A model generated the notes under the pieces. The model saw only the letters and a program-made list of their open reading frames with translations, was not told the DNA's origin and ran no database searches. From Aquila chrysaetos chrysaetos (taxonomy: Eukaryota; Chordata; Aves; Accipitriformes; Accipitridae): a stretch of DNA of 64,000 bases. The DNA lies in NCBI RefSeq assembly GCF_900496995.4, contig NW_024470396.1, forward strand, positions 81,415 through 145,414, in the 5' to 3' direction. Shown in pieces: positions 1-64,000 of the stretch (position 1 is the stretch's first letter; each line of letters begins with the position of its first letter). Both the position numbers and the translations under genes were made by a program.

Positions 1-541
1 TCAGATGACAACCAATAAAAGCACAGAGCACTACAATACCAGAAAAAACCACAACAGAGATCACACAATGCGAGACAATCTCACATGACAGTCAATACAA
101 ATACAGAGCAAAACAACTGCAAGACAAAGGCAAATACAGATCAATACAAAGCAAAAAAACCGCAAAGCAATCTCACAGAGCCACCGGCCGCATCTTCCCT
201 CCGACACCACTCCCAGACCCACCTCCTTATGGCGCTCCTCTGCCTTCCCTCGTCACTCAGTGGCACGCATCTTGTCCCTCCGCATCTGAAAAAAAAAAAA
301 AAACCACCATATCGAACAAGTCACCTGGATGCAGAGCAAGAGACTAACAAGTCCAGAGGTCTCAATTCAATCTGCGAAGACCATCTAGAGTCCAACTACA
401 GCCTGCCACTTTAAAAAAACCCCAACAATAAACCACCAAACTAACAAACAAAAAAAACCACCACACAAACAGGGCCAAACTTTAAGCCCATCACATGAAA
501 GACTTAACACCTTAGAGAGTCAAATCTGCTTCACTGCCCCT

Positions 542-1500
542 CAATGGCCCCTGCCACACAGCTCCAATCGTCTCCGTAAAACACTATCGGCACAGCTATC
601 CACACAGCCCACTGATGGCTACTAGAGCCAAGATGACTGTACAACCCTCGCCTAAATGGTCTAGGCACGCCAACGTTTCACCCATAGACTCTTATCGCTG
701 TTCCACCTACCCCTGACTCTATAGCCCCGGGCAGAGCAGCTCCAAGCCAAACATGCCCGTGCGCAGAACATCACCACGTGGAACGCTACCAACAAGGTGA
801 TTCAAAGAGAGACAAAACTCTCAGCAAGAAGAATGACCCCCGAACGGGAGGCACCGTCAGACAAGACGACCTACAGGGCCGCAACCGTGAGGCCAGGAGG
901 CTCTACGGCAGAGCCCAAGAACAGGAGTCGAACGGAACGGCTCGTTACAAGACGGCACCGTCAAAACCGAGATGATGGATGCACGAGAAGCCTGGCATCG
1001 AGACCTAAGGACATCAGGATGCAGAGAAAGAGTCCCAGGCCGAGAAAACAGACAGCTAGAGAACGGAGCTGCCAAAGCAGCCCAGAAGAACGCCGCAAAA
1101 GTAGACCGAGCGGAACGTGCCAAGACCGATCCACACTTCAGAGCTCCGAAGCGCAAGAAAAGAGGCACCCAATTGGCATGGTGCCGATGAGTAAGGGCAT
1201 TCGAGACCCTAGGGACGGCGCCCGAAGCGCATGCCGCGCTCCCTGAGCGCAAAGACTGACGATGGCGTTGAGAGCCACGGAAGGTCGAAGGCACAGAAGA
1301 CAGACTACACAAACTACACACCACCACGGACACAGGCTGGAACTGCCCTGCCCGGCACACGCCGGTCTCGTGCTGAAAAGCAACCCGCTCCCTTCCTCTG
1401 CCCAAACAGGACTGCTCCTGGACAGCCCTGCCCTCCTACCCTATCTTTAAAACCCCTCCCTGCAATTCCCAGCTCTGTCCCTCCCTCCCAGCCTCTCCCA
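542..1500. other. Segment present only in copy 1 of the duplicated unit; no gene recognised
   Basis: This stretch has no counterpart between the matching blocks of copy 2, where the flanks meet near 2,998-3,004. It is moderately GC-rich, has no recognisable protein and shows no clear terminal repeats. It may be an insertion into copy 1 or a deletion from copy 2; the sequence alone does not decide. Confidence 0.5.
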
Positions 1501-1795
1501 AGCCCGGGTCCCTCAACTTAACTTTCAGAGGGCCAAGGGCTACGAATCCATCCTCCACGAAAATCACATGGGCTAACTGGGATGATCCGGCAGTCGCCAG
1601 GTTCCTCTTCATCATCTGCAGTGAAGACAAAAAAAAAAAAAAAAAACAACAACCAAAAAAACCCAACAAAATCAGAAGAGGTAGGAAGTAACCCATCAGC
1701 CAACACCAACTACTTTCCCAACCCCCCACTTAATCACACACACCACGGTGTTACACTTACCTGCTCATTCCAGAGTCACACCCTGCAGCCATCAT

Positions 1796-2056
1796 TGTAG
1801 TCAGGGTCTGGCGGCCGGAAAATATCGCGCTGTACGGAAAGATAGGGCCCCTCTCCTGATAGCCAATAGCATCACGTTTATTATGTAAGCGGACGGAAGT
1901 GACGCTGTAATCCCAAGCTATATAATGCCGTGTTACTCACCAATAAACGCCTTTTGCCGTCCACCACATTGGTGTCTGTGAGCTGATGGCCCGAGCGGCC
2001 TGGGGTTGGTCGCCGTGCCATTCCTGAACCAGGTCGCCACGCCAACGAAGGCAACA
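1796..2056 (+). mobile_element. Solo LTR of an alpharetrovirus-like endogenous retrovirus
   Basis: The 261-bp element starts TGTAG and ends CA, with a perfect 6-bp target duplication (CATCAT at 1,790-1,795 and 2,057-2,062). Inside are a CCAAT box (near 1,862), TATATAA (1,919-1,925), AATAAA (1,942-1,947) and an R/U5-like segment resembling the avian leukosis group around the CCACATTGGTGT motif. No internal viral sequence remains, so this is the product of LTR-LTR recombination. The matching site in copy 2 of the duplicated unit (near 3,285-3,300) is empty, so the insertion postdates the duplication. Confidence 0.85.
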
Positions 2057-2689
2057 CATCATCTCTCACGGTACCTAGAAACAGCAAGACACACAAAATT
2101 AGCATAGCACTCGCGAGAAGTCACCGGCCCCACGCTCCTCCTCCCTAAGCCACAGCTCGCCTCAAACGTTCATCCCATTCCAAAGGTGGCCCGCACAGCG
2201 CCTGCAAAACAAAAGGTAAACGCTTAACCGAGCAACCACAAAGTACTTCGATATTAAACACCAACCCGTCCCAAAACCGCCTCACTTTCTCACACTGCTC
2301 ATCAGCTGCAGCTTCAGCCCTCCGAGTCCGCGTGCACCACCTGCAAAAACCAAAGCAGAAGATGCATGCTGAGACACCGCCCGAAACCTCAGCCTGCCCG
2401 GACTGATTCCCAACTCGCTCTCCTTTCCCTTGGCCGCTCGACCACCCCTGCTCTCTCATCAAGAGCTTGCCACATCAAGGCATGCGTACCGCCTGTAAAA
2501 AAACAAACGACAAGGGATGCTTCCAACTTGGCCAACAATACGACACCCTCAAAAGAACAGTTCCTTTAACCCAGTAGTCACGGCTCACCTTGCCCGAGTC
2601 ACCTCCAGTACCGACGGCCCGCTTCGCTCCTTGCTTCGTACCTTCCAAATAAAAGAAAAAAAGAACCCTATCAGCTAGTCATAGAGCCA

Positions 2690-3530
2690 CCGGCCACATC
2701 TTCCCTCTGATTCCACGCACGGACCCACCTTCTTACACTGCTCCGCTCCCCTCCTCTGTTGCTCTGTGGCACGCAACTTGTCCCTCTGCATCTGAAAAAA
2801 ACCATATTGAATGAGTCACCAAGATGCAGAGCAAGAGCTTAACAATTCCAGAGGTCTTGATTCCATCTAGGAATACCATCTGGAGTCCAACTACAGCCTG
2901 CCATCCTAGAGGAAAAAAGAAGAAAAAAAAAAGCCAGGGCCAAACTTTAAGCCCATCACGTGCAACACTTAACACCTTAGAGACTCAAATCTGCTTCATT
3001 ACCCAGCCCTGGTCCCTCAACTTCGCTTTCAGAGGCCGAGGTGCTGAATCCATCATTCAGAAAAATCGCACGGGCTAACTGGGATATTCCTGCAGTTGCC
3101 AGGCTCCTCTTTGTCATCTGCAGGGAAAAAAAACAAAACAAACAAACAAACGAGCCCAAACCAAACCAGAAAAGGGAGTAAGCGTCCCATCGGCCAACGC
3201 CAACTACTTCCCCAACTCCCCCGCTCCTCACAAGCGCCACTGCATTACGCTTACACGCTCATTGCGGAGTCGGACGCTGCGGCCGTCGTCACTCGTGGTA
3301 CCGAAGATAGATAGACACAAATGTGAAGAGTTACCAGCCCCATGCTCCTCCTCGCTAATCCACAGCTCACCTCAAACGCTCATCCCACTCCAAAGGTGGC
3401 CCGCACAGCGCCTCCAAAACAAAAGGGAAAAGCTTAACCGAGCGGCCACGTAATACTTTGCTACACAACACCGACCTGGTCGACGACTGCCTCACCTTCT
3501 CGGACCGTTTGTCAGCATGCAGCTCTGCAG
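2690..3530. repeat. Copy 2 of the duplicated multi-block unit
   Basis: This compact copy has the same block order as 180-2,300 without the extra 960 bases and without the solo LTR. It gives the ancestral empty site for the LTR insertion. The blocks are diverged by eye by roughly 10-20 percent, so the duplication is not recent. No coding sequence was recognised. Confidence 0.65.
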
Positions 3531-3561
3531 GAGACCTTATAGCAGACTTCACGGTACGTAA

Positions 3562-3652
3562 AGGGTGCCTATAGGAAACCTGCAGAGGGACTTTTTACAA
3601 GGGTGTACGTCAATAGGACAAGGCGGTAACAACTTCAGTCCTAAAGAGGGTA
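3562..3652 (+). mobile_element. CR1 LINE 3' portion, left half, split by the provirus
   Basis: The sequence running into AAAGAGGGTA matches the terminal part of avian CR1 elements. It stops exactly at the 6-bp target duplication (AGGGTA, 3,647-3,652) of the provirus and resumes at 8,475. It is a 5'-truncated, non-coding CR1 copy. Confidence 0.8.
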
Positions 3653-4119
3653 AGAAGCAGGGAGCCATCTGGAGACGTGAGCCAAGTAACAACTGGACAC
3701 CAATACGGTTAAGGTTGTTCTCCTCTTTAATTGTACAACACTCAGTTATATCTTGTTTCTATTTCCTATCATGCGCAAGCCATTTGTTGATTGGTTAGCA
3801 TGTGTCGTTCACGCGCCTAAACAATAATCTAATTGGATATGTTCTTCTGATCACGCAAATGGTCCCTCCACTTGCATCTTGTTACCAGTCACGTATACTC
3901 AACCTTGTTATACTTTTTATGCTTGCTTTGCAGTTTCGTTTCTTCCCCGTGTTGTATTATCTCGAACAGTTTTGATTCCTCGCCTTGAAAAGTTTTGGTG
4001 CAATTTCATTTTCCCATATTCCTTTCATCACTTAGAGTCTGTTCTCGGTTATCAGTCCCGGATTGTCCAAACCCTGCAGTATTATTCCATGACCGTTTTC
4101 TGCAAGAAATTCCTCTACA
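3653..4119 (-). repeat. 3' LTR of the provirus
   Basis: This 467-bp LTR (TGTAG at its minus-strand start, CTTCT at its end) matches the other LTR closely. It differs mainly by 23 extra bases near 3,973-3,996, bounded by a short CAGTTTT/AAGTTTT repeat, which suggests slippage or deletion in the other copy. It lies at the left because the element is on the minus strand. Confidence 0.88.
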
Positions 4120-4139
4120 TATCCCCCTTTTTCTTTTTG
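4120..4139 (-). other. Polypurine tract next to the 3' LTR
   Basis: Read on the minus strand, an uninterrupted A/G run ending in GGGGG lies two to three bases before the LTR start TGTAG. This is the expected plus-strand primer position and helps fix the LTR edge. Confidence 0.7.
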
Positions 4140-5320
4140 GACAAGCCAGGCCTGATTTACTAACTTTTCTAAGCCCTTTTTTGTTTTGAGCAATCCAGGC
4201 TTGATCAATAACTTGGAATGCTATTTTTCTCAACAAGCTAAGCAAGGTAAAATTACTACAATATCTAGGATCACAATAACTACCACAATACCCGTGTGAC
4301 ATAACCCTTTAAGCCAACCCATTATCCCTAATGACCCAAACCATGAGGACTGTGATGAAGGTGGACCATCCGTACATTCTTGTGCCGTCTTGCTCCGCGA
4401 ACTCAGCCCAGCGATCGGTAGGTGTCAGCTTTCCATGGGCGTCCCCACGGAGGCCATAACGGCATTGCCGTATACCAGCCCGATGCTCTTCGGAAAATCC
4501 CGGTATTTATACATTTGCAGAGGAACAGATTTCAGCACACGTGGCCAGCAGGTGCCGAAATTCGCCTCGGCTGAAACATGGGGAGCCTATGACACGTGCG
4601 CTTGCTGGCCCAGTGCGCTGCACGAGTCATAGCCGTCCTGTCTGTTGGTTCATGGGCTTTGTGATGCGGTTGCAATGCACAGAGAATCTTGACCTGTTGC
4701 GTTGGCCAAGGTAACCTACAAGATCTATGAACACAATTAATTAAACACAGTAAAAGCAACATTATACCTAATAAAATACACAAGAATAAAAGAAACTCCC
4801 ATTTTTAACGAAGATACAAACCAACTCCTAAGTCCCCATCCCGCAGCTAAATGCTAAGCCAAATGACAGCTTCCTTAATAGCGTTAAAACTCTTGCAGCT
4901 CCTTCTTGCCTCTGCAGTTCTGTTATCTTGTTTATTAATTGTTCCACTGTCCAAGTTCCTCATGTCCGTTATTTTTCTGGTGGTTCAAAAGTCCTTTCAT
5001 ATTGCAGCTGTCACGTACTCTGGCCCACTCATGCTAACTGCGGCCTACTTATGCTAACTCTAAATAATCAGGCTCAAAGAAATGTTCCCCATTTTCCATG
5101 AAAAATTAAAAACATCCCCGTAGGTAAAGCAGCTGGAATAGAAAAAAAGAGCGTGATCTTCTGGAATAGGTATAGTTACACCAAGCTGTAGCATTTCTAT
5201 AAACAGGCAAAATAGCATTTACATTCTGACCCTTTAGAGTGGTGTTATAGGTGTAATTAAACATCACACAGGCATTCATGATGACTGATCCTAACAACTC
5301 TAACTCTTGAGGTTCTTGCA
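4140..5320 (-). other. 3' internal remnant of the provirus, possibly env-derived
   Basis: This 1.2-kb stretch lies between the reverse-transcriptase remnant and the 3' LTR, where env would sit. The only suggestive sign is a short hydrophobic stretch read on the minus strand around 4,720-4,800, like a transmembrane segment. No surface-glycoprotein motifs, furin site or intact frame were seen. The env identity is inferred from position only. Confidence 0.35.
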
Positions 5321-6016
5321 TTACTTGAGGCAGACGTGCAAAGAATTTACAAGATGTTGCACGACGCTTTCCAAATACTGCGTTGTTTCTGTTGTAATTA
5401 AAATATCATCCATATAATGATATATTATAGCATTTGGAACTGCGTCTTGGCTCGGTTGAATAGCCGCAGCAACTACTATCTGACATCTAGTAGGACTATT
5501 CATCATGCCCTGAGGTAGTACTGTCCACCGATAACGCTGCATAGGCTCGGCATTATTTACACTAGGCACAGAAAAGACAAAATGTGCACAATCATCAGGA
5601 TGTAAAGGAATCCTGAAGAAGCAGCCTTTTAAATCAATTACTTGTAATTCCCACTCTTTAGGGATCATTGTAGGATTTGGCGTTTTCGGCTGGGTAATCC
5701 CCATAGGTTGTAAATCCCATAGGCTCGTAAAGCCTGTAATAATCTCCATTTTCCCGACCTTTTTTGGAATAACAAAAATTGGTGTATTCCACGGACTGGT
5801 TGAAGTGACAATGTGTCCTTGCTGCAACTGCTCTTGAATTAATTTATGTGCTTGTATCAATTTATCCCCTTTTAACGGCCACTGATCGACCCAAACAGGC
5901 ACAGAGGTTAGCCACGTAAGTGTGAGCAGGGGTTTTACATCAGTGACCCTTAGGATAAATTTGAAGTGACTGTGGTTAGGGTAAGGTGCCATTGTTTCAA
6001 CAAATCTCCACCCCAC
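5321..6016 (-). pseudogene. Reverse transcriptase remnant (N-terminal half of pol)
   Basis: About 230 codons show a retroviral reverse transcriptase with the fingers/palm order intact and the catalytic YMDD motif near the low-coordinate end. Proline-rich segments upstream of the palm are also typical. The sequence ends shortly after YMDD, and the connection domain, RNase H and integrase are not found. It overlaps the end of the protease frame (5,950-6,016), consistent with a frameshifted pro-pol arrangement. The truncation makes it non-functional. Confidence 0.85.
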
Positions 6017-6294
6017 AAATTTACAGATGAATCAAGTACATAAGGCTGAATCCATGCTTCATGCTTCTCAGGCCCCTTTACTGACAAAAGTTTGGCACTT
6101 CGCGTGGATTGTTGAGTGCCTCCTATACCAACAATTGTAGAAAGAGCTATTTGCAATGGCCATGAAGTTGGCCAGTCTTTTTTCGATATTATAGAAAAGT
6201 CTGCTCCAGTATCTAGCAATCCCAAAAACCATCTACCCTCAATTTGCAATTTTAAAATCGGCTGTTGCTGTGTTATTTCCTGTGACCACAACAC
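5950..6294 (-). pseudogene. Retroviral aspartic protease remnant
   Basis: The frame contains the active-site motif LDTGAD followed by a hydrophobic flap-like region, as in retropepsins. About 115 codons remain, near the usual protease size plus a C-terminal extension. It follows the dUTPase remnant on the minus strand and overlaps the reverse-transcriptase frame at its end. It is part of a dead provirus. Confidence 0.82.
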
Positions 6295-6374
6295 AAAAGG
6301 ACTCCTGGTGTTATCAAAGCTACTGTTGCCTCGATTATTTTACATGTTTTGAGGTACCCAAGAAGGAAGCAATA

Positions 6375-6740
6375 TTAAGCTATTTTTGTGTTTGCCGGAA
6401 TTGTACATGGAATTTGCGTTGAAGCTAGCATGATTTTAATTTCCCCTTGATAATCTGAATCAATAACTTCAGAGTATACAATTATTCCCTGCGTTGTAGC
6501 ACTAGATCGTCCAATTGTTAATCCTAACATGCCATCAGGCAAAGGTCCGAATATTGCACTCCCCACAATATAAATTCTCTGTTCTTTTATTGAGAGATCA
6601 GCTGCTGTTGTCAAATCCAGCCCAGCACTCCCTGTAGTTGCGGGCTGGAGGTCATAGATGGTTCTTGCGTGCTGCCTGTCTGTATAGCAGTCCCATCGGT
6701 TAGTGGTGCCTCCACCAAATTCCAGACCCTGTTGGTTCAC
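6375..6740 (-). pseudogene. Retroviral dUTPase remnant
   Basis: The translation carries the trimeric dUTPase motifs in order: AGLDL (motif 1), a GRSS segment (motif 2) and an ID-SDY-GE segment (motif 3). In betaretroviruses this domain lies at the front of the pro frame, which is how it sits here. The upstream join to the gag remnant near 6,740-6,795 is abrupt, with no capsid or nucleocapsid zinc knuckles. Confidence 0.82.
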
Positions 6741-6794
6741 GGGTCACCGGGTCTCGCACCCCTCCTGTAGTTTCCCTTGCTGTAGAGCTTTTTC

Positions 6795-7800
6795 TCAACA
6801 GCGTTGCATCAAGCTATGTGTATTTTTTCCCAAATCATTAGGTGAATTGTCACGTTTAGTATCAAAGTCTGGTAAGGTCGGAGCTGAAGGCACTATAATG
6901 TTTTTTCCGCACCACTGTAAAGGAGGAGCCACAGAATTAGACAGAAGCACAGAGTTAGAGGGATTAGGAGGAGAAGGCGATACAGGCAGTGCAGCAAAGT
7001 CAGGTTCTGTTTGAGGCAGCCCGGGTGTAGACGAAGGCAACGGAGGGTATATGCTAGGTATAATTTGTTCATGTTGAGCAGCGATATCTGGGGGCTGTTT
7101 TTTCCTAGGTGGATTTTTACTCACTTCCTGATTCTGCAGGGTTTCCTTCAAGCGTACGGTTAGGGAGGCTTGGGAACGGTCAGATGACTGATTAATATCG
7201 GCAGTCCCAGGGAGTGGAGCAGAAGTCAAGGGCACAGGAGCAGGGCAGACAAGCTCCGGAGAAGCCAAAAGTTTCTCTTGCTGCATAATGTTTTTCTCCC
7301 TGCGTTTCCCCTTCGCTTGCAGTTGGAGACAGAGCAGCAGAAGCAGACACAGACGCTTTATGATCTGCTTTCATTTCTTGTAGAGTTGTCTTAATTCCCA
7401 TAAAGTTGCAAGGCTTGTAACTTCTTTAGACCCATCACTAATTTCATCCCATAGGGAGGTTCCGATAGCTTCCCGGGTACAAAGCTCAAAAGCTGAACCC
7501 ACACTAATTAAAGGTTTCTGTCCTTGTTCCATTGTAAAAGCCTCTTTAAACATTACATCTTTCCACACTGGTCCCAGCTCCCGGGCTCTTATACCTTCCT
7601 TGCGACCTTCAATCCTGTCAGCCCAGAGTAAATCCCCAAGCTCTCGCCATTCTTGCGGGCTAAAGAACAACGAGGCAGACTGACAAGGCCCCTTTTTCTC
7701 GAGCCCATTTTACAAGGGCTTGAATTCCCTTAATGTCCGCTTCCATCCCTCTCTTAGAGAGGATAGTTGTAAGAAGTCGGATTGCCGCCTCATCTTCCAT
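6795..7800 (-). pseudogene. gag remnant: matrix and proline-rich region only
   Basis: A start codon at 7,800-7,798 opens a matrix-like domain (about 7,800-7,371, with at least one frame change near 7,665). A proline-rich segment at 7,286-6,795 contains a PSIYPPLP-type stretch like a late-domain region. The major homology region and Cys-His boxes expected of capsid and nucleocapsid are absent, so about half of gag has been deleted. The beta-like assignment rests on the matrix pattern and the downstream dUTPase. Confidence 0.7.
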
Positions 7801-8010
7801 GGCGGTCCTTACCTTGGACAAAGAGTCAGCGCGGCCGTGTGAGCTCCAGACTCCGACGCTTATTTCGGCTCTGGTCCACCTCCGTCTCCCACGTCTCAGC
7901 CTCCTGGTATCGTACTTCTTACGATGCTTTTGGAGGTTCCAGCAAGCCATCCTCAGCCTCCCGGTATCACTCTTCTTTGATACTTTTTGGAGGTCTCTGC
8001 AAGCTGTCGG

Positions 8011-8028
8011 GTCCCTGTTCGGGCACCA
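8011..8028 (-). other. Primer-binding site for a lysine tRNA
   Basis: On the minus strand the 18 bases read TGGTGCCCGAACAGGGAC, two bases inside the 5' LTR. From memory this differs by one base from the primer site complementary to tRNA-Lys(UUU). Its position confirms the element's orientation and the LTR edge at 8,031. Confidence 0.85.
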
Positions 8029-8030
8029 CT

Positions 8031-8474
8031 AGAAGCAGGGAGCCATCTGGAGATGCGAGCCAAGTAACAACTAGACACCGATACGGTTAGGGTTGTTCTC
8101 CTCTTTAATTGTACAACACTCAGTTATATCTTGTTTCTATTTCCTATCACGCGTAAGCCATTTGTTGATTGGTTAGCATGTGTTGTTCACACGCCTAAAC
8201 AATAATCTAATTGGATAAGTTCTTCTGATCACACGAATAGTCCCTCCACTTGCATCTTGTTACCAGTCACGTATACTCGACCTTGTTATACTTTTTATAC
8301 TTGCTTTGCAGTTTTGTTTCTTCCCCATGTTGTATTATCTCGAACAGTTTTGGTGCAGTTTCATTTTCCCATATTCCTCTCATCACTTAGAGTCTGTTCT
8401 CTGTTATCAGTCCTGCATTGTCCAAACCCCGCAGTATTATTCCATGACCGTTTTCTGCAAGAAATTCCTCTACA
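8031..8474 (-). repeat. 5' LTR of the provirus
   Basis: This 444-bp LTR is nearly identical to the copy at 3,653-4,119 apart from scattered substitutions and a 23-base length difference. The flanking primer site on its inner side marks it as the 5' LTR of a minus-strand element. Confidence 0.88.
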
Positions 8475-8720
8475 AGGGTACATTTAGTTTAGGTGTTAGG
8501 AAGAAGTTCCTCACTATGGGTGGCGAGGCACTGGAACGGGTTGCCCAGAGAACCTGCGGATGCTCCCTCCCTGGAAGCATTCAAGGCCAGGTCAGAGGGG
8601 GCTTTGAGCAACCTGGACTCGCGGAAGGTGTCCCTACCCATTGGGGGGGGGAAGGGGGGGTTGGAACTATAGGATCTGTAAGGTCCCTTCCAACCCAAAC
8701 CATTCTATGATTCTATGACA
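8475..8720 (+). mobile_element. CR1 LINE 3' end, right half
   Basis: This resumes the CR1 copy interrupted by the provirus and runs to the characteristic tail (ATTCTATGATTCTATGA near 8,702-8,718). The GGTTGCCCAGAGAA and CCCTTCCAACCCAAACC segments are standard CR1 3'-UTR sequence. A G run near 8,643-8,660 is expanded. Confidence 0.9.
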
Positions 8721-10009
8721 TCCAAATCCAACTGCAAAACTCATCTGAGAAAGGATGGTGAACCCTCCTCCCTTTCCCCACCAGTCCCAAAACTTTAAAA
8801 ACCCCTTTTCTTCTCCTCAACTGTCAGGAAAGGAACCCCACTGCTTCCTGACACCTCCTGCCCTCCATTTGCACCCCTGAACCCCCTTTGGTGGCTACTC
8901 CTCAGGAGCCGCTCTTCTGAGCCACATCCCAAATTCTGGGGGCACCTCCTAACCTACAACTCCCCAGAGACTCTGAGCTCTGCCACGTACCCACAAAATG
9001 AAGTTCTAAGGTTTGTAATCTGCAAGGGGCCTGCCACAAGCTGCAAAGGTTCTAGGGACAACATGGCATTCTGTGGGCAACGAGGAAAGGCAACGAGGCG
9101 TCCCAGACCCTGAGAGGCACCGTGCCTCACGGCCCTTCTGCTTTCTTCAGAAATGTTAAAACTCCTTATACAGATGCATACAAGACGCTCACCCTAACCC
9201 CTGCTAAACAATGTCACCATCAGTCCTGTTAAGAGAGATATCAGCAGCTTACACAGTATACAGCAGAACTGGTGAAAAAAACAAGGTTCTGTTTTCAATA
9301 AAGTTGGGAATTCCAGGAAAACAGAAAGCATGAAGAATAAAAAAAAAACCCAAACAATATATACTATTAAACCAGTCTCCCACCCCTGAACACTCAAAAC
9401 AAAATTACTGACCTGAAAAAAAGAAAGAAAGAAAAAAAAGCTGCATAGAAGTGTTACTTTCTACCCCACATACTGCTGAACCCTGAAGCTCTTACCTCAG
9501 GCAGACACCTCTTCCCAAAGGGCTGAGCCAGCTTAAAAGCACCAAAGAACTCAAGAAAAAACTAAGCACCAACACCAGAGAAACCCAGGAGCACAATAAG
9601 CTCCCTTAGCAGAGGCTGTGGCTCAAATACCCCGAGCCTCCGCCCACCACCCTTAGCGCAATCACCTGGGAAAGGGGAAGGGCAAACCACCAGAAGTTAT
9701 CAAGTCAGCTGGAGGAGCAGCAGGAGTGTTCTCAGCTGCCTTAAATTTACAGCAAGTAAGACTCTGAACAGAGAAAGTGACCCTTACTGACAACAAAGAT
9801 ACCTGCTCCTGTATTACAGCTACAACTATTGCATCGGCAACCTGACCAGGTAAGGAATTAAACTTAATTTTTTTGAGGCATAGACAGAAAAAGATACGTG
9901 TGCCTCTAAACTAGGTAGGAAACTAGCTCGTTAAATGCAATAACAACATAGTTATTAAAATCACATCAATCAGCGACGAGGCCAGCAGACGCAACGGTAA
10001 GTTGGCGGC
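8721..10009. other. Unique-looking sequence, no gene recognised
   Basis: About 1.3 kb without a convincing frame on either strand. The only notes are A-rich simple sequence near 9,340-9,440 and a short segment at 9,930-9,965 that recurs in diverged form at 17,118-17,155. Confidence 0.6.
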
Positions 10010-11395
10010 TAAGCGCTAGATTGGGGCGGACTGGGAAGTTCCCGAGGCCCGGAGCCCCGGGGAAGAGCAGAGGGACCGTGCAGAGCCGGCAGCTCTCGCG
10101 AGAGAGGCTGACGCGGCCTGGGCATTGCCAGGGGCAACCGCGGAAGATTTAAATGGCCCTGAGGAGTGCCAGCCACCGAGAGCATGGCAAACAGGGCGTG
10201 GCATGTCAGAAAGGGTGTGGTGCGGCACTTTGCGTGGCAGTTCGTGCAGGTAGGGCGCGGCCCCACCCCCCTTCCCAGCTCGAGAAGGCTACTGAACTGG
10301 TGGGCGTCAGCCTCAGAAGGAGACCCCGATATGGCTGCCACTCGGGTGAAAGCCATTGCTAGGAAAAACGTGGCGACGCAGACAGAGCTCCCATGTAAAT
10401 GTGCAGCTGTCCAGGTCTCTGGCTGCAGGGAGTGCCTGAGTCTATCACTGATGACGGAGGGCAGCGGGGACACCTCTTGTGTGAGATGTGACCAGGTAGC
10501 TGATCTGCTCAGCCTGGTGGCAGAGCTGAAGGAGGAAGTGGAAAGGTTGAGGAGTATCAGGGAGCGTGAGAGGGAGATAGATTGGTGGACCCACACCCTA
10601 CCATCCCTGAGGCAGAGGCAGCGGATGGAGGCTCCGCAAGAAGCGGAGGTTCCCCTGCCCCCTTGCCACCAGGCAGGAGGGGACCTGCGAGATGGAGGGG
10701 AATGGATACAGGTCCCCGCTCGGGGCGGCAGGCGAGTCCCCTCCCGGTCTCCCTCACCTTCCCGGTTGCCCCTACGCAACAGGTATGGAGCTCCGGAACT
10801 TGAGGACCCGGTCAATGAAGATCAGGGTGTAGGTGAAGCCCTATCCAGGGAGGTGCCTAGGCTCGGTCAGGCAGCCCCACGCATTCTCACAGCCTCTGAA
10901 AAAAGAAAAAGGAGGGTAATTGTCGTAGGCGACTCCCTTCTGAGGGGGACAGAGGGCCTGATATGCAGTCCTGACCCATCCCACAGGGAAGTCTGCTGCC
11001 TCCCTGGGGTCCGGGTAAAAGACATTACCAGGGAACTCCCGGGTCTGGTTGGACCTCTGATTATTACCCATTGCTGGTTGTGCAGGTTGGCAGTGACGAG
11101 ATTGCAGGGAGAAATCCAAAGGCAATCAAAAGGGACTTCGGGGCACTGGGGCGATTAGTGGAAGGAGCACAGGTAGTGTTTTCCTCAATCCCTTAGTGCC
11201 AGGGAAATATACTGAAAGGAACAGGAAAACATACCTGGTTAATACGGGGCTCGGAGGCTTGGTGCCGTCAGTGGCATTTTGGGTTATTTGATCATGGGGA
11301 GGTTTACACAGCACCAGGCTTGTTAGCAACAGATGATATCCAGCTATCTCAAAAGGATAAAAGAATCCTCGCTGGTGAAACGGCAGGGCTCATAG
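10010..11395 (+). mobile_element. CR1 LINE 5' region with broken ORF1
   Basis: The GC-rich 5' region and the protein that follows (about 10,166-11,055) match CR1 ORF1: a Cys-containing N-terminal segment, a short coiled coil (VAELKEEVERLRS), then an SGNH-esterase-type motif (VVGDSLLRGTEG). Near 11,051-11,056 the frame slips by one base and the esterase domain continues in another frame; a stop follows near 11,194. The similarity runs on to about 11,395, where a 173-bp tandem repeat takes over. Most CR1 copies are 5'-truncated, so a copy that keeps the 5' end and ORF1 is unusual, but it lacks ORF2 and is dead. Confidence 0.82.
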
Positions 11396-12572
11396 AGACC
11401 CTGGTGGGAGAAGGAGCCGGATGTTTGCCTTTTGGGAAAGAAGCTCTGCCGAGGATGAGGGCCATGAGATGTTCTGTCTCGGGGAAAGCACAGATCCACA
11501 GTTCTGTTGTGCCTGTAGATAGGGCGCCAAGGGAAGGTGAAGAGCAGCAACAGCTTTCAGGGCCTGGACCTTCCTTGTGGGAGCAGGAGCTGGACCTTTG
11601 CCTTGCCAGAAAGAGGCTCTGCCGAGGACGAGCGCCATGAGATGTTTTGTCTCTGGGAAAGCACTGATTGCCAGTGTTGTTGTGCCTGTAGGTAGGGCGC
11701 CAAGGGAAGGTGAAGATCCACACAGCTTTCAGGGCCTGGACCTACCTTGTGGGAGCAGGAGCCGGACGTTTGCCTTGCCGGAAAGAGGCTCTGCCGAGGA
11801 CGAGCGCCATGAGATGTTCCGTCTCCGGGAAAGCACTGATGGCCAGTGTTGTTGTGCCTGTAGATAGGGCGCCAAGGGAAGGTGAAGAGCAGCAACAGCT
11901 TTCAGGGCCTGGACCTCCCTTGTGGGAGCAGGAGCCGGACGTTTGCCTTTCCGGAAAGAGGCTCTGCCGAGGACGAGCGCCGTGAGATGTTGCCGTCTCT
12001 GGGAAAGCACTGATCCCCAGTGCTGTTGTGCCTGTAGATAGGGCGCCAAGGGAAGGTGAAGAGCAGCAACAGCTTTCAGGGCTGGGCCCTTCCTTGTGGG
12101 AGCAGGAGCCGGATGTTTGCCTTTTCAGAAAGAGGCACTGCCGAGGACGAGCGCCATGAGATGTTCTGTGTCTGCGAAAGCACAGATCCCCAGTGCTGTT
12201 GTGCCTGTAGATAGAGCGCCAAGGGAAGGTGAAGAGCAGCAACAGCTTTCAGGGCTGAGCAATTGCTTGTGGGAGGAGGAGCTGGACGTTTGCCTTTTCG
12301 TAAAGAGGCTCTACCGAGGGCGAGCGCCTTAAGTTGTTGCATCTCTGGGAAAGCAGAGATCCCCAGTGCTGTTGTGCCTGTAGATAGGGCACCAAGGGAA
12401 GGTGAAGAGCAGCAACAGCTTTCAGGGCCTGGACCTACCTTGTGGGAGCAGGAGCCGGACGTTTGCCTTTCAGAAAGAGGCTCTGCCGAGGATGAGCGCC
12501 ATGAGATGTTCTGTCTCTGGGAAAGCACTGACTGCCAGTGTTGTTGTGCCTTGTAGATAGGGCGCCAAGGGA
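11396..12572. repeat. Seven tandem copies of a 173-bp satellite-like unit
   Basis: Units start near 11,408, 11,581, 11,753, 11,926, 12,100, 12,273 and 12,446, giving steps of 172-174 bp. Each unit holds a GCTCTGCCGAGGACGAGCG segment and a GATAGGGCGCCAAGGGAAGG segment. Frames run through several units by chance, but no protein is recognised and the reading frame is not kept between units. The array abuts the CR1 ORF1 fragment directly. Confidence 0.88.
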
Positions 12573-13015
12573 AGATGAAGAGCAGCAACGTTTGTACAAG
12601 AGGAATGTGCAAGAGGAATTTGTACAAGAGGAATGTACAAATGATGCGCAGTGCAATTGCTCACCACCCGCTGACCGGTACCCCCGCTAGTCCCCGAGCG
12701 GCGATTCCCCGCCCCCACTCCCCAGTTCCTATACTAGATGGGACGTCCCACGGTATGGAATACCCTGTTGGCCAGGTTGGGTCAGGTGCCCTGGCTGTGT
12801 CCTGTGCCAACTTCTTGTGCCCTTCCAGCTTTCTCGCTGGCTGGGCATGAGAAGCTGAAAAATCCTTGACATTAGTCTAAACACTACTTAGCAACAACTG
12901 AAAACATCGGTGTTATCAACATTCTTCACATACTGAACTCAAAACATAGCACCTAGCAGCTACTAGGAAGATAGTTAACTCTTATCCCAGCTGAAACTAG
13001 GACACCCGGGAGGGC
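12573..13015. mobile_element. Avian LTR-retrotransposon fragment (probably ERVL-type)
   Basis: The segment with TGGAATACCCTGTTGGCCAG, CTTGTGCCCTTCCAGC and the AACATAGCACC stretch resembles a sequence I know from many bird genomes as ERV-derived. Short diverged GTACAAGAGGAATGT repeats lie at its left edge. Family naming is from memory; the exact ends and orientation are uncertain. Confidence 0.5.
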
Positions 13016-15400
13016 TTATTTGGCTGGGGTTTGTGCTGCAGGTACCTGTGATGGACGCAAGCCAAGGAAGGGTGTCTTGTAGGAGCCCAGAGACCTCAGT
13101 GGGGCCGCTCAGGCTAGCCTGGCCAGTTCCCCAGGCTGATGGAGAGGCACCAGTGTTGTAAGAGCACCATCCACTGGCCAATGGGAGCAAAATGAGGCAG
13201 GGATTTGTTAGAGTCCCTCTGTTCACGACACTGAGTGCTGGAGCCACCTTAATCAACAGGTGAAGATTGGAGAGCAGGGGGAGAAAGCTGGAGTGACACT
13301 GGGTATGGGTCTTAAGTAAAGCCAAACTTAAACTGACAACCTTAAGACTTGTCAGAAGAATGAAATTTCATGAAAAGTCTTTTCTGGCTTCAAAAAGTCC
13401 ATTACAGTTTAGTTGACATTATCTTGCGAGGAAGTTGTGAGTCTCAGTTCTGGTCATGTTTTGCATCCTTTTGTGGGCTTTCGTAGCTTGATTGGTCTTG
13501 TCTCTAGAAAACAGCATTTTTAAAGAAAGCAAAGAATTGGCAAGGTTTCTGTGTGCACTTATAATATGCTCTCCTCCCTATGTGCCCATCAGTGCTGTTC
13601 CTCATGATTATTCTAGCTGCAAAAAATAAAAAGTCATGGGTGGTAATTCCTCTCCTTGATAACTCTTCTCTTTTTTCAGCTGTAGTTTAATATTGTGAGA
13701 ACCGCAAAGAGCCGTTTGTGCTCTTGACTAACTGCATACCGGCTGGGTCACAGAAATGTTGAGAGCTATGCCAGTATGAATCTGAGGCAGAAAAAAGCAG
13801 GATTTTTATTCTAGGCGATACCTGTATGCAGTTCCAAATGTCAGAGGATTCCTTTGCACAGATTGTTAAATTTCATTTGATTTGCTATTAACTTTGCTCT
13901 GGGCTTCCAAAGTTGCTAGTGCATTTCCTTTTATAGGTGGAATAATCTTACTTTTTTCTTCCTGTACACGTTAATGCAAACGGGAAAAATTACATTGTAT
14001 TTAGGACCTGGAAGACGGTCCAATATAAAATAGAATTTGTAAGGATGACTGCGATCCTGTATTCCTATGTACTGTTAACGGCTGGTGCTTGAATGTTGGG
14101 CAATTATACGATTCATTTATTATGCGGGACAAGACAATGTTTGCAGGTGCCTGTGGTGTGCCCTCCTGACTCTGAAAGTCAAAGTGAACCAGACAGACAG
14201 GCAAACATGCAAAGTAATATATTTGGTGGCATTAAAAAAGGTATTATATATCTATGTGTATATCCAGCTGCTGTTACTGTGAACAGTCTTCTCTCCCTCA
14301 TATGCATGAGAACTGCTGTTATCATTAATCTTACTGTAACATTTAAATTTGAATGGTTTTTCTTTCTCTCTTTTTTCTCCTTTCAGTTGCAAATGAGACA
14401 GGTGACAAAAATGCACCACCACTTTCACCATAGTAGCCTTTTTTATTTTAGCTGGTTGGTTTCTGTAGCTACTGTAGCAATGAACACATTTAATAAGTCG
14501 TTTAATCTCACATTATGTCCACCTTGTTCTTAGAGTTCATTTACAGTACTAAACTGAGGAACCGTAGTACTTAGTTGGAAAAGTCCGTTACAGAAATTCA
14601 GTCTTACTGAACAGAGTTGATGCAAATTTGAAAGAATGGAAGGCTTTGTGGCCTTACTACTGTTTCAAGCACAGAAGGTTCTAACAATTTAAGTGTCACA
14701 AAGCCAGCTGAAGTTGACTACGGTGGCTACAAAGAGATTTGGGTCAAGCCTTAGTGTACGAAAAAATGTAATTAAACCGTACCGATAGCTCCTCCATCAC
14801 CTTTTGCTTCACACAGCAAGGTTAGGAACAAAAGGTATGGCTTGGGATCTGAAATAAGTGACCCAATTTTGCAGAGAGCAAAGGGATGCATCTGGTAACG
14901 TAGCACCAACTGACCATGACTTTGACCATATGAATTATTAAAAACACACATGACAAAATATGTAGGGATGAGGAGGAGGATAGGAAATCCTGTTCATAAT
15001 GCATGCAGTTTCATGTTGATTTGTGATCACTTCGCAAGACATTTAAGACAAGCAGCAAAATAAGACTGCCATCACCTGTCGTAGCAGCTGATATTGCTGC
15101 TTCTAACAGGGTGGTTTCTCATGACATATTCTCAGGAGATGTGGGATAACAACTCTTCTATTTGCTTTCCTCTTATGTACTTACTGTGTACTGCAATGAA
15201 GGTCAACCTTTGCCCATGTGTGAGGTCTGCTATTTGCTTCTTCATTGTCTCTACTGGAGAATTAAGTCTGAATGCTGGGAAAATACTTGAAAATCTTACC
15301 TGTACAGTCTATTACAAAAATCAGTTGCTGACTTCAGAAATACCCCATTTATCAGAATTTTTTTTTTTTTATTTTGCTTATTGATAAGAAGCCCATGGAG
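13016..15400. other. No gene or repeat family recognised
   Basis: About 2.4 kb of lower-GC sequence. Short frames exist on both strands, but none resembles a known protein, shows splice-consistent continuation or is long enough to support a call. A T run lies at 15,360-15,371. Confidence 0.6.
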
Positions 15401-15460
15401 AATGACTACTAGCGGAGTTGGTACGTCTTACTGTTGTCCCACAAGTGGGGTCATTTACCC

Positions 15461-16190
15461 GGTGTGTGAAACGCCAATATACACACAGAGCAGAGGTATT
15501 TTACTCCAGTTCATGTTTGTGCAAAGTTGGGGGCTAGGCGGTAATCCACAAAGCTAGCACACCTCATGCCTAAACAGGCAAGCACTTTGTACAGTTCAGT
15601 TATACGTATTCGATTTCCAAAGTTCTTCCCCCAGACTATTACTGGGAGTTGCTTATCTCGCACAGTTTCTATTGGGTTAAAGTTTCCCCGCTTCGAATTA
15701 AAGGTATTAAAGAAATTAAAGTGTTCTTTTGTTCTACAGCACATGCTCAAGGGGGGGGGGGGGGGGGGGTGAGTAAGTCTTTTGGTGTGGAATTGAGTCG
15801 GTGGTCTGATCTCCCCCTGCCGCCTTTACCTTTCCTCCGGTTATCAAAGATTTTTGCTGACTTCGTGCCTATTAGCAATTTTTCAACTTCTCGGCGCCTC
15901 CTGGGGTAGGATGTTCCCTTCTTATCATTGTCTTTTTGTTCTCCTTCAGGGGCCCAGTCGTTAGCAAGGCATGCCTTGTACATACAAAGGATATCTTATT
16001 TCACAAGACCTCTGTGGTCTTCTTAAGTAAATCACTCCTTAAGTACATCGCTTCTCAAGTACATCTTTTCTTAAGTACATCGTTGCTCCTTTGGACTCCA
16101 GTGAGATCAATGCTTGCTGCACCTCTGTTGAGCGAAGCCTCTTGACTGAAATAACCCCCACTTCAGTCCTTACTGCTCTTCTTGGGATCT
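15461..16190. mobile_element. Possible LTR-type or unclassified interspersed repeat
   Basis: The segment opens with TGTGAAACGCC and has an LTR-like feel, with short AAGTACATC repeats at 16,035-16,080. It also contains an 18-base G run (15,752-15,769) that may be mis-assembled. No target duplication or coding remnant was found, so the assignment is weak. Confidence 0.3.
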
Positions 16191-16194
16191 GCTA

Positions 16195-17101
16195 ACTCAC
16201 TGTTTCGGGTTTCTGTGGCGGGGTTTTTGTGCTGCGGGGGCGGGGCCGCAGGGCCGGCTCCTGGGAGAAGCTGCTGGAAGCTCCCCCGGCTCGGAGCCGG
16301 ACCCGCCGCTGGCCCAGGCCGAGCCCCTCAGCGACGGCGGTCGCGCCTCTGGGAGAACAGATTCCAGAGGGGAACGGCCCGTGAGTCGGGGGAGTGGGAT
16401 GTGAGAGGAACCCCTCTGCGGATACCGAGGTCAGGGAAGGAGGAGGAGCGGGGGAGGACGCGGTGAGGCGGCAGGCTGTCCCCCCCAGCCCGTGGAGGGG
16501 AGCGGGGGAGCGGAGGCCGCCCAAAATGGCCGCGCCTCCGTGGCTGAGGCAGTCTGTGACTGAAGGACTGCACCCTGTCTGCGGAAGGGACCCGCGCTGG
16601 AGCAGTTGGTGAGGAACTGCAGCCCGCGGGAAGGACCCACGCTGGAGCAGTTGGTGAAGGGCTGCCTCCCGCGGGAGACACCCCACGGCGGAGCAGGGGC
16701 TGAGCGCGGAGTCCTCCTCCCCCCGAGGAGGAAGGAGCGGCAGAGACGAGGGGTGAGGAACCGACCCCAGCCCCCGTCCCCTGCTCCCCTGGGGAGAGAG
16801 AACCGGGAGTGGGGCTGAGGCGGGAGGGCGGGGGGGAAGCTGTTCTCAGGTTGGGTTTTGCTTCCTAATAGCCTTGTTGTGATTTGATTGGTAGCAGATT
16901 AAATTGATTTTGTTTCTTCTCCACGTTGAGCCTGTCTTCTGCCCGTGACCGTAAGTGGGGAGTGATCCCTCCCTGTCCTTGTCTCGACCCACGAGCCTGC
17001 CTTTACATTTTCTCCTCATCATCCCACCGACGCCAGGGAAGGGAGGAGTAAGCGAGCAGCTTTGTGGTGCTTTGTTGCCAGCTGGGCTTAAACCATGACA
17101 C
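16195..17101 (+). mobile_element. Solo LTR-like avian repeat (ERVL-type)
   Basis: The GC-rich left part contains two near-repeats of CGCTGGAGCAGTTGGTGA. The right part has the GTTGAGCCTGTCTTCTGCCCGTGACCG segment (16,927-16,953) and ends near AAACCATGACA. This matches a common avian LTR sequence known from many bird genomes. No internal coding sequence adjoins it. The left edge and target duplication could not be fixed. Confidence 0.6.
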
Positions 17102-17659
17102 TAAGCTGTGTAAGAAAGCAGTTCATTAAATGCAATAACAATATTGTTATCAAAAATGATGTGGTTTAGTTTCCTATAAAAAAGCCAAAACGCTATGGGG
17201 TTACATTTCATTTCTAGCAAGACCGTGCATACCAGCCAGCTTCTTCCAGAACTACCTTCTGTATAGGACTGAATGACAAAGCAGAATTAGATCCCACAAG
17301 AATCCCTTCTCAAAAATATCTGTGGTTGCAAAGTAAATTATTCATGGTAAATCGCCGACGATTCAGGGTCACCTTGACAGTCTCTCTGACTGACTCCCTT
17401 AAGAGAACTAGATGAGTCCCAAAGGACAGAAAACACCAAAAAACCATGGAAATACAAGAAATGTATCAGAAACTGTATGAAGCAGCCTAATTTAACACCT
17501 AAGTAGCTAGAACAACAATAAATTGCAAAACACAACAAAAAACACCACAGGAGATGTATCGATAAAAGCAAATGAAGGCTATTGCCTTCTCTGAAAAACT
17601 CAAGAGGAGATCTGAGTTGATAATAGACATCTTTGGGGTACCAGATACCAAATGGAAAC
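17102..17659. other. No gene recognised
   Basis: About 550 bases of AT-richer sequence. The minus-strand frame at 17,338-17,661 is hydrophobic but resembles no known protein and has no supporting signals. Confidence 0.5.
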
Positions 17660-18550
17660 ATACTATAAGATGGAAAACAGAAAGACTGCTCTGGAGCACA
17701 AAGTCAGCTTTGGAAAAGGCTCCGACAGAGCAAGAGGCATCGTCACAGGGATTAGAGCAGTCCCAAAGGGGCCAGAGAGACCAAAGAAGTCTTGGGGGTG
17801 CAAGGAGCTCAAAAGGGAATTGAACAAAGAACAGATGTCCTCAGGGGATCAGGGACTGAATGGAGGCGCGCCAAATGCATGCAAGTGGGTAACAGATTTG
17901 GACTGGGGTAACGGATGCAGACTCAGGAAGGGTTCTGAGGGCAAAAGAGGGGTGCAGAGTGCCCTCCCGAGCTAAAATGGGGCTCTAGGGCATAGAGGAT
18001 TTTTCATGAGAGCTCAGCAAAGGGAGCAGAGGAGTCCCGAGGGGGGCTGAGAGACCAAGGAAGCCTCAGAGATAACAAATTATGAACTCTGAAGGGGATT
18101 TCAACAAAGGACAGGTGTTGTCAGGGGCCCGGGGCTGAATGAAGGCCCCCTAAATGGCAAAGAGTAAGAAAAGAGCGCTCTGAAGAGCACAAAAAAATGG
18201 AATGGAAAGGGAGCTAAAGTGCTACAAGAGTGCTGTGGAGTACAAGAAAGGACTCGGAAAACATTGCTATAGAGAGTGGAGGAATTATGAGGGGCAGGGT
18301 AAGAAAAGAAGGCTTGGAGACACAGCAAGGGCCTTGGAGTCTCGGGAGGGCATCTGGGCAAACTACAGACGACTGAGTGAGAGAGGAACCAAACATGGAC
18401 GCCCTCAATGGCAGAGAGAAAGGTAAAGGAGCGCTGCGTAGCAAAGAAAGAAGGGTGGCTCCGACAGAACAAGAGAGATAGATCAAATGGTACGAGGTGC
18501 TGTGGAGAGTGAGGATTTGGACATAAAGAAAACTTTAAAATTAAGAGAGT
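17660..18550. repeat. Degenerate long-period repeat, purine-rich on the + strand
   Basis: A block at 17,756-17,875 recurs in diverged form at 18,022-18,155, sharing GAGAGACCAA, GAACTC/GAGCTC, GGACAGGTGT/AGAACAGATGT and CTGAATGAAGGC-like words. Parts of a third copy occur around 18,320-18,440. The period is roughly 265-290 bp. No protein is supported. Confidence 0.5.
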
Positions 18551-18649
18551 ACCAGTGGACAAGAAAGAATTGAGCCCACAAGGGGCCCTGCTGCCTTCCA
18601 GAGCGCCCTGGGGCTTGGGCTGGGCTTTGCATGGGCTCACAGGGAACCC

Positions 18650-18965
18650 CAACCCCAATGCTGACCCCAAACCCTCCAGCTGATCCTGACCCCTACGCTG
18701 ACCTCAACCCCTACGCTGACCCAACCCCTCCAGCTGACCCCAAACCCTCCAGCCAATCCCGACCCCTGTGCAGACCCCAATCCCTCCGGCTGATCCTGAC
18801 CCCTATGCTGACCCAACCCCTACGCAGACCCCAACCCCTCCAGCTGACCCTGACCCCCGTGCTGACCCTGACCCCCGTGCTGACCTGACCCCTCCACAGG
18901 CCCCGACCCCTCCAGCTGACCCTGACCCCTCCAGCTGCCGCCGACCCCCGTGCGGACCCCGACCC
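18650..18965 (+). repeat. CTGACCCC-type minisatellite
   Basis: Short units of the type CTGACCCCNACCCCTCCAG repeat with a period near 21-30 bp for about 315 bases, just upstream of the OTUB1 promoter region. It is non-coding. Confidence 0.8.
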
Positions 18966-19009
18966 AGCGCCTCTAGCCCTGCTTCTCTCCAAAGTGGGAG
19001 GGGAACTCG

Positions 19010-19260
19010 TCTCCATGGGCGGGGCCTGTCGCTAGGGCTGGTGCCGTTCCTCTCCCGGGCTGTTTTTATGGGCGGGGCCTGTCGCTAGGGGCGGGGCCTG
19101 TCGCTAAGGGTGGTGCTGTTCTGCTCCCGGGCTGTTTCTATGGGCGGGGCCTGTCGTTAGGGGTGGTGCTGTTCCTCTCCCGGGTTGTTTGTATGGGCAG
19201 GGCCTGTCGCTAGGGGCGGTGCTGTTCATCTCCCGGGCGGTCTCTATGGGCGGGGCCTCT
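19010..19260 (+). promoter_or_regulatory. Array of GC boxes upstream of OTUB1
   Basis: At least five near-identical blocks of the form ATGGGCGGGGCCTGTCGCTA occur between 19,013 and 19,260, separated by GTGCTGTTCCTCTCCCGGGC-type spacers. GGGCGGGGC is the Sp1/KLF GC-box consensus. The array ends about 165 bp upstream of the OTUB1 start codon in CpG-rich DNA, so it probably forms part of its promoter, although it is also simply a minisatellite. Confidence 0.6.
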
Positions 19261-19424
19261 CGCCCACCCGGCCGGTTGCTAGGGGCGGGCTAGACCCCGG
19301 GGAAGGGAGGAGCCGGTTGCAAAAGGCTGGGCGCGCTTCCGGCGGGGCGGCGATTGACCCGGAAGTGTTGCTGGAGGCGGCCGGTGACCCGGAAGCGCTG
19401 CGCGGGGCGGGGCTGCGGCGGATG

Positions 19425-22400
19425 ATGGCGGCGGAGGAGCCTCAGCAGAAGCCGGAGCCGCTCGGCGGCGACGCGGACGGTACCGACGGTCTCCGACCGG
19501 GACCCCTCCCGGGCTTCCCCCTGCGTCCCGGTACCCCCCCCCCACGAGTACCCCCGGACCGGAACCCCCCAGCGCCCTACGGGGGACCCCGCGCTGGGGC
19601 CCGGTCCTCCCCCATAGGTCCCCCAATACCCCTATAACCCCCGCCACGGCCCCCCCTCGTTCCCCGGTACCTCGAAAGCGCCCCCGTGGTCTCCCCCATA
19701 TCCCCCCAGCACCCTGATACTCCTGTAGGGCTCTCCGTAGCACCCCCAATACCCCTGTAGGGCCTCCCCAAGCACCTCAATGTCCCCTGTAGCCCCCCGT
19801 AGCACCCCAGTACCCCCCAGAGGCCCCCCCCCAACCCCAGTCTCCCCCATAGCTCCCCAGTACTCCCCTATAGGTCTCCTGTAGCACTCTAATACCGCTA
19901 CAGCACCCCCCGGAGTGCCCCAATACCACCCATAGGGTCCCTATAGCACCCCAACACACCCGTAGTCTTCCCTGCCACCCCAATACCCCCCATAGCACCC
20001 CAGTCCCCTTCCAAGCATCTCCCCAGGGTCCTGCCACACCCCAGCCCCCCGGATCCATTTTGGGTGTGCCCACCCCACTCCCCAAAACTCCCCGTGGGGG
20101 TGTAAAGAGACCATGGGGGAGCTCCTATGAAATCGGGGAGTTCCTCTCACCCCCAATATCCCCCCCAAAGGTGTGAACTGCCTGGCCTATGATGAGGCCA
20201 TCATGGCACAGCAGGACCGGATCCAGCAAGAGGTGAGAAACCCCCCCAACACCCGCCCCCAAACCTCCTTGGGGGGGTCCCCAAATTGCTCCCCTCCCCC
20301 TTAGGGGGGGGGTCCCCCCAATCCTGACCCCCACCTCGGGGTGCAGATCGCGGTGCAGAACCCGCTGGTGTCAGAGCGGCTGGAGCTGGCGGTGCTGTAC
20401 AAGGAGTATGCCGAGGACGATCACATCTACCAGCAGAAGATTAAGGTGGGCACCAGTATGGGACTGGGAACCTTTAAAGGGCACCACTGTGGGCCTGGGA
20501 GGCTTTAAAGGGCACCAGTTTGGGACTGGGAGCACCTTTAAGGCACTGTTGTGGCACTGGGAGCAGCTCTGGGATACCAGTATGGCACTGGGAGCCCCTC
20601 TGGGGTGCCACTATGGCACTGGGAGCCTTTAAAGGGCACTGGTAAGGGACTGCGAGCAGCTCTGGGGTGTGCCCATGCAGCTGGGGTGCCCCCCAGGGTG
20701 TCCCCATGTCTCCTGGGGTGTCCCTATGCCCCCGGGGTGTCCCCATGTCCGTGCCCCCCCATCTCACCATCCCCCCCCAGGACCTGCTCCAGAAGTATTC
20801 CTACATCCGGAAGACGCGGCCAGACGGGAACTGCTTCTACCGAGCCTTCGGCTTCGCTCACCTGGAGGCTCTGCTGGAGGACGGCCAGGAGCTGCAGCGG
20901 TGCGCCACGCCTGGGTTCCCCCCGGACGCCTGGGTGTCCCCCACCCAAGTCCTCTGGGTCCCTCTTGGCCCCCCCAGGTCCCCCCCAGATGCCTGGGTCC
21001 CTCCTGGGATGCCTAGGTCCCCCCTGGGTGTCCCCGCCCCTTGCACCCTGGGTCCCCCTTGCCCCCCGGGTTCCCCCCCCAACACCTGAGTCCCCCCCCC
21101 GGACACCTGGGTCCCTCCCCAGGTTCAAGGAGGTCTCCGCCCGCAGCAAGGAGGAGCTGGTGGCGCAGGGGTTCACCGAGTTCACCATCGAGGACTTCCA
21201 CAACACGGTGGGGACACGGGGACAGGGGGACATGGGATGGGTGCGGGGCATGGAACACAGGGACAGAGGGGGACATGGTCCCTGTGACCCCATGTGTAAC
21301 CCCATGACGATGCATGTAACCCCGTGTATGGCCTTGTGACAGCATGTGTGACCCTGCTTGTGCCCCTGCGACGGTGCGTGTGACCCTGTCTGTGACCCCA
21401 TGATGGTGCATGTGCCCCCGTGATGGTGCATGTAACCTCGTGTGCCCCCCAACACACATGTGGCCCCTGACACACATCTTCCTGACAGTTCATGGAGCTG
21501 ATCGAGCGAGTGGAGCGCCGCGTGCCGCTGCCGGAGCTGCTGGCGGCCTTCAACGAGCCCAGCACCTCCGACTACCTGGTGGTCTACCTGCGCCTGCTGA
21601 CCTCTGGCTGCCTCCAGCGCCACCGCCGCTTCTTCGAGCAGTTCCTGGAGGGCGGTCGCAGCATCAAGGAGTTCTGCCAGCAGGTCAGGGCCTCGCACGC
21701 ACCTCGCACGGGCCACGTGCCACCTCCCAGCACCCTCCCTTGGCTTCGCTTGGTCCTTGCATGGTCTCTTGTGTGGCATCTTGCAGCTTTGCGTGGCGTT
21801 GCATGGATTTGCGCAGCCTCACACGAGCATCACACGGGTTTCACGTGGCCCTCGTGCCACCTTTCAGCACCCTCACACAGCTTCGTACGGTCCTTGCGGG
21901 GTCTCCTGTGGCCTTTGCATGGTGTCTTGCAGCCTCGTGCAAACTTGCACAGCCTCAAACTGCCCTTGCACGGTCTTGCACAAGCCTTGCATGGGTCTTG
22001 CGTCACATCCCAGTGCCCCTGCGTAGCTTCACATGGCCCTTGCATGGCATCACGCAGCCTTGCATGGCTTCGCACGGCCTCATACTGCCCTTGCACAGGT
22101 CTCGCACTACCTCCCAGCACCCTCACACAGCTTCGTGGGGTCCTTGCCTGGTCTGTTGTGGCCCCTGTGTGGCGTTATGCAGCCTTGCACGGCCTCCAAT
22201 GGCCCTTGCATGGTCTTGCACAACGTCACACTGCCCTCGCGCAGCTTTGCACAGTTTCTAATGGCCTTTGCACAGCTTCACGCAGCCACCAATGGCCCTT
22301 GCACAGCCTTCCCACAGGTTTGCACTTGCCTTGCACGGCCTCATGCTGCTGTTGCACAGCCTTGCACTGCTCTTGCACAGCCTCCAGTTGCCCTTCCGTG

Positions 22401-22801
22401 ACCCTCACCCAGCTTTGCATGGCCTTACGCAACCTTGCGTGGCCTCCAATCATCCATGCACGTCCTTCCCACAGCTTTGCACAGCTTCACGCTGCCCTTG
22501 CACGGCTTTGCCACCCTTGGGTGGCCTCCCAAGTGTCCTTGCGCACCCCCAATGCCCTCTCATGCCACTCACACAGCCCCCTGACTCCCTTTTCCCCTTA
22601 CAGGAGGTGGAACCCATGTGCAAGGAGAGCGACCACATTCACATCATCGCCCTCGCACGAGCCTTGCACGTCTCCATCCTGGTAGAATACATGGACCGGG
22701 GGGAGGGCGGTGCCACCAACCCCCACGTCTTCCCCGAGGGCTCCCAGCCCCGCGTCTGCCTCCTCTACCGCCCCGGCCACTACGACATCCTCTACAAGTG
22801 A
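19425..22801 (+). CDS. OTUB1: Ubiquitin thioesterase OTUB1 (7 coding exons)
   Basis: OTUB1 is a cytosolic OTU-family deubiquitinase that cleaves Lys48-linked chains and also restrains E2 enzymes such as UBC13 non-catalytically. Exons: 19,425-19,479; 20,171-20,232; 20,347-20,445; 20,781-20,899; 21,123-21,207; 21,489-21,683; 22,604-22,801, all with GT-AG borders and matching phases. The sum is 813 bases, 270 residues plus stop, against 271 in human. The catalytic segment TRPDGNCFYRAFGF carries the Asp and Cys, and GHYDILYK near the C-terminus carries the His. The second of two adjacent ATGs (19,425) was chosen because it gives the family N-terminus MAAEEPQQK; the first at 19,422 would add one Met. 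No frame breaks are seen, unlike in the neighbouring genes. Confidence 0.96.
21684..22603 (+). repeat. OTUB1 intron 6, filled with degenerate TTGCACRG-type repeats
   Basis: Almost the whole 920-bp intron consists of diverged short units such as CTTGCACGGCCTC and CTTGCATGG, one every 20-30 bases. Related words (GCACGAGG, GCACAAGG) continue beyond the gene at 22,805-23,020 and elsewhere in the window. Long open frames here are a by-product of the repeat. Confidence 0.75.
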
Positions 22802-23049
22802 GCTCCTGCCTCGCACAAGGCCTCGCACGAGGCTGGCGACACCTTACACGGGCCTGGCGCAGCTTCCTGACGTCGTGCCGGGGCTTTGCACGGGGCCTCG
22901 TGCGTCCTTGTGCAGCCTCGTGTGACCTCGCACAGCCTCGTGCAACCCTTGCACAGGCCCCACGCGGACCCTGTGGGCCGTCGTGCAACCTTCGCACGAG
23001 CACTTGTGCGGCCTTGTACGTGCCCCTGCCCTGCCTCCCCCCCCCCCCC

Positions 23050-23055
23050 AATAAA
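23050..23055 (+). terminator. OTUB1 poly(A) signal AATAAA
   Basis: AATAAA lies 249 bases after the OTUB1 stop codon and is the only canonical signal there. It faces a minus-strand signal at 23,081-23,086. Confidence 0.8.
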
Positions 23056-23080
23056 GATGCGGCCCCACTTGCTCTGCACA

Positions 23081-23086
23081 TTTATT
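23081..23086 (-). terminator. Minus-strand poly(A) signal, probably of MACROD1
   Basis: TTTATT on the plus strand is AATAAA on the minus strand, about 420 bases after the candidate MACROD1 last exon. It converges on the OTUB1 signal with only 25 bases between them. Confidence 0.6.
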
Positions 23087-23499
23087 TAGGGGGGTGGATC
23101 GTGCGGAGGGGATGCAGGCGTTTGGGGTTGAGGTCTCGTGGGCCTTGGGGGCTGGGGGACACTTGCGGGCTGGGAGGGGGTGGTTGAGGGGCAGGGGGGC
23201 ACTTGGAACCCCCTTAGGGGAGTTGGGTGTCTGTGGGCATAGTTGGGTCGGGGGAGGAAGTTGGGGGCCCAGGGGGACGCGTGAAACCCCTTTAGGGGGC
23301 ACTTGGGGGTCTGGGGAGGGGCAGTGGGGGGGGCACTTGGGACCCCCCCGGGGGCAGTTGGAGAGGTAATTGGGGGGGGGGGGCAGCTGGGGGGTTTGGG
23401 GGGTAGTTGGTACCCACTTAGGGGACAATTGAGGGTCCGGGGGGACACCTGGGGGATGTTGGGGCACTTGGGACCCCCCAGGGGCAGTTGGGGGAGGGG

Positions 23500-23592
23500 G
23501 GGGGCAGCAGCCGGCAGTCCAGGGCCTCATCCTGCCCCAGGAAGCCGCAGAGCACGACCCGCTCCTCCTGCCACACGCACGTGCGACGTGTC
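23500..23592 (-). CDS. MACROD1: Candidate last coding exon of MACROD1 (partial)
   Basis: On the minus strand an acceptor (CCCCAG at the 23,593 edge) opens a frame containing EERVVLCGFLGQDEALDCRL. This resembles the C-terminal segment of MACROD1, where a short strand, Cys-x-Phe-Leu and an acidic Asp-Glu pair precede a final Arg-Leu-Pro. MACROD1 is an ADP-ribose-binding macrodomain hydrolase. In mammals it lies between OTUB1 and STIP1 on the opposite strand with FLRT1 nested in an intron, which is the arrangement seen here. Upstream exons, including the macrodomain core, were not found and the stop codon is unclear because of C runs. The call depends on position as much as on sequence. Confidence 0.45.
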
Positions 23593-23699
23593 CTGGGGCC
23601 CCAAACTGCCTCTGAGGACCCTGACCCCACCCAGGGGCCCCAAAGCCCCCCCGCCCTCCTAATGCCCCCATTGTCCCCCTCCCCTGCTTGCGGAAGGCA

Positions 23700-24530
23700 G
23701 TCACGGGGATCCACGGGGGAGGGTGGAGCAAGACCCCTCGTGTGAGGGGGACCTCGTGCAAGGGTCCCCGTGCAAGGGCCATCCCCGTGCGATGGGTGCC
23801 CCTGTCCTCGTGCAAAGCTGTGCCCACGGGGTGGGGTGTCCCCATCCTCGTGCTACCCTCACGCTGTCCCCGTGCAAGGCGGTCCCCGTGTGCAGCGCCT
23901 CTGGGGGCACATGGGGCACGAGGCCCTCCCCGCACCCCCGGCCTCCCCCTGGCAGCACCAGCCCCAGTGACCCCCCCGTGTGCACCCCCGCGGTGTCCCG
24001 TGCGAGCCTTCCTGCAAGCTCTTGTGCAAGCGCCCGTGCAAGGCCCCACTGAGCCCCTGCGCGCACCGCCGTGATGCCCCATGTGAGACCCCGTGCAGTG
24101 CCCCCCCCCCACCAGGGACCAGGCGTCCGGGGGGGGACCCAGGAGTCCTGGCGGGGAGGGGGCTCTTAGCCCCGACCTCCCTCCGGATTTACACTCCCCC
24201 CCGGATTCCGCTCCCTCCTCCGTATTTACCCCACCCCTATCCCCCCCCCTCCATCCCCCCCCCTCCCCCGGCCGCCTGGGTCCCCCCCCGGCCGCCTGGG
24301 TCCCCGCGCACCGGGAGGCGGCGCTCCCCCCCCCCCCCCCCCCCCCCCCCCACCCGCTCCGCCGCCTTCCCACGTCCCGCAGCCGCCCGCCACCAGCACC
24401 GGCCCGACCGCGCCGGCCGGTACCGACCCCGGTAAGGGCCCTCCCTCCCCCCTCGACCCACCCCCGCCCCCCCGGGACCCCCCCAAAACCTCCCCCCATC
24501 CCCCCCCTGCATCTCCATCCCCCCCATCCC
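23700..24530. other. GC-rich non-coding sequence between OTUB1 and FLRT1
   Basis: The sequence has dispersed CCCCGTGCAAGG-type words (23,750-24,080) and long C runs (24,325-24,352). No exon was recognised. If MACROD1 is real, this is intronic. Confidence 0.55.
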
Positions 24531-24539
24531 CCGCCAGTA

Positions 24540-25290
24540 CCCAGTGATGCTCCAGCCCGGGGGAGGGACCCAGGCGGCCGGGAGCTGGGCCCACCCCTCC
24601 CCCCCGGCACCACCGGAGCGCCCCCCCTCCCGTGAGACTCCCCCAAATCCCCCGGAGCCCCCCAAACCGCCTTCCCCACCCACCCCCTCCCCCGGTACCC
24701 AGGGATGCTCCAGCCGGGGGGAGGGGCCGTCCGGGAGGGGGGGAGGGGAAGGGACTCAGGCGTCCGGGGGCTTGATCCCCCCCATGAGACCCCCCCCGAC
24801 CCCCTCAAATCCCCCCAGCCCCCACCGGAGCCCCCAACCCCCCCCCGTACCCAGGGATGCTCCAGCCAGGGGGAGGGACCCAGGCGTCGGGGGGGGGGAC
24901 CCAGGCGTCCGGGAGGCGGGGGGAAGGGACCCAGGCATCCGAGGGCCTGACCCCCCGCCATGAGACACCCCCCCATGAGACCCCCCCCGACTCCTCCAAA
25001 CCCCCCTATAACCCCTCTAACCTCCCCAACCCCCCCCAGTACCCAGGGATGCTCCAGCCTGGGGGAGGGGCCTAGGCGACTGGGGAAGCGACCCCCCCCC
25101 TTGAGACCCTCCCCGGGCCCCCGAATCCCCCCCCGCCCCCCCCCCAGGGCCGCCCCGGAGTCCCCCAAATCCCCCCACCCCCCGCAGCACCCAGGGATGC
25201 TCCAGCCAGGTGGAGGGGCCCGGGCGTCTGGGGGGGGGGGGAACCCGGGCGTCCGGGGGGGGGACCCAGGCGTCCGGGGGGGCTGATGGG
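24540..25290. repeat. Minisatellite with GATGCTCCAGCC and ACCCAGGCGTCCGGG units
   Basis: Five units beginning GATGCTCCAGCC lie near 24,546, 24,706, 24,857, 25,049 and 25,197. Each is followed by GGGGGAGGGACCCAGGCGTC-type sequence and a C-rich tail ending in a CAGTACCCAG or CAGCACCCAG. The period varies from about 150 to 190 bp. It lies in the presumed MACROD1 intron. Confidence 0.75.
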
Positions 25291-26150
25291 GGAGTGTGTT
25301 TAATGGCGGCGGGGGGGGCATCACCCGGATGCCTGGGTCCCCCTCTGGGGGATGGGTCACATGACCCCTCGTGCGAGGCCAGGGCTGACGCAAGGGTGAC
25401 CCTAGGGCACGAGGGTCCCCGAGGGGTGTCCCCTAACGAGCCGCCGCTAATTAGGGGTGGCTCGTTAGTGGCGCTGGTAATTGGCACCCGGGGAGGGGAG
25501 GGCGGAGGCCCGGACAACCTGGGTCCCGGCAGGTGCTCGCACGAGGGCATCGCACAAGGGCGGGTGTTGCACAAGGGCTCGTGTCGCACGAGGACCCCCC
25601 GGCTCACAAGCCCTCCCTCCCCAAAGCGGCCCCCCCGGTGGTGGGGGGGCCATGGAGCACCGGAGCCGGTAACAGTGGCCTGGCACGCGGACCCGTCGCA
25701 CGAGGACCCGTCGCACGAGGAGCCGGGACCATCGCAGGCAGGCAGAGGAGACAGGTAGGGCCCCGCCACCCACCGTGCCCGGACGCCTGGGTCCCCGGTG
25801 CTGGGGAGGGGTCGGGGGGGGTGTCCCTGCCCTGCACAGGGGGTCAGTGGGGGGGTCCTGTGCCTGGGTCCCCTGTGGTGGGGGGAGGGATTCGGGGGGT
25901 CCCTACACTACGGGGGGGGGGGCTTACCATGCTCAGATGCCTGGGTCCCCGGGGGGCTGGAGGGTGCTGGTGGGGGTGTCCCTGTCCTATATATGGGGTC
26001 GGGGGGGGGGGGGCAGCACCCAGACACCTGGGTCCCCTGGGAGGGGGGGGCTGGGGGGGATACCTGCCCTATATACAGTGTCAGTGGGGGATGCAGGACC
26101 CAGACGCTGGGTGCCCTGCCCCCCTGCCCTTACCCCCCCTCCCCCCACAG
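25291..26150. other. G-rich region upstream of FLRT1, no exon recognised
   Basis: The 25,370-25,745 part carries repeated GTCGCACGAGGACCC words and the 25,780-26,090 part G-rich CTGGGTCCCC units. A strong pyrimidine tract and CCACAG acceptor end at 26,151, just before the FLRT1 start codon, as expected for the 5'-UTR intron of FLRT genes. Confidence 0.55.
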
Positions 26151-26165
26151 GACCCCCCTCCCCCC

Positions 26166-28080
26166 ATGGCCCCCCCTCCCCCCCTCCTCCTCCTCCTCTT
26201 CCTCCCCCTCCCTCCCCCCACCTGGGCCCTGACAGCCTTCACCCTGGCCGCCCGACGGGGGGGGAGCCCACCCCCTTTCCCCTCCCCACTCCTGACCATC
26301 GTCACCGCTGTCACCAGTCGTCACCGTCACCGCTGCCGCCTGCCCCACCGTCTGCCGCTGCGCCGGCGGCCGTGTCTACTGCAACGACCGGGGGTTGACG
26401 GCCATTCCCGAGGGCCTCCCCGCCGGCGCTACCACCCTCTTCCTCCAAAACAACCGGATCGGCGACGCTGGCATCCCGGCGCGTTTGGGTCACTTATCGG
26501 CGTTAAAAGTTTTATATCTCTACGCTAACGCCTTGGAGCAATTGCCGGCGTATCTGCCGCCGGCGCTGCGGGAGCTGCACCTCCAGGAGAACAACGTCCG
26601 CGGGTTGTGCCGACGGGCGCTGGCAAGAGCGCCGCTGCTGGAGCGCTTGCACCTGGACGACAACTCGGTCTCGGCCGCCGGCATCGAAGAAGACGCCTTT
26701 GCCGAAAATCGTCGCTTACGGCTACTGTTTTTATCCCGCAATCACCTCAGCAGCGTCCCGCCGGGACTGCCGCCGGCGCTGGAGGAGCTGCGGCTGGACG
26801 ACAACCGGATCCACACCATCCCCCTCCGCGCCTTCGAGGGTCTGCCGGCGCTTCGGCGCTTGGTGCTGGACGGGAACCTGTTGGCCAACCAGCGGATGGC
26901 GGACGACACCTTCAGCCGGCTGGTCAACCTCAGCGAGCTCTCGTTAGGGCGAAACGCGTTAGCCGCGCCACCGGCCAACCTCCCCCGCGCTCGCCTGCGC
27001 CGGCTGTCCCTCGCCGCCAACGCCATCAGCCACGTCCCCGCCGGCACCTTGGCGCGGATGCGCTCGCTGGAGCGGCTGGATTTGTCGGACAACAACCTGA
27101 CGACACTGCCGCGGGGGCTGTTCGACGACCTGGGGAGCCTGAGCCACCTGGGGCTGCGGAACAACCCCTGGTTCTGCGGCTGCAACTTGGCCTGGCTGAG
27201 GGACTGGCTACGCCGGCGGGCGCCGCAGGGGCTGGAGGTCAAGGGGCTGCTGTGCCAGGCGCCGGCGCGGTTACGGGGGCTGGCGGTGGGGGACTTGAGG
27301 GGGGAGATGGATGCTTGTGACCCCCCCGCTGCGCCGGGCGCTGCCGCCGCGGCACCAGGTGTCGTGGCGGCATCGCCGGGCGCCGCGGCATCGCCCGGTG
27401 TCGTGGCGGCGTCACCGGGCACCGCGGTGGGCGGCGCCGGGGGTCCCAGCATCGACGGGTGGTCTGTGGCTCCAAGCGGCACCGGGGGGGTCTCTGAGGG
27501 TCCGGTGGCCCCCAGCCCCCCCCGGCGCGTCCTTACGGTTGAGTTGGCTCCGGCCGGGGGGGGGGGGCGGTGACGGAGACGTTGGTGCGGGGGGAGCGGG
27601 GGGAGTACGTGGTGACGGCGTTACAGCCACGCGCCGCTTACCGCGTCTGTCTGTCCGCCCTCGACCCCCCCGGCATCGCCACCCCCCCGCTTTGCGCCCA
27701 GGCTCGCGCCGGCGGTGAGACCACCCCCGTGTCACCGGGACCCCCCCCGCCAAGGGACGCCCCCCCCGCGCTACCCCCGGCAGCGGCGGCGGGGGGGGCG
27801 GCAGCGGCGGCAGCTGGGGTGGTCTTGGGGGTCTTGGGGGGATGGTGGAAGAGGAGGAGGAGGGGGGGTGGGGGGGCTCCCCCCCCACCCCCCAAGATTG
27901 GGGGGGGGCTGCCGCTAAGACCCCTGCGGCCCCCCTGAGGAGGGTGGCATCCGCACCGTCTTCCCTCCCCCTCCCCCCCCCGCCGCCGCCCCCTCCCCCC
28001 CCGCTGCCCCCCCCCGGCGCTCGGGGGTACCGGGGGGGGCGGGTGCCCCATGGTGTTGGCGGGGGAGCGGGGTCCTGAGG
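26166..28080 (+). CDS. FLRT1: Leucine-rich repeat transmembrane protein FLRT1 (frame interrupted)
   Basis: FLRT1 is a single-pass neuronal adhesion protein that binds latrophilins, UNC5 and FGF receptors. The ATG at 26,166 lies 15 bases after an acceptor and opens a leucine-rich signal peptide. The Cys-rich LRR N-cap ([18 protein letters not shown]), about ten LRRs and the C-cap ([16 protein letters not shown]) are intact from about 26,335 to 27,320. The fibronectin type III part ([20 protein letters not shown], then [18 protein letters not shown]) and a membrane segment near 27,780-27,845 are recognisable but lie in successive different frames. One break falls between the signal peptide and the N-cap (26,296-26,335); others fall near 27,440-27,480, 27,555-27,568 and after 27,900. 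G/C-run errors are the likeliest cause. A cytoplasmic [10 protein letters not shown] segment parallels the FLRT1 tail. Confidence 0.85.
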
Positions 28081-28633
28081 GGGTAGCCCCTCTTTCTGGG
28101 ACCCTCCCTATGCTACGGACCCCCCCCCGGGGATATGGCAGGGGACACCCCTGTTTTGAGGACATTTGGGGGGATCCCCCTGGGGTTTTGGGGAGGAGGG
28201 GTCCCCCTGCCCCTCCCCCACCTCCCTTTTTGGGGCATTTTGGCTTTTTTTTAAGGTGTTTTTTCGGCGCCGCTGCTTTTTAGGGGGAGAAAAGGTGGAT
28301 TTGGGGCAGGAACGGTTTGGGGGGAGAGGACCCAGGTGTCCGGGACCCCCACGACCCCCAAGAGGACCCAGGCGTCCAGGCCTGGACGAGAGACCATGGT
28401 GGGGGGAGATGGGGGGGAGTGCCAGGGGACCCAGGTGTGGGGGGGGGGACACCCAGGTGTCCGGCCCCCCCCCCAGCGCGGCTTCGGGGCGGGTCTGCGC
28501 ATATCAAAGTGCCCCCCTCCCCCCTCGCGAGGTGCCTTCACCCCTCCCCCCGCCCCCAGCCGTTGCAATTGGGGGAAAAGGACCAAAATCAGGAAAAATC
28601 GACCCAAAGGGCCGAGGGGCACCCCTCCCCCCC

Positions 28634-28639
28634 AATAAA
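28634..28639 (+). terminator. Candidate FLRT1 poly(A) signal
   Basis: The first canonical AATAAA downstream of FLRT1, about 550 bases after the tail segment. Confidence 0.5.
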
Positions 28640-29243
28640 CCCAGCGGCTCCTTTTCCCGCCGGCGCCTCTTTCCTGGACACCTGGGTCTGCCGGCGGGGG
28701 GGTGGGGGGAGAGCGTGCACACGCGTGTGCAACGGGGGGGTGCACACGTGCGTGTGCTGAGGGGCCCAGTCGCATGGGGCCCTTCCCCCGCACCCCCACA
28801 CGGGGGGGGCGTGCACAAGGCCTCGCACGAGGGTCACACATGGGGCTTATGGGGGATCCCACTGGGGAGGGGTGGGGGGCTCACAGGTGTGGGGGGGCAC
28901 AAGGCCTTGCACGAGGGTTTGCATGGGTTCTCGCACCAGGGCTCAGGTGGGGGGGTGACATGGGGTCGCAGGAAGGTCACGGGGGGGGGGGGCGTCGCAC
29001 CAGGGTCAGGTCAAGGTCACACGTGTCACCCGAACCCCCCCCCATGACCCCCCTTTGGCCTCCCGCCATCGGGGGCAGTCTCGGGGCCCCCGTGCAAGCC
29101 CCGCCCCTCCGGTGCAAGCTCCGCCTCCCTTCAGTACAAGCACCGCCCCCCGCTCCACCTCCCCGGGAGACAAGTGTGGCAGAGAGGCCGCCGCGCCGCC
29201 AGGCGGCGCACTCCCGCCTCCGCGCCCCCCCCTCCCCCTTTGT
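28640..29243. other. Intergenic GC-rich sequence before STIP1
   Basis: It holds alternating GTGCACACG stretches (28,715-28,760) and CTCGCACGAGG/CTTGCACGAGG words (28,800-28,960). No exon of MACROD1, whose 5' end would be expected here, was recognised. Confidence 0.5.
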
Positions 29244-29500
29244 GATTGGCACTGCGGATAGCCAATGGGAGAGGTGGAAAATTCCAGAAGCGAGAGGGGG
29301 CTCGCGCCAATGGGCGGCCAGCGCCGGCAGTCGCGACCAACCGGCGCGCGGGGGCGGGCCCTTCCGCTGGCTTCCGGCGGGGAGGCGGGGCTGGAGGGAG
29401 GCGGGCACCGCTTTCCCTGTCGGCCAATGGGGAGGCGGGACTACAGCCGGCGGCCAATGGAAGTGCGCGCGGGGGCGGGCGGGCGGAGCCGGCGGCCAAT
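29244..29500 (+). promoter_or_regulatory. STIP1 promoter: cluster of CCAAT boxes
   Basis: Five CCAATGG elements (near 29,262, 29,310, 29,425, 29,455 and 29,495) and one inverted ATTGG (29,245) lie 90-345 bases before the STIP1 ATG, in CpG-rich DNA with several GGGCGGGGC-like boxes. CCAAT boxes bind NF-Y, which often cooperates with HSF1 at chaperone promoters. Confidence 0.7.
29277..29289 (+). promoter_or_regulatory. Perfect three-box heat shock element
   Basis: GAAAATTCCAGAA gives GAA-nn-TTC-nn-GAA, the exact HSF1 consensus, 298 bases upstream of the STIP1 start codon. STIP1/HOP is heat-inducible in other vertebrates, which makes the site meaningful. Confidence 0.75.
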
Positions 29501-29527
29501 GGGGCCCGGGAGGGCGGGGCGCGAGGT

Positions 29528-29545
29528 TTCTAGCAGCTTCCAGAA
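29528..29545 (+). promoter_or_regulatory. Second heat shock element near the STIP1 start site
   Basis: TTCTAGCAGCTTCCAGAA contains TTC boxes at 29,528 and 29,538 and GAA at 29,543 in 5-bp register, with the box at 29,533 mismatched. It lies about 43 bases before the ATG, in or next to the 5' UTR. Confidence 0.6.
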
Positions 29546-29587
29546 GGCGGCGCGTTAGCGGCGGGAGCGGAGCGGAGCCGGGCCGCC

Positions 29588-32500
29588 ATGGAGGAGGTGG
29601 GCGGGGGCCGGGGGGGGTCCCGGAGGGGGGCGGAGAGGGCGTCTGGGGAGGCCCGGAGGGGGCTATGGGTTCCCCTCAGGGGATTTGGTCTCCCGGAGCG
29701 GGGCCGGGGAGGGGTCTGGGGAGGCCCGGAGGGGGGTTGAGGACCCGGAGCGGAGCTGGCGGGGTGGTCTGAGAGAAGATCGGGGGGTCCTTGAGGGGGC
29801 CTGGGTGGTTTCGGGGGGCTGGAGGTCCTGGAGGGAGGTGGAGAGGGGGGTCTAGGGGGGCCCCTGTGGTGTCTTGGCGAGCCCTGAGGGGGGCTGGGAT
29901 CGCGGAGCAGGGCTGGGGGGGCCTGAGGGGATCGGGGGGTGTCTGGGGGGTCGGGGGGGGCCTTGAGGGCCTGGATGTGGAGGTGGAGAGGGGGTCTCTG
30001 GGGGGCCTGAGGGTGTTTGGGGTCCCGGAGCGGGCTGCGGGGAGCCTTGAAGGAGGGTGGGGATCCCTGGGGGCCCCCTTCATCTTCCTCACATTCTTCT
30101 CCTTTTCCTGCCCCCCCCCTCTTTTCTTCCTCCTCCGGCCCCTCCTCTTCTTCACTCCCCCTCGTGCCCCCCACGCTCCTCTTCCTTGCACCTTCATCTC
30201 TCCTGTGCTCCTTCACCTTCTTCCTCCTCGCACCCCTTTTTCTCTTTGCACCCACTTGCCTTCCTCATGCTCCTCTTCCTCCTCATGCCTCTCATCTTCC
30301 CCACACTCTCCTCCTCCTCCTGACCTCCAACGCTCGTGCCCCTCCTCCTCCTTGTGGCCCCCCACCTTTCTCATCCTCCTCCTCTTCCTCACACCTTCCT
30401 CTTCCTCATGCTCCTTCACGTTTTCCACGTGTCCCACCTCTCACACCCTCCTCTTCGTGCCCCCCCCATCTTCTCTTCATCGCACCTTCCTGCTCCTCGA
30501 GGGCCTTCATCCTTCTCCCACCTTTCTCCTCTCCCCTTCCTTGTCCCCCCTCTGCTCCTCCGCCTCCCCTTCTTCATGCCCCTCCTCTTCCTCACACCCC
30601 TTCCTCGTGCCTCCTATTCCTCACACCTTCCTCCTCCTCGTGCCCCTTCTCTTCTTCCTTGCCCCCTTCTCTTTCTCATGCCTTTCTCCTTCTTGTGGCC
30701 CTTCCTCTGCCTCACACCTTTCTTCTTCTTATGGTCCACCTCTTCTTTGCACCTTCCTCCTTCTTATGGCCCTTCATCTTCCTCCTACCTTTCTCCCCTT
30801 CCTCGCCCCCTCCTCCTCCTCTCTCCCTGTCCCCCCCCACCCCGACCTTGACAGGCACAGGAGCTGAAGGAGCGGGGGGAACCGGGCGCTGGCGGCGGGG
30901 GACGTGGTGGGGGCCGTACGCCATTACACGGCCGCCATCGCCCTGGATGGCCACAACCACGTCCTCTTCAGCAATCGCTCGGCTGCCTACGCCCGTCAGG
31001 GTGACTACGCCCGCGCCCTGGCCGATGCTTGCCGCACCCTTGAGCTGCGCCCCGACTGGGCCAAGGTGGGTGGGGGGGAGCACCCACATGTGCCCCCGGT
31101 TGTGTCAGCCCCAGGGGGCTCACCTTGCATCCCCCCCAAACCCAGGGGTACTCACGCAAGGCGGCGGCGCTGGAGTTCCTGCATCGCTTCGAGGAGGCCA
31201 AGGCGGCTTACGAGGAGGGGCTGAAGCACGAACCGGGCAACGCGCAGCTGAAGGAGGGGCTGAGGGGGGTGGAGGCACGGCTGGCTGGTATGGGGGGGCT
31301 GGGGAGGGGTCCTGGGGGGTTTGGGGGGCCAGGGAGGGGGTGCTGGAGGGGTTGAGCCTGGGAGAGGGGGTGGCGAGGAAGGCTGGATGCCCAGCTGATG
31401 GGGCTGCTTGGGCGTCCCAGAGTGGGTCTGGGGAGAGCTCTGAGACGTTTTGGGGTCCCAGGGAAGGGGTTTTGGGGCCCAGAGTCAGTCCAAGGGGGTC
31501 CCTGAGAGGTTTTAGGGGTCTCTGAGGGGGTCTGGGGTCCCGGGGAGGGGGTGCAGAGACGTTTTGGGGTGCAAGACTGGGTCTGGGGGGTCCCTGTGAG
31601 GGGTTTTGGGGGCCCTGAGAGGGTTTGGGGTCCCCAAGGAGGGTACAAAGGGTTTTGGGGGTGTCCCTGACACACCCTCATGGCCCCCCCCCCCCCCCCC
31701 CCCCCAGAGCGAAAGCTGCTGAACCCCTTCAGTGTGCCGGACCTGTACGGGCGGCTGGAGGGGGACCCCCGAACCCGGGCGCTGCTGGGGGACCCTGAGT
31801 ACCGGCGGCTGCTGGAGCAGCTGCGCAGCCACCCGGCCCAGCTGGGCACGTCAGTGAGGGGGGACAGGATGAGATTTGGGGGGGCTGGGGGGTGCTGGGA
31901 AGGTTTAGGGGCCTTTGGGCAGGACTGGGGGGCTTTGCGATGGTTTTGGGGTGCTGGGGGCATTGGCAGAGGAGTGGGGGTGTTTAGGGCTGATTTTGGG
32001 GTGCTGGGGGGGGGTTATAGGGCAGGGCTGGGGGGGTTGGGGCAGGTTTTGGGCTGCTGGGGGGGTTCGGGGGGGGTTCATGCAGTTTTGGGGGCTGCTG
32101 GGTGACCCTGGGGGGCTTTACCCTAACTCTTTGTGTGTCAGGGTGGCTTATGGCTGGTTTTGGGGTGCTGGGGGATGTCAGAGCAAATCTGGGGGCACCA
32201 ATTCCCCCCTGGGGGAGTTGGGGTGCAGATTTTGGGGTGCAGCCCCCCCAACCCCTCCCATCCCCCCAGGAAGCTGCAGGACCCCCGGGTGATGACGACC
32301 CTGAGCGTGCTGTTGGGGGTTGACCTGAGCGGGGCCGAGGAAGAGGAGGAGGCCCCTTCCCCACCCCCTCCACCCCCTCCCCAGCCCCCTGCCCAGCCCC
32401 CCCCCACCCCAGGAGCTCCCCGAAAACAAGAAGGAGGTGAGAGGGGGGGTTCCCCCAAAACCCAAGGGCAGGGTTGGGGAGGCATATGGGGGTGACTGGC

Positions 32501-35339
32501 TCCCCCAAACTCCAGGCGCAGCAGGAGAAGGAGCCAGGCAATGCTGCCTACAAGGGGAAGGAGTTATAGGGGGATACAGGACAGGTTTTGGGGTGCTGGG
32601 GGTGATTTTGGGGTGACCCGTCCCCCCCAAACCCCAGGCACAGAGGGAGAAGGAGCTGGGCAATGCCGCCTACAAGCGGAAGGAGTTCCCCACCGCCCTG
32701 GCTCACTACACACGTGCTGAGGAGCTGGACCCCACCAACATGACCTATGTCACCAACCAAGCAGGTGAGTGACCCTCAAACCCCCCCTGGAGCTCTGCAA
32801 ATTTCCTGAGCCCCCCCAGATCGCCCTGAACCTCCTTTTTTCTCCCTGCTATAGCCGTCTACTTCGAGACGGGTGACTACAACCGGTGCCGAGAGCTGTG
32901 TGAAAAAGCCATCGAGGTGGGGCGGGAGAACCGGGAGGACTACAGGCAGATTGCTAAGTGAGTACAGCAGGATTTGGGGGGTTAAAAAAGAGGGTACACC
33001 CCCAGCACCCCTGTACCCCCAAAATCATCCCCGCAGGGCGTACGCTCGCATCGGGAACTCCTATCTGCGGGAGGAGCGGTACAAAGACGCCGTGAACTTC
33101 TACAACAAGTCGTTAGCTGAGCATCGCACGCCTGATGTGCTCAAGAAGTGTCAGCAGGTGATTTGGCGGGGTCTTGGGGGGGGGGGGGGGGTGTCAGAAA
33201 AGGAGATGCAGTCCCCCCGGACCCGCTGAACCCTAAATTTGGTGCTACAGGCAGAGAAGATCTTAAAGGAGCAGGAGCGGTTGGCCTACATTGACCCTGA
33301 CCTGGCGCTGGAGGAGAAGAATAAAGGCAACGAGTGTTTTCAGAGAGGTAAAGGGGGGTCTTCAGGGGGTAGAAGGGCCCCCCCAGATCCTTGGTGACCC
33401 CCTGGTGTTGTGGCCCCCCCCAGGGGATTACCCCCAGGCCATGAAGCACTACAGCGAGGCCATTCGCCGCAACCCCCACGAGGCTCGGCTCTACAGCAAC
33501 CGCGCCGCCTGCTACACCAAGCTGCTCGAGTTCCCTCTGGCCCTCAAGGTTTGGGGGGGGCTGGGGGGCTGGCTTGCGGGTGCAGGGGGCCGGTTTGGGG
33601 CTGCAGGGCTGGCTGGGGAGGGTCTTGGGGTTCTGGAGGGCACCACGGGGCTGGTTTGGGGGTTTTGGAGCATCTCTGACTCCCCCTGCTTCCCCCCCTG
33701 CCAGGACTGCGAGGAGTGCATCCGCCTGGAGCCCTCCTTCAGTGAGTGCACTGGGGGGGCTGCCCCTGGGGGGGCTGGTTCTGGGGTGCCCCCCCTTCCT
33801 CTGCCTGTATCCCCCCCTCCTCCTCTTCCTCCTCCTCCACCTGCCCCCCCCTCCTCCCCTGCCTGTCCCTCCTGCCCGTCCCTCTGCCCGCAGTCAAGGG
33901 CTACACCCGGAAGGCGGCGGCGCTGGAGGCCATGAAGGATTACAGCAAAGCCATGGACGTCTACCAGCGCGCCCTCGACCTCGATGCCACCTGTAAGGTG
34001 AGGGGGACACCCCGCCGCCCCCCGCCCCCCCCGTCCTGACAACCCCCACTGACCCCTTCCCTCCCTGCACCCCCAGGAGGCCGGGGAGGGCTACCAGCGC
34101 TGCCTGCTGGCGCAGTACAACAGGCAGGACAACCCCCGAGGAGGTGAAGCGCCGTGCCATGGCCGACCCCGAGGTGCAGCAGATCATGAGCGACCCTGCC
34201 ATGCGCCTCATCCTGGAGCAGATGCAGAAGGACCCCCAGGCCCTCAGCGAGTGAGTGTCCCCGAGGTGTCCTCGGCCGTTGCTGGGGATCCCCGAGGCGT
34301 TACGGGGCATTGCCAGCTGCCCACGGTGCTCGCCAAGCATCCGTGAGGGTGCCCAGAGCCCTCCTGGAGCTCGCGGGGGCTCCCCAAGGTGTCACCGGGT
34401 GTCCCCGAGGCGCTACGGGGCATTGCTAGCTGCCCCACAGCACTCGCCAAGCATTGGTGAGGGTGCCCAGAGCTCTCCTGGAGCTTGCGGGGGCTCCCCG
34501 AGGTGTCACTGGGTGTCCCCAAGGCATTATGAGGCATTGCTAGCTGCCCCACAGCACTCGCCAAGCATTGGTGAGGTTGCCCAGAGCCCTCCTGGAGCTC
34601 GCGGGGGCTCCCCGAGGCACTACGGGGCATTGCTAGCTGCCCCACAGCACTTGCCAAGCATTCATGAGGGTGCCCAGAGCCCTCCTGGAACTCATGGGGG
34701 CTCCCCGAGGTGTCACCGGGTTGTCCCCAAGGTGTTGCGGAGTGTTACTGGCTACCCGGTGACCCTTGCCGAGTCCTTGGGGGACTCCTGGAGCCCTCCC
34801 AGAGCTGGCGGGGGCGGGGGGGTGTCCCTGATGTGGCATGGGCTATACCAAAAATGTCAGAGCGTGTCCCTGACGCGTCAGGGAGTGTCACGGCGTGTCC
34901 CCAACATGTCACGGGCAGTTAGAAGGTGTCCCTGATGTGATGGGTGTCACGGGGTGTCCTTAATGTGACAGGGAGAACTCGTGACACGCCAGGGACTCCC
35001 CTCGCATGCGTGTCCCTGGCATGTCACGGGGTGTCCCCAACATGTCCTGAGGTGTGGGGGGAGGTCCCCACGTGTCAGGGGGTGTCCTCCAGTACATCGG
35101 AGGCGTCCCAGGGATCCATCCCAGGCCACCGCCCAGCCCCTGCTTTGTCCCTCTGCCTGCCCTGGTGTCCCCTGCAGCCACAGGGGGTCCTTGGGGTGCC
35201 TGTCCCCACTGCCGTGGGGGGGTACCTCTGTCCCCCCTGACCCCCTTGTTCCCCGCCCCTCCCCAGGCACCTGAAGAACCCCGTCATCGCCCAGAAGATC
35301 CAGAAGCTGATGGACGTGGGGCTGATCGCCATCCGGTGA
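29588..35339 (+). CDS. STIP1: Stress-induced phosphoprotein 1 / HSP70-HSP90 organising protein (14 exons)
   Basis: STIP1 (HOP) is a cytosolic co-chaperone that passes clients from HSP70 to HSP90 through three TPR domains and two DP domains. Exons: 29,588-29,596; 30,855-31,065; 31,146-31,287; 31,708-31,849; 32,270-32,436; 32,638-32,764; 32,855-32,957; 33,037-33,157; 33,251-33,347; 33,424-33,548; 33,705-33,741; 33,894-33,997; 34,077-34,250; 35,267-35,339. TPR1 (exons 2-3), DP1 with [12 protein letters not shown] (exon 5), TPR2A/2B (exons 6-12) and DP2 (exons 13-14, ending MDVGLIAIR) are all clear. Three one-base insertions break the frame: a G run at 30,874-30,879, a C run before 32,411 and CCCCC at 34,133-34,137. 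Discounting them gives 542 residues, one short of human, so the gene is almost certainly intact in the animal. Confidence 0.95.
30080..30840 (+). repeat. Pyrimidine-rich tract in STIP1 intron 1
   Basis: About 760 bases consist almost entirely of C and T, with CTTCCTCCTC words and occasional G or A. The frames that run through it are low-complexity artefacts. Such strand-asymmetric mirror-like tracts can form triplex (H-DNA) structures. Confidence 0.8.
32516..32568 (+). pseudogene. Partial duplicate of STIP1 exon 6 with a stop
   Basis: An acceptor-like CCAG followed by a diverged copy of the first part of exon 6 ([15 protein letters not shown], then TAG) lies about 120 bases before the real exon 6 (32,638), which reads [15 protein letters not shown]. 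The copy ends at a stop and lacks the rest of the exon. If spliced in, it would truncate the protein. Confidence 0.75.
34300..34745 (+). repeat. 114-bp minisatellite in STIP1 intron 13
   Basis: GCCAAGCAT words recur at 34,332, 34,446, 34,560 and 34,653, giving two 114-bp steps and a shortened 93-bp step. Each unit contains GGTGCCCAGAGCCCTCCTGG and GGCATTGCTAGCTGCCC. It is intronic and non-coding. Confidence 0.85.
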
Positions 35340-35474
35340 CGTCACCCCCCTGTCCCCCCCCCCAGGGACCCCCGACCCCCTGGGGACACGGGTGTGGGGG
35401 GTCCCAGGGGGGTCGGGGGGTGCTGCCCCTCCCACCCCCCCATCTTGTGTTGGTTGTGGGGGGCCGTGACCCCC

Positions 35475-35480
35475 AATAAA
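35475..35480 (+). terminator. STIP1 poly(A) signal
   Basis: AATAAA lies 136 bases after the STIP1 stop codon, about 490 bases before the FERMT3 start codon. Confidence 0.8.
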
Positions 35481-35974
35481 GAGCGGAGCAGTTGCCAGGG
35501 TTGGCCTCTGTGGGGGGGAGGTGGGGGGCCCAAACGTCTGGGTCCCCTATGGGGGGGATATGGGGGACCTAGATTTCTGGGTGCTAGGGGACAGACCAAA
35601 CGCCCGGGGGGTGGGAAGTGGGGGGCCCGAACGCCTGGGTTCCCCCCGGTGTCGTGGGCGGGGGGGAACTTGAGGGGCAGCGGGAAGCATGGGTGCCCTT
35701 CTCCGGAGGGGCAGCTGAGGCTGGGAGCTCAGCTGAGGGGCAGGGCCGGGGGGTCTCCCCCCATCGGGGACCGGGCGCCCCGGTCCCGTAGCCGCCAGCG
35801 GGCGCGAGGGCGCAGGGGACGCGGGCATCCGGGCCGCGCGGCTCCTCCCCGCTCGACTTCCTCTGCGGTGGCAGCAGGGATCGGGGGCGGCGTGGGGGGA
35901 GCCCGGGCGTCCGGGGCCCCTTCCCTCTTGTGGGGTGGAGCGGCGGGGCGGGAAGGGAGCCGGGCGCCGGGGCG

Positions 35975-38900
35975 ATGGCAGGGCTGAAGACGGCGAGCGG
36001 GGAGGCCATCGACGGCTCCTTCGAGCTGCAGGTGGAGGTGGAGGAGGGCGATGCCGTGGGGCAGGCCGGCAGCCCCCCGGCAGCCCCCCGCACCCTCGCC
36101 CTCCGCGTCACCGGGGACCTCCACGTCGGCGGCCTCATGCTCCTCATCGTGGAGACTGTTGGTGAGCGATCCACGGCAGGACGGGCGGACCCGGGACCCG
36201 CTTCTCTGGGCCCCGTGTCCCGGGAAGGACCCAGGCGTCCGGGCCCCACAACTCCAGGGCCCATGGGGAAGGACCCCGGCGTCTGGGCTCGGCTTCTGTG
36301 GGCCCCATGGGGAAGGACCCCAGCGTCCGGGCCCCACAAGTCTAGGACCCATGGGGAAGGACCCCAGCAACTGGGCCCAGCTTCTCTGGGCCCCATGGGG
36401 AAGGACCCCGGCATTGGGGCCCCACAACTCTAGGACCGATGGGGAAGGACCCCAGCGTCCAGGCCCCACGGGGAAGGACCTAGGTGTCCAGGCCCCACAA
36501 GTCTAGGACCCACGGGGAAGGACCCAGGCGTCCAGGCCCCACAAGTCTAAGACCCATGGGGAAGGACCCCGGCATCGGGGCCCCACAACTCTAGGACCGA
36601 TGGGGAAGGACCCCGCCGTCCAGGCCCCATGAGGAAGGACCTAGGCGTCCAGGCCCCACAAGTCTAGGACCCATGGGGAAGGACCCAGGCGTCCAGGCCC
36701 CACGGGGAAGGACCCCGGTGTCTGGGCCCGGCTTCTCTGGGCCCCATGGGGAAGGACCCCGGCATCGGGGCCCCACAACTCTAGGACCGATGGGGAAGGA
36801 CCCCAGCGTCCGGGCCCCACAAGTCTAGGACGCATGGGGAAGGACCCTGGCGTCTGGGCCCCCCCGCCGTGGGCATCACGCGGTGCTGAGTGGTAGGGGC
36901 AGGGTCCGGCCCTGGGGGGAGCCCAGACGGGGGTTCCCCCACTTCCGTGTGATCCCCCCCCGACATCACCCCCGCACACACTTCCGTGTCACCCCACTGT
37001 CACCCCCTGGCCGGGACGATAAGGGAACCGCGGGATATAAGTAGCCGCGGGTGTGGGCCCGGGATGCCCGGGTCCTGCCTGTGCCCACCCCTGGTGGCCC
37101 ACAGCCCCCTGATCCCCCCCCGTCGTGGTTTGGGGGTACAGCGAGACCCCCCCTTAGCACCCGCTCTAGCACCTTGTAACCACCCTATAGCCCCCCATAA
37201 CCCCGCCGGTGCCCCCCAGGGGTGCAGCGGGACTGGTCAGACCACGCGCTGTGGTGGGCGCAGCGGCGGCAGTGGCTCCTGCGCCCCGGGCGCACCCTGG
37301 ATGCTCTGGGGGTGGGGGGGGGACGCCCGGCTCCGCTTCGCCCCCCAACACCGACCCCTGCGCCTGCGCCTGCCCAACCGCCGCCGCCTCCGCCTGCGCC
37401 TCTCCTTCGCCCAGCCCCTGGCCCACGTCGTCGCACAGGCCTGCCGCCTGCTCGGTGGGGGATTGGGGGGTCTGGGGAGCCACGGGGGGGGGGGACATCG
37501 GGGTCCTTTGGGGTCCATTGGAGGGGCTGGGGGGGGAGGTGATGGAGGCGGCCGGGGGGGGGGCATTGGTGGGGTCTGGAGGGCCATTGGAAGGGTCTGG
37601 GGAGGTGATCAGGGTCTACAGGAAGGCTCTGGGTGCCAATGGGGGGGTCATTGGGGTCCATTGGAGGGGCTAGAGGGGTGTGGGAGGTGACAGAGGGGGT
37701 CGGGGGGGGGGGGCGTTGGTGGGGTGTGGAGGGCCATTGGAAGGGTCTGGGGGGGTGATCGGGGTCTATGGGAAGGTTCTGGGTGCCAATGGGGGGGTCA
37801 CTGGAGGGCTGGAGGGGCATTGGGGTCCTCTGGGGTCCATTGGAGGGGCTGGGGGGGGTGGGAGGTGACAGAGGGGGGGCATTGGAAGGGTCTGGGGGTG
37901 ATTGGGGGGCCACTGGAGAATGATGGTGGGGTTTGGGGGGGGTCTGGGGGGCCATAGGGGTGCTGGGGGGGTGCCGCTGTGACCTGGGGGGGTCCCGCTG
38001 TGACCTGGGAGTGTCGCAGGGATCCGTCACCCCGAAGAGCTGTCCCTGCTGCGGGCCGCCCGAGGAGGAGGAGGAGGGAGAGGGGAGGAAGGGCAGTGCC
38101 AGCCCCCCCTCCTCAGACTTCGACCTCAGCCACCTCTTGCTGCCCCCCGGTGAGGGTGAGTGTGCGGGGGGGGGGCAAGTGTGCAAGGGGCCGGCTGGAC
38201 ACCCCCCTTGTGCGAGTCACCCTCCTGCGAGCCTGCCTGGTGCAAATCCCCACACCACTTGTGCAAGCTCCCCCCATGACCCTCGTGCAAATGCTATCCA
38301 CGTGCTTGTGCCCCCCGGTGCAAGCCCCGTGCCCTCCCCCCGCAGGCGAGGAGGGGGCCGGGGCCGGAGCCCCTCCCCCACCTGCCCCCCGGCTGCTACC
38401 GGCTGCTGGTGGCCCCTCGGGGGGGGCTGGGCCCCGCCGCCCCCCCCGGCCCCCCCGCGGGAACCCTCTGCTGCGCCGCACCCGCCTGCACGCCCGGTAC
38501 GGGGCGGGGGGGGGGGGGGGCAGCCGTGGGGTGTTGGGGTACGGGGGGGGGGCAGTTGGGGGGGCAGCCGTGGGGCAGTTGGGGTACGGGGGGGCAGCCA
38601 TGGGGCAGTTGGGGTACGGGGGCAGCCATGGGGCAGTTGGGGTATGGGGGGGCAGTTGGGGGGCAGCCGTGGGGCAGTTGGGGTATGGGGGGGCAGTTGG
38701 GGGGCAAGCCGTGGGGCAGTTGGGGTACGAGGGGGCAGCCATGGGGCAGTTGGGCTATGGGGGGGCAGTTGGGGGGCAGCCGTGGGGCAGTTGGGGTGGG
38801 TGAGGGCAGGTTGGGGGGGCAGTTGGGGTATGGGGGGGCAGTTGGGGTACGGGGGGGGCAGCCGTGGGGTAGCTGGGGTACGGGGGGCAGTTGGGTCAGT

Positions 38901-41900
38901 GTGTAGAGACCCCCCCCTGCAGGTGGCTGGACTCCTCGCGCTCGCTGCTGGAGCAGGACGTGGCTGACGATGAGGAGCTGCTGCTGCGCTTCAAGTACCA
39001 CTGCTTCCTCGACCTCGACCCCCAGGTACCCCACAACACCCCAAAAACCGCCCCCCCAACCCCCCCATTCCCTTGATCTCGACCCACATGCACCCCCTGA
39101 GTCCCCCCAACCCTCCCCCTACCCGCTCCTGGACCCCCAAATACCCCCTGGGACCACCCAGTCCTCCCCAGGTCCCTCCCCCTCATCCCTAAATATCCCC
39201 CTGGGACCCCCCCCAAACCCCTTCCTGGGCCCCCAAGCCCCCCCTTAGCGTGCCCCCCCATTGTCCCCCCCCAGCGGGACAGGCTGCGCCTGGCCCTGCT
39301 GTACGAACAGGCGCGCTGGGCTCTGCTGACCGAGGAGATCGACTGCACCGAGGAGGAGATGATGCTCTTCGCCGCCCTGCAGGTACCCCAACAACCCCCC
39401 GTGTCCCAAATCACCCATGGACACCCCCCCCAACACCCCCCAACCCCCTGGGACCCCCCCCCAGACCCTCCTGGATCCCCACAGACCCCCCAAAACCCCT
39501 ATATAACCCCCCAAACACCCTTGGATGCCCCACAAACACCCCTGGATTCCCCCAAACCCCCCGCATATCCTCTCTGGACCCCCAAAACGCCCACATACCC
39601 CCTCTGCACCCACCCCCAAAACATCCATAGATCCCCTGGATGCCCCCCAAAACCCCCAGACCCCTCAAAACCCCCCCAAAACTTCCTGGACCCCCATAGA
39701 CACCCCAAACATCCACAGGCACCCCCCTAAAGTCCCTGGACCCCCAGACACACCCAGTGCCCCCAAATACTCACTCCCCCCGGGACCCCCCCACCCCCCA
39801 GTCCCTAAATTTCCCCCCTGGAACCCCCAAATCCCCCCCCCCAGGACAGCCAAGCACCCCCCCCACACCCCTGGGGTCCCCTTAATCCCCCCCATTGCCC
39901 CCCCCGGGACCCCCCCAGCTCCCTGCAGCTGTGGGGGCCACCTGACAACCCCCCCCCCACCCCCCCAGTACCACATCGACGAGGTGGGGGGCAGCGGGGA
40001 GCCAGGCGGGGCCGGGGAGGGCGACGAGGTGGACGACCTGGATGCCGCCCTCAGCAACCTGGAGGTGAAACTGGCGGGGGGCATCTGAGCCCCCTGGCCC
40101 ACTGGTGAGACTGGGAGGGGCTCTTCTGGCCCCACTGGGGGGGCTGGGAGGGACTGGGGTGACTCTGGCTACGCTGAGGGGGACTGGGAGGGACCGGAGG
40201 GCACTGGGAGGGACTGGGGGTGCCCTTCAGGCCCCACTGGGGGCACTGGGGGGGGCTTCCCTGGCCCCAGGGGGATACAGTGGGTTGTACTGGGAGTCAC
40301 TGGGGCTGGGTGTCCCCAGGAGGAGCTCACCACCGTCCCCGAGCTGGCGGAGGAGCTGGAGATCTACAGGTACCCCCCAATGCCTGGGACCCCCCCGGAC
40401 GCCCGGGTCCCCGAGTGACGTGTGGGGCCCAGATACCTGCATCCCTGGGGGTCCGTGGGGGTGGGGGTCCGGGTGCCTGGGTCCCCCCCCGACGCCTGGG
40501 TCCCCCCAGGCCCCGCAAGCTGACCCTGCGGGGGTTCCGCCCCACCTGGGCCGTGCTGAAGGAGACGTCGCTCTCGTATGGCCGCAGCCCCCCAGTCCCG
40601 GGGGAGCCCCTGCAGCAGCTCAACCTCAGGGGTGAGACCCCCGAACACCGCCCGGACACACCAAACGCCTCCTGGGACCCCCCAGGCACCCCCAAATCCC
40701 CCTTAGACACTCCCCAAACCCCTCCTGGGACCCCCGAATCCCGCTGAGACAACCCCCAAACCCCTTCTGGGACCCCTAAATCCCCTGAGACACCCCCAAA
40801 ACCCCTCCTGGGACCCCCCAGCACCCCCAAATCCCCCTGAGACACCCCCAAACCCCTCCTGGGACCCCCCGGGACCCCCAAATCCCCCTTAGACACTCCC
40901 CAAACCCCTCCTGGGACCCCCCAGGACCCCCAAATCCCCCTTAGACACTCCCCAAACTCCTCCTGGGACCCCCTGGGACCCCCAAATCCCCCTGAGACAC
41001 CCCCAAACCCCTCCTGGGACCCCCCAGCACCCCCAAATCCCCCTGAGACATCCCCAAACCCCTCCTGGGACCCCCCAGCACCCCCAAATCCCCCTGAGAC
41101 ACCCCCAAACCCCTCCTGGGACCCCCAAATCCCCCGAGACACCCCCAAACCCCTCCTGGGACCCCCCGGGACCCCCAAATCCCCCTTAGACACTCCCCAA
41201 ACCCCTCCTGGGACCCCCCGGGACCCATAATCCCCCTGAGACACCCCCCCAACCCCATCCTGGGACCCCTGAGACCCCCCCCCACCTCCACAGGGCCCCA
41301 ATCTGGGCAGAAGGCAGGGGGTTGTCATGGATGCTGGGGTCCCCTGAACTCCCGGGTCCCCCCCTAGGCTGTGAGGTGACCCCCGACGTGGACGTGGGGG
41401 CACAGAAGTTTTGCATCAAACTGCTGGTGGCGGCACCCGAGGGAATGAGCGAGATCCAGCTGCGCTGCCGCGATGTGAGTGGGGCGGCCGTGGGGCTGGG
41501 GAGCTGCCGTGGGGCCAGGGGACTGCCTGTGGGCGGTGGGGGGGCTGCCAGGGGCTGGGGAGCCGCTGTGGGACTAAGGGGTTTCTGTGGGGCCAGGGGG
41601 CTGCCGTGGGGCTGAGGACTATGGGGGACTCCCAAGAACTATGGGGTCCCCCACGGGGTAGTGGGGTGTTGGGGGGGGGGTGTGCCAGCTGAATGTAGGG
41701 GGACCTGGGGGATCTGACACCCCCCCCCACCCCGTCAACCCCCAGTATGTCCACTGGATAATGGGATGCTGGGGGGGGGGGGGTGCGGGGACTTCGGGGG
41801 GGGTCCTGGGGGCATTTGGGGGGGCAGAGTGTTTGGGGGGAGTCGCAGGGGGTTTTGGGGGTTCACAGGGGTCTGACACCCCCCCCCCCCACCGCCCAGT

Positions 41901-43992
41901 ATGTCCACTGGATAATGGGATGCTGGGGAGGGGGTTGGGGGGTCCCAGGGGGTTTTGGGGGTTCCCAGGGGTCTGACCCCCTGCCGTGCCCCCCCCCAGG
42001 CCCCCCAGTACGCGCGCTGGGTGGCCGGGTGCCGCCTGGCCTCCCGCGGGCGCTCGCTGGCGGACGCCTCCTTTGGGGCAGAGGCGCGGGGGGTGCTGGG
42101 GGTCCTGGGGCTGCAGCCTGGGGGGGGCCCCTCGCTGCCCCCCACCGCCCCCGGGGCCACCCAGCGCCCACCCCCGGACCCCCGGGTGCTCCTGGCCCCC
42201 CGCTTCCAGCGCAAAGTCAAGGCCAAACAGGTAACGGACCCCCACCTGACCCATAGCCCCCCCCCCCCCCCCCCGAGCCCCACAGGGATCCCCGGCCCCA
42301 TAGGCCCTCCCCAGCCCACCTTCTTCCCCCCAGCTGCTCCCATAGATCCTGGGGAGCCCCCCAGCCCCTCTCTGCACCCCAGCCCCTCTCTGCACCCCAA
42401 ATCCTGCCCCCAACCCCTCTCTGCCCCCCAACCCCTCTCTGCCCCCCAGCCCCTCTCTGCACCCCAGCCCTTCTCTGCACCCCAAATCCTGCCCCCAACC
42501 CCTCTCTCCTGCTCTGCCCCCAGCCCCTCTCTGCACCCCAAATCCTGCCCCCAACCCCTCTCTGGCCCCCCAACCCCTCTCTGCACCCCCAGCCCCTACT
42601 CTGCACCCCAAAGCCTGGCCTCTCGCAAACCCCAAATCCTTGCCCCCAACCCCTCTCCTGGCCCCCCAACCTCTCTGTGCCCAGCCCCTCTTCTGCAAAC
42701 CACCCAAATCCTGCCCCCAACGCCCTCTCTGCCCCCAGCCCCTCTCTGCCCCCAAATCCTGCCCCCAACCCCCTCTCTGCCCCCCAGCCCCTCTCTGCAC
42801 CCCAAATCCTGCCCCCAACCCTCTCTGCCCCCCAGCCCCTCTCTGCCCCCCCACCCCTCTCTGCCCCCAACCCCTCTCTGCCCCCCAGCCCCTCTCTGCC
42901 CCCGAACCCCTGCCTCACACTCGCCCCCACTGGTGCTCCGCATCCTGGAGGTCCTCCACCGCGTGGGGGCGCTGTCGCCGGCGCAGGCCCGGCTCCGCTT
43001 CCTGGAGGCCTGGAGGGCGCTGCCCGCTTCGGCCTGGCCTACTTCCTCGTGCGGTAGGGTAGTGGGACTGGGAGGGGATGGGGAGGCACTGGGAGGCACT
43101 GGGAATGGGTTGGGAAGCTCTGGGAGGCACTGGGCAGCGCAGGGAGGGGATGGGAGGCACTGGGAATGGGTTGGGGAGCTCTGGGAAGCACTGGGCAGCA
43201 TAGGGAGGGGATGGGGAGGCACTGGGAATGGGTCAAGAAGCTCTGGGAGGCACTGGGCAGCACAGGGAAGGGATGGGGCGTTAGTGGGAGGCACTGGGAA
43301 TGGGTTGGGAGCTCTGGGAGGCGCTGGGCAGCACAGGGAGGGGATGGGGCGTTACTTGGGAGGCACTGGGAGAGACCCAGGGATGGGGGGACACCCAGGC
43401 GGGCCGGCGGAACCCAGGTGTCCGGCGCAGGTTCAAGGGCAGCCGCCGGGACGAGGTGTTGGGCGTCGGCCCCTCCCGGCTGCTCCGGCTGGATCCCGGC
43501 ACCGGCAGCGTCACCCGTGCCTGGCGGTACAGCGCCCTGCGCCAGTGGAACGTCAACTGGGACACCCAGCAGGTACTGGGGGGGGCTGGGAGGGACAGGG
43601 AGTGGACGATGGGTGGGGCTGGGAGGGACTGGGAAATGGACTGGGAGGTATTGGGGGGGGACTGGGAGAGACTGGAGGTTCTGGGGAGGTGACAGCCAGG
43701 GGTTCCCTCCTGCGCCCGACCCCAGGTCCCCCCCAGACACCTGGGTCCCTTGGGGTGTATGGGGGGGGTCGGGGTGCCCGGAGGCCTGGGCCCCCCCCGG
43801 ACGCCTCGCTCCCTGCAGGTGACGCTGGAGCTGGAGGGGGAGGTGACGCTGGCGCTGTGCGTGCTGTCGGCCCCGTGCCAGGCGCTGCACGAGTTCCTGG
43901 GGGGGTACCTGTGCCTGGGGGGGCGGCAGCCGGGGCAACCCCTCGACCTCCGCCTGTTCCACAAGCTGACAGGGGGGCAGGAGCCCCTCTGA
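35975..43992 (+). CDS. FERMT3: Fermitin family homolog 3 / kindlin-3 (14 exons)
   Basis: Kindlin-3 is the blood-cell integrin activator that binds beta-integrin tails beside talin. Exons: 35,975-36,161; 37,220-37,454; 38,020-38,149; 38,346-38,496; 38,923-39,025; 39,275-39,382; 39,969-40,104; 40,320-40,369; 40,510-40,631; 41,368-41,474; 42,000-42,230; about 42,918-43,053; 43,431-43,572; 43,819-43,992. The F0 start [29 protein letters not shown], the PH domain ([22 protein letters not shown], exons 9-11) and the integrin-binding RQWNVNWD segment (exon 13) are conserved. Frame slips occur at the G run 37,312-37,322, near 38,055-38,061, at the G6 run near 40,075-40,082 (creating an early TGA) and near 43,021-43,030. 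The exon 12 acceptor is unclear. Length without slips is near 660 residues, against 667 in human. Confidence 0.94.
36200..36860 (+). repeat. Minisatellite in FERMT3 intron 1
   Basis: Units of the type ATGGGGAAGGACCCCGGCGT followed by CCGGGCCCCACAAGTCTAGG repeat about every 50-60 bases for some 650 bp. The core word GGACCCCGGCGTC is shared with the SCYL1 intron 8 array. Confidence 0.85.
37455..38019 (+). repeat. GGGGTCCATTGGAGGGGCTGG-type repeats in FERMT3 intron 2
   Basis: The intron is G-rich, with GTCCATTGGAGGGGCT words near 37,508, 37,655 and 37,838 and GGCCATTGGAAGGGTCTGGG words in between, spacing about 150-180 bp. Confidence 0.65.
38510..38900 (+). repeat. GGGGCAGTTGGGGTAYGGGG repeats in FERMT3 intron 4
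   Basis: About a dozen units alternating GCAGCCGTGGGGCAGTTGGG and TATGGGGGGGCAGTTGG fill the intron. The plus strand is rich in G runs and is a candidate G-quadruplex former. Confidence 0.85.
40650..41290 (+). repeat. 55-60-bp minisatellite in FERMT3 intron 9
   Basis: Units such as CCAAACCCCTCCTGGGACCC followed by CCAAATCCCCCTTAGACACT repeat about eleven times. Open frames on the minus strand are due to the repeat. Confidence 0.88.
41735..41930 (+). pseudogene. Two partial tandem duplicates of the FERMT3 exon 11 start
   Basis: At 41,743 and 41,897 the intron repeats an acceptor-like CCCAG followed by CAGTATGTCCACTGGATAAT, which would read QYVHWIMGC. The true exon 11 at 42,000 reads QYARWVAGC after the same GGGGTCTGAC-plus-C-run leader. 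Only the first 25-30 exon bases are copied before G-rich intron sequence resumes. Confidence 0.75.
42350..42910 (+). repeat. CCCCTCTCTGCMCCCMA minisatellite in FERMT3 intron 11
   Basis: CCCCTCTCTGC recurs about 17 times, interspersed with CAAATCCTGCCCCCAA. The array runs up to exon 12 and obscures its acceptor. Confidence 0.88.
43060..43370 (+). repeat. GGGAGGCACTGGGAATGGGTTGG repeats in FERMT3 intron 12
   Basis: A unit of about 57-65 bp with AGCTCTGGGAGGCACTGGGC and AGGGAGGGGATGGG words repeats five times. Confidence 0.85.
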
Positions 43993-44272
43993 GACCCCTC
44001 GCGCGAGGGGTCCCCCGCGACGTCGGCGCCGGCCTCGGACCCCCACCACCGCTACAACACCCCCCACTCCGAGCACTTGTGCACCACCCCCTCTCATGCG
44101 AGGCGCTCGCGCAAGGCACTTGTGCGACGCTTGTGAACGGCGGTCACGGCGGTGAATGGTTTAATGGCTTCTGCTGGGCACCAGGGTCCTCGTGCGAGGG
44201 CCTCTCACCCCCCGTCCTCGTGCAAGGGCCCCTCCAGTGGCAGCAGACACCCTGGGGGCGGGGGGGGGGGGC

Positions 44273-44278
44273 AATAAA
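44273..44278 (+). terminator. FERMT3 poly(A) signal
   Basis: AATAAA lies 281 bases after the FERMT3 stop, in a region that may overlap the 3' UTR of the convergent TRPT1 gene (minus-strand ATTAAA at 44,160-44,165). Confidence 0.75.
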
Positions 44279-44630
44279 GCAGCTGTTACCATGGCAACAG
44301 GGCCTGGATGCCTGGGTCTGTTTTTTTGGGGGTGGGGGTAGCAGGGTCTGGGATGCATGGGTGCCTTGGGGTGGGAGTTGCATTGCCTGGAACCTGGGTG
44401 TCGTCCCCCCCCCCCCCACTCCTGGGTCCCCCCCCCGGACATGCGGGATCCCCCCCGAAATTGCAGATCCCCCCCCCCAGACACCTGGGTCCCCCCCACA
44501 ATCGTGGGTCCCACCCTGAACTGCTTGTCCCCCCTGGACACCTGGGTCCCCCCCAGAATCGCGGGTCCCCCCCAAACCCTGGGTCCCCCCCCAGAATCGG
44601 GGGTCCCCCCCCAAACTCCGGGGTCCTCAC

Positions 44631-46241
44631 GGTGTGGCCGCAGCTGCAGGACGTAGAGGAAATATTTTGGGGGGAGTCGCCCCCCGGCGTCCCCCGGCGT
44701 CAGGATCACCCCGTTGGCTGAGCGGAAAAAAGGGGATCCCCTCTGCGGGGGGGGCGGGGGGGGGGTCAGCTGGACGCCTGCACACCCCCACCCCCCCCCC
44801 AGACACCTGGGTCCCCACTAACCCGCCAGTGCCCGGGGGCCGTCGATGATGATGGCGATCTCCGAATCCAGCCTCATCCCTGCGAGGGATTGGAATTCGG
44901 GGGGGGGGGGTGTCAGGGGTGCCCGGATGCGGGGGTTCCCCCAGGATTGGGGTGCCCGGACGCTGGGGACCTCACCGCTGCGCACACCGGGGTCCCCGGG
45001 GAGGCCGGGTGCCAGGTGGATGTGGGTGCGCCCCATGGGTGCCAGCCCCCCGGCACGGATGGGGGGCCAGAGGCGGCGGCGGGTGCCGTGGGCCAGGGTG
45101 GGGGGCAACGCCTCGGGGGTCCGCAGGGGCGTCAGCTCCAGCGCCGGCACCTGGGACCCCCAGAAACACCGTGGGACCCCCAAGATCCTTGGAACCCCCA
45201 AGGTTCCCCTGTGGGACACGAGGACCCCCAAATCCCACCCCAGATAGCCAAGAGCCCCCTCTGGGACACCCCAATCCCCCAGCGATGCTCAGGTCCCCCC
45301 TCTGGAGCCCCCCAAATCGCCCCAGGACCCAAGATCCCTCTCTAGAGCCCCCCCAGGACCCTCAAATCCCCTTGGGACTCCCAAATCCCCTTGGAGCACC
45401 CCAGGGACCCCAAGTCCCCCTGGGCGCCCCCAAGCCCCACCTCTGGAGCATCCCAAATCCCCCTGGGACCCCTAAATCCCTCTCTAGAGTGCCCCAGGGA
45501 CCCCAAACCCCCCTGGGACCCCCCCAAGCCCACCCTCTGGGGACTCCCCAGGCCCCCTCACCTGCAGGGAGTGCCCCTGGTTGGCACGGATGCGCAGGGG
45601 GTTGGGGCGCAGGGCGAAGCGTCCCTTGGGGTCCGCGGCCACCAGCCGCCGCAAATCCTCCTCCGAGACCCCCGCGAAGCGCGGCAAGCCGCAGCAGGGC
45701 CCCACCTCGGCAAAGCCATCTGTGCCCCCAAACCCCCCCCCCCCCGTCACCGGGGACCCAGGCATCTGGGGTGGCCTGGGGGTGGGGGTCCCAGGCGCAA
45801 CTTGGGGGAGGTCCTGGGGCTGGTTTGAGGTGCCAGGGTGGTTAAGGGGTCCCGGGGGCATCTGGGGGGGGTCCTGGGGGGGGTTGTTCGGGGTCCTGGG
45901 GCAGTTGGGGGTCCCAGGTGGGTCATGGGGGTCGGCGGGGGACATGAGGGACCCAGGGAGCAGCTGAGGGGCTGGAGGGGGAATTGGGGAGGGGGGGGGG
46001 CGTGTCCCACAGCTCCTCCCCGGGGTCCGAGGGGCTCTTGGCGGGGGGGGGGGGGGGGGGGGGGGTCACAGGTGGGTCCGTACGGGCAGCTGGGGGGGGG
46101 GGGGGGGGGGGGGGGCACACACGCACCCGGCCCCATGGGCAGCCCCACGGCCGCGGCCCCATGGCGTAGGACGTAGCTCAGCGCCTTCGACAGCCCCACG
46201 GACGGGTCCTGCGGCGGCGGGGGGGGGCCGTACGCCTGCAT
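44631..46241 (-). CDS. TRPT1: tRNA 2'-phosphotransferase 1 (KptA/Tpt1 family)
   Basis: Tpt1 enzymes move the 2'-phosphate left by tRNA ligation to NAD+. Exons in transcript order: 46,127-46,241; 45,562-45,719; 44,976-45,150; 44,823-44,879; 44,631-44,742. The family pattern is clear: LSKALSYVLRHGA (conserved Arg-His), DLRRLVAADPKGRFAL, IRANQGHSLQ (NAD+/phosphate-site His), GRTHIHLAPGLPGDPGV and EIAIIIDGPRALA. The last recognised exon has six Ts (44,726-44,731) where five are expected, shifting the frame before the segment that should read like ANGVILTPG and PPKYFLYVLQLRP. A donor-like GT follows at 44,630-44,629, so a further short exon or a readthrough end is possible; the stop is unresolved. 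The first exon start gives a shorter N-terminus than human, so an upstream exon may exist. Confidence 0.88.
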
Positions 46242-46267
46242 GTCGTGTCCCCCCCCACCTTGGGGTC

Positions 46268-46301
46268 CCCCCGGCACTCCCGGTTGTCCATGTCGCCGTC
46301 G

Positions 46302-46337
<36 letters not shown>

Positions 46338-46730
46338 CACTCCCGGGTGTCCGTGTCGTCCCCCCCCCCCTACTCCCGGGTGTCCGTGTCCCGTCCCCCC
46401 CCCCCCCCCCCGGGTGTCCGTGTGTTCCCCCCCGCACTCCCGGGTGTCCGTGTACCCCCGCACTCCCGGGGCCCGTGTGTCGTCCCCCCCCCCCCGCACT
46501 CCCGGGTGTCCGTGTCTGTGTCTCCCCCCCCCCCGCACTCCCGGGTGTCCGTGTCTGTGTCCCCCCCCCCGCACTCCCGGGTGTCCGTGTGGTCCCCCCC
46601 CGCACTCCCGGGGGCCCGTGTGTCGTCCCCCCCGCACTCCCGGGTGTCCGTGTGTCCCCCCCGCACTCCCGGGGCCCGTGTGTCGTCCCCCCCGCACTCC
46701 GGGTTGTCCGTGTGTGTTCCCCGCCGCACT
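46268..46730 (-). repeat. G-rich minisatellite just upstream of TRPT1
   Basis: About fifteen units of CACTCCCGGGTGTCCGTGTG with intervening C runs (period 28-40 bp) fill the region before the TRPT1 start codon. On the minus (sense) strand each unit has long G runs, so the DNA is a strong G-quadruplex candidate in the promoter or 5' UTR. Some C runs are more than 20 bases long and may be mis-sized. Confidence 0.88.
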
Positions 46731-46923
46731 CCCGCCGCCCAACCCCAACCTCCTCCCGCCGCCCGATGCCGCCGCCGCCGGGCGGCGCCCGCGCCCTCCC
46801 CGTCGGCCATGCGCCGCCACGTGACCACGCCCTCTCCCTGCCCCACGTGACCGCCCCCCGCTCCCACGTGACCGCCCCCCGCTCCCCGCCCCCACCACAC
46901 GGGGGCGCTGCCGCGTCCGAGGG

Positions 46924-46929
46924 TTTATT
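46924..46929 (-). terminator. SCYL1 poly(A) signal
   Basis: TTTATT on the plus strand (AATAAA on the minus strand) lies only 12 bases after the SCYL1 stop codon, giving a very short 3' UTR between SCYL1 and TRPT1. Confidence 0.75.
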
Positions 46930-46941
46930 GCCCCTCCCCCC

Positions 46942-49900
46942 TCAGTCGAGTTTTCCGGGTCCCCAGTTTGGGGGGGCCCGGTTTGGGGGGGCCCCGCGGA
47001 CCCCCCCGGCGTTTGGCCTCCAGCTCCTGGCGCCGCTGCTGGTGCCGCTGCCCTGAGCCCGGTGGGGGGCCTGGGGGGGCACAGAGGTCATGGGGGGGGT
47101 GGTCACGGGGGGGCCTTGGGGAAAAGGGGGGGGCCGAGGGGGATGGAGGGGGGTCAGGGGATCCCGGGGGGGAGTTGGTGGTACCCCCACGGGGGAGTTC
47201 CCAGGGGAGGAGGGGGGTCCCAGGGAGGCAAATGGGGCACCCTGGGGGGATCCCTTGAGAGATGGGGGGGGTACCCCAGGGGGGCTGGGGGGGGCCCAGA
47301 GGAGCTGAGGTGGTCCCGGAGTGGCTGGGGGGGAGTCCCCTGGGGGTCCCGGGGGCTGGGGTGGTTCCAGGGGGCTGGGGGGTCCCTGGGGGGCTGGGGG
47401 GGGTCCAGAGGGTGGTCTATGGGGGGTTCCTGGGGGTCCCGGGGGGGGCTGGGGGGGGGGGTCTTACCATGCTGGCACGGCAGTGCCTCCCAGGCGTCCT
47501 CCGTGCCCCACTCCCCCCCCACCCCCCACTCCCCCTCCCCTTCCTCATCCCCCCCGGCTGAGGGAGGGGCAGTGGGGGGGGGGTCTGGCGGAGGGGTCCG
47601 GAGGTCTGTGGGGGGGCCCCCCCATCCTCCTTGCTGCTCACAGGGGGGCTCCGGGGCAGCTCCATGTCCTGGGGGAGCGCACACGGGGAGAGAGTGGGGG
47701 TCATGCTGTGCCCCTCCCCAAACTGTGACACACCCCCCCCCCCCCCCCAAAGTGTGACTCCCCCCAAACTCACCTCCAGGCTGCCCCAGTCATCGTCCCA
47801 GCCATCAGGATCCTCCACGGGGGGCTCCTCGGGGGGGGGCTCTGGAGAGGACAAACAGGGGTCGGGGGGGGTTCTGGGTGTCCCCAAGGATGGGAGGGGG
47901 TTCAGGACCCATGGGGACCCCCTGTGGGGGGGCGTTGGGGTCCACGGCAGGGGGTTTGGGGGACCCTGGGGGGTCAGTGAGGAGGTAGGGACCCCAGAGG
48001 GCGTCTGGGAACCCTTGGGGGGGGGTTGGGGGACACTCACCTCTTGGGGGGGCCGGGGGGCCCTCGGCAGGGGTCTGCGGGGGGGTCTGTGGGGGGGCCC
48101 CGGCCTCAGCCCCCATCAGCCGCGCCGTCAGGGAGGTGACACCAGTGACGGCCCAGGACACGGCAGCCCCCAGCCCCCCCGACCCACCCCCTGGACCCCC
48201 AGGGGCAGCAGCTGCACTGGGAGGGTCTGGGAGAGGGAGGGAGGGGTCATGGGGTGGCGGGGGGGCACCCCCCAAACCACCCCCATGTCCCCCCACCCCC
48301 GTGTGAGTTCCCAATGTTACCCCCTTACTGCCCCCCAGAAGCCCCCCATATGTGGCCCCCAAACTGCCCAGCAGCCCCCCATGTCCCCCCCCAACCCTGT
48401 GCCCCCCTCCAATTCTCCCCCCCTCTCCCCAGTACCCCTATTTCTCAGCCCAGCCCCTCCCATTCTTGCCCCCCCCAGCCTCCCCCACCCCGGCCCCCCC
48501 ATTCTCTCACCCTCCTCTGGGGCCCCCCCAGCTTCAGCGGCCGCCTCCAGCTGATCCAGGAAGCTGCGGATCGCCCTGAAAGCCTGGGGGGAGCCGGAGG
48601 GGGGCCCCAACAGTGAGGGACCCCCCCTGAAAGATAGGAGACTCCCCCAGCCCCAGGGACGCCCAGATGGGGACACCCAACCCCCCCAGCACATATTGCA
48701 CGAGCACCCTGACCCCCAGCACCCATTGCAAAGGGACTCCCAGCACCCGCAGCACCCCCACTGCAATGAGCCCCCCCCCAGCGCTCCCTGCACAAGCACC
48801 CTGACCCCCAGCACCCATTGCAATGGGACTGCCAGCACCCCCACTGCAATGAGCCCCCCCCCCCCCAGCACTCCCTGCACAAGCACCCTGACCCCCAGCA
48901 CCCATTGCAATGGGACTCCCAGCACCCCCAGCACCCCCACTGCAATGAGCCCCCCCCAGCACCCCCTGCACGAGCACCCTGACCCCCAGCACCCATTGCA
49001 ATGGGACTCCCAGCACCCAGACCCCCCCAGCACAAGCACCCTGACCCCCAGCACCCATTGCAATGGGACTCCCAGCACCCCTGAGCACCCCCACTGCAAT
49101 CAGCCCCCTCATTGCACGAGCACCCTGACCCCCAGCACCCATTGCAATGGGACTCCCAGCACCCAGACCCCCCCCAGCACCCCCTGCATGAGCACCCTGA
49201 CCCCCAGCACCCATTGCAATGGAACTCCCAGCACCCCCTGCACGAGCACCCTGACCCCCAGCACCCATTGCAATGGGACTCCCAGCACCCCTGAGCACCC
49301 CCACTGCAATCAGCCCCCTCATTGCACGAGCACCCTGACCCCCAGCACCCATTGCAATGGGACTCCCAGCACCCAGACCCCCCCCAGCACCCCCTGCATG
49401 AGCACCCTGACCCCCAGCACCCATTGCAATGGGACTCCCAGCACCCAGACCCCCCCCAGCACCCCCTGCATGAGCACCCTGACCCCCAGCACCCATTGCA
49501 ATGGAACTCCCAGCACCCCCTGCATGAGCACCCTGACCCCCAGCACCCATTGCAATGGGACTCCCAGCACCCCTGAGCACCCCCACTGCAATCAGCCCCC
49601 TCATTGCACGAGCACCCTGACCCCCAGCACCCATTGCAATGGGACTCCCAGCACCCAGACCCCCCCCAGCACCCCCCTGCATGAGCACCCTGACCCCCAG
49701 CATCCATTGCAATGGGACTCCCAGCACCCCCACTGCAATGAGCCCCCCCCAGCACCCCCTGCACGAGCACCCTGACCCCCAGCACCCATTACGACAGGAT
49801 TCCGCGCCCCCCCCGGCCCACCTGCTGCCGCACGCCGGGGTGGGGGTCGGTGGTGAGCCCGCAGAGGGCGGGCAGCACCCTGCCGGCGCACTCCTGCGGC

Positions 49901-52900
49901 GAGTAGCACCCATGGGTGGCGGCGAAGGCGGCGACGGCGGCCGCCCGCGCCGGGGCGAAGGGGTCCCGCGTCGCCCGCGCCAGGGCGGGGGCCAGCACCC
50001 GCTGCCGGGTCTGGCGGGGGGGGCAGAGGCAGAGTGAGAGGCGGTGGGGGGGTTCTGGGGGGGGGGGCGGGGGCGGGTGCTCACCTGGGGGGGCAGGAGG
50101 GGGCCCAGGCGCCCCAGGCAGAGGGTGGCGTTGCAGCGCAGGGGTCCCAGCGCGTCGCCCGCCTGCACCCGCAGCAGCAGCCGCGGCAGCTCCCGCCCCC
50201 GCCGGGCCTCCCCCAGCTTGGGTGCCAGCAGCACCATCGACTGCGGGGGGGGGGGGCAGGAGGTCGGGGTGGGGGGCAGAACGGACCCTGGCGTCCAGGG
50301 GGGGGCACCCACTTGTGGGGACCCAGGTGTCCGGGGGGGGGAGAGCCAGGAGTTTGGGGGGACCCAGGCGTCAGGGGACCCAGACATATGGGGGGGGACA
50401 CAGGAGGTCGGGGGGGGACCCAAGTGATTGGGGGGGGGCAGCTGCCTGTGGGGGACCCAGGTGTCTGGGGCACCCAGGGGCTCAGGTATTTGTGGGGACC
50501 CAGGTGTCTGGGGGGACCCAGGAGTTGGGGGGGACACAGGAGGTCCAGGGGGACCCAAGTGATTGGGGGGGGTCAGGTGTCTGGGGGGGGGACCCAGGAG
50601 TTTGGGGGGACCCAGACATATGGGGGGACCCAGGAGGTCGGGGAGGACCCAAGTGATTGGGGGGGGCAGCCGCCTGTGGGGGACCCAGGTGTCTGCGGGA
50701 CCCAGGAGTTTGGGGGGACCCAAGTGATTTGGGGGGGGGGTCAGGTGTCCGGGGGGAGGAACCCAGGAGTTTGGGGGGGACCCGAGTGATTGGCGGAGAA
50801 GGGGGGCAGGTGTCTGGGGACACACACACATTTGGAGGGGACCCAGATATCTGGGGGACCCAGGTGACTGGGGGGGGGGACACCCACACATCTGGGGGGG
50901 ACCCAGGTGTTGGGGGGTGTTCCCCGGGCTGGGGGGCGCCCACCTTGACGGTCTGCTCGCGGATGGCGGGGTTGGTGTCGAGGAACCCGTGGGCGACGTG
51001 GGGGAAGATCTGGGCGTCCACTGTCGCCTCGGGCAGGAACTCCACGTAGTCCTCCAGCTGGGGGGGCCCAAGTGTCCGGGTGGGCCACCCCCCCCCGACC
51101 CCCACAGCTGGGGGGACCCCAGCCCCCCCCCAGCCCTCCCCCAGTGCCCCAGGGCCGCCAGGGACCCTGGTGGCCGAGCGTCAAGGGAGGACCCCGGCGT
51201 CCGGCCCCACGGAAAACAAGGACCCGCAGGGACGAGGACCCCGGCGTCCGTCCCCATGGAAAACAAGGACCCGCAGGGACAGGGACCCCGGCGTCTGGCC
51301 CCACGGAAAACAAGGACCCGCAGGGACAGGGACCCCGGCGTCCGGCCCCACGGAAAACAAGGACCCGCAGGGACAGGGACCCCGGCGTCCGGCCCCATGG
51401 AAAACAAGGACCCGCAGGGACAGGGACCCCGGTGTCTGGCCCCATGGAAACAAGGACCCGCAGGGACAGGGACCCCGGCGTCTGGCCCCACGGACCCCGG
51501 CGTCCGGCCCCTCGGCCAGGAGGGCCCGCAGGGACAGGGACCCCGGCGTCCGGCCCCACGGACCCCGGCGTCCGGCCCCTCGGCCAGGAGGGCCCGCAGG
51601 GACAGGGACCCCCGGCGTCCGGCCCCACGGAAAACAAGGACCCGCAGGGACAGGGACCCCGGTGTCTGGCCCCACGGACCCCAGCGTCCGGCCCCTCGGC
51701 CAGGAGGACCCGCAGGGACAGGGACCCCGGCGTCCGGCCCCACGGAAAACAAGGACCCGCAGGGACAGGGACCCCGGTGTCTGGCCCCATGGAAACAAGG
51801 ACCCGCAGGGACAGGGACCCCGTTGTCTGGCCCCACGGACCCCGGCGTCCGGCCCCTCGGCCAGGAGGACCCGCAGGGACAGGGACCCCGGCGTCCGGCC
51901 CCACGGAAAACAAAGACCCGCAGGGACAGGGACCCCGGTGTCTGGCCCCATGGAAACAAGGACCCGCAGGGACAGGGACCCCGGCGTCTGGCCCCACAGA
52001 AAACAAGGACCCGCAGGGACGAGGACCCCGGCGTCCGGCCCCACGGCCAGGAGGACCCGCAGGGACAGGGACCCCGGCGTCTGGCCCCACGGACCCCCGG
52101 CGTCCGGCCCCTCGGCCAGGAGGACCCGCAGGGACAGGGACCCCGGCGTCTGGCCCCACGGAAAACAAGGACCCGCAGGGACAGGGACCCCGGCGTCTGG
52201 CCCCCACGGAAAACAAGGACCCGCAGGGACGAGGACCCCGGCGTCCGGCCCCACGGCCAGGAGGACCCGCAGGGACAGGGACCCCGGCGTCTGGCCCCAC
52301 GGACCCCGGCGTCCGGCCCCTCGGCCAGGAGGACCCGCAGGGACAGGGACCCCGGCGTCTGGCCCCACGGAAAACAAGGACCCGCAGGGACGAGGACCCC
52401 GGCGTCCGGCCCCACGGCCAGGAGGACCCGCAGGGACAGGGACCCCGGCGTCTGGCCCCACGGACCCCGGCGTCCGGCCCCACGGCCAGGAGGACCCGCA
52501 GGGACGAGGACCCCGGTGTCTGGCCCCACGGACCCCGGCGTCCGGCCCCACGGCCAGGAGGACCCGTCCCCACCTGCTGCAGTAGCTGCATGCGCAGCGC
52601 CCGGTCAGGGGAGGAGAAGAGGCGGACGATGACCGGGACGATGCGCTCCTGGTACTCGGGGGGGTCCAGCACCTTCGCCACCTGCGGGGATGGGGACGGG
52701 TGATGCCGGGGGGTGACGCCGGGGTGGGGGGGGACACGGGGGCGGGGGAGGACCCCCACCTTGAGGAGGGGGGGCAGGGCGCTGGCGTCGGCGCTGCCGA
52801 ACTCGAGGGCCGCCAGCAGCCGGGGCAGCAGCTTGTGGCGGCGGAAGGGGCCGGGGAGGGCGTCCAGGCGGCCGCTCAGCTCCTGCAGGAAGGTCCGGCG

Positions 52901-55900
52901 CTCCGAGGCATCCCGGACCTGGGGGGGGCCGGGGAGGGCGTCAGGGGGTGGGGGGGACAGGGACAGGGAGGGGGAGAGGGATGGGGGCACAGGGAGGAGG
53001 ATGGAATGGGATGAGACGGGAACGGGGCTGGAGGGGACAGGGATGGGCTGAGGATGGAGGAACAGGGACAGGGACAGAGAGCGGGGTAGGGAGAGGGATG
53101 GAGGGGACGGGGACGGGGACAAGGACAGGGATGGGATGGGGAGGGAGAGGACAGGGATGGGATGGGGACCGGGACCGCCTGGGGATGGGGACAGAGAGGA
53201 CGCGCTGGAGGTGGGAGACGGGGAGAGGCCACCGCGGAGCAGGACGGGGACAAAGCCGGGGCACCGAGGAGGAGGATGGCGGTGGGACGGGCACGGGGAC
53301 GGGGACGGCGCGGGTGGCACAGACCTGGAGCTGCTCGAGGAAGAGGCCGGTGTGGACGAGGGGGCAGGCGAGGAAGGCCCCCGGGCGCTGCAGCCGCTGC
53401 AGGAGCTGCCCCGGCCCCGGCCGCGCCGACGGCTCCGCGGCCACCAGCTCGCAGAAGGGGGGGACCAGCCCCGCCGGCAGCTGGGGACGGGGGGACGGGG
53501 GTCAGGGGGACCGCAGCGTTTTGGGGGTACCCAGGGGGGTGGGGGGAACCCAGGCAACCGGGGGGGACCCAAGCCTCTGGGGGGACACAGGTCGTTGTGG
53601 GGGCCCAGGCAGCCAGGGGGAACCCAGGTGTTTTGGGGGACCCGGGCATTCGGGGGGGACACCCAAGCCTCTGGGGGGACACAGGTCGTTGGGGGAACCC
53701 AGGGGTTTTGGGGGCACCCAGGGGGGTGGGGGGAACCCAGGCACCCGGGGGGACCCAGGTGGGTGGGGGAAGCCAGGCATTTGGGGGAACCCAGGGGGGT
53801 GGGGGACCCACCTAGGCATGCAGGGGAGACGCGGGTGTTTTGGGGGACACAGGAGTTCAGGGGACCCGGGGGGAGGGGGCTGAACCCAGCAGCCGGGGGG
53901 GGGGAAACAGGTGCTGGGAGAACCCTGGTGTTTGGGGTGGCCCAGGCTGGGGGGGGCGCGACCCCCGCGTCCGGGGGGGGGCCCGGGGGACCCCGGTCTC
54001 CGTGCTGACCTTGCCGAAGCTGCGCAGGGCCGTGGGCCGGGGAAGGGGCCCGTTGAAGACCTCCCAGACGAGGCAGCCCAGGCGCCACATGTCCCCCGCC
54101 CTGGGGAGAGCCGTGGCAGCACGGGGACACGGGGACCCGCCCGGTCTCCTCGTTCCCCCCCCCCAGCCCCCCACGGCCACCTTCCCCCCAGCCCCATGAC
54201 CCCCCCCATATCCCCCCGTGTCCCTCCCCAGCCCTTGCGTGTGTCCCGCTGGTGTCCCCCCGTGTCCGCCCCAAGAGCCCACGTGTCCCCACGTCCCCCC
54301 CGTGGCCCTGTCCCCCCCCCACAAGACCCCCATGGCCCCCCCAGGCCCATGTCCCCCTGACCCCCATGTCCTCCCAATGACCCCACGTCCCCCCCATGGC
54401 CCTGTGTCCCCCCACAAGACCCCCATGCCCCCCCCAGGCCCCACGTCCCCCTGACCCCCCAGGTCCTCCCATGACCCCCAATGACCCCACGTCCCCCCCA
54501 GGCCCTGTGTCTCCCCACCATGCCCCCCCATAACTCACCAGGGCTCACCCTGTCCTCGTGAGGGGTCGCTGAGCTCGGGGGGGTCCTGGGGCCGGGGGGG
54601 CACGCCGGGGGGGCGGGGGGGGACCCCCTCGCTGGCGGCCGCCACCCGCTCCAGGCCCCCCAGCTTCCAGTCGCCCCCCGGGTCGACGAAGATGGCGTCC
54701 AGCCCCAGCGCGTGGTGCACCAGCCCCGAGCCCCCCAGGAAGGACAGCGCCGTCTGCGGGAGCGCTCGGTCGTGATCGGGGACGCCCCGGATGATGAGGT
54801 ACCCCCCCCGGATGATGAGGCACCCCCCCCCAGACGCCTGGGTCCCCTTCTGAACACCTGGGTCCAACCCTGCATGCCTGGGCCCCCCCAAATGCTTGGG
54901 ACCCCCCAGACACCCGGGTCCCCCACCCCGAATGTCCGATTCCCCCCAAACGCCTGGGTCCCTCCCGGACGCCTGGGCCCCCCCCTAGATCCCAGGGTCA
55001 CCCCAGATGCCTGGGTGTCCCCCCCCAGATCCCAGGGTTCCCCCGGACACCTGGGCCCCCCCCCAGATCCCAGGGTCCCCCCGGACACCTGGGGCCCCGC
55101 AGATCCCAGGGCCCCCCCCAGATCCCAGGGTCCCCCCGGACACGGGGGTCCCCTCCGCCCCCCTCACCAGGAGCTGGTGCAGCCCCCAGGCCACCTCCTG
55201 CTCCCCCAGGTCTCCCGTCGGGGGCCGCAGCTGCAGGTGCCGGCGCAGTGGCGTCACCGCCTCCGTCACCAGGTACAGGCACTGCTCCGTCTGGGGGGGC
55301 CGCCACGTCACCGCACGCACCCCCCACATGTCATCGCGTCCCCCCACAGCCTCACAGGCCCCCCCACGTCCCTCTGTATCCCCACGCTGTCCCCGCATCC
55401 CCCCACGTGCCCCCACCTCCCCCTGCGTGTCCCCACACATCCCTGTCCCCCGTGTCCCCCCGTATCCCCCCCACATCCCCCCCCCCATCGCCCCCCAGGA
55501 AGGACAGCATCCCCGTGTCCCCCTCCCCCCGTGTCCCCCCGCATCCCCCCGCATCCCCCGCGTCCCCTCGCTGCGCCCACGTCCCCCCGCATCCCTGCCC
55601 GGCCCCGACGTCCCCGTCCCCGTCCCCCCCCCGCGCCCCTCACCTCCAGGCTGTCGAGGTATCCCAGGACGCTGGGGTGCCGCAGGCTGCGCAGGCGCCG
55701 CAGGGCCGCCCGGGCCAGGGGGGTGGCAGCCGCGTCCCCCGCCCCCAGGCTGTGGGCGAAGACTGACACCGGCGCCCCCGTCCGCCTGGGACACGGGGAC
55801 ACTGTGGGGACGGGGGTCGTGGGGACACGGGGGGGGGCACGGGGACATGGGGATGGGGGGTACGGGGACACTGGGGGGGCACGGGGACATGGGGATGAGG

Positions 55901-57251
55901 GGTACGGGGACACGGGGGGGACACGGGGGGCCAGGGAGACACGGGGGGGCATGGGGGGACACAGGGATGGGGTGGTACAGGGACATGGGGGGACATGGGG
56001 ACATGGGGATGGGGGGTACGGGGACACGGGGGGGCACGGGGACATGGGGATGGGGGGTACGGGGACACGGGGGGGGGGCACGGGGACATGGGGATGGGGG
56101 GGTACGGGGACACGGGGGGCACGGGGACATGGGGATGGGGGGTACGGGGACACGGGGGGGCACGGGGACATGGGGATGGGCGGTACGGGGACACGGGGGG
56201 GACACGGGGGGGACACAGGGATGGGATGGGATGGTACAGGGACATGGGGGGGTACAGGGACATGGGGGGGCATGGGGGGACACAGGGATGGGGTGGTACA
56301 GGGACATGGGGGGGTATGGGGACATAGGGGGACATGGGGATGGGGGGGTACGGGGACACGGGGGGCATGGGGGGACACAGGGATGGGATGGGGTGGTACA
56401 GGGACATGGGGGGGTACGGGGACATGGGGGGACATGGGGATGGGAGAGTACGGGGACATGGGGGGGACACGGGGACATGGGGACGGGGGGGGTACAGGGA
56501 CACGGGGGGGTACGGGGACATGGGGGGCCAGGAGGACATGGGGGGACATGGCGGGGACACGGGGACGGGGGGGTACAGGGACATGGGGGGGCAGGGGGAC
56601 ATGGGGGGGCAGGGGGACATGGGGGGACACGCAGACGGGGACCAGGGGATCGTGGGGACATGGGGATGGGGGGGTACGGGGACATGGGGGGGCATGGCGG
56701 GACACAGGGATGAGGGGACAGGGAGACATGGGGGTACGGGGACATGGGGGGGACACGGGGGGGACACGGGGGGACACGGGGATATGGGGGTGACATGGGG
56801 GGAGCATGGGGATGGGGGCCAGGTGGACATGAGGGGACATGGGGGGACACGGGGATATGGGGGGGCATGGGGACATGGGGGGGGCATGGGGATGGGGGCC
56901 AGGTGGACATGAGGGGACATGGGGGGACACGGGGATGGGGGCCAGGAGGTCGTGGGGACATGGGGGGGACACGGGGGGACACGGGGAAGAGGGGCAGGGG
57001 GGCCCGGGGATGGGTGGGCCTGAGGACACGGGGGCAGGGCGACACGGATACGGAGACACGCCGCGGACAGGACGGGCCCCCCCTCCCCGCTACCCCCCCG
57101 CCCCCCCCCACCTTTCGCCGCCCCCGCAGCAGCCGCCAGAGCGGGGCCGGGTCCGCGTCCGCCGCCGGGCCGAGGCCGGGTCCGGAGCCGGGTCGGGCGG
57201 GCCCAGCTCGAAGGGGAAGTCCCGCACCGGGTCCCGGGAGAAGAGCCACAT
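46942..57251 (-). CDS. SCYL1: SCY1-like pseudokinase 1 (16 exons)
   Basis: SCYL1 is a catalytically inactive kinase with HEAT repeats that binds COPI and supports Golgi-to-ER traffic. Exons in transcript order: 57,112-57,251; 55,644-55,785; 55,168-55,290; 54,549-54,753; 54,010-54,100; 53,324-53,480; 52,760-52,918; 52,574-52,681; 50,944-51,057; 50,085-50,240; 49,822-50,010; 48,511-48,583; 48,041-48,226; 47,774-47,841; 47,468-47,668; 46,942-47,070. The start [61 protein letters not shown] and RATRDPFAP are diagnostic. The C-terminus ends KLD, near the RKLD COPI signal; an extra A near 46,950 disturbs the preceding frame. Further slips lie in exon 1 (near 57,170-57,190) and exon 15. The REKW-type segment before DMWRL was not found. 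Sum is near 747 residues, against 808 in human. Confidence 0.95.
48690..49800 (-). repeat. Palindrome-bearing minisatellite in SCYL1 intron 11
   Basis: About fourteen units combine GAGCACCCTGACCCCCAGCA with CCCATTGCAATGGGACTCCC. Each carries the perfect 14-base palindrome CCCATTGCAATGGG (one copy ATTGCAAAGGG, one TCCATTGCAATGGG, one degraded at 49,785). Higher-order blocks of about 210 bp (for example 49,112-49,310 and 49,322-49,590) show recent expansion. Long frames on both strands are artefacts of the repeat. Confidence 0.92.
50290..50940 (-). repeat. GACCCAGGTGTCTGGGGGG-type repeats in SCYL1 intron 9
   Basis: Short units (GGGACCCAGGTGTCTGGGG, GACCCAAGTGATTGGGGGG, CCCAGGAGTTTGGGGGG) recur in mixed order across the intron. 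Confidence 0.8.
51175..52570 (-). repeat. About 1.4-kb minisatellite in SCYL1 intron 8
   Basis: Roughly thirty units of about 46-60 bp are built from GACCCGCAGGGACAGGGACC, CCGGCGTCTGGCCCCACGG and either AAAACAAG or CCAGGAG. Two alternating unit types form higher-order patterns. All six frames stay open for long distances, so the long predicted proteins here are spurious. Confidence 0.93.
52920..53320 (-). repeat. GGGACAGGGATGGG-type simple repeats in SCYL1 intron 6
   Basis: Purine-rich imperfect repeats of GGGACGGGGACGGG and GGGAGAGGGATGG fill the intron on the plus strand. Confidence 0.7.
53500..53880 (-). repeat. CCCAGGGGGGTGGGGGGAAC repeats in SCYL1 intron 5
   Basis: Units with GGGGACACAGGTCGTTG, GGGTTTTGGGGGCACCC and AACCCAGGCAACCGGGG words repeat with a period near 80-130 bp. 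Confidence 0.7.
54180..54530 (-). repeat. CCCCACGTCCCCCCCATGGCCCTGTG repeats in SCYL1 intron 4
   Basis: A unit of about 95-125 bp with ACGTCCCCCCCATGGCCCTG and CACAAGACCCCCATG repeats three times between exons 4 and 5. Confidence 0.75.
55800..57010 (-). repeat. 1.2-kb GGGGACATGGGGATGG minisatellite in SCYL1 intron 1
   Basis: Units such as GGGGACATGGGGATGGGGGG followed by GTACGGGGACACGGGGGG repeat from about 55,800 to 57,010 with a basic period near 24-30 bp and longer composite blocks. The plus strand is almost pure G-rich with GGGG runs at regular spacing. Open frames are artefacts. Confidence 0.92.
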
Positions 57252-57720
57252 CGCGGGGGCCCGGGGGGGGCCCGGGGGGGGGGGGGGTCCGGGGGGGGCC
57301 GAGGCCGGCGCGGGCCCAGAGGCGGCGGCGGCGGCGCCGGGCGGGAGGATCCGGTGGCGGACCAGGGGGCGGGGCCGGGGCGGGGCCTGGGGCGGGGCCT
57401 GGGGCTGAGAGTGGGGCCGGGCCGGGGCCGCGCGGGGAAGGGGAGGGGCGAGGGGAGGGGCCGGGGAGGGGGGCGGAGCCGAAGAAGGGGGTCTGAGACG
57501 GAGCCGCTGGGGAGGCGGGGAGGAGCGAGGGGCGGGGCGGGAGAGCGAGGGGCGGGGCGAGGGGGCGGAGAGCGGTGGGCGGGAGGAACGAGGAGCGGGG
57601 CTGGAGAGGGGGCGGGGAGGAGCGAGGGGCGGTGCCCCGGGGGGCGGGGCTCGAGAGGGGGGGCGTGGAGGACACGCGGCCACCAACTGGCCGCCAGGCT
57701 GGCGGGACCAGGCAGTGACG
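57252..57720 (-). promoter_or_regulatory. SCYL1 promoter: CpG- and GC-box-rich region
   Basis: Directly upstream of the SCYL1 start codon, the DNA is CpG-dense with more than ten GGGGCGGGGC/GGGCGGAGC boxes in tandem-like order (57,362-57,660). No TATA box was seen. This fits a housekeeping promoter. Confidence 0.6.
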
Positions 57721-57723
57721 TCA
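57716..57723. promoter_or_regulatory. Perfect cAMP-response element
   Basis: TGACGTCA is the full palindromic CREB/ATF site, about 465 bases upstream of the SCYL1 start codon. A half site (TGACGT) follows at 57,739. Confidence 0.55.
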
Positions 57724-57858
57724 AGGGGAACGGGCAGTGACGTACGTAGTGGGTGTCAGGGTCACGCCGGCGGTGGCACAGGCCCGTGACATCACCCCCC
57801 CGTCCATCCCCCACCCCCGACACCAGGGACAACACGAGGCCAGTCAGGTCTCAGCAAG

Positions 57859-57864
57859 TTTATT
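57859..57864 (-). terminator. Minus-strand AATAAA downstream of the lncRNA 3' end
   Basis: TTTATT on the plus strand, in the context CAAGTTTATTGG, is AATAAA on the minus strand about 960 bases beyond the tRNA-like module. It could end a readthrough transcript of the lncRNA locus. Confidence 0.4.
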
Positions 57865-57869
57865 GGTCA

Positions 57870-58490
57870 CTGGGGGTCCCCGCCATGATACGGGGTCTGT
57901 TGTGACACGGGCTCATCAAAGCGGTACAGGGTCCCCGTCGCGATACGGGCTCCGCTGTGACACGGGCTCGTCAAAGCAGTACAGGGTCCCTGTCGCGATA
58001 CGGGCTCCATTGTGACATGGGCTCGTCAAAGTGGTACAGGGTCCCCATCCCGATACAGGCTCCGTGACACAGGCTTGTCAAAGCAGTACAGGGTCCCTGT
58101 CGCGATACGGGCTCCATTGTGACATGGGCTCGTCAAAGTGGTACAGGGTCCCCATCCCGATACAGGCTCCGTGACACAGGCTTGTCAAAGCAGTACAGGG
58201 TCCCCGTCACGATACAGGGTCTCTTGTGACACGGGCTCATCAAAGCAGCACAGGGTCCCCATCACGATACAGGGTCCCCATCACGATACAGGGTCCGTTG
58301 TGACATGGGCTCGTCAAAGTGGTACAGGGGCCCCATCCTGGCGTGGAGTCCTCGAAGGAACATGGGGTCCCGGTCATGCTATAGGGTCTCCGTCATGATA
58401 CGGGGTTCCCATTGCAATACTGGTCTTGAAAGAGACAGAGGGTTCCTGTCGTGGCACAGAGTCCTCAAAGAAACATGGGGGCCCCTGTCA
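57870..58490. repeat. About 55-60-bp minisatellite between SCYL1 and the lncRNA
   Basis: About ten units of GTACAGGGTCCCYGTCGCGA, TACGGGCTCCATTGTGACAY and GGGCTCGTCAAAG repeat with little divergence, fading into GATACAGGGTC words to 58,490. Confidence 0.9.
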
Positions 58491-58815
58491 TGACAAGGGG
58501 TCACCCCGTCCCTGTATGGTGGGATCCCCCAAACAACACCAAGGCCCCAGAGGAACTGGGGGGGGGGAGGGGGCTTGTCATGATACTAGGGGGCTGAGGC
58601 CCCCGGGGGGGGGGCTTGTCATGATACAGGGGGGGCTGAGGCCCCAGAGGAATTGGAGGGGCCCTATCAGGATACAAGGGGGCCCTAGGGGCCCTATCGT
58701 GATACAGGCAGGCCCGAAGCCCCAGAGGAACGGGGCGGGGGGCCTATCACGATATGGGGGGGCCGAGGCCCCAGAGGAGGAGGGGGTGGGCCCTGTTGTG
58801 ATACGAGGAGGCAGG
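58491..58815. repeat. GAGGCCCCAGAGGAACTGG repeats
   Basis: Four or five loose units of CTTGTCATGATACAGGGGG and GCTGAGGCCCCAGAGGA fill the space just downstream of the tRNA-like module on the minus strand. No gene was seen. Confidence 0.7.
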
Positions 58816-58824
58816 CCATCAGCG

Positions 58825-58884
58825 GGCGCCGCGGGGGGTCGAACCCCGCCCCGGGTGGGTCCCGGGGGTGCCCCCACCAGCGCC
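58825..58884 (-). ncRNA. mascRNA/menRNA-type tRNA-like small RNA
   Basis: The 60-base minus-strand sequence folds by eye into a tRNA-like cloverleaf. A 7-bp acceptor stem pairs GGCGCTG with CGGCGCC (one T-G wobble); a short D-like arm is GTG-GGGG-CAC; a 7-bp arm is CCCCGGG-ACCCA-CCCGGGG; and the T-arm is CGGGG-TTCGACC-CCCCG, whose loop starts with the invariant TTCGA. It has no ordinary anticodon loop and no intron. In MALAT1 and NEAT1 RNase P cuts at the 5' side of such a module, releasing a small RNA and making the 3' end of the long RNA. The 5' end here follows the A-rich tract directly, exactly where RNase P would cut. Confidence 0.93.
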
Positions 58885-58967
58885 TTTTGCTTTTTTTTGG
58901 CCTTTTTGGGTGCGGAGGAGAAAAAGCAAAACCTGAGACAACGGGGTTCTCTCAGGAAAAGAAAAAA
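58885..58967 (-). ncRNA. MALAT1-type 3'-end triple helix (ENE plus A-rich tract)
   Basis: On the minus strand the parts appear in canonical order: U-rich motif 1 (TTTTTTCTTTT, 58,967-58,957), a stem-loop pairing CCTGAGA (58,956-58,950) with TCTCAGG (58,938-58,932), U-rich motif 2 (TTTTGCTTTTT, 58,931-58,921), a GC-rich linker, and the A-rich tract AAAAAAAAGCAAAA (58,898-58,885). In MALAT1 the two U-rich motifs clamp the A-rich tract in a U-A-U triple helix that protects the non-polyadenylated 3' end. The stem CCTGAGA/TCTCAGG and the C/G interruptions match the human element as I remember it. Confidence 0.93.
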
Positions 58968-59328
58968 CCTCCCGGAGCGGGGGGAGGGGCGCCCGCCGGG
59001 GGCCCCGCCCCACCCCTCCCCCCCGGGGTGCAAACCCCCTTCCTTTGGGGGCCCTGGCCGCATTTGGGGGAATCGGGGGGAATTTGGGGCCGGAGGAGCA
59101 CGGCGGCTCCGCGGGGGGGGAGGCGGGCGGGCGCCGCCGCTGCCCCCCGAAACACCCCGCAAAGGGGCAAAGCGAAACCCCCAGACCGTGGGAAACACGG
59201 GAAACTGCCCCAAAAAGCAACCTGGGGGCGGGGCCTCCCCGGGGGGCTTTTTTGGGGGGTGGTGGTGGTTTGTTCGGGGTTTTTTTCACTGAAAAAAATG
59301 GGGTTTGGGGTCCGGTGCACTTCCCCGG

Positions 59329-59990
59329 CGCAAAACGGGCTCAGAAAGGGCGGGGTTGGGGTCAGGCACGCGTCCCCAGCGCAAAATGGGCTCAGAAAGC
59401 AAGATTTTGGGTCGGTCGCATGCCCCCAGTGCAAAATGGGGTCAGGAAGTGGGGGGTTGGGCCAGGCACACGTCCCCCACATAAAACGGGCTTGGAAAAT
59501 GGGATTTTGGGTCCGGCACGCTTCCCCGGCGCAAAACAGGTGCAGAAAGCGGGATTTTGGGTCAGGCGCGCATCACAGGCGCAAAATGGGCTCAGGAAGT
59601 GGGATTTTGGGTTGGGCATGCATCCCCATCGCACAACGGCCTCAGAAAGCGGGATTTTGGGTCGGACACGTGTCCCAGGCGCAAAACAGGCTCAGAAAGC
59701 GGGATTTTGGGTCAGGCGCGCGTCCCGGGCGCAAATCGGGCTCAGAAAGCGGGATTTGGGGTCGGGCACGTGTCCCGGGCGCAAAACGGACTCAGAAAGC
59801 GGGATTTTGGGTCGGGCACGCGTCCCGGGCGCAAAACGGACTCAGAAAGCGGGATTTTGGGTCGGGCACGCGTCCCGGGCGCAGAACAGGCTCAGAAAGC
59901 GGGATTTGGGGTCGGGCACGTGTCCTGGGCGCAAAACAGACTCAGAAAGCGGGATTTTGGGTCGGGCACGCATCCCGGGCACGGGGGGGC
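59329..59990 (-). repeat. Thirteen tandem 50-bp units near the lncRNA 3' end
   Basis: Units beginning GCGCAAAACGG recur every 50 bases (59,329; 59,379; then to 59,779; 59,829; 59,879; 59,929), each with CTCAGAAAGCGGGATTTTGG and GTCGGGCACGCGTCCCGG. The right-hand units are nearly identical, the left-hand ones diverged, which points to expansion from the right. Frames stay open because 50 bp shifts phase and stops are rare. Confidence 0.93.
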
Positions 59991-60150
59991 CCCACTGGTA
60001 CTTACTCCGCTCGCTCACCTTTCCTGCCTCTTATTTGGGGGGGGATTTCTACTTTTTAGCCATTTTTTGTACCCAATTGTCCATTTTGGGGCAGATCGAG
60101 GCCGTTTTAGGCACCGTCGCTGCGTCAGGGGGAGAGCGGGGGAGGGGAGA

Positions 60151-60225
60151 GAAACAACAACAACAACAACAACGGGCACAACAACCGGAACAACACCAGG
60201 AACAACAGCTGGAGCAACCAAGCTC
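60151..60225. repeat. (CAA)n-derived simple repeat
   Basis: Seven AAC units followed by degenerate AACAACNNCNGGAACAACA units over 75 bases. Confidence 0.85.
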
Positions 60226-62147
60226 TTCCCTACCCCAAAAATTCTGCGACTTCTCAACTCCGATTGTTTTGGGGGAAAAAAACTGGGACAAAGGTTAAAA
60301 AAAGCCTCCCCCCTCCCCAGGCAACATGCAAAGGTGCTGACTAAGCTTTCTATTTTTTTGTAAAAAGCCACATTTTCCACTAAAAGTCCCAATTTGGGGT
60401 GTGGGCCTGGCCAACAGCACTTGCTGCATGTTTTGGGGCACTTTTGGCCTTTGGGGTTGGTTTTTATTTTTCCTTTTCAGATTTGTGGATCTGGGGGAGT
60501 GGAGCAGAATGGGGGGGGAAAGCGGCAAAACCTGCCCAGGGTGAAACTGTGCCACCCCCATCGCACCCAAATCTGGACAGAATTTCCCGGGTTTGGGAGT
60601 GAAAGCAGCAGAAATACCCTTTTTTTTGATCCCTACGTGTTTCTGAAGACCCTTTTTTGCCCCAATCTGGCGGTTTGAGACTACGGAATCCTCAGCTTTA
60701 CAGTCGGAGGCGCAGGAGCAGCGGGTGTGGGCGCCGGCCGGGGGGTCTGGAAAAAACACCTGCGAGACACAGCCCCCCCCCACCCCGTCAGCCACCTTTT
60801 GGGGTAAAAGCAGTAAAGACACCCATTTTTTTCCCATTTATCCGTAAAAACCATCGTTTCTCGCATCGCTCCACACCGGGAGGGGGGTGACGGGGTTGGG
60901 GGGGCGTAACCATGCCGCGCGGCCATTTTGGGGGCCCCAGCACTCCCCCCACCAGTGCAACCACGCCCCAACACCCCCACGATACCGAAAATGGCTGGAA
61001 ATGCCCCAAATCCGCAGCCCCCCCGCCTCCCCGACCCCAAACCGGGTGATTTTGGTGAACCGGGGGTTTGGGGCGCGCCGGGAGTACTTGCCACCATCGC
61101 AGATGAAGCCATTTGGGGGCTTTTGCCTTAATTTTTTTTGCTCCCCCCTCGCTCGCTCCTACACTTACAGCTTGTTTTGGGGGAAAAAGCCTAAATTTAA
61201 TCATCCTGCTGCTGTTTATGGAGAAAACCTGAAAATACAATTATTGCACCCCCCCCGCCCCCGCTTGGCTCCGTCCCCCTCCCCTGCTGAGCGTTTTAGG
61301 GGGTTGGGGATTTCTTTACGTTATTTTTTCCTAAGGGAAGCTCCTGGGGACGCTCGGCACGAGCCGCAATCCTGATTTTCCAGCTCCGTTTTGGGGGGAA
61401 AAAAGCGGCTTTTCTTCCAAGCTGCCTCCTACCACTGCATCTGCGGAAAGGCTGGAAACAAGCCCAAAACGCGCCGCCCCCCCTGCCACACCCCCGGGCC
61501 AGACCCTGACCCAGCTCCACCAGCCAGTAACCAACAGAAACGCCCCAAAACAACAAAATTAAATAAAAATCTTACTTCTGACCGGCTCCACATTAATCAA
61601 ATCAGTGTTTTTATCCTCAAAGGTCCCTGTGGAAAAGCTCCTGAGTGCGCTCTGGCTGCAGATTTGCCTTTTTTGGTTAAATCCCGAGACCCGGGGTCTC
61701 TTTTTATTTTTCCTTGGCATTTTTCTCACCGTTATTTGCCTTTTTTTCTTGCGTTTTGCTGCTTCCCTGAGGGGGCAAAAACACTCGAGACCCCCCCCTC
61801 CGCCCCCGCAAAAACAACCCTTTTTTTTCCTCTTTTCCAGAGAGTTTCAGCCATCCCCTCCCGCACATCGCCTTTTTTTGGGGAAAAAGAAGGGATTTTT
61901 GATCACTTACTCTGCGGCAACAGGCGGGACCTACGGAGCGCTACGGCCGGAGCCTGGTGACGCTGGAGTGGGGTTTGGGGGGGGGGGGGGAGTCCCCATT
62001 TCTTGGGGGTTTTACAGAAAAAAGGGGGGAGTGGGGGTGACGGCCACGGCGCCTGCAACGACAAGAGCCCCCCCCACCCCCCCAAACCCCCCCAGAACGA
62101 GCGGGGGGAAGGGCCTCACCCAGCTGCCGCCTCCAGCCAGTTCCTCC

Positions 62148-62918
62148 TCCAGCCCCACCAGCTCCGGCTCCGTTTTGGGGCGTTTCCTTAAATTCCTGAA
62201 AATCTCCTTCCTCCAGCAGGTTCCTGTTCGCCATTTGCTCTTTTCTTGCCTTTCTCTTCCTTTTCTCTCCAGTTTCCTGCTCCGTACCACCTTCCTCCGG
62301 CTCCTGCTCTTTTTCTCCTTATTTTTTTTTAATTTAATTTCTCCAGTTTCACCAGTTTCCACTGGCTTCGTTTCTCTTTTCTCCATTTCCTCCTCTTTTC
62401 TTCTATCCTCATTTTCTTATTTTTCTTCTATCCCCATTTTCTTATTTTTCTTCTATCCCCATTTTCTTATTTTTCTTTTATTCTCATTTTCTTATTTTTC
62501 TTCTATCCTCATTTTCTTATTTTTCTTCTATCCTCATTTTCTTATTTTTCTTCTATCCTCATTTTCTTATTTTCCTCTACTTCCTCTTTAATTTTCTCTT
62601 TTTCTCTTTTCTCTTACTTTTTTTCTTTTTTTTTTCTCTTTTCTCATTTTTGCCTGGTTTTTTTTCCTCTTTCCTCCTCTAGCTTCACCAATTTCCACTG
62701 GCTCCTCTGATTTTTCTTTTTTTTTTTTTTTCCTATCTTCTCCAATTTCCAGATGATTATTTTTTCCTTCCTCTATTTTCTGGTTTTCTCTCTTTTTTTC
62801 TTTTCTATTTTTTTTTTTTATTTCCTCCATTTTCTCCTGCAGCTTCACCCATCTCCACGGGCTCTTTTTCCCCTCAATTTTTAAGATTTCCTCCAGCTCA
62901 GCCAACTTGCACTGGCTC
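62148..62918 (-). repeat. Dispersed 28-nt motif, five copies, in the lncRNA body
   Basis: On the minus strand a motif with core CAGTGGAAATTGGTGAAGCT flanked by GAG on both sides occurs at about 62,341-62,370, 62,676-62,706, 62,835-62,864 and 62,890-62,918, with a more diverged copy at 62,148-62,173. Copies are separated by unrelated purine-rich sequence, so this is not a simple tandem array. Confidence 0.7.
62395..62575 (-). repeat. 27-30-bp pyrimidine-rich tandem repeat
   Basis: TTTTCTTATTTTTCTTCTAT followed by CCTCA or CCCCA recurs six to seven times. On the presumed sense strand it is a purine-rich GAAGAAAAATAAG array. Confidence 0.9.
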
Positions 62919-63059
62919 TTTCTTTTCCTCTTTTCTCCCTTTTTTTCCTCTTTTCTCACTTCTTTCTCCTCTTCCCCAGGGTTGCCCTGCCCAGCACCTC
63001 CTTCCCGGCTGCCAGACACTGCCTTTTACCAAAAAGTTTTTTAAAATAAAGCTCGACCG

Positions 63060-63735
63060 GCCCAAAAGTTCGCTTTATTTTTTAAGCAAAGCTCTTAAAG
63101 CTGCTTGATTTCAAGAAAAAAAAAGACGGGGGAAGCGTTAAGCTTTCTAAGGAAAAAAACATAAGCTCTAAAGCTGTTTTCTTTTGAATCTTAAAATACG
63201 GCAGTTCAGTCGTTCGGAGAAGAACGCGGAGCGAGCTGGGCGAGCTGGTGCACTTTTTTAAAAAAAAGCTTTCAAAGCTGACTGCTACATTTAAAAAAAA
63301 AAAAAAAAAAGCTCTTAAAGCTCTTTATTTTTAAAAACAAACCTCTTAAAGTGTTTTTAAAACACAACTCCAGGGCTGCTTCCTTTTATGAAAAAGAAGC
63401 TCTCGAAGCTGTTTTTTTTTTTTTTTTTAATTCTTAAAATACTGTAATTTGATAGTTAGAATTCAGAAACCAGAGCGAGCTAGGGCGTTTTTAAACGAAA
63501 AAAAAGCTTTCAAAGCTGCTTTACTTTAAAGAGGAAAAAAAAAAGCGCTTTTAAACCTGTTTTCTTTTAAAAAAAGCTTTTACAGCTCTTTACTTGCTTA
63601 AAAAAGCTCCTAAAGCTTGTTTGTTTTTTTTAAAAAGCTCTTTAAAGCTGTTTTACTTTTTTTTAAGAGCTCCTAAAGCTGCTTTCTTTAAGGAAAAGCG
63701 AAAGTTTTTTAAAGCTTTTTTTGTTGTTCTCCTAA
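63060..63735 (-). repeat. AGCTTTAAGAGCTTT-type short repeats
   Basis: AAAGCTCTTAAAGCTGCTTT-like words (plus strand) occur about fourteen times, separated by A or T runs. Two longer diverged blocks with CTTAAAATAC and AGCGAGCT words (63,180-63,250 and 63,430-63,490) suggest duplication of a unit of about 240 bases. Confidence 0.75.
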
Positions 63736-64000
63736 AAAGCAGCGCTGGGCCGGGGGAGCGCAAGTGGGTGCAGGTGCGGATGTTTTGGAGAGTTTGGGTG
63801 GAAATGCGGCATTTTAAGACAGACGAAAGATTGCTGGCAAAGGAAGATGGATTGAGAGAGGAGATAACTGGGGGAAAAGAAAAGGAAAAATCAAGAGTGA
63901 AGATAAACCTTGGCAGGGAGCAAGATAACGGCTTGAAGAGAGAAATGAGGGAGTTAATTTTTTTCCCCCAGCGGCCCCGGCTGGGGGAAAAAAAAAAAAG

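Follow-up and report, generated by a model that had tools for sequence, protein, structure and literature searches.

Does the DNA upstream of SCYL1 in this stretch of the Aquila chrysaetos chrysaetos genome encode the 3' end of a bird MALAT1, and from which of the two related genes, MALAT1 or NEAT1, would such an end descend? Positions 58,967 to 58,825 on the minus strand of the window (the whole stretch of 64,000 nucleotides analyzed here) almost certainly represent the 3' end of a single bird gene of the MALAT1 type, with a putative triple helix and predicted processing by RNases P and Z. In the direction of the minus strand, the following elements were found:

58,967 to 58,957, minus strand: U-rich motif 1, TTTTTTCTTTT (exact sequence)
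58,956 to 58,932, minus strand: hairpin of 25 nt between the U-rich motifs, with a 7-bp stem (RNAfold and pattern)
58,956 to 58,950 and 58,938 to 58,932, minus strand: the two stem halves, CCTGAGA and TCTCAGG
58,931 to 58,921, minus strand: U-rich motif 2, TTTTGCTTTTT, Watson-Crick partner of the A-rich tract
58,920 to 58,896, minus strand: linker of 25 nt (measured from coordinates)
58,895 to 58,885, minus strand: genome-encoded A-rich tract, AAAAAGCAAAA, abutting the tRNA-like RNA
58,884 to 58,825, minus strand: tRNA-like RNA of the mascRNA/menRNA class, 60 nt (RF01684)
58,824, minus strand: discriminator base, C

An earlier note on this DNA had placed U-rich motif 1, the stem-loop, U-rich motif 2, the A-rich tract and the 60-nt element in this order on the minus strand, and the coordinates fit that arrangement. 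In particular, motif 2 and AAAAAGCAAAA are exact reverse complements over all 11 positions, and RNAfold predicts both the 7-bp stem and an 11-bp duplex of motif 2 with the A tract. In MALAT1, U-rich motif 1 acts as the Hoogsteen strand of the triple helix. As far as the sequence allows one to judge, U-rich motif 1, the stem-loop, U-rich motif 2 and the A-rich tract provide, in order, the elements of a putative triple helix. A pattern of these ordered elements, with gaps of 12 to 42 allowed, was searched for on both strands of the 64 kb; the window gave a single match, and 100 dinucleotide-preserving shuffles gave none. The spacing had been called exact in the same note, which proved too strong a word: the hairpin, with 25 nt, is shorter than the mammalian means for both MALAT1 (31.36 nt) and NEAT1 (28.7 nt), and the 25-nt linker is nearer to the mean of mammalian MALAT1 (23.59 +/- 1.8) than to that of NEAT1 (29.8 +/- 1.06) (PMC12941219).

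The 60-nt element was matched by the Rfam mascRNA-menRNA model (RF01684), the check suggested for it beforehand, with 55.9 bits against a gathering cut-off of 42.5 (E value of 7e-9, bias of 10.0 bits). The alignment extends over the full model (1 to 56 of 56) and keeps the model pairs, and no other match at gathering level was returned by 4,227 Rfam families in the 64 kb. With E values of up to 5, the region from 52 to 64 kb gave 14 rows, among which no MALAT1 or NEAT1 family occurs besides RF01684; the other 13 lie below their gathering scores and were put down to chance or low complexity. A canonical tRNA gene was also discarded, with no tRNA reported in the window by ARAGORN (bacterial code). 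When the junction between the A tract and the tRNA-like RNA was searched for in genome contigs, four contigs with bacterial titles were returned, which were taken as chance, and there was no match in viral contigs.

The secondary structure was predicted for the isolated 61-mer, and the cloverleaf (-37.8 kcal/mol) differs from the minimum-energy fold (-40.3 kcal/mol) by 2.5 kcal/mol. Among the controls, the minimum fold of human mascRNA is the cloverleaf (-25.6 kcal/mol), and that of human menRNA (-28.7 kcal/mol) retains all four arms, its anticodon-like stem being longer. Competing folds are to be expected in the bird element because of its GC content of 87%; the folding result for the 61-mer, with energies that leave out tertiary contacts, does not favor the cloverleaf reading. 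The cloverleaf with a 7-bp acceptor stem and a TTCGA T loop, as originally proposed, agrees with the covariance alignment, the stem and the TTCGA letters, but is not the minimum-energy fold of the isolated RNA.

The acceptor stem consists of six G-C pairs and one G-U pair, and its estimated energy is -11.5 kcal/mol, versus -7.6 for human mascRNA and -6.1 for human menRNA, the same artificial loop having been used for all three RNAs. Furthermore, the tRNA-like RNA starts with GG and has C as its discriminator. In human cells, menRNA is tagged with CCACCA and degraded, whereas mascRNA is stable (PMC12941219, PMC9777231); CCACCA is added only to RNAs that begin with two Gs, as a mark of instability (PMC4307339), and tailing errors can go along with a C discriminator and a GG start, although a strong acceptor stem seems to work against them (PMC4477674). 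The GG start and the C discriminator of the bird RNA could permit CCACCA tagging, judging from its sequence. However, its acceptor stem is strong, and we therefore predict a stable, singly CCA-tailed RNA.

As to descent, human mascRNA and menRNA were compared as printed in PMC9777231, with arm borders from PMC11693755. The tRNA-like RNA is identical to human mascRNA at 42 of 57 positions (62 columns) and to human menRNA at 43 of 59 (61 columns), so that by sequence it appears about equally close to both, without a decision on descent. In its favor, descent of the gene or of its 3' end from NEAT1, or a fusion of NEAT1 and MALAT1 upon the loss of one of them, with the small RNA being menRNA and not mascRNA, has this near equality of identity and, more specifically, the 5' acceptor strand GGCGCTG, the 10-nt D arm and the TTCGA T loop, all as in human menRNA; in addition, PMC10869381 keeps the NEAT1 alternative open and finds the basal place of birds in the MALAT1 tree puzzling. 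The bird RNA differs from human mascRNA in its GG instead of GA start, in a D arm of 10 instead of 11 nt, in an anticodon-like arm of 19 instead of 15 nt and in its C instead of U discriminator, besides the stronger acceptor stem and the hairpin shorter than in mammalian MALAT1; the order of the elements is that of human MALAT1 and mascRNA. Human menRNA has three G-U pairs in its acceptor stem, compared with one in the bird.

On the other hand, the linker fits the mammalian MALAT1 mean better than that of NEAT1. The 3' acceptor strand of the bird (CGGCGCC) is closer to that of mascRNA (CGGCGTC, identical at six of seven positions) than to that of menRNA (CAGTGTT). Medaka mascRNA, too, has a compact D loop (PMC11693755), which may therefore be ancestral, and a GC fraction of 0.87 could by itself yield shared G and C letters. 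The window alone leaves the choice between MALAT1 and NEAT1 descent unsettled; the full-gene tree published in PMC10869381, which has birds on the MALAT1 side and 99% support for the MALAT1/NEAT1 split, favors MALAT1. We regard NEAT1 descent as unlikely; it concerns descent only and is compatible with the mechanism of the MALAT1-type reading.

It is also possible to hypothesize, though we consider it quite improbable, that the bird gene is a hybrid that arose after the loss of one of the two neighbors, in which a menRNA-type GG start, compact D arm and TTCGA loop are combined with a strengthened acceptor stem. If this were true, a short-lived, CCACCA-tagged RNA of the menRNA type would have become a stable cytoplasmic small RNA, and parts of the roles of both long noncoding RNAs may be united in one bird gene.

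The reading as a MALAT1-type gene also involves its position, for which the coding features of the window were mapped as follows:

49,792 to 57,251, minus strand: SCYL1 coding exons, partial mapping by nine tblastn segments, with Met1 at 57,251
About 20.4 to 22.8 kb, plus strand: otubain (Pfam)
About 26.8 to 27.2 kb, plus strand: leucine-rich-repeat protein (Pfam)
About 31 to 34.3 kb, plus strand: STI1/HOP protein with TPR repeats (Pfam)
About 36.0 to 39.4 kb, plus strand: kindlin N-terminal and FERM pieces (Pfam; one of the two kindlin pieces below the cut-off)
44.8 to 45.1 kb, minus strand: Tpt1/KptA RNA 2'-phosphotransferase (Pfam)

The tblastn query was a human SCYL1 protein sequence, and the segments run in order from Met1 down to 49,792, with residues 17 to 83 and the C-terminal part left without a segment. 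Met1 lies 1,573 bp downstream of the discriminator base, on the same strand. When the exon translations were joined, a protein search with E values of up to 1e-3 (8,000 candidates sharing most words, best 120 of 129 proteins retained) identified them as N-terminal kinase-like protein (SCYL1); among these best 120, named birds occupy 12 of the first 14 rows, which marks the window as bird DNA. Of the matches listed, Athene noctua and Lonchura striata come first, with 88% and 78%, respectively, each over 96% of the query, and Calonectris borealis has 93% over 69%. In the PDB, a single SCYL1 exon had no match, and the joined pieces retrieved 17 sequences, led by Cytoplasmic export protein 1 (3vwa, E value of 5.9e-13), which we take to be a SCY1-family protein, and the remainder PP2A scaffold subunits with E values of 6.5e-4 or weaker. 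Pfam, run in 14-kb blocks and three frames each over 30,001 to 58,000 of the minus strand and 20,001 to 47,998 of the plus strand, found no kinase or HEAT domain over the SCYL1 region, probably because the exons are short; the identity of SCYL1 rests on the tblastn segments and on the protein matches of the joined exons. The placing of SCYL1 beside the module and on its strand, as first proposed, is confirmed by these segments and by the bird SCYL1 matches, and a MALAT1-class 3' module upstream of it is borne out by the RF01684 match, the shuffles and the common strand.

Between the tRNA-like RNA and SCYL1, minisatellites with units of about 55 and 19 bp, of the GATACAGGGTCCC type, occupy 57,874 to 58,715. 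From 20,000 to 57,251, the order is otubain, leucine-rich-repeat protein, STI1/HOP and kindlin on the plus strand, then Tpt1/KptA and SCYL1 on the minus strand. From their domains and from the gene content of human 11q13, these neighbors are probably OTUB1, an FLRT1-like gene, STIP1, FERMT3 and TRPT1; joined here to SCYL1 and MALAT1, they presumably lie more than 1 Mb away in human 11q13. FRMD8, which in avian MALAT1 stands a few kb on the 5' side and on the same strand, is not in the window and would lie beyond position 64,000.

Such an arrangement has been published for birds. Weghorst et al. (2024; PMC10869381) described the avian MALAT1 module in 37 species, 14 of which yielded the complete gene; they report the same 3' module, the order FRMD8-MALAT1-SCYL1 (shown for chicken and zebra finch), very high RNA-seq coverage, and the absence of the module from white wagtail and New Caledonian crow despite room on the scaffold. 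According to the same source, no NEAT1 was found in birds, two papers from 2017 are cited for a triple helix in several birds, and no bird MALAT1 was on record before 2024, probably on account of a GC-rich, poorly assembled locus. The remark in the earlier note that MALAT1 had been reported missing from early bird genomes thus agrees with PMC10869381, where it figures as the former view, whereas the expectation that a bird MALAT1 would be a real addition was overtaken by that publication. Since avian MALAT1 was described there, the finding is a correct rediscovery: the triple-helix and tRNA-like module stands upstream of SCYL1 on the same strand in both cases, and we noticed no defining difference from the available description. 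Beyond Weghorst et al., no further paper was recognized as describing bird MALAT1 in a literature search limited by license. The window contains the 3' module and its junction with SCYL1 without gaps, which helps in studying how the loss of NEAT1 affects the tRNA-like RNA.

The published genomes and the position beside SCYL1 also bear on whether the module is a dispersed MALAT1-like copy of the triple helix and mascRNA, and not the orthologous gene. According to PMC10869381, Zhang et al. (2017) reported such copies from anole lizards and certain fish, but here the module sits next to SCYL1 on the expected strand, and the bird genomes searched gave a single match per species (PMC10869381), which makes a dispersed copy highly unlikely. 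A decayed, non-functional remnant is hardly credible. In line with it is the fold of the isolated 61-mer, whose cloverleaf falls 2.5 kcal/mol short of the minimum; against it stand the 11 of 11 complementary positions of motif 2 and the A tract, the acceptor stem with its six G-C pairs and one G-U pair, and the consideration that under neutral decay runs of A and T would probably have been lost from DNA so rich in GC.

For the MALAT1-type gene, we infer transcription, cleavage, CCA addition and nuclear retention by analogy with the family. In its members, the cut by RNase P falls on the 5' side of the tRNA-like fold; a triple helix then shields the end left upstream, and the small RNA receives its 3' end from RNase Z and its CCA from the CCA-adding enzyme (PMC11693755, PMC12941219). 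Here, a Pol II transcript of the minus strand would cover the region above 59 kb, and its tRNA-like fold would be recognized by RNase P, with a cut between 58,885 and 58,884. The mature long RNA is accordingly predicted to end at 58,885, the site being taken from family knowledge. A cut by RNase Z behind the discriminator C, followed by the action of the CCA-adding enzyme, would yield a small RNA of roughly 64 nt. The new end of the long RNA, terminating in AAAAAGCAAAA, would pair with U-rich motif 2, with motif 1 in the major groove, and the resulting triple helix may protect this 3' end without a poly(A) tail.

The long RNA that would end in this way is delimited in the window, together with its repeats, as follows:

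58,885 to at least 64,000, minus strand: putative body of the long RNA (from composition)
59,322 to 59,970, minus strand: tandem array inside the putative transcript, 50-bp unit, 13 copies, 80% matches
62,180 to 62,985, minus strand: A-rich purine block, 84% A+G (borders set by eye)
62,396 to 62,573, minus strand: array of 7.1 copies of a 25-bp unit, within the purine block

For avian MALAT1, the TATA criterion is a box 25 to 35 bp before the gene start. No TATAWAW occurs on the minus strand from 58,885 to 64,000, and the 5' end, which was not found in the window, therefore probably lies outside it. The two longest completed ATG-initiated open reading frames on the minus strand of the putative body have 180 and 176 codons. 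The 50-bp array is located about 0.4 kb before the triple-helix elements. The purine block includes the most purine-rich 200-nt tile of the minus strand of the window and contains 15 words of the GAAGAA, AGAAGA or GGAAGA type, by which it would qualify as a candidate binding region for SR proteins. Finally, from 63,053 to 63,718 on the minus strand, we could observe AGCTTT and AAAGCT words at 22 start positions among runs of T and A, which suggests repeated small hairpins in the putative 5' part.
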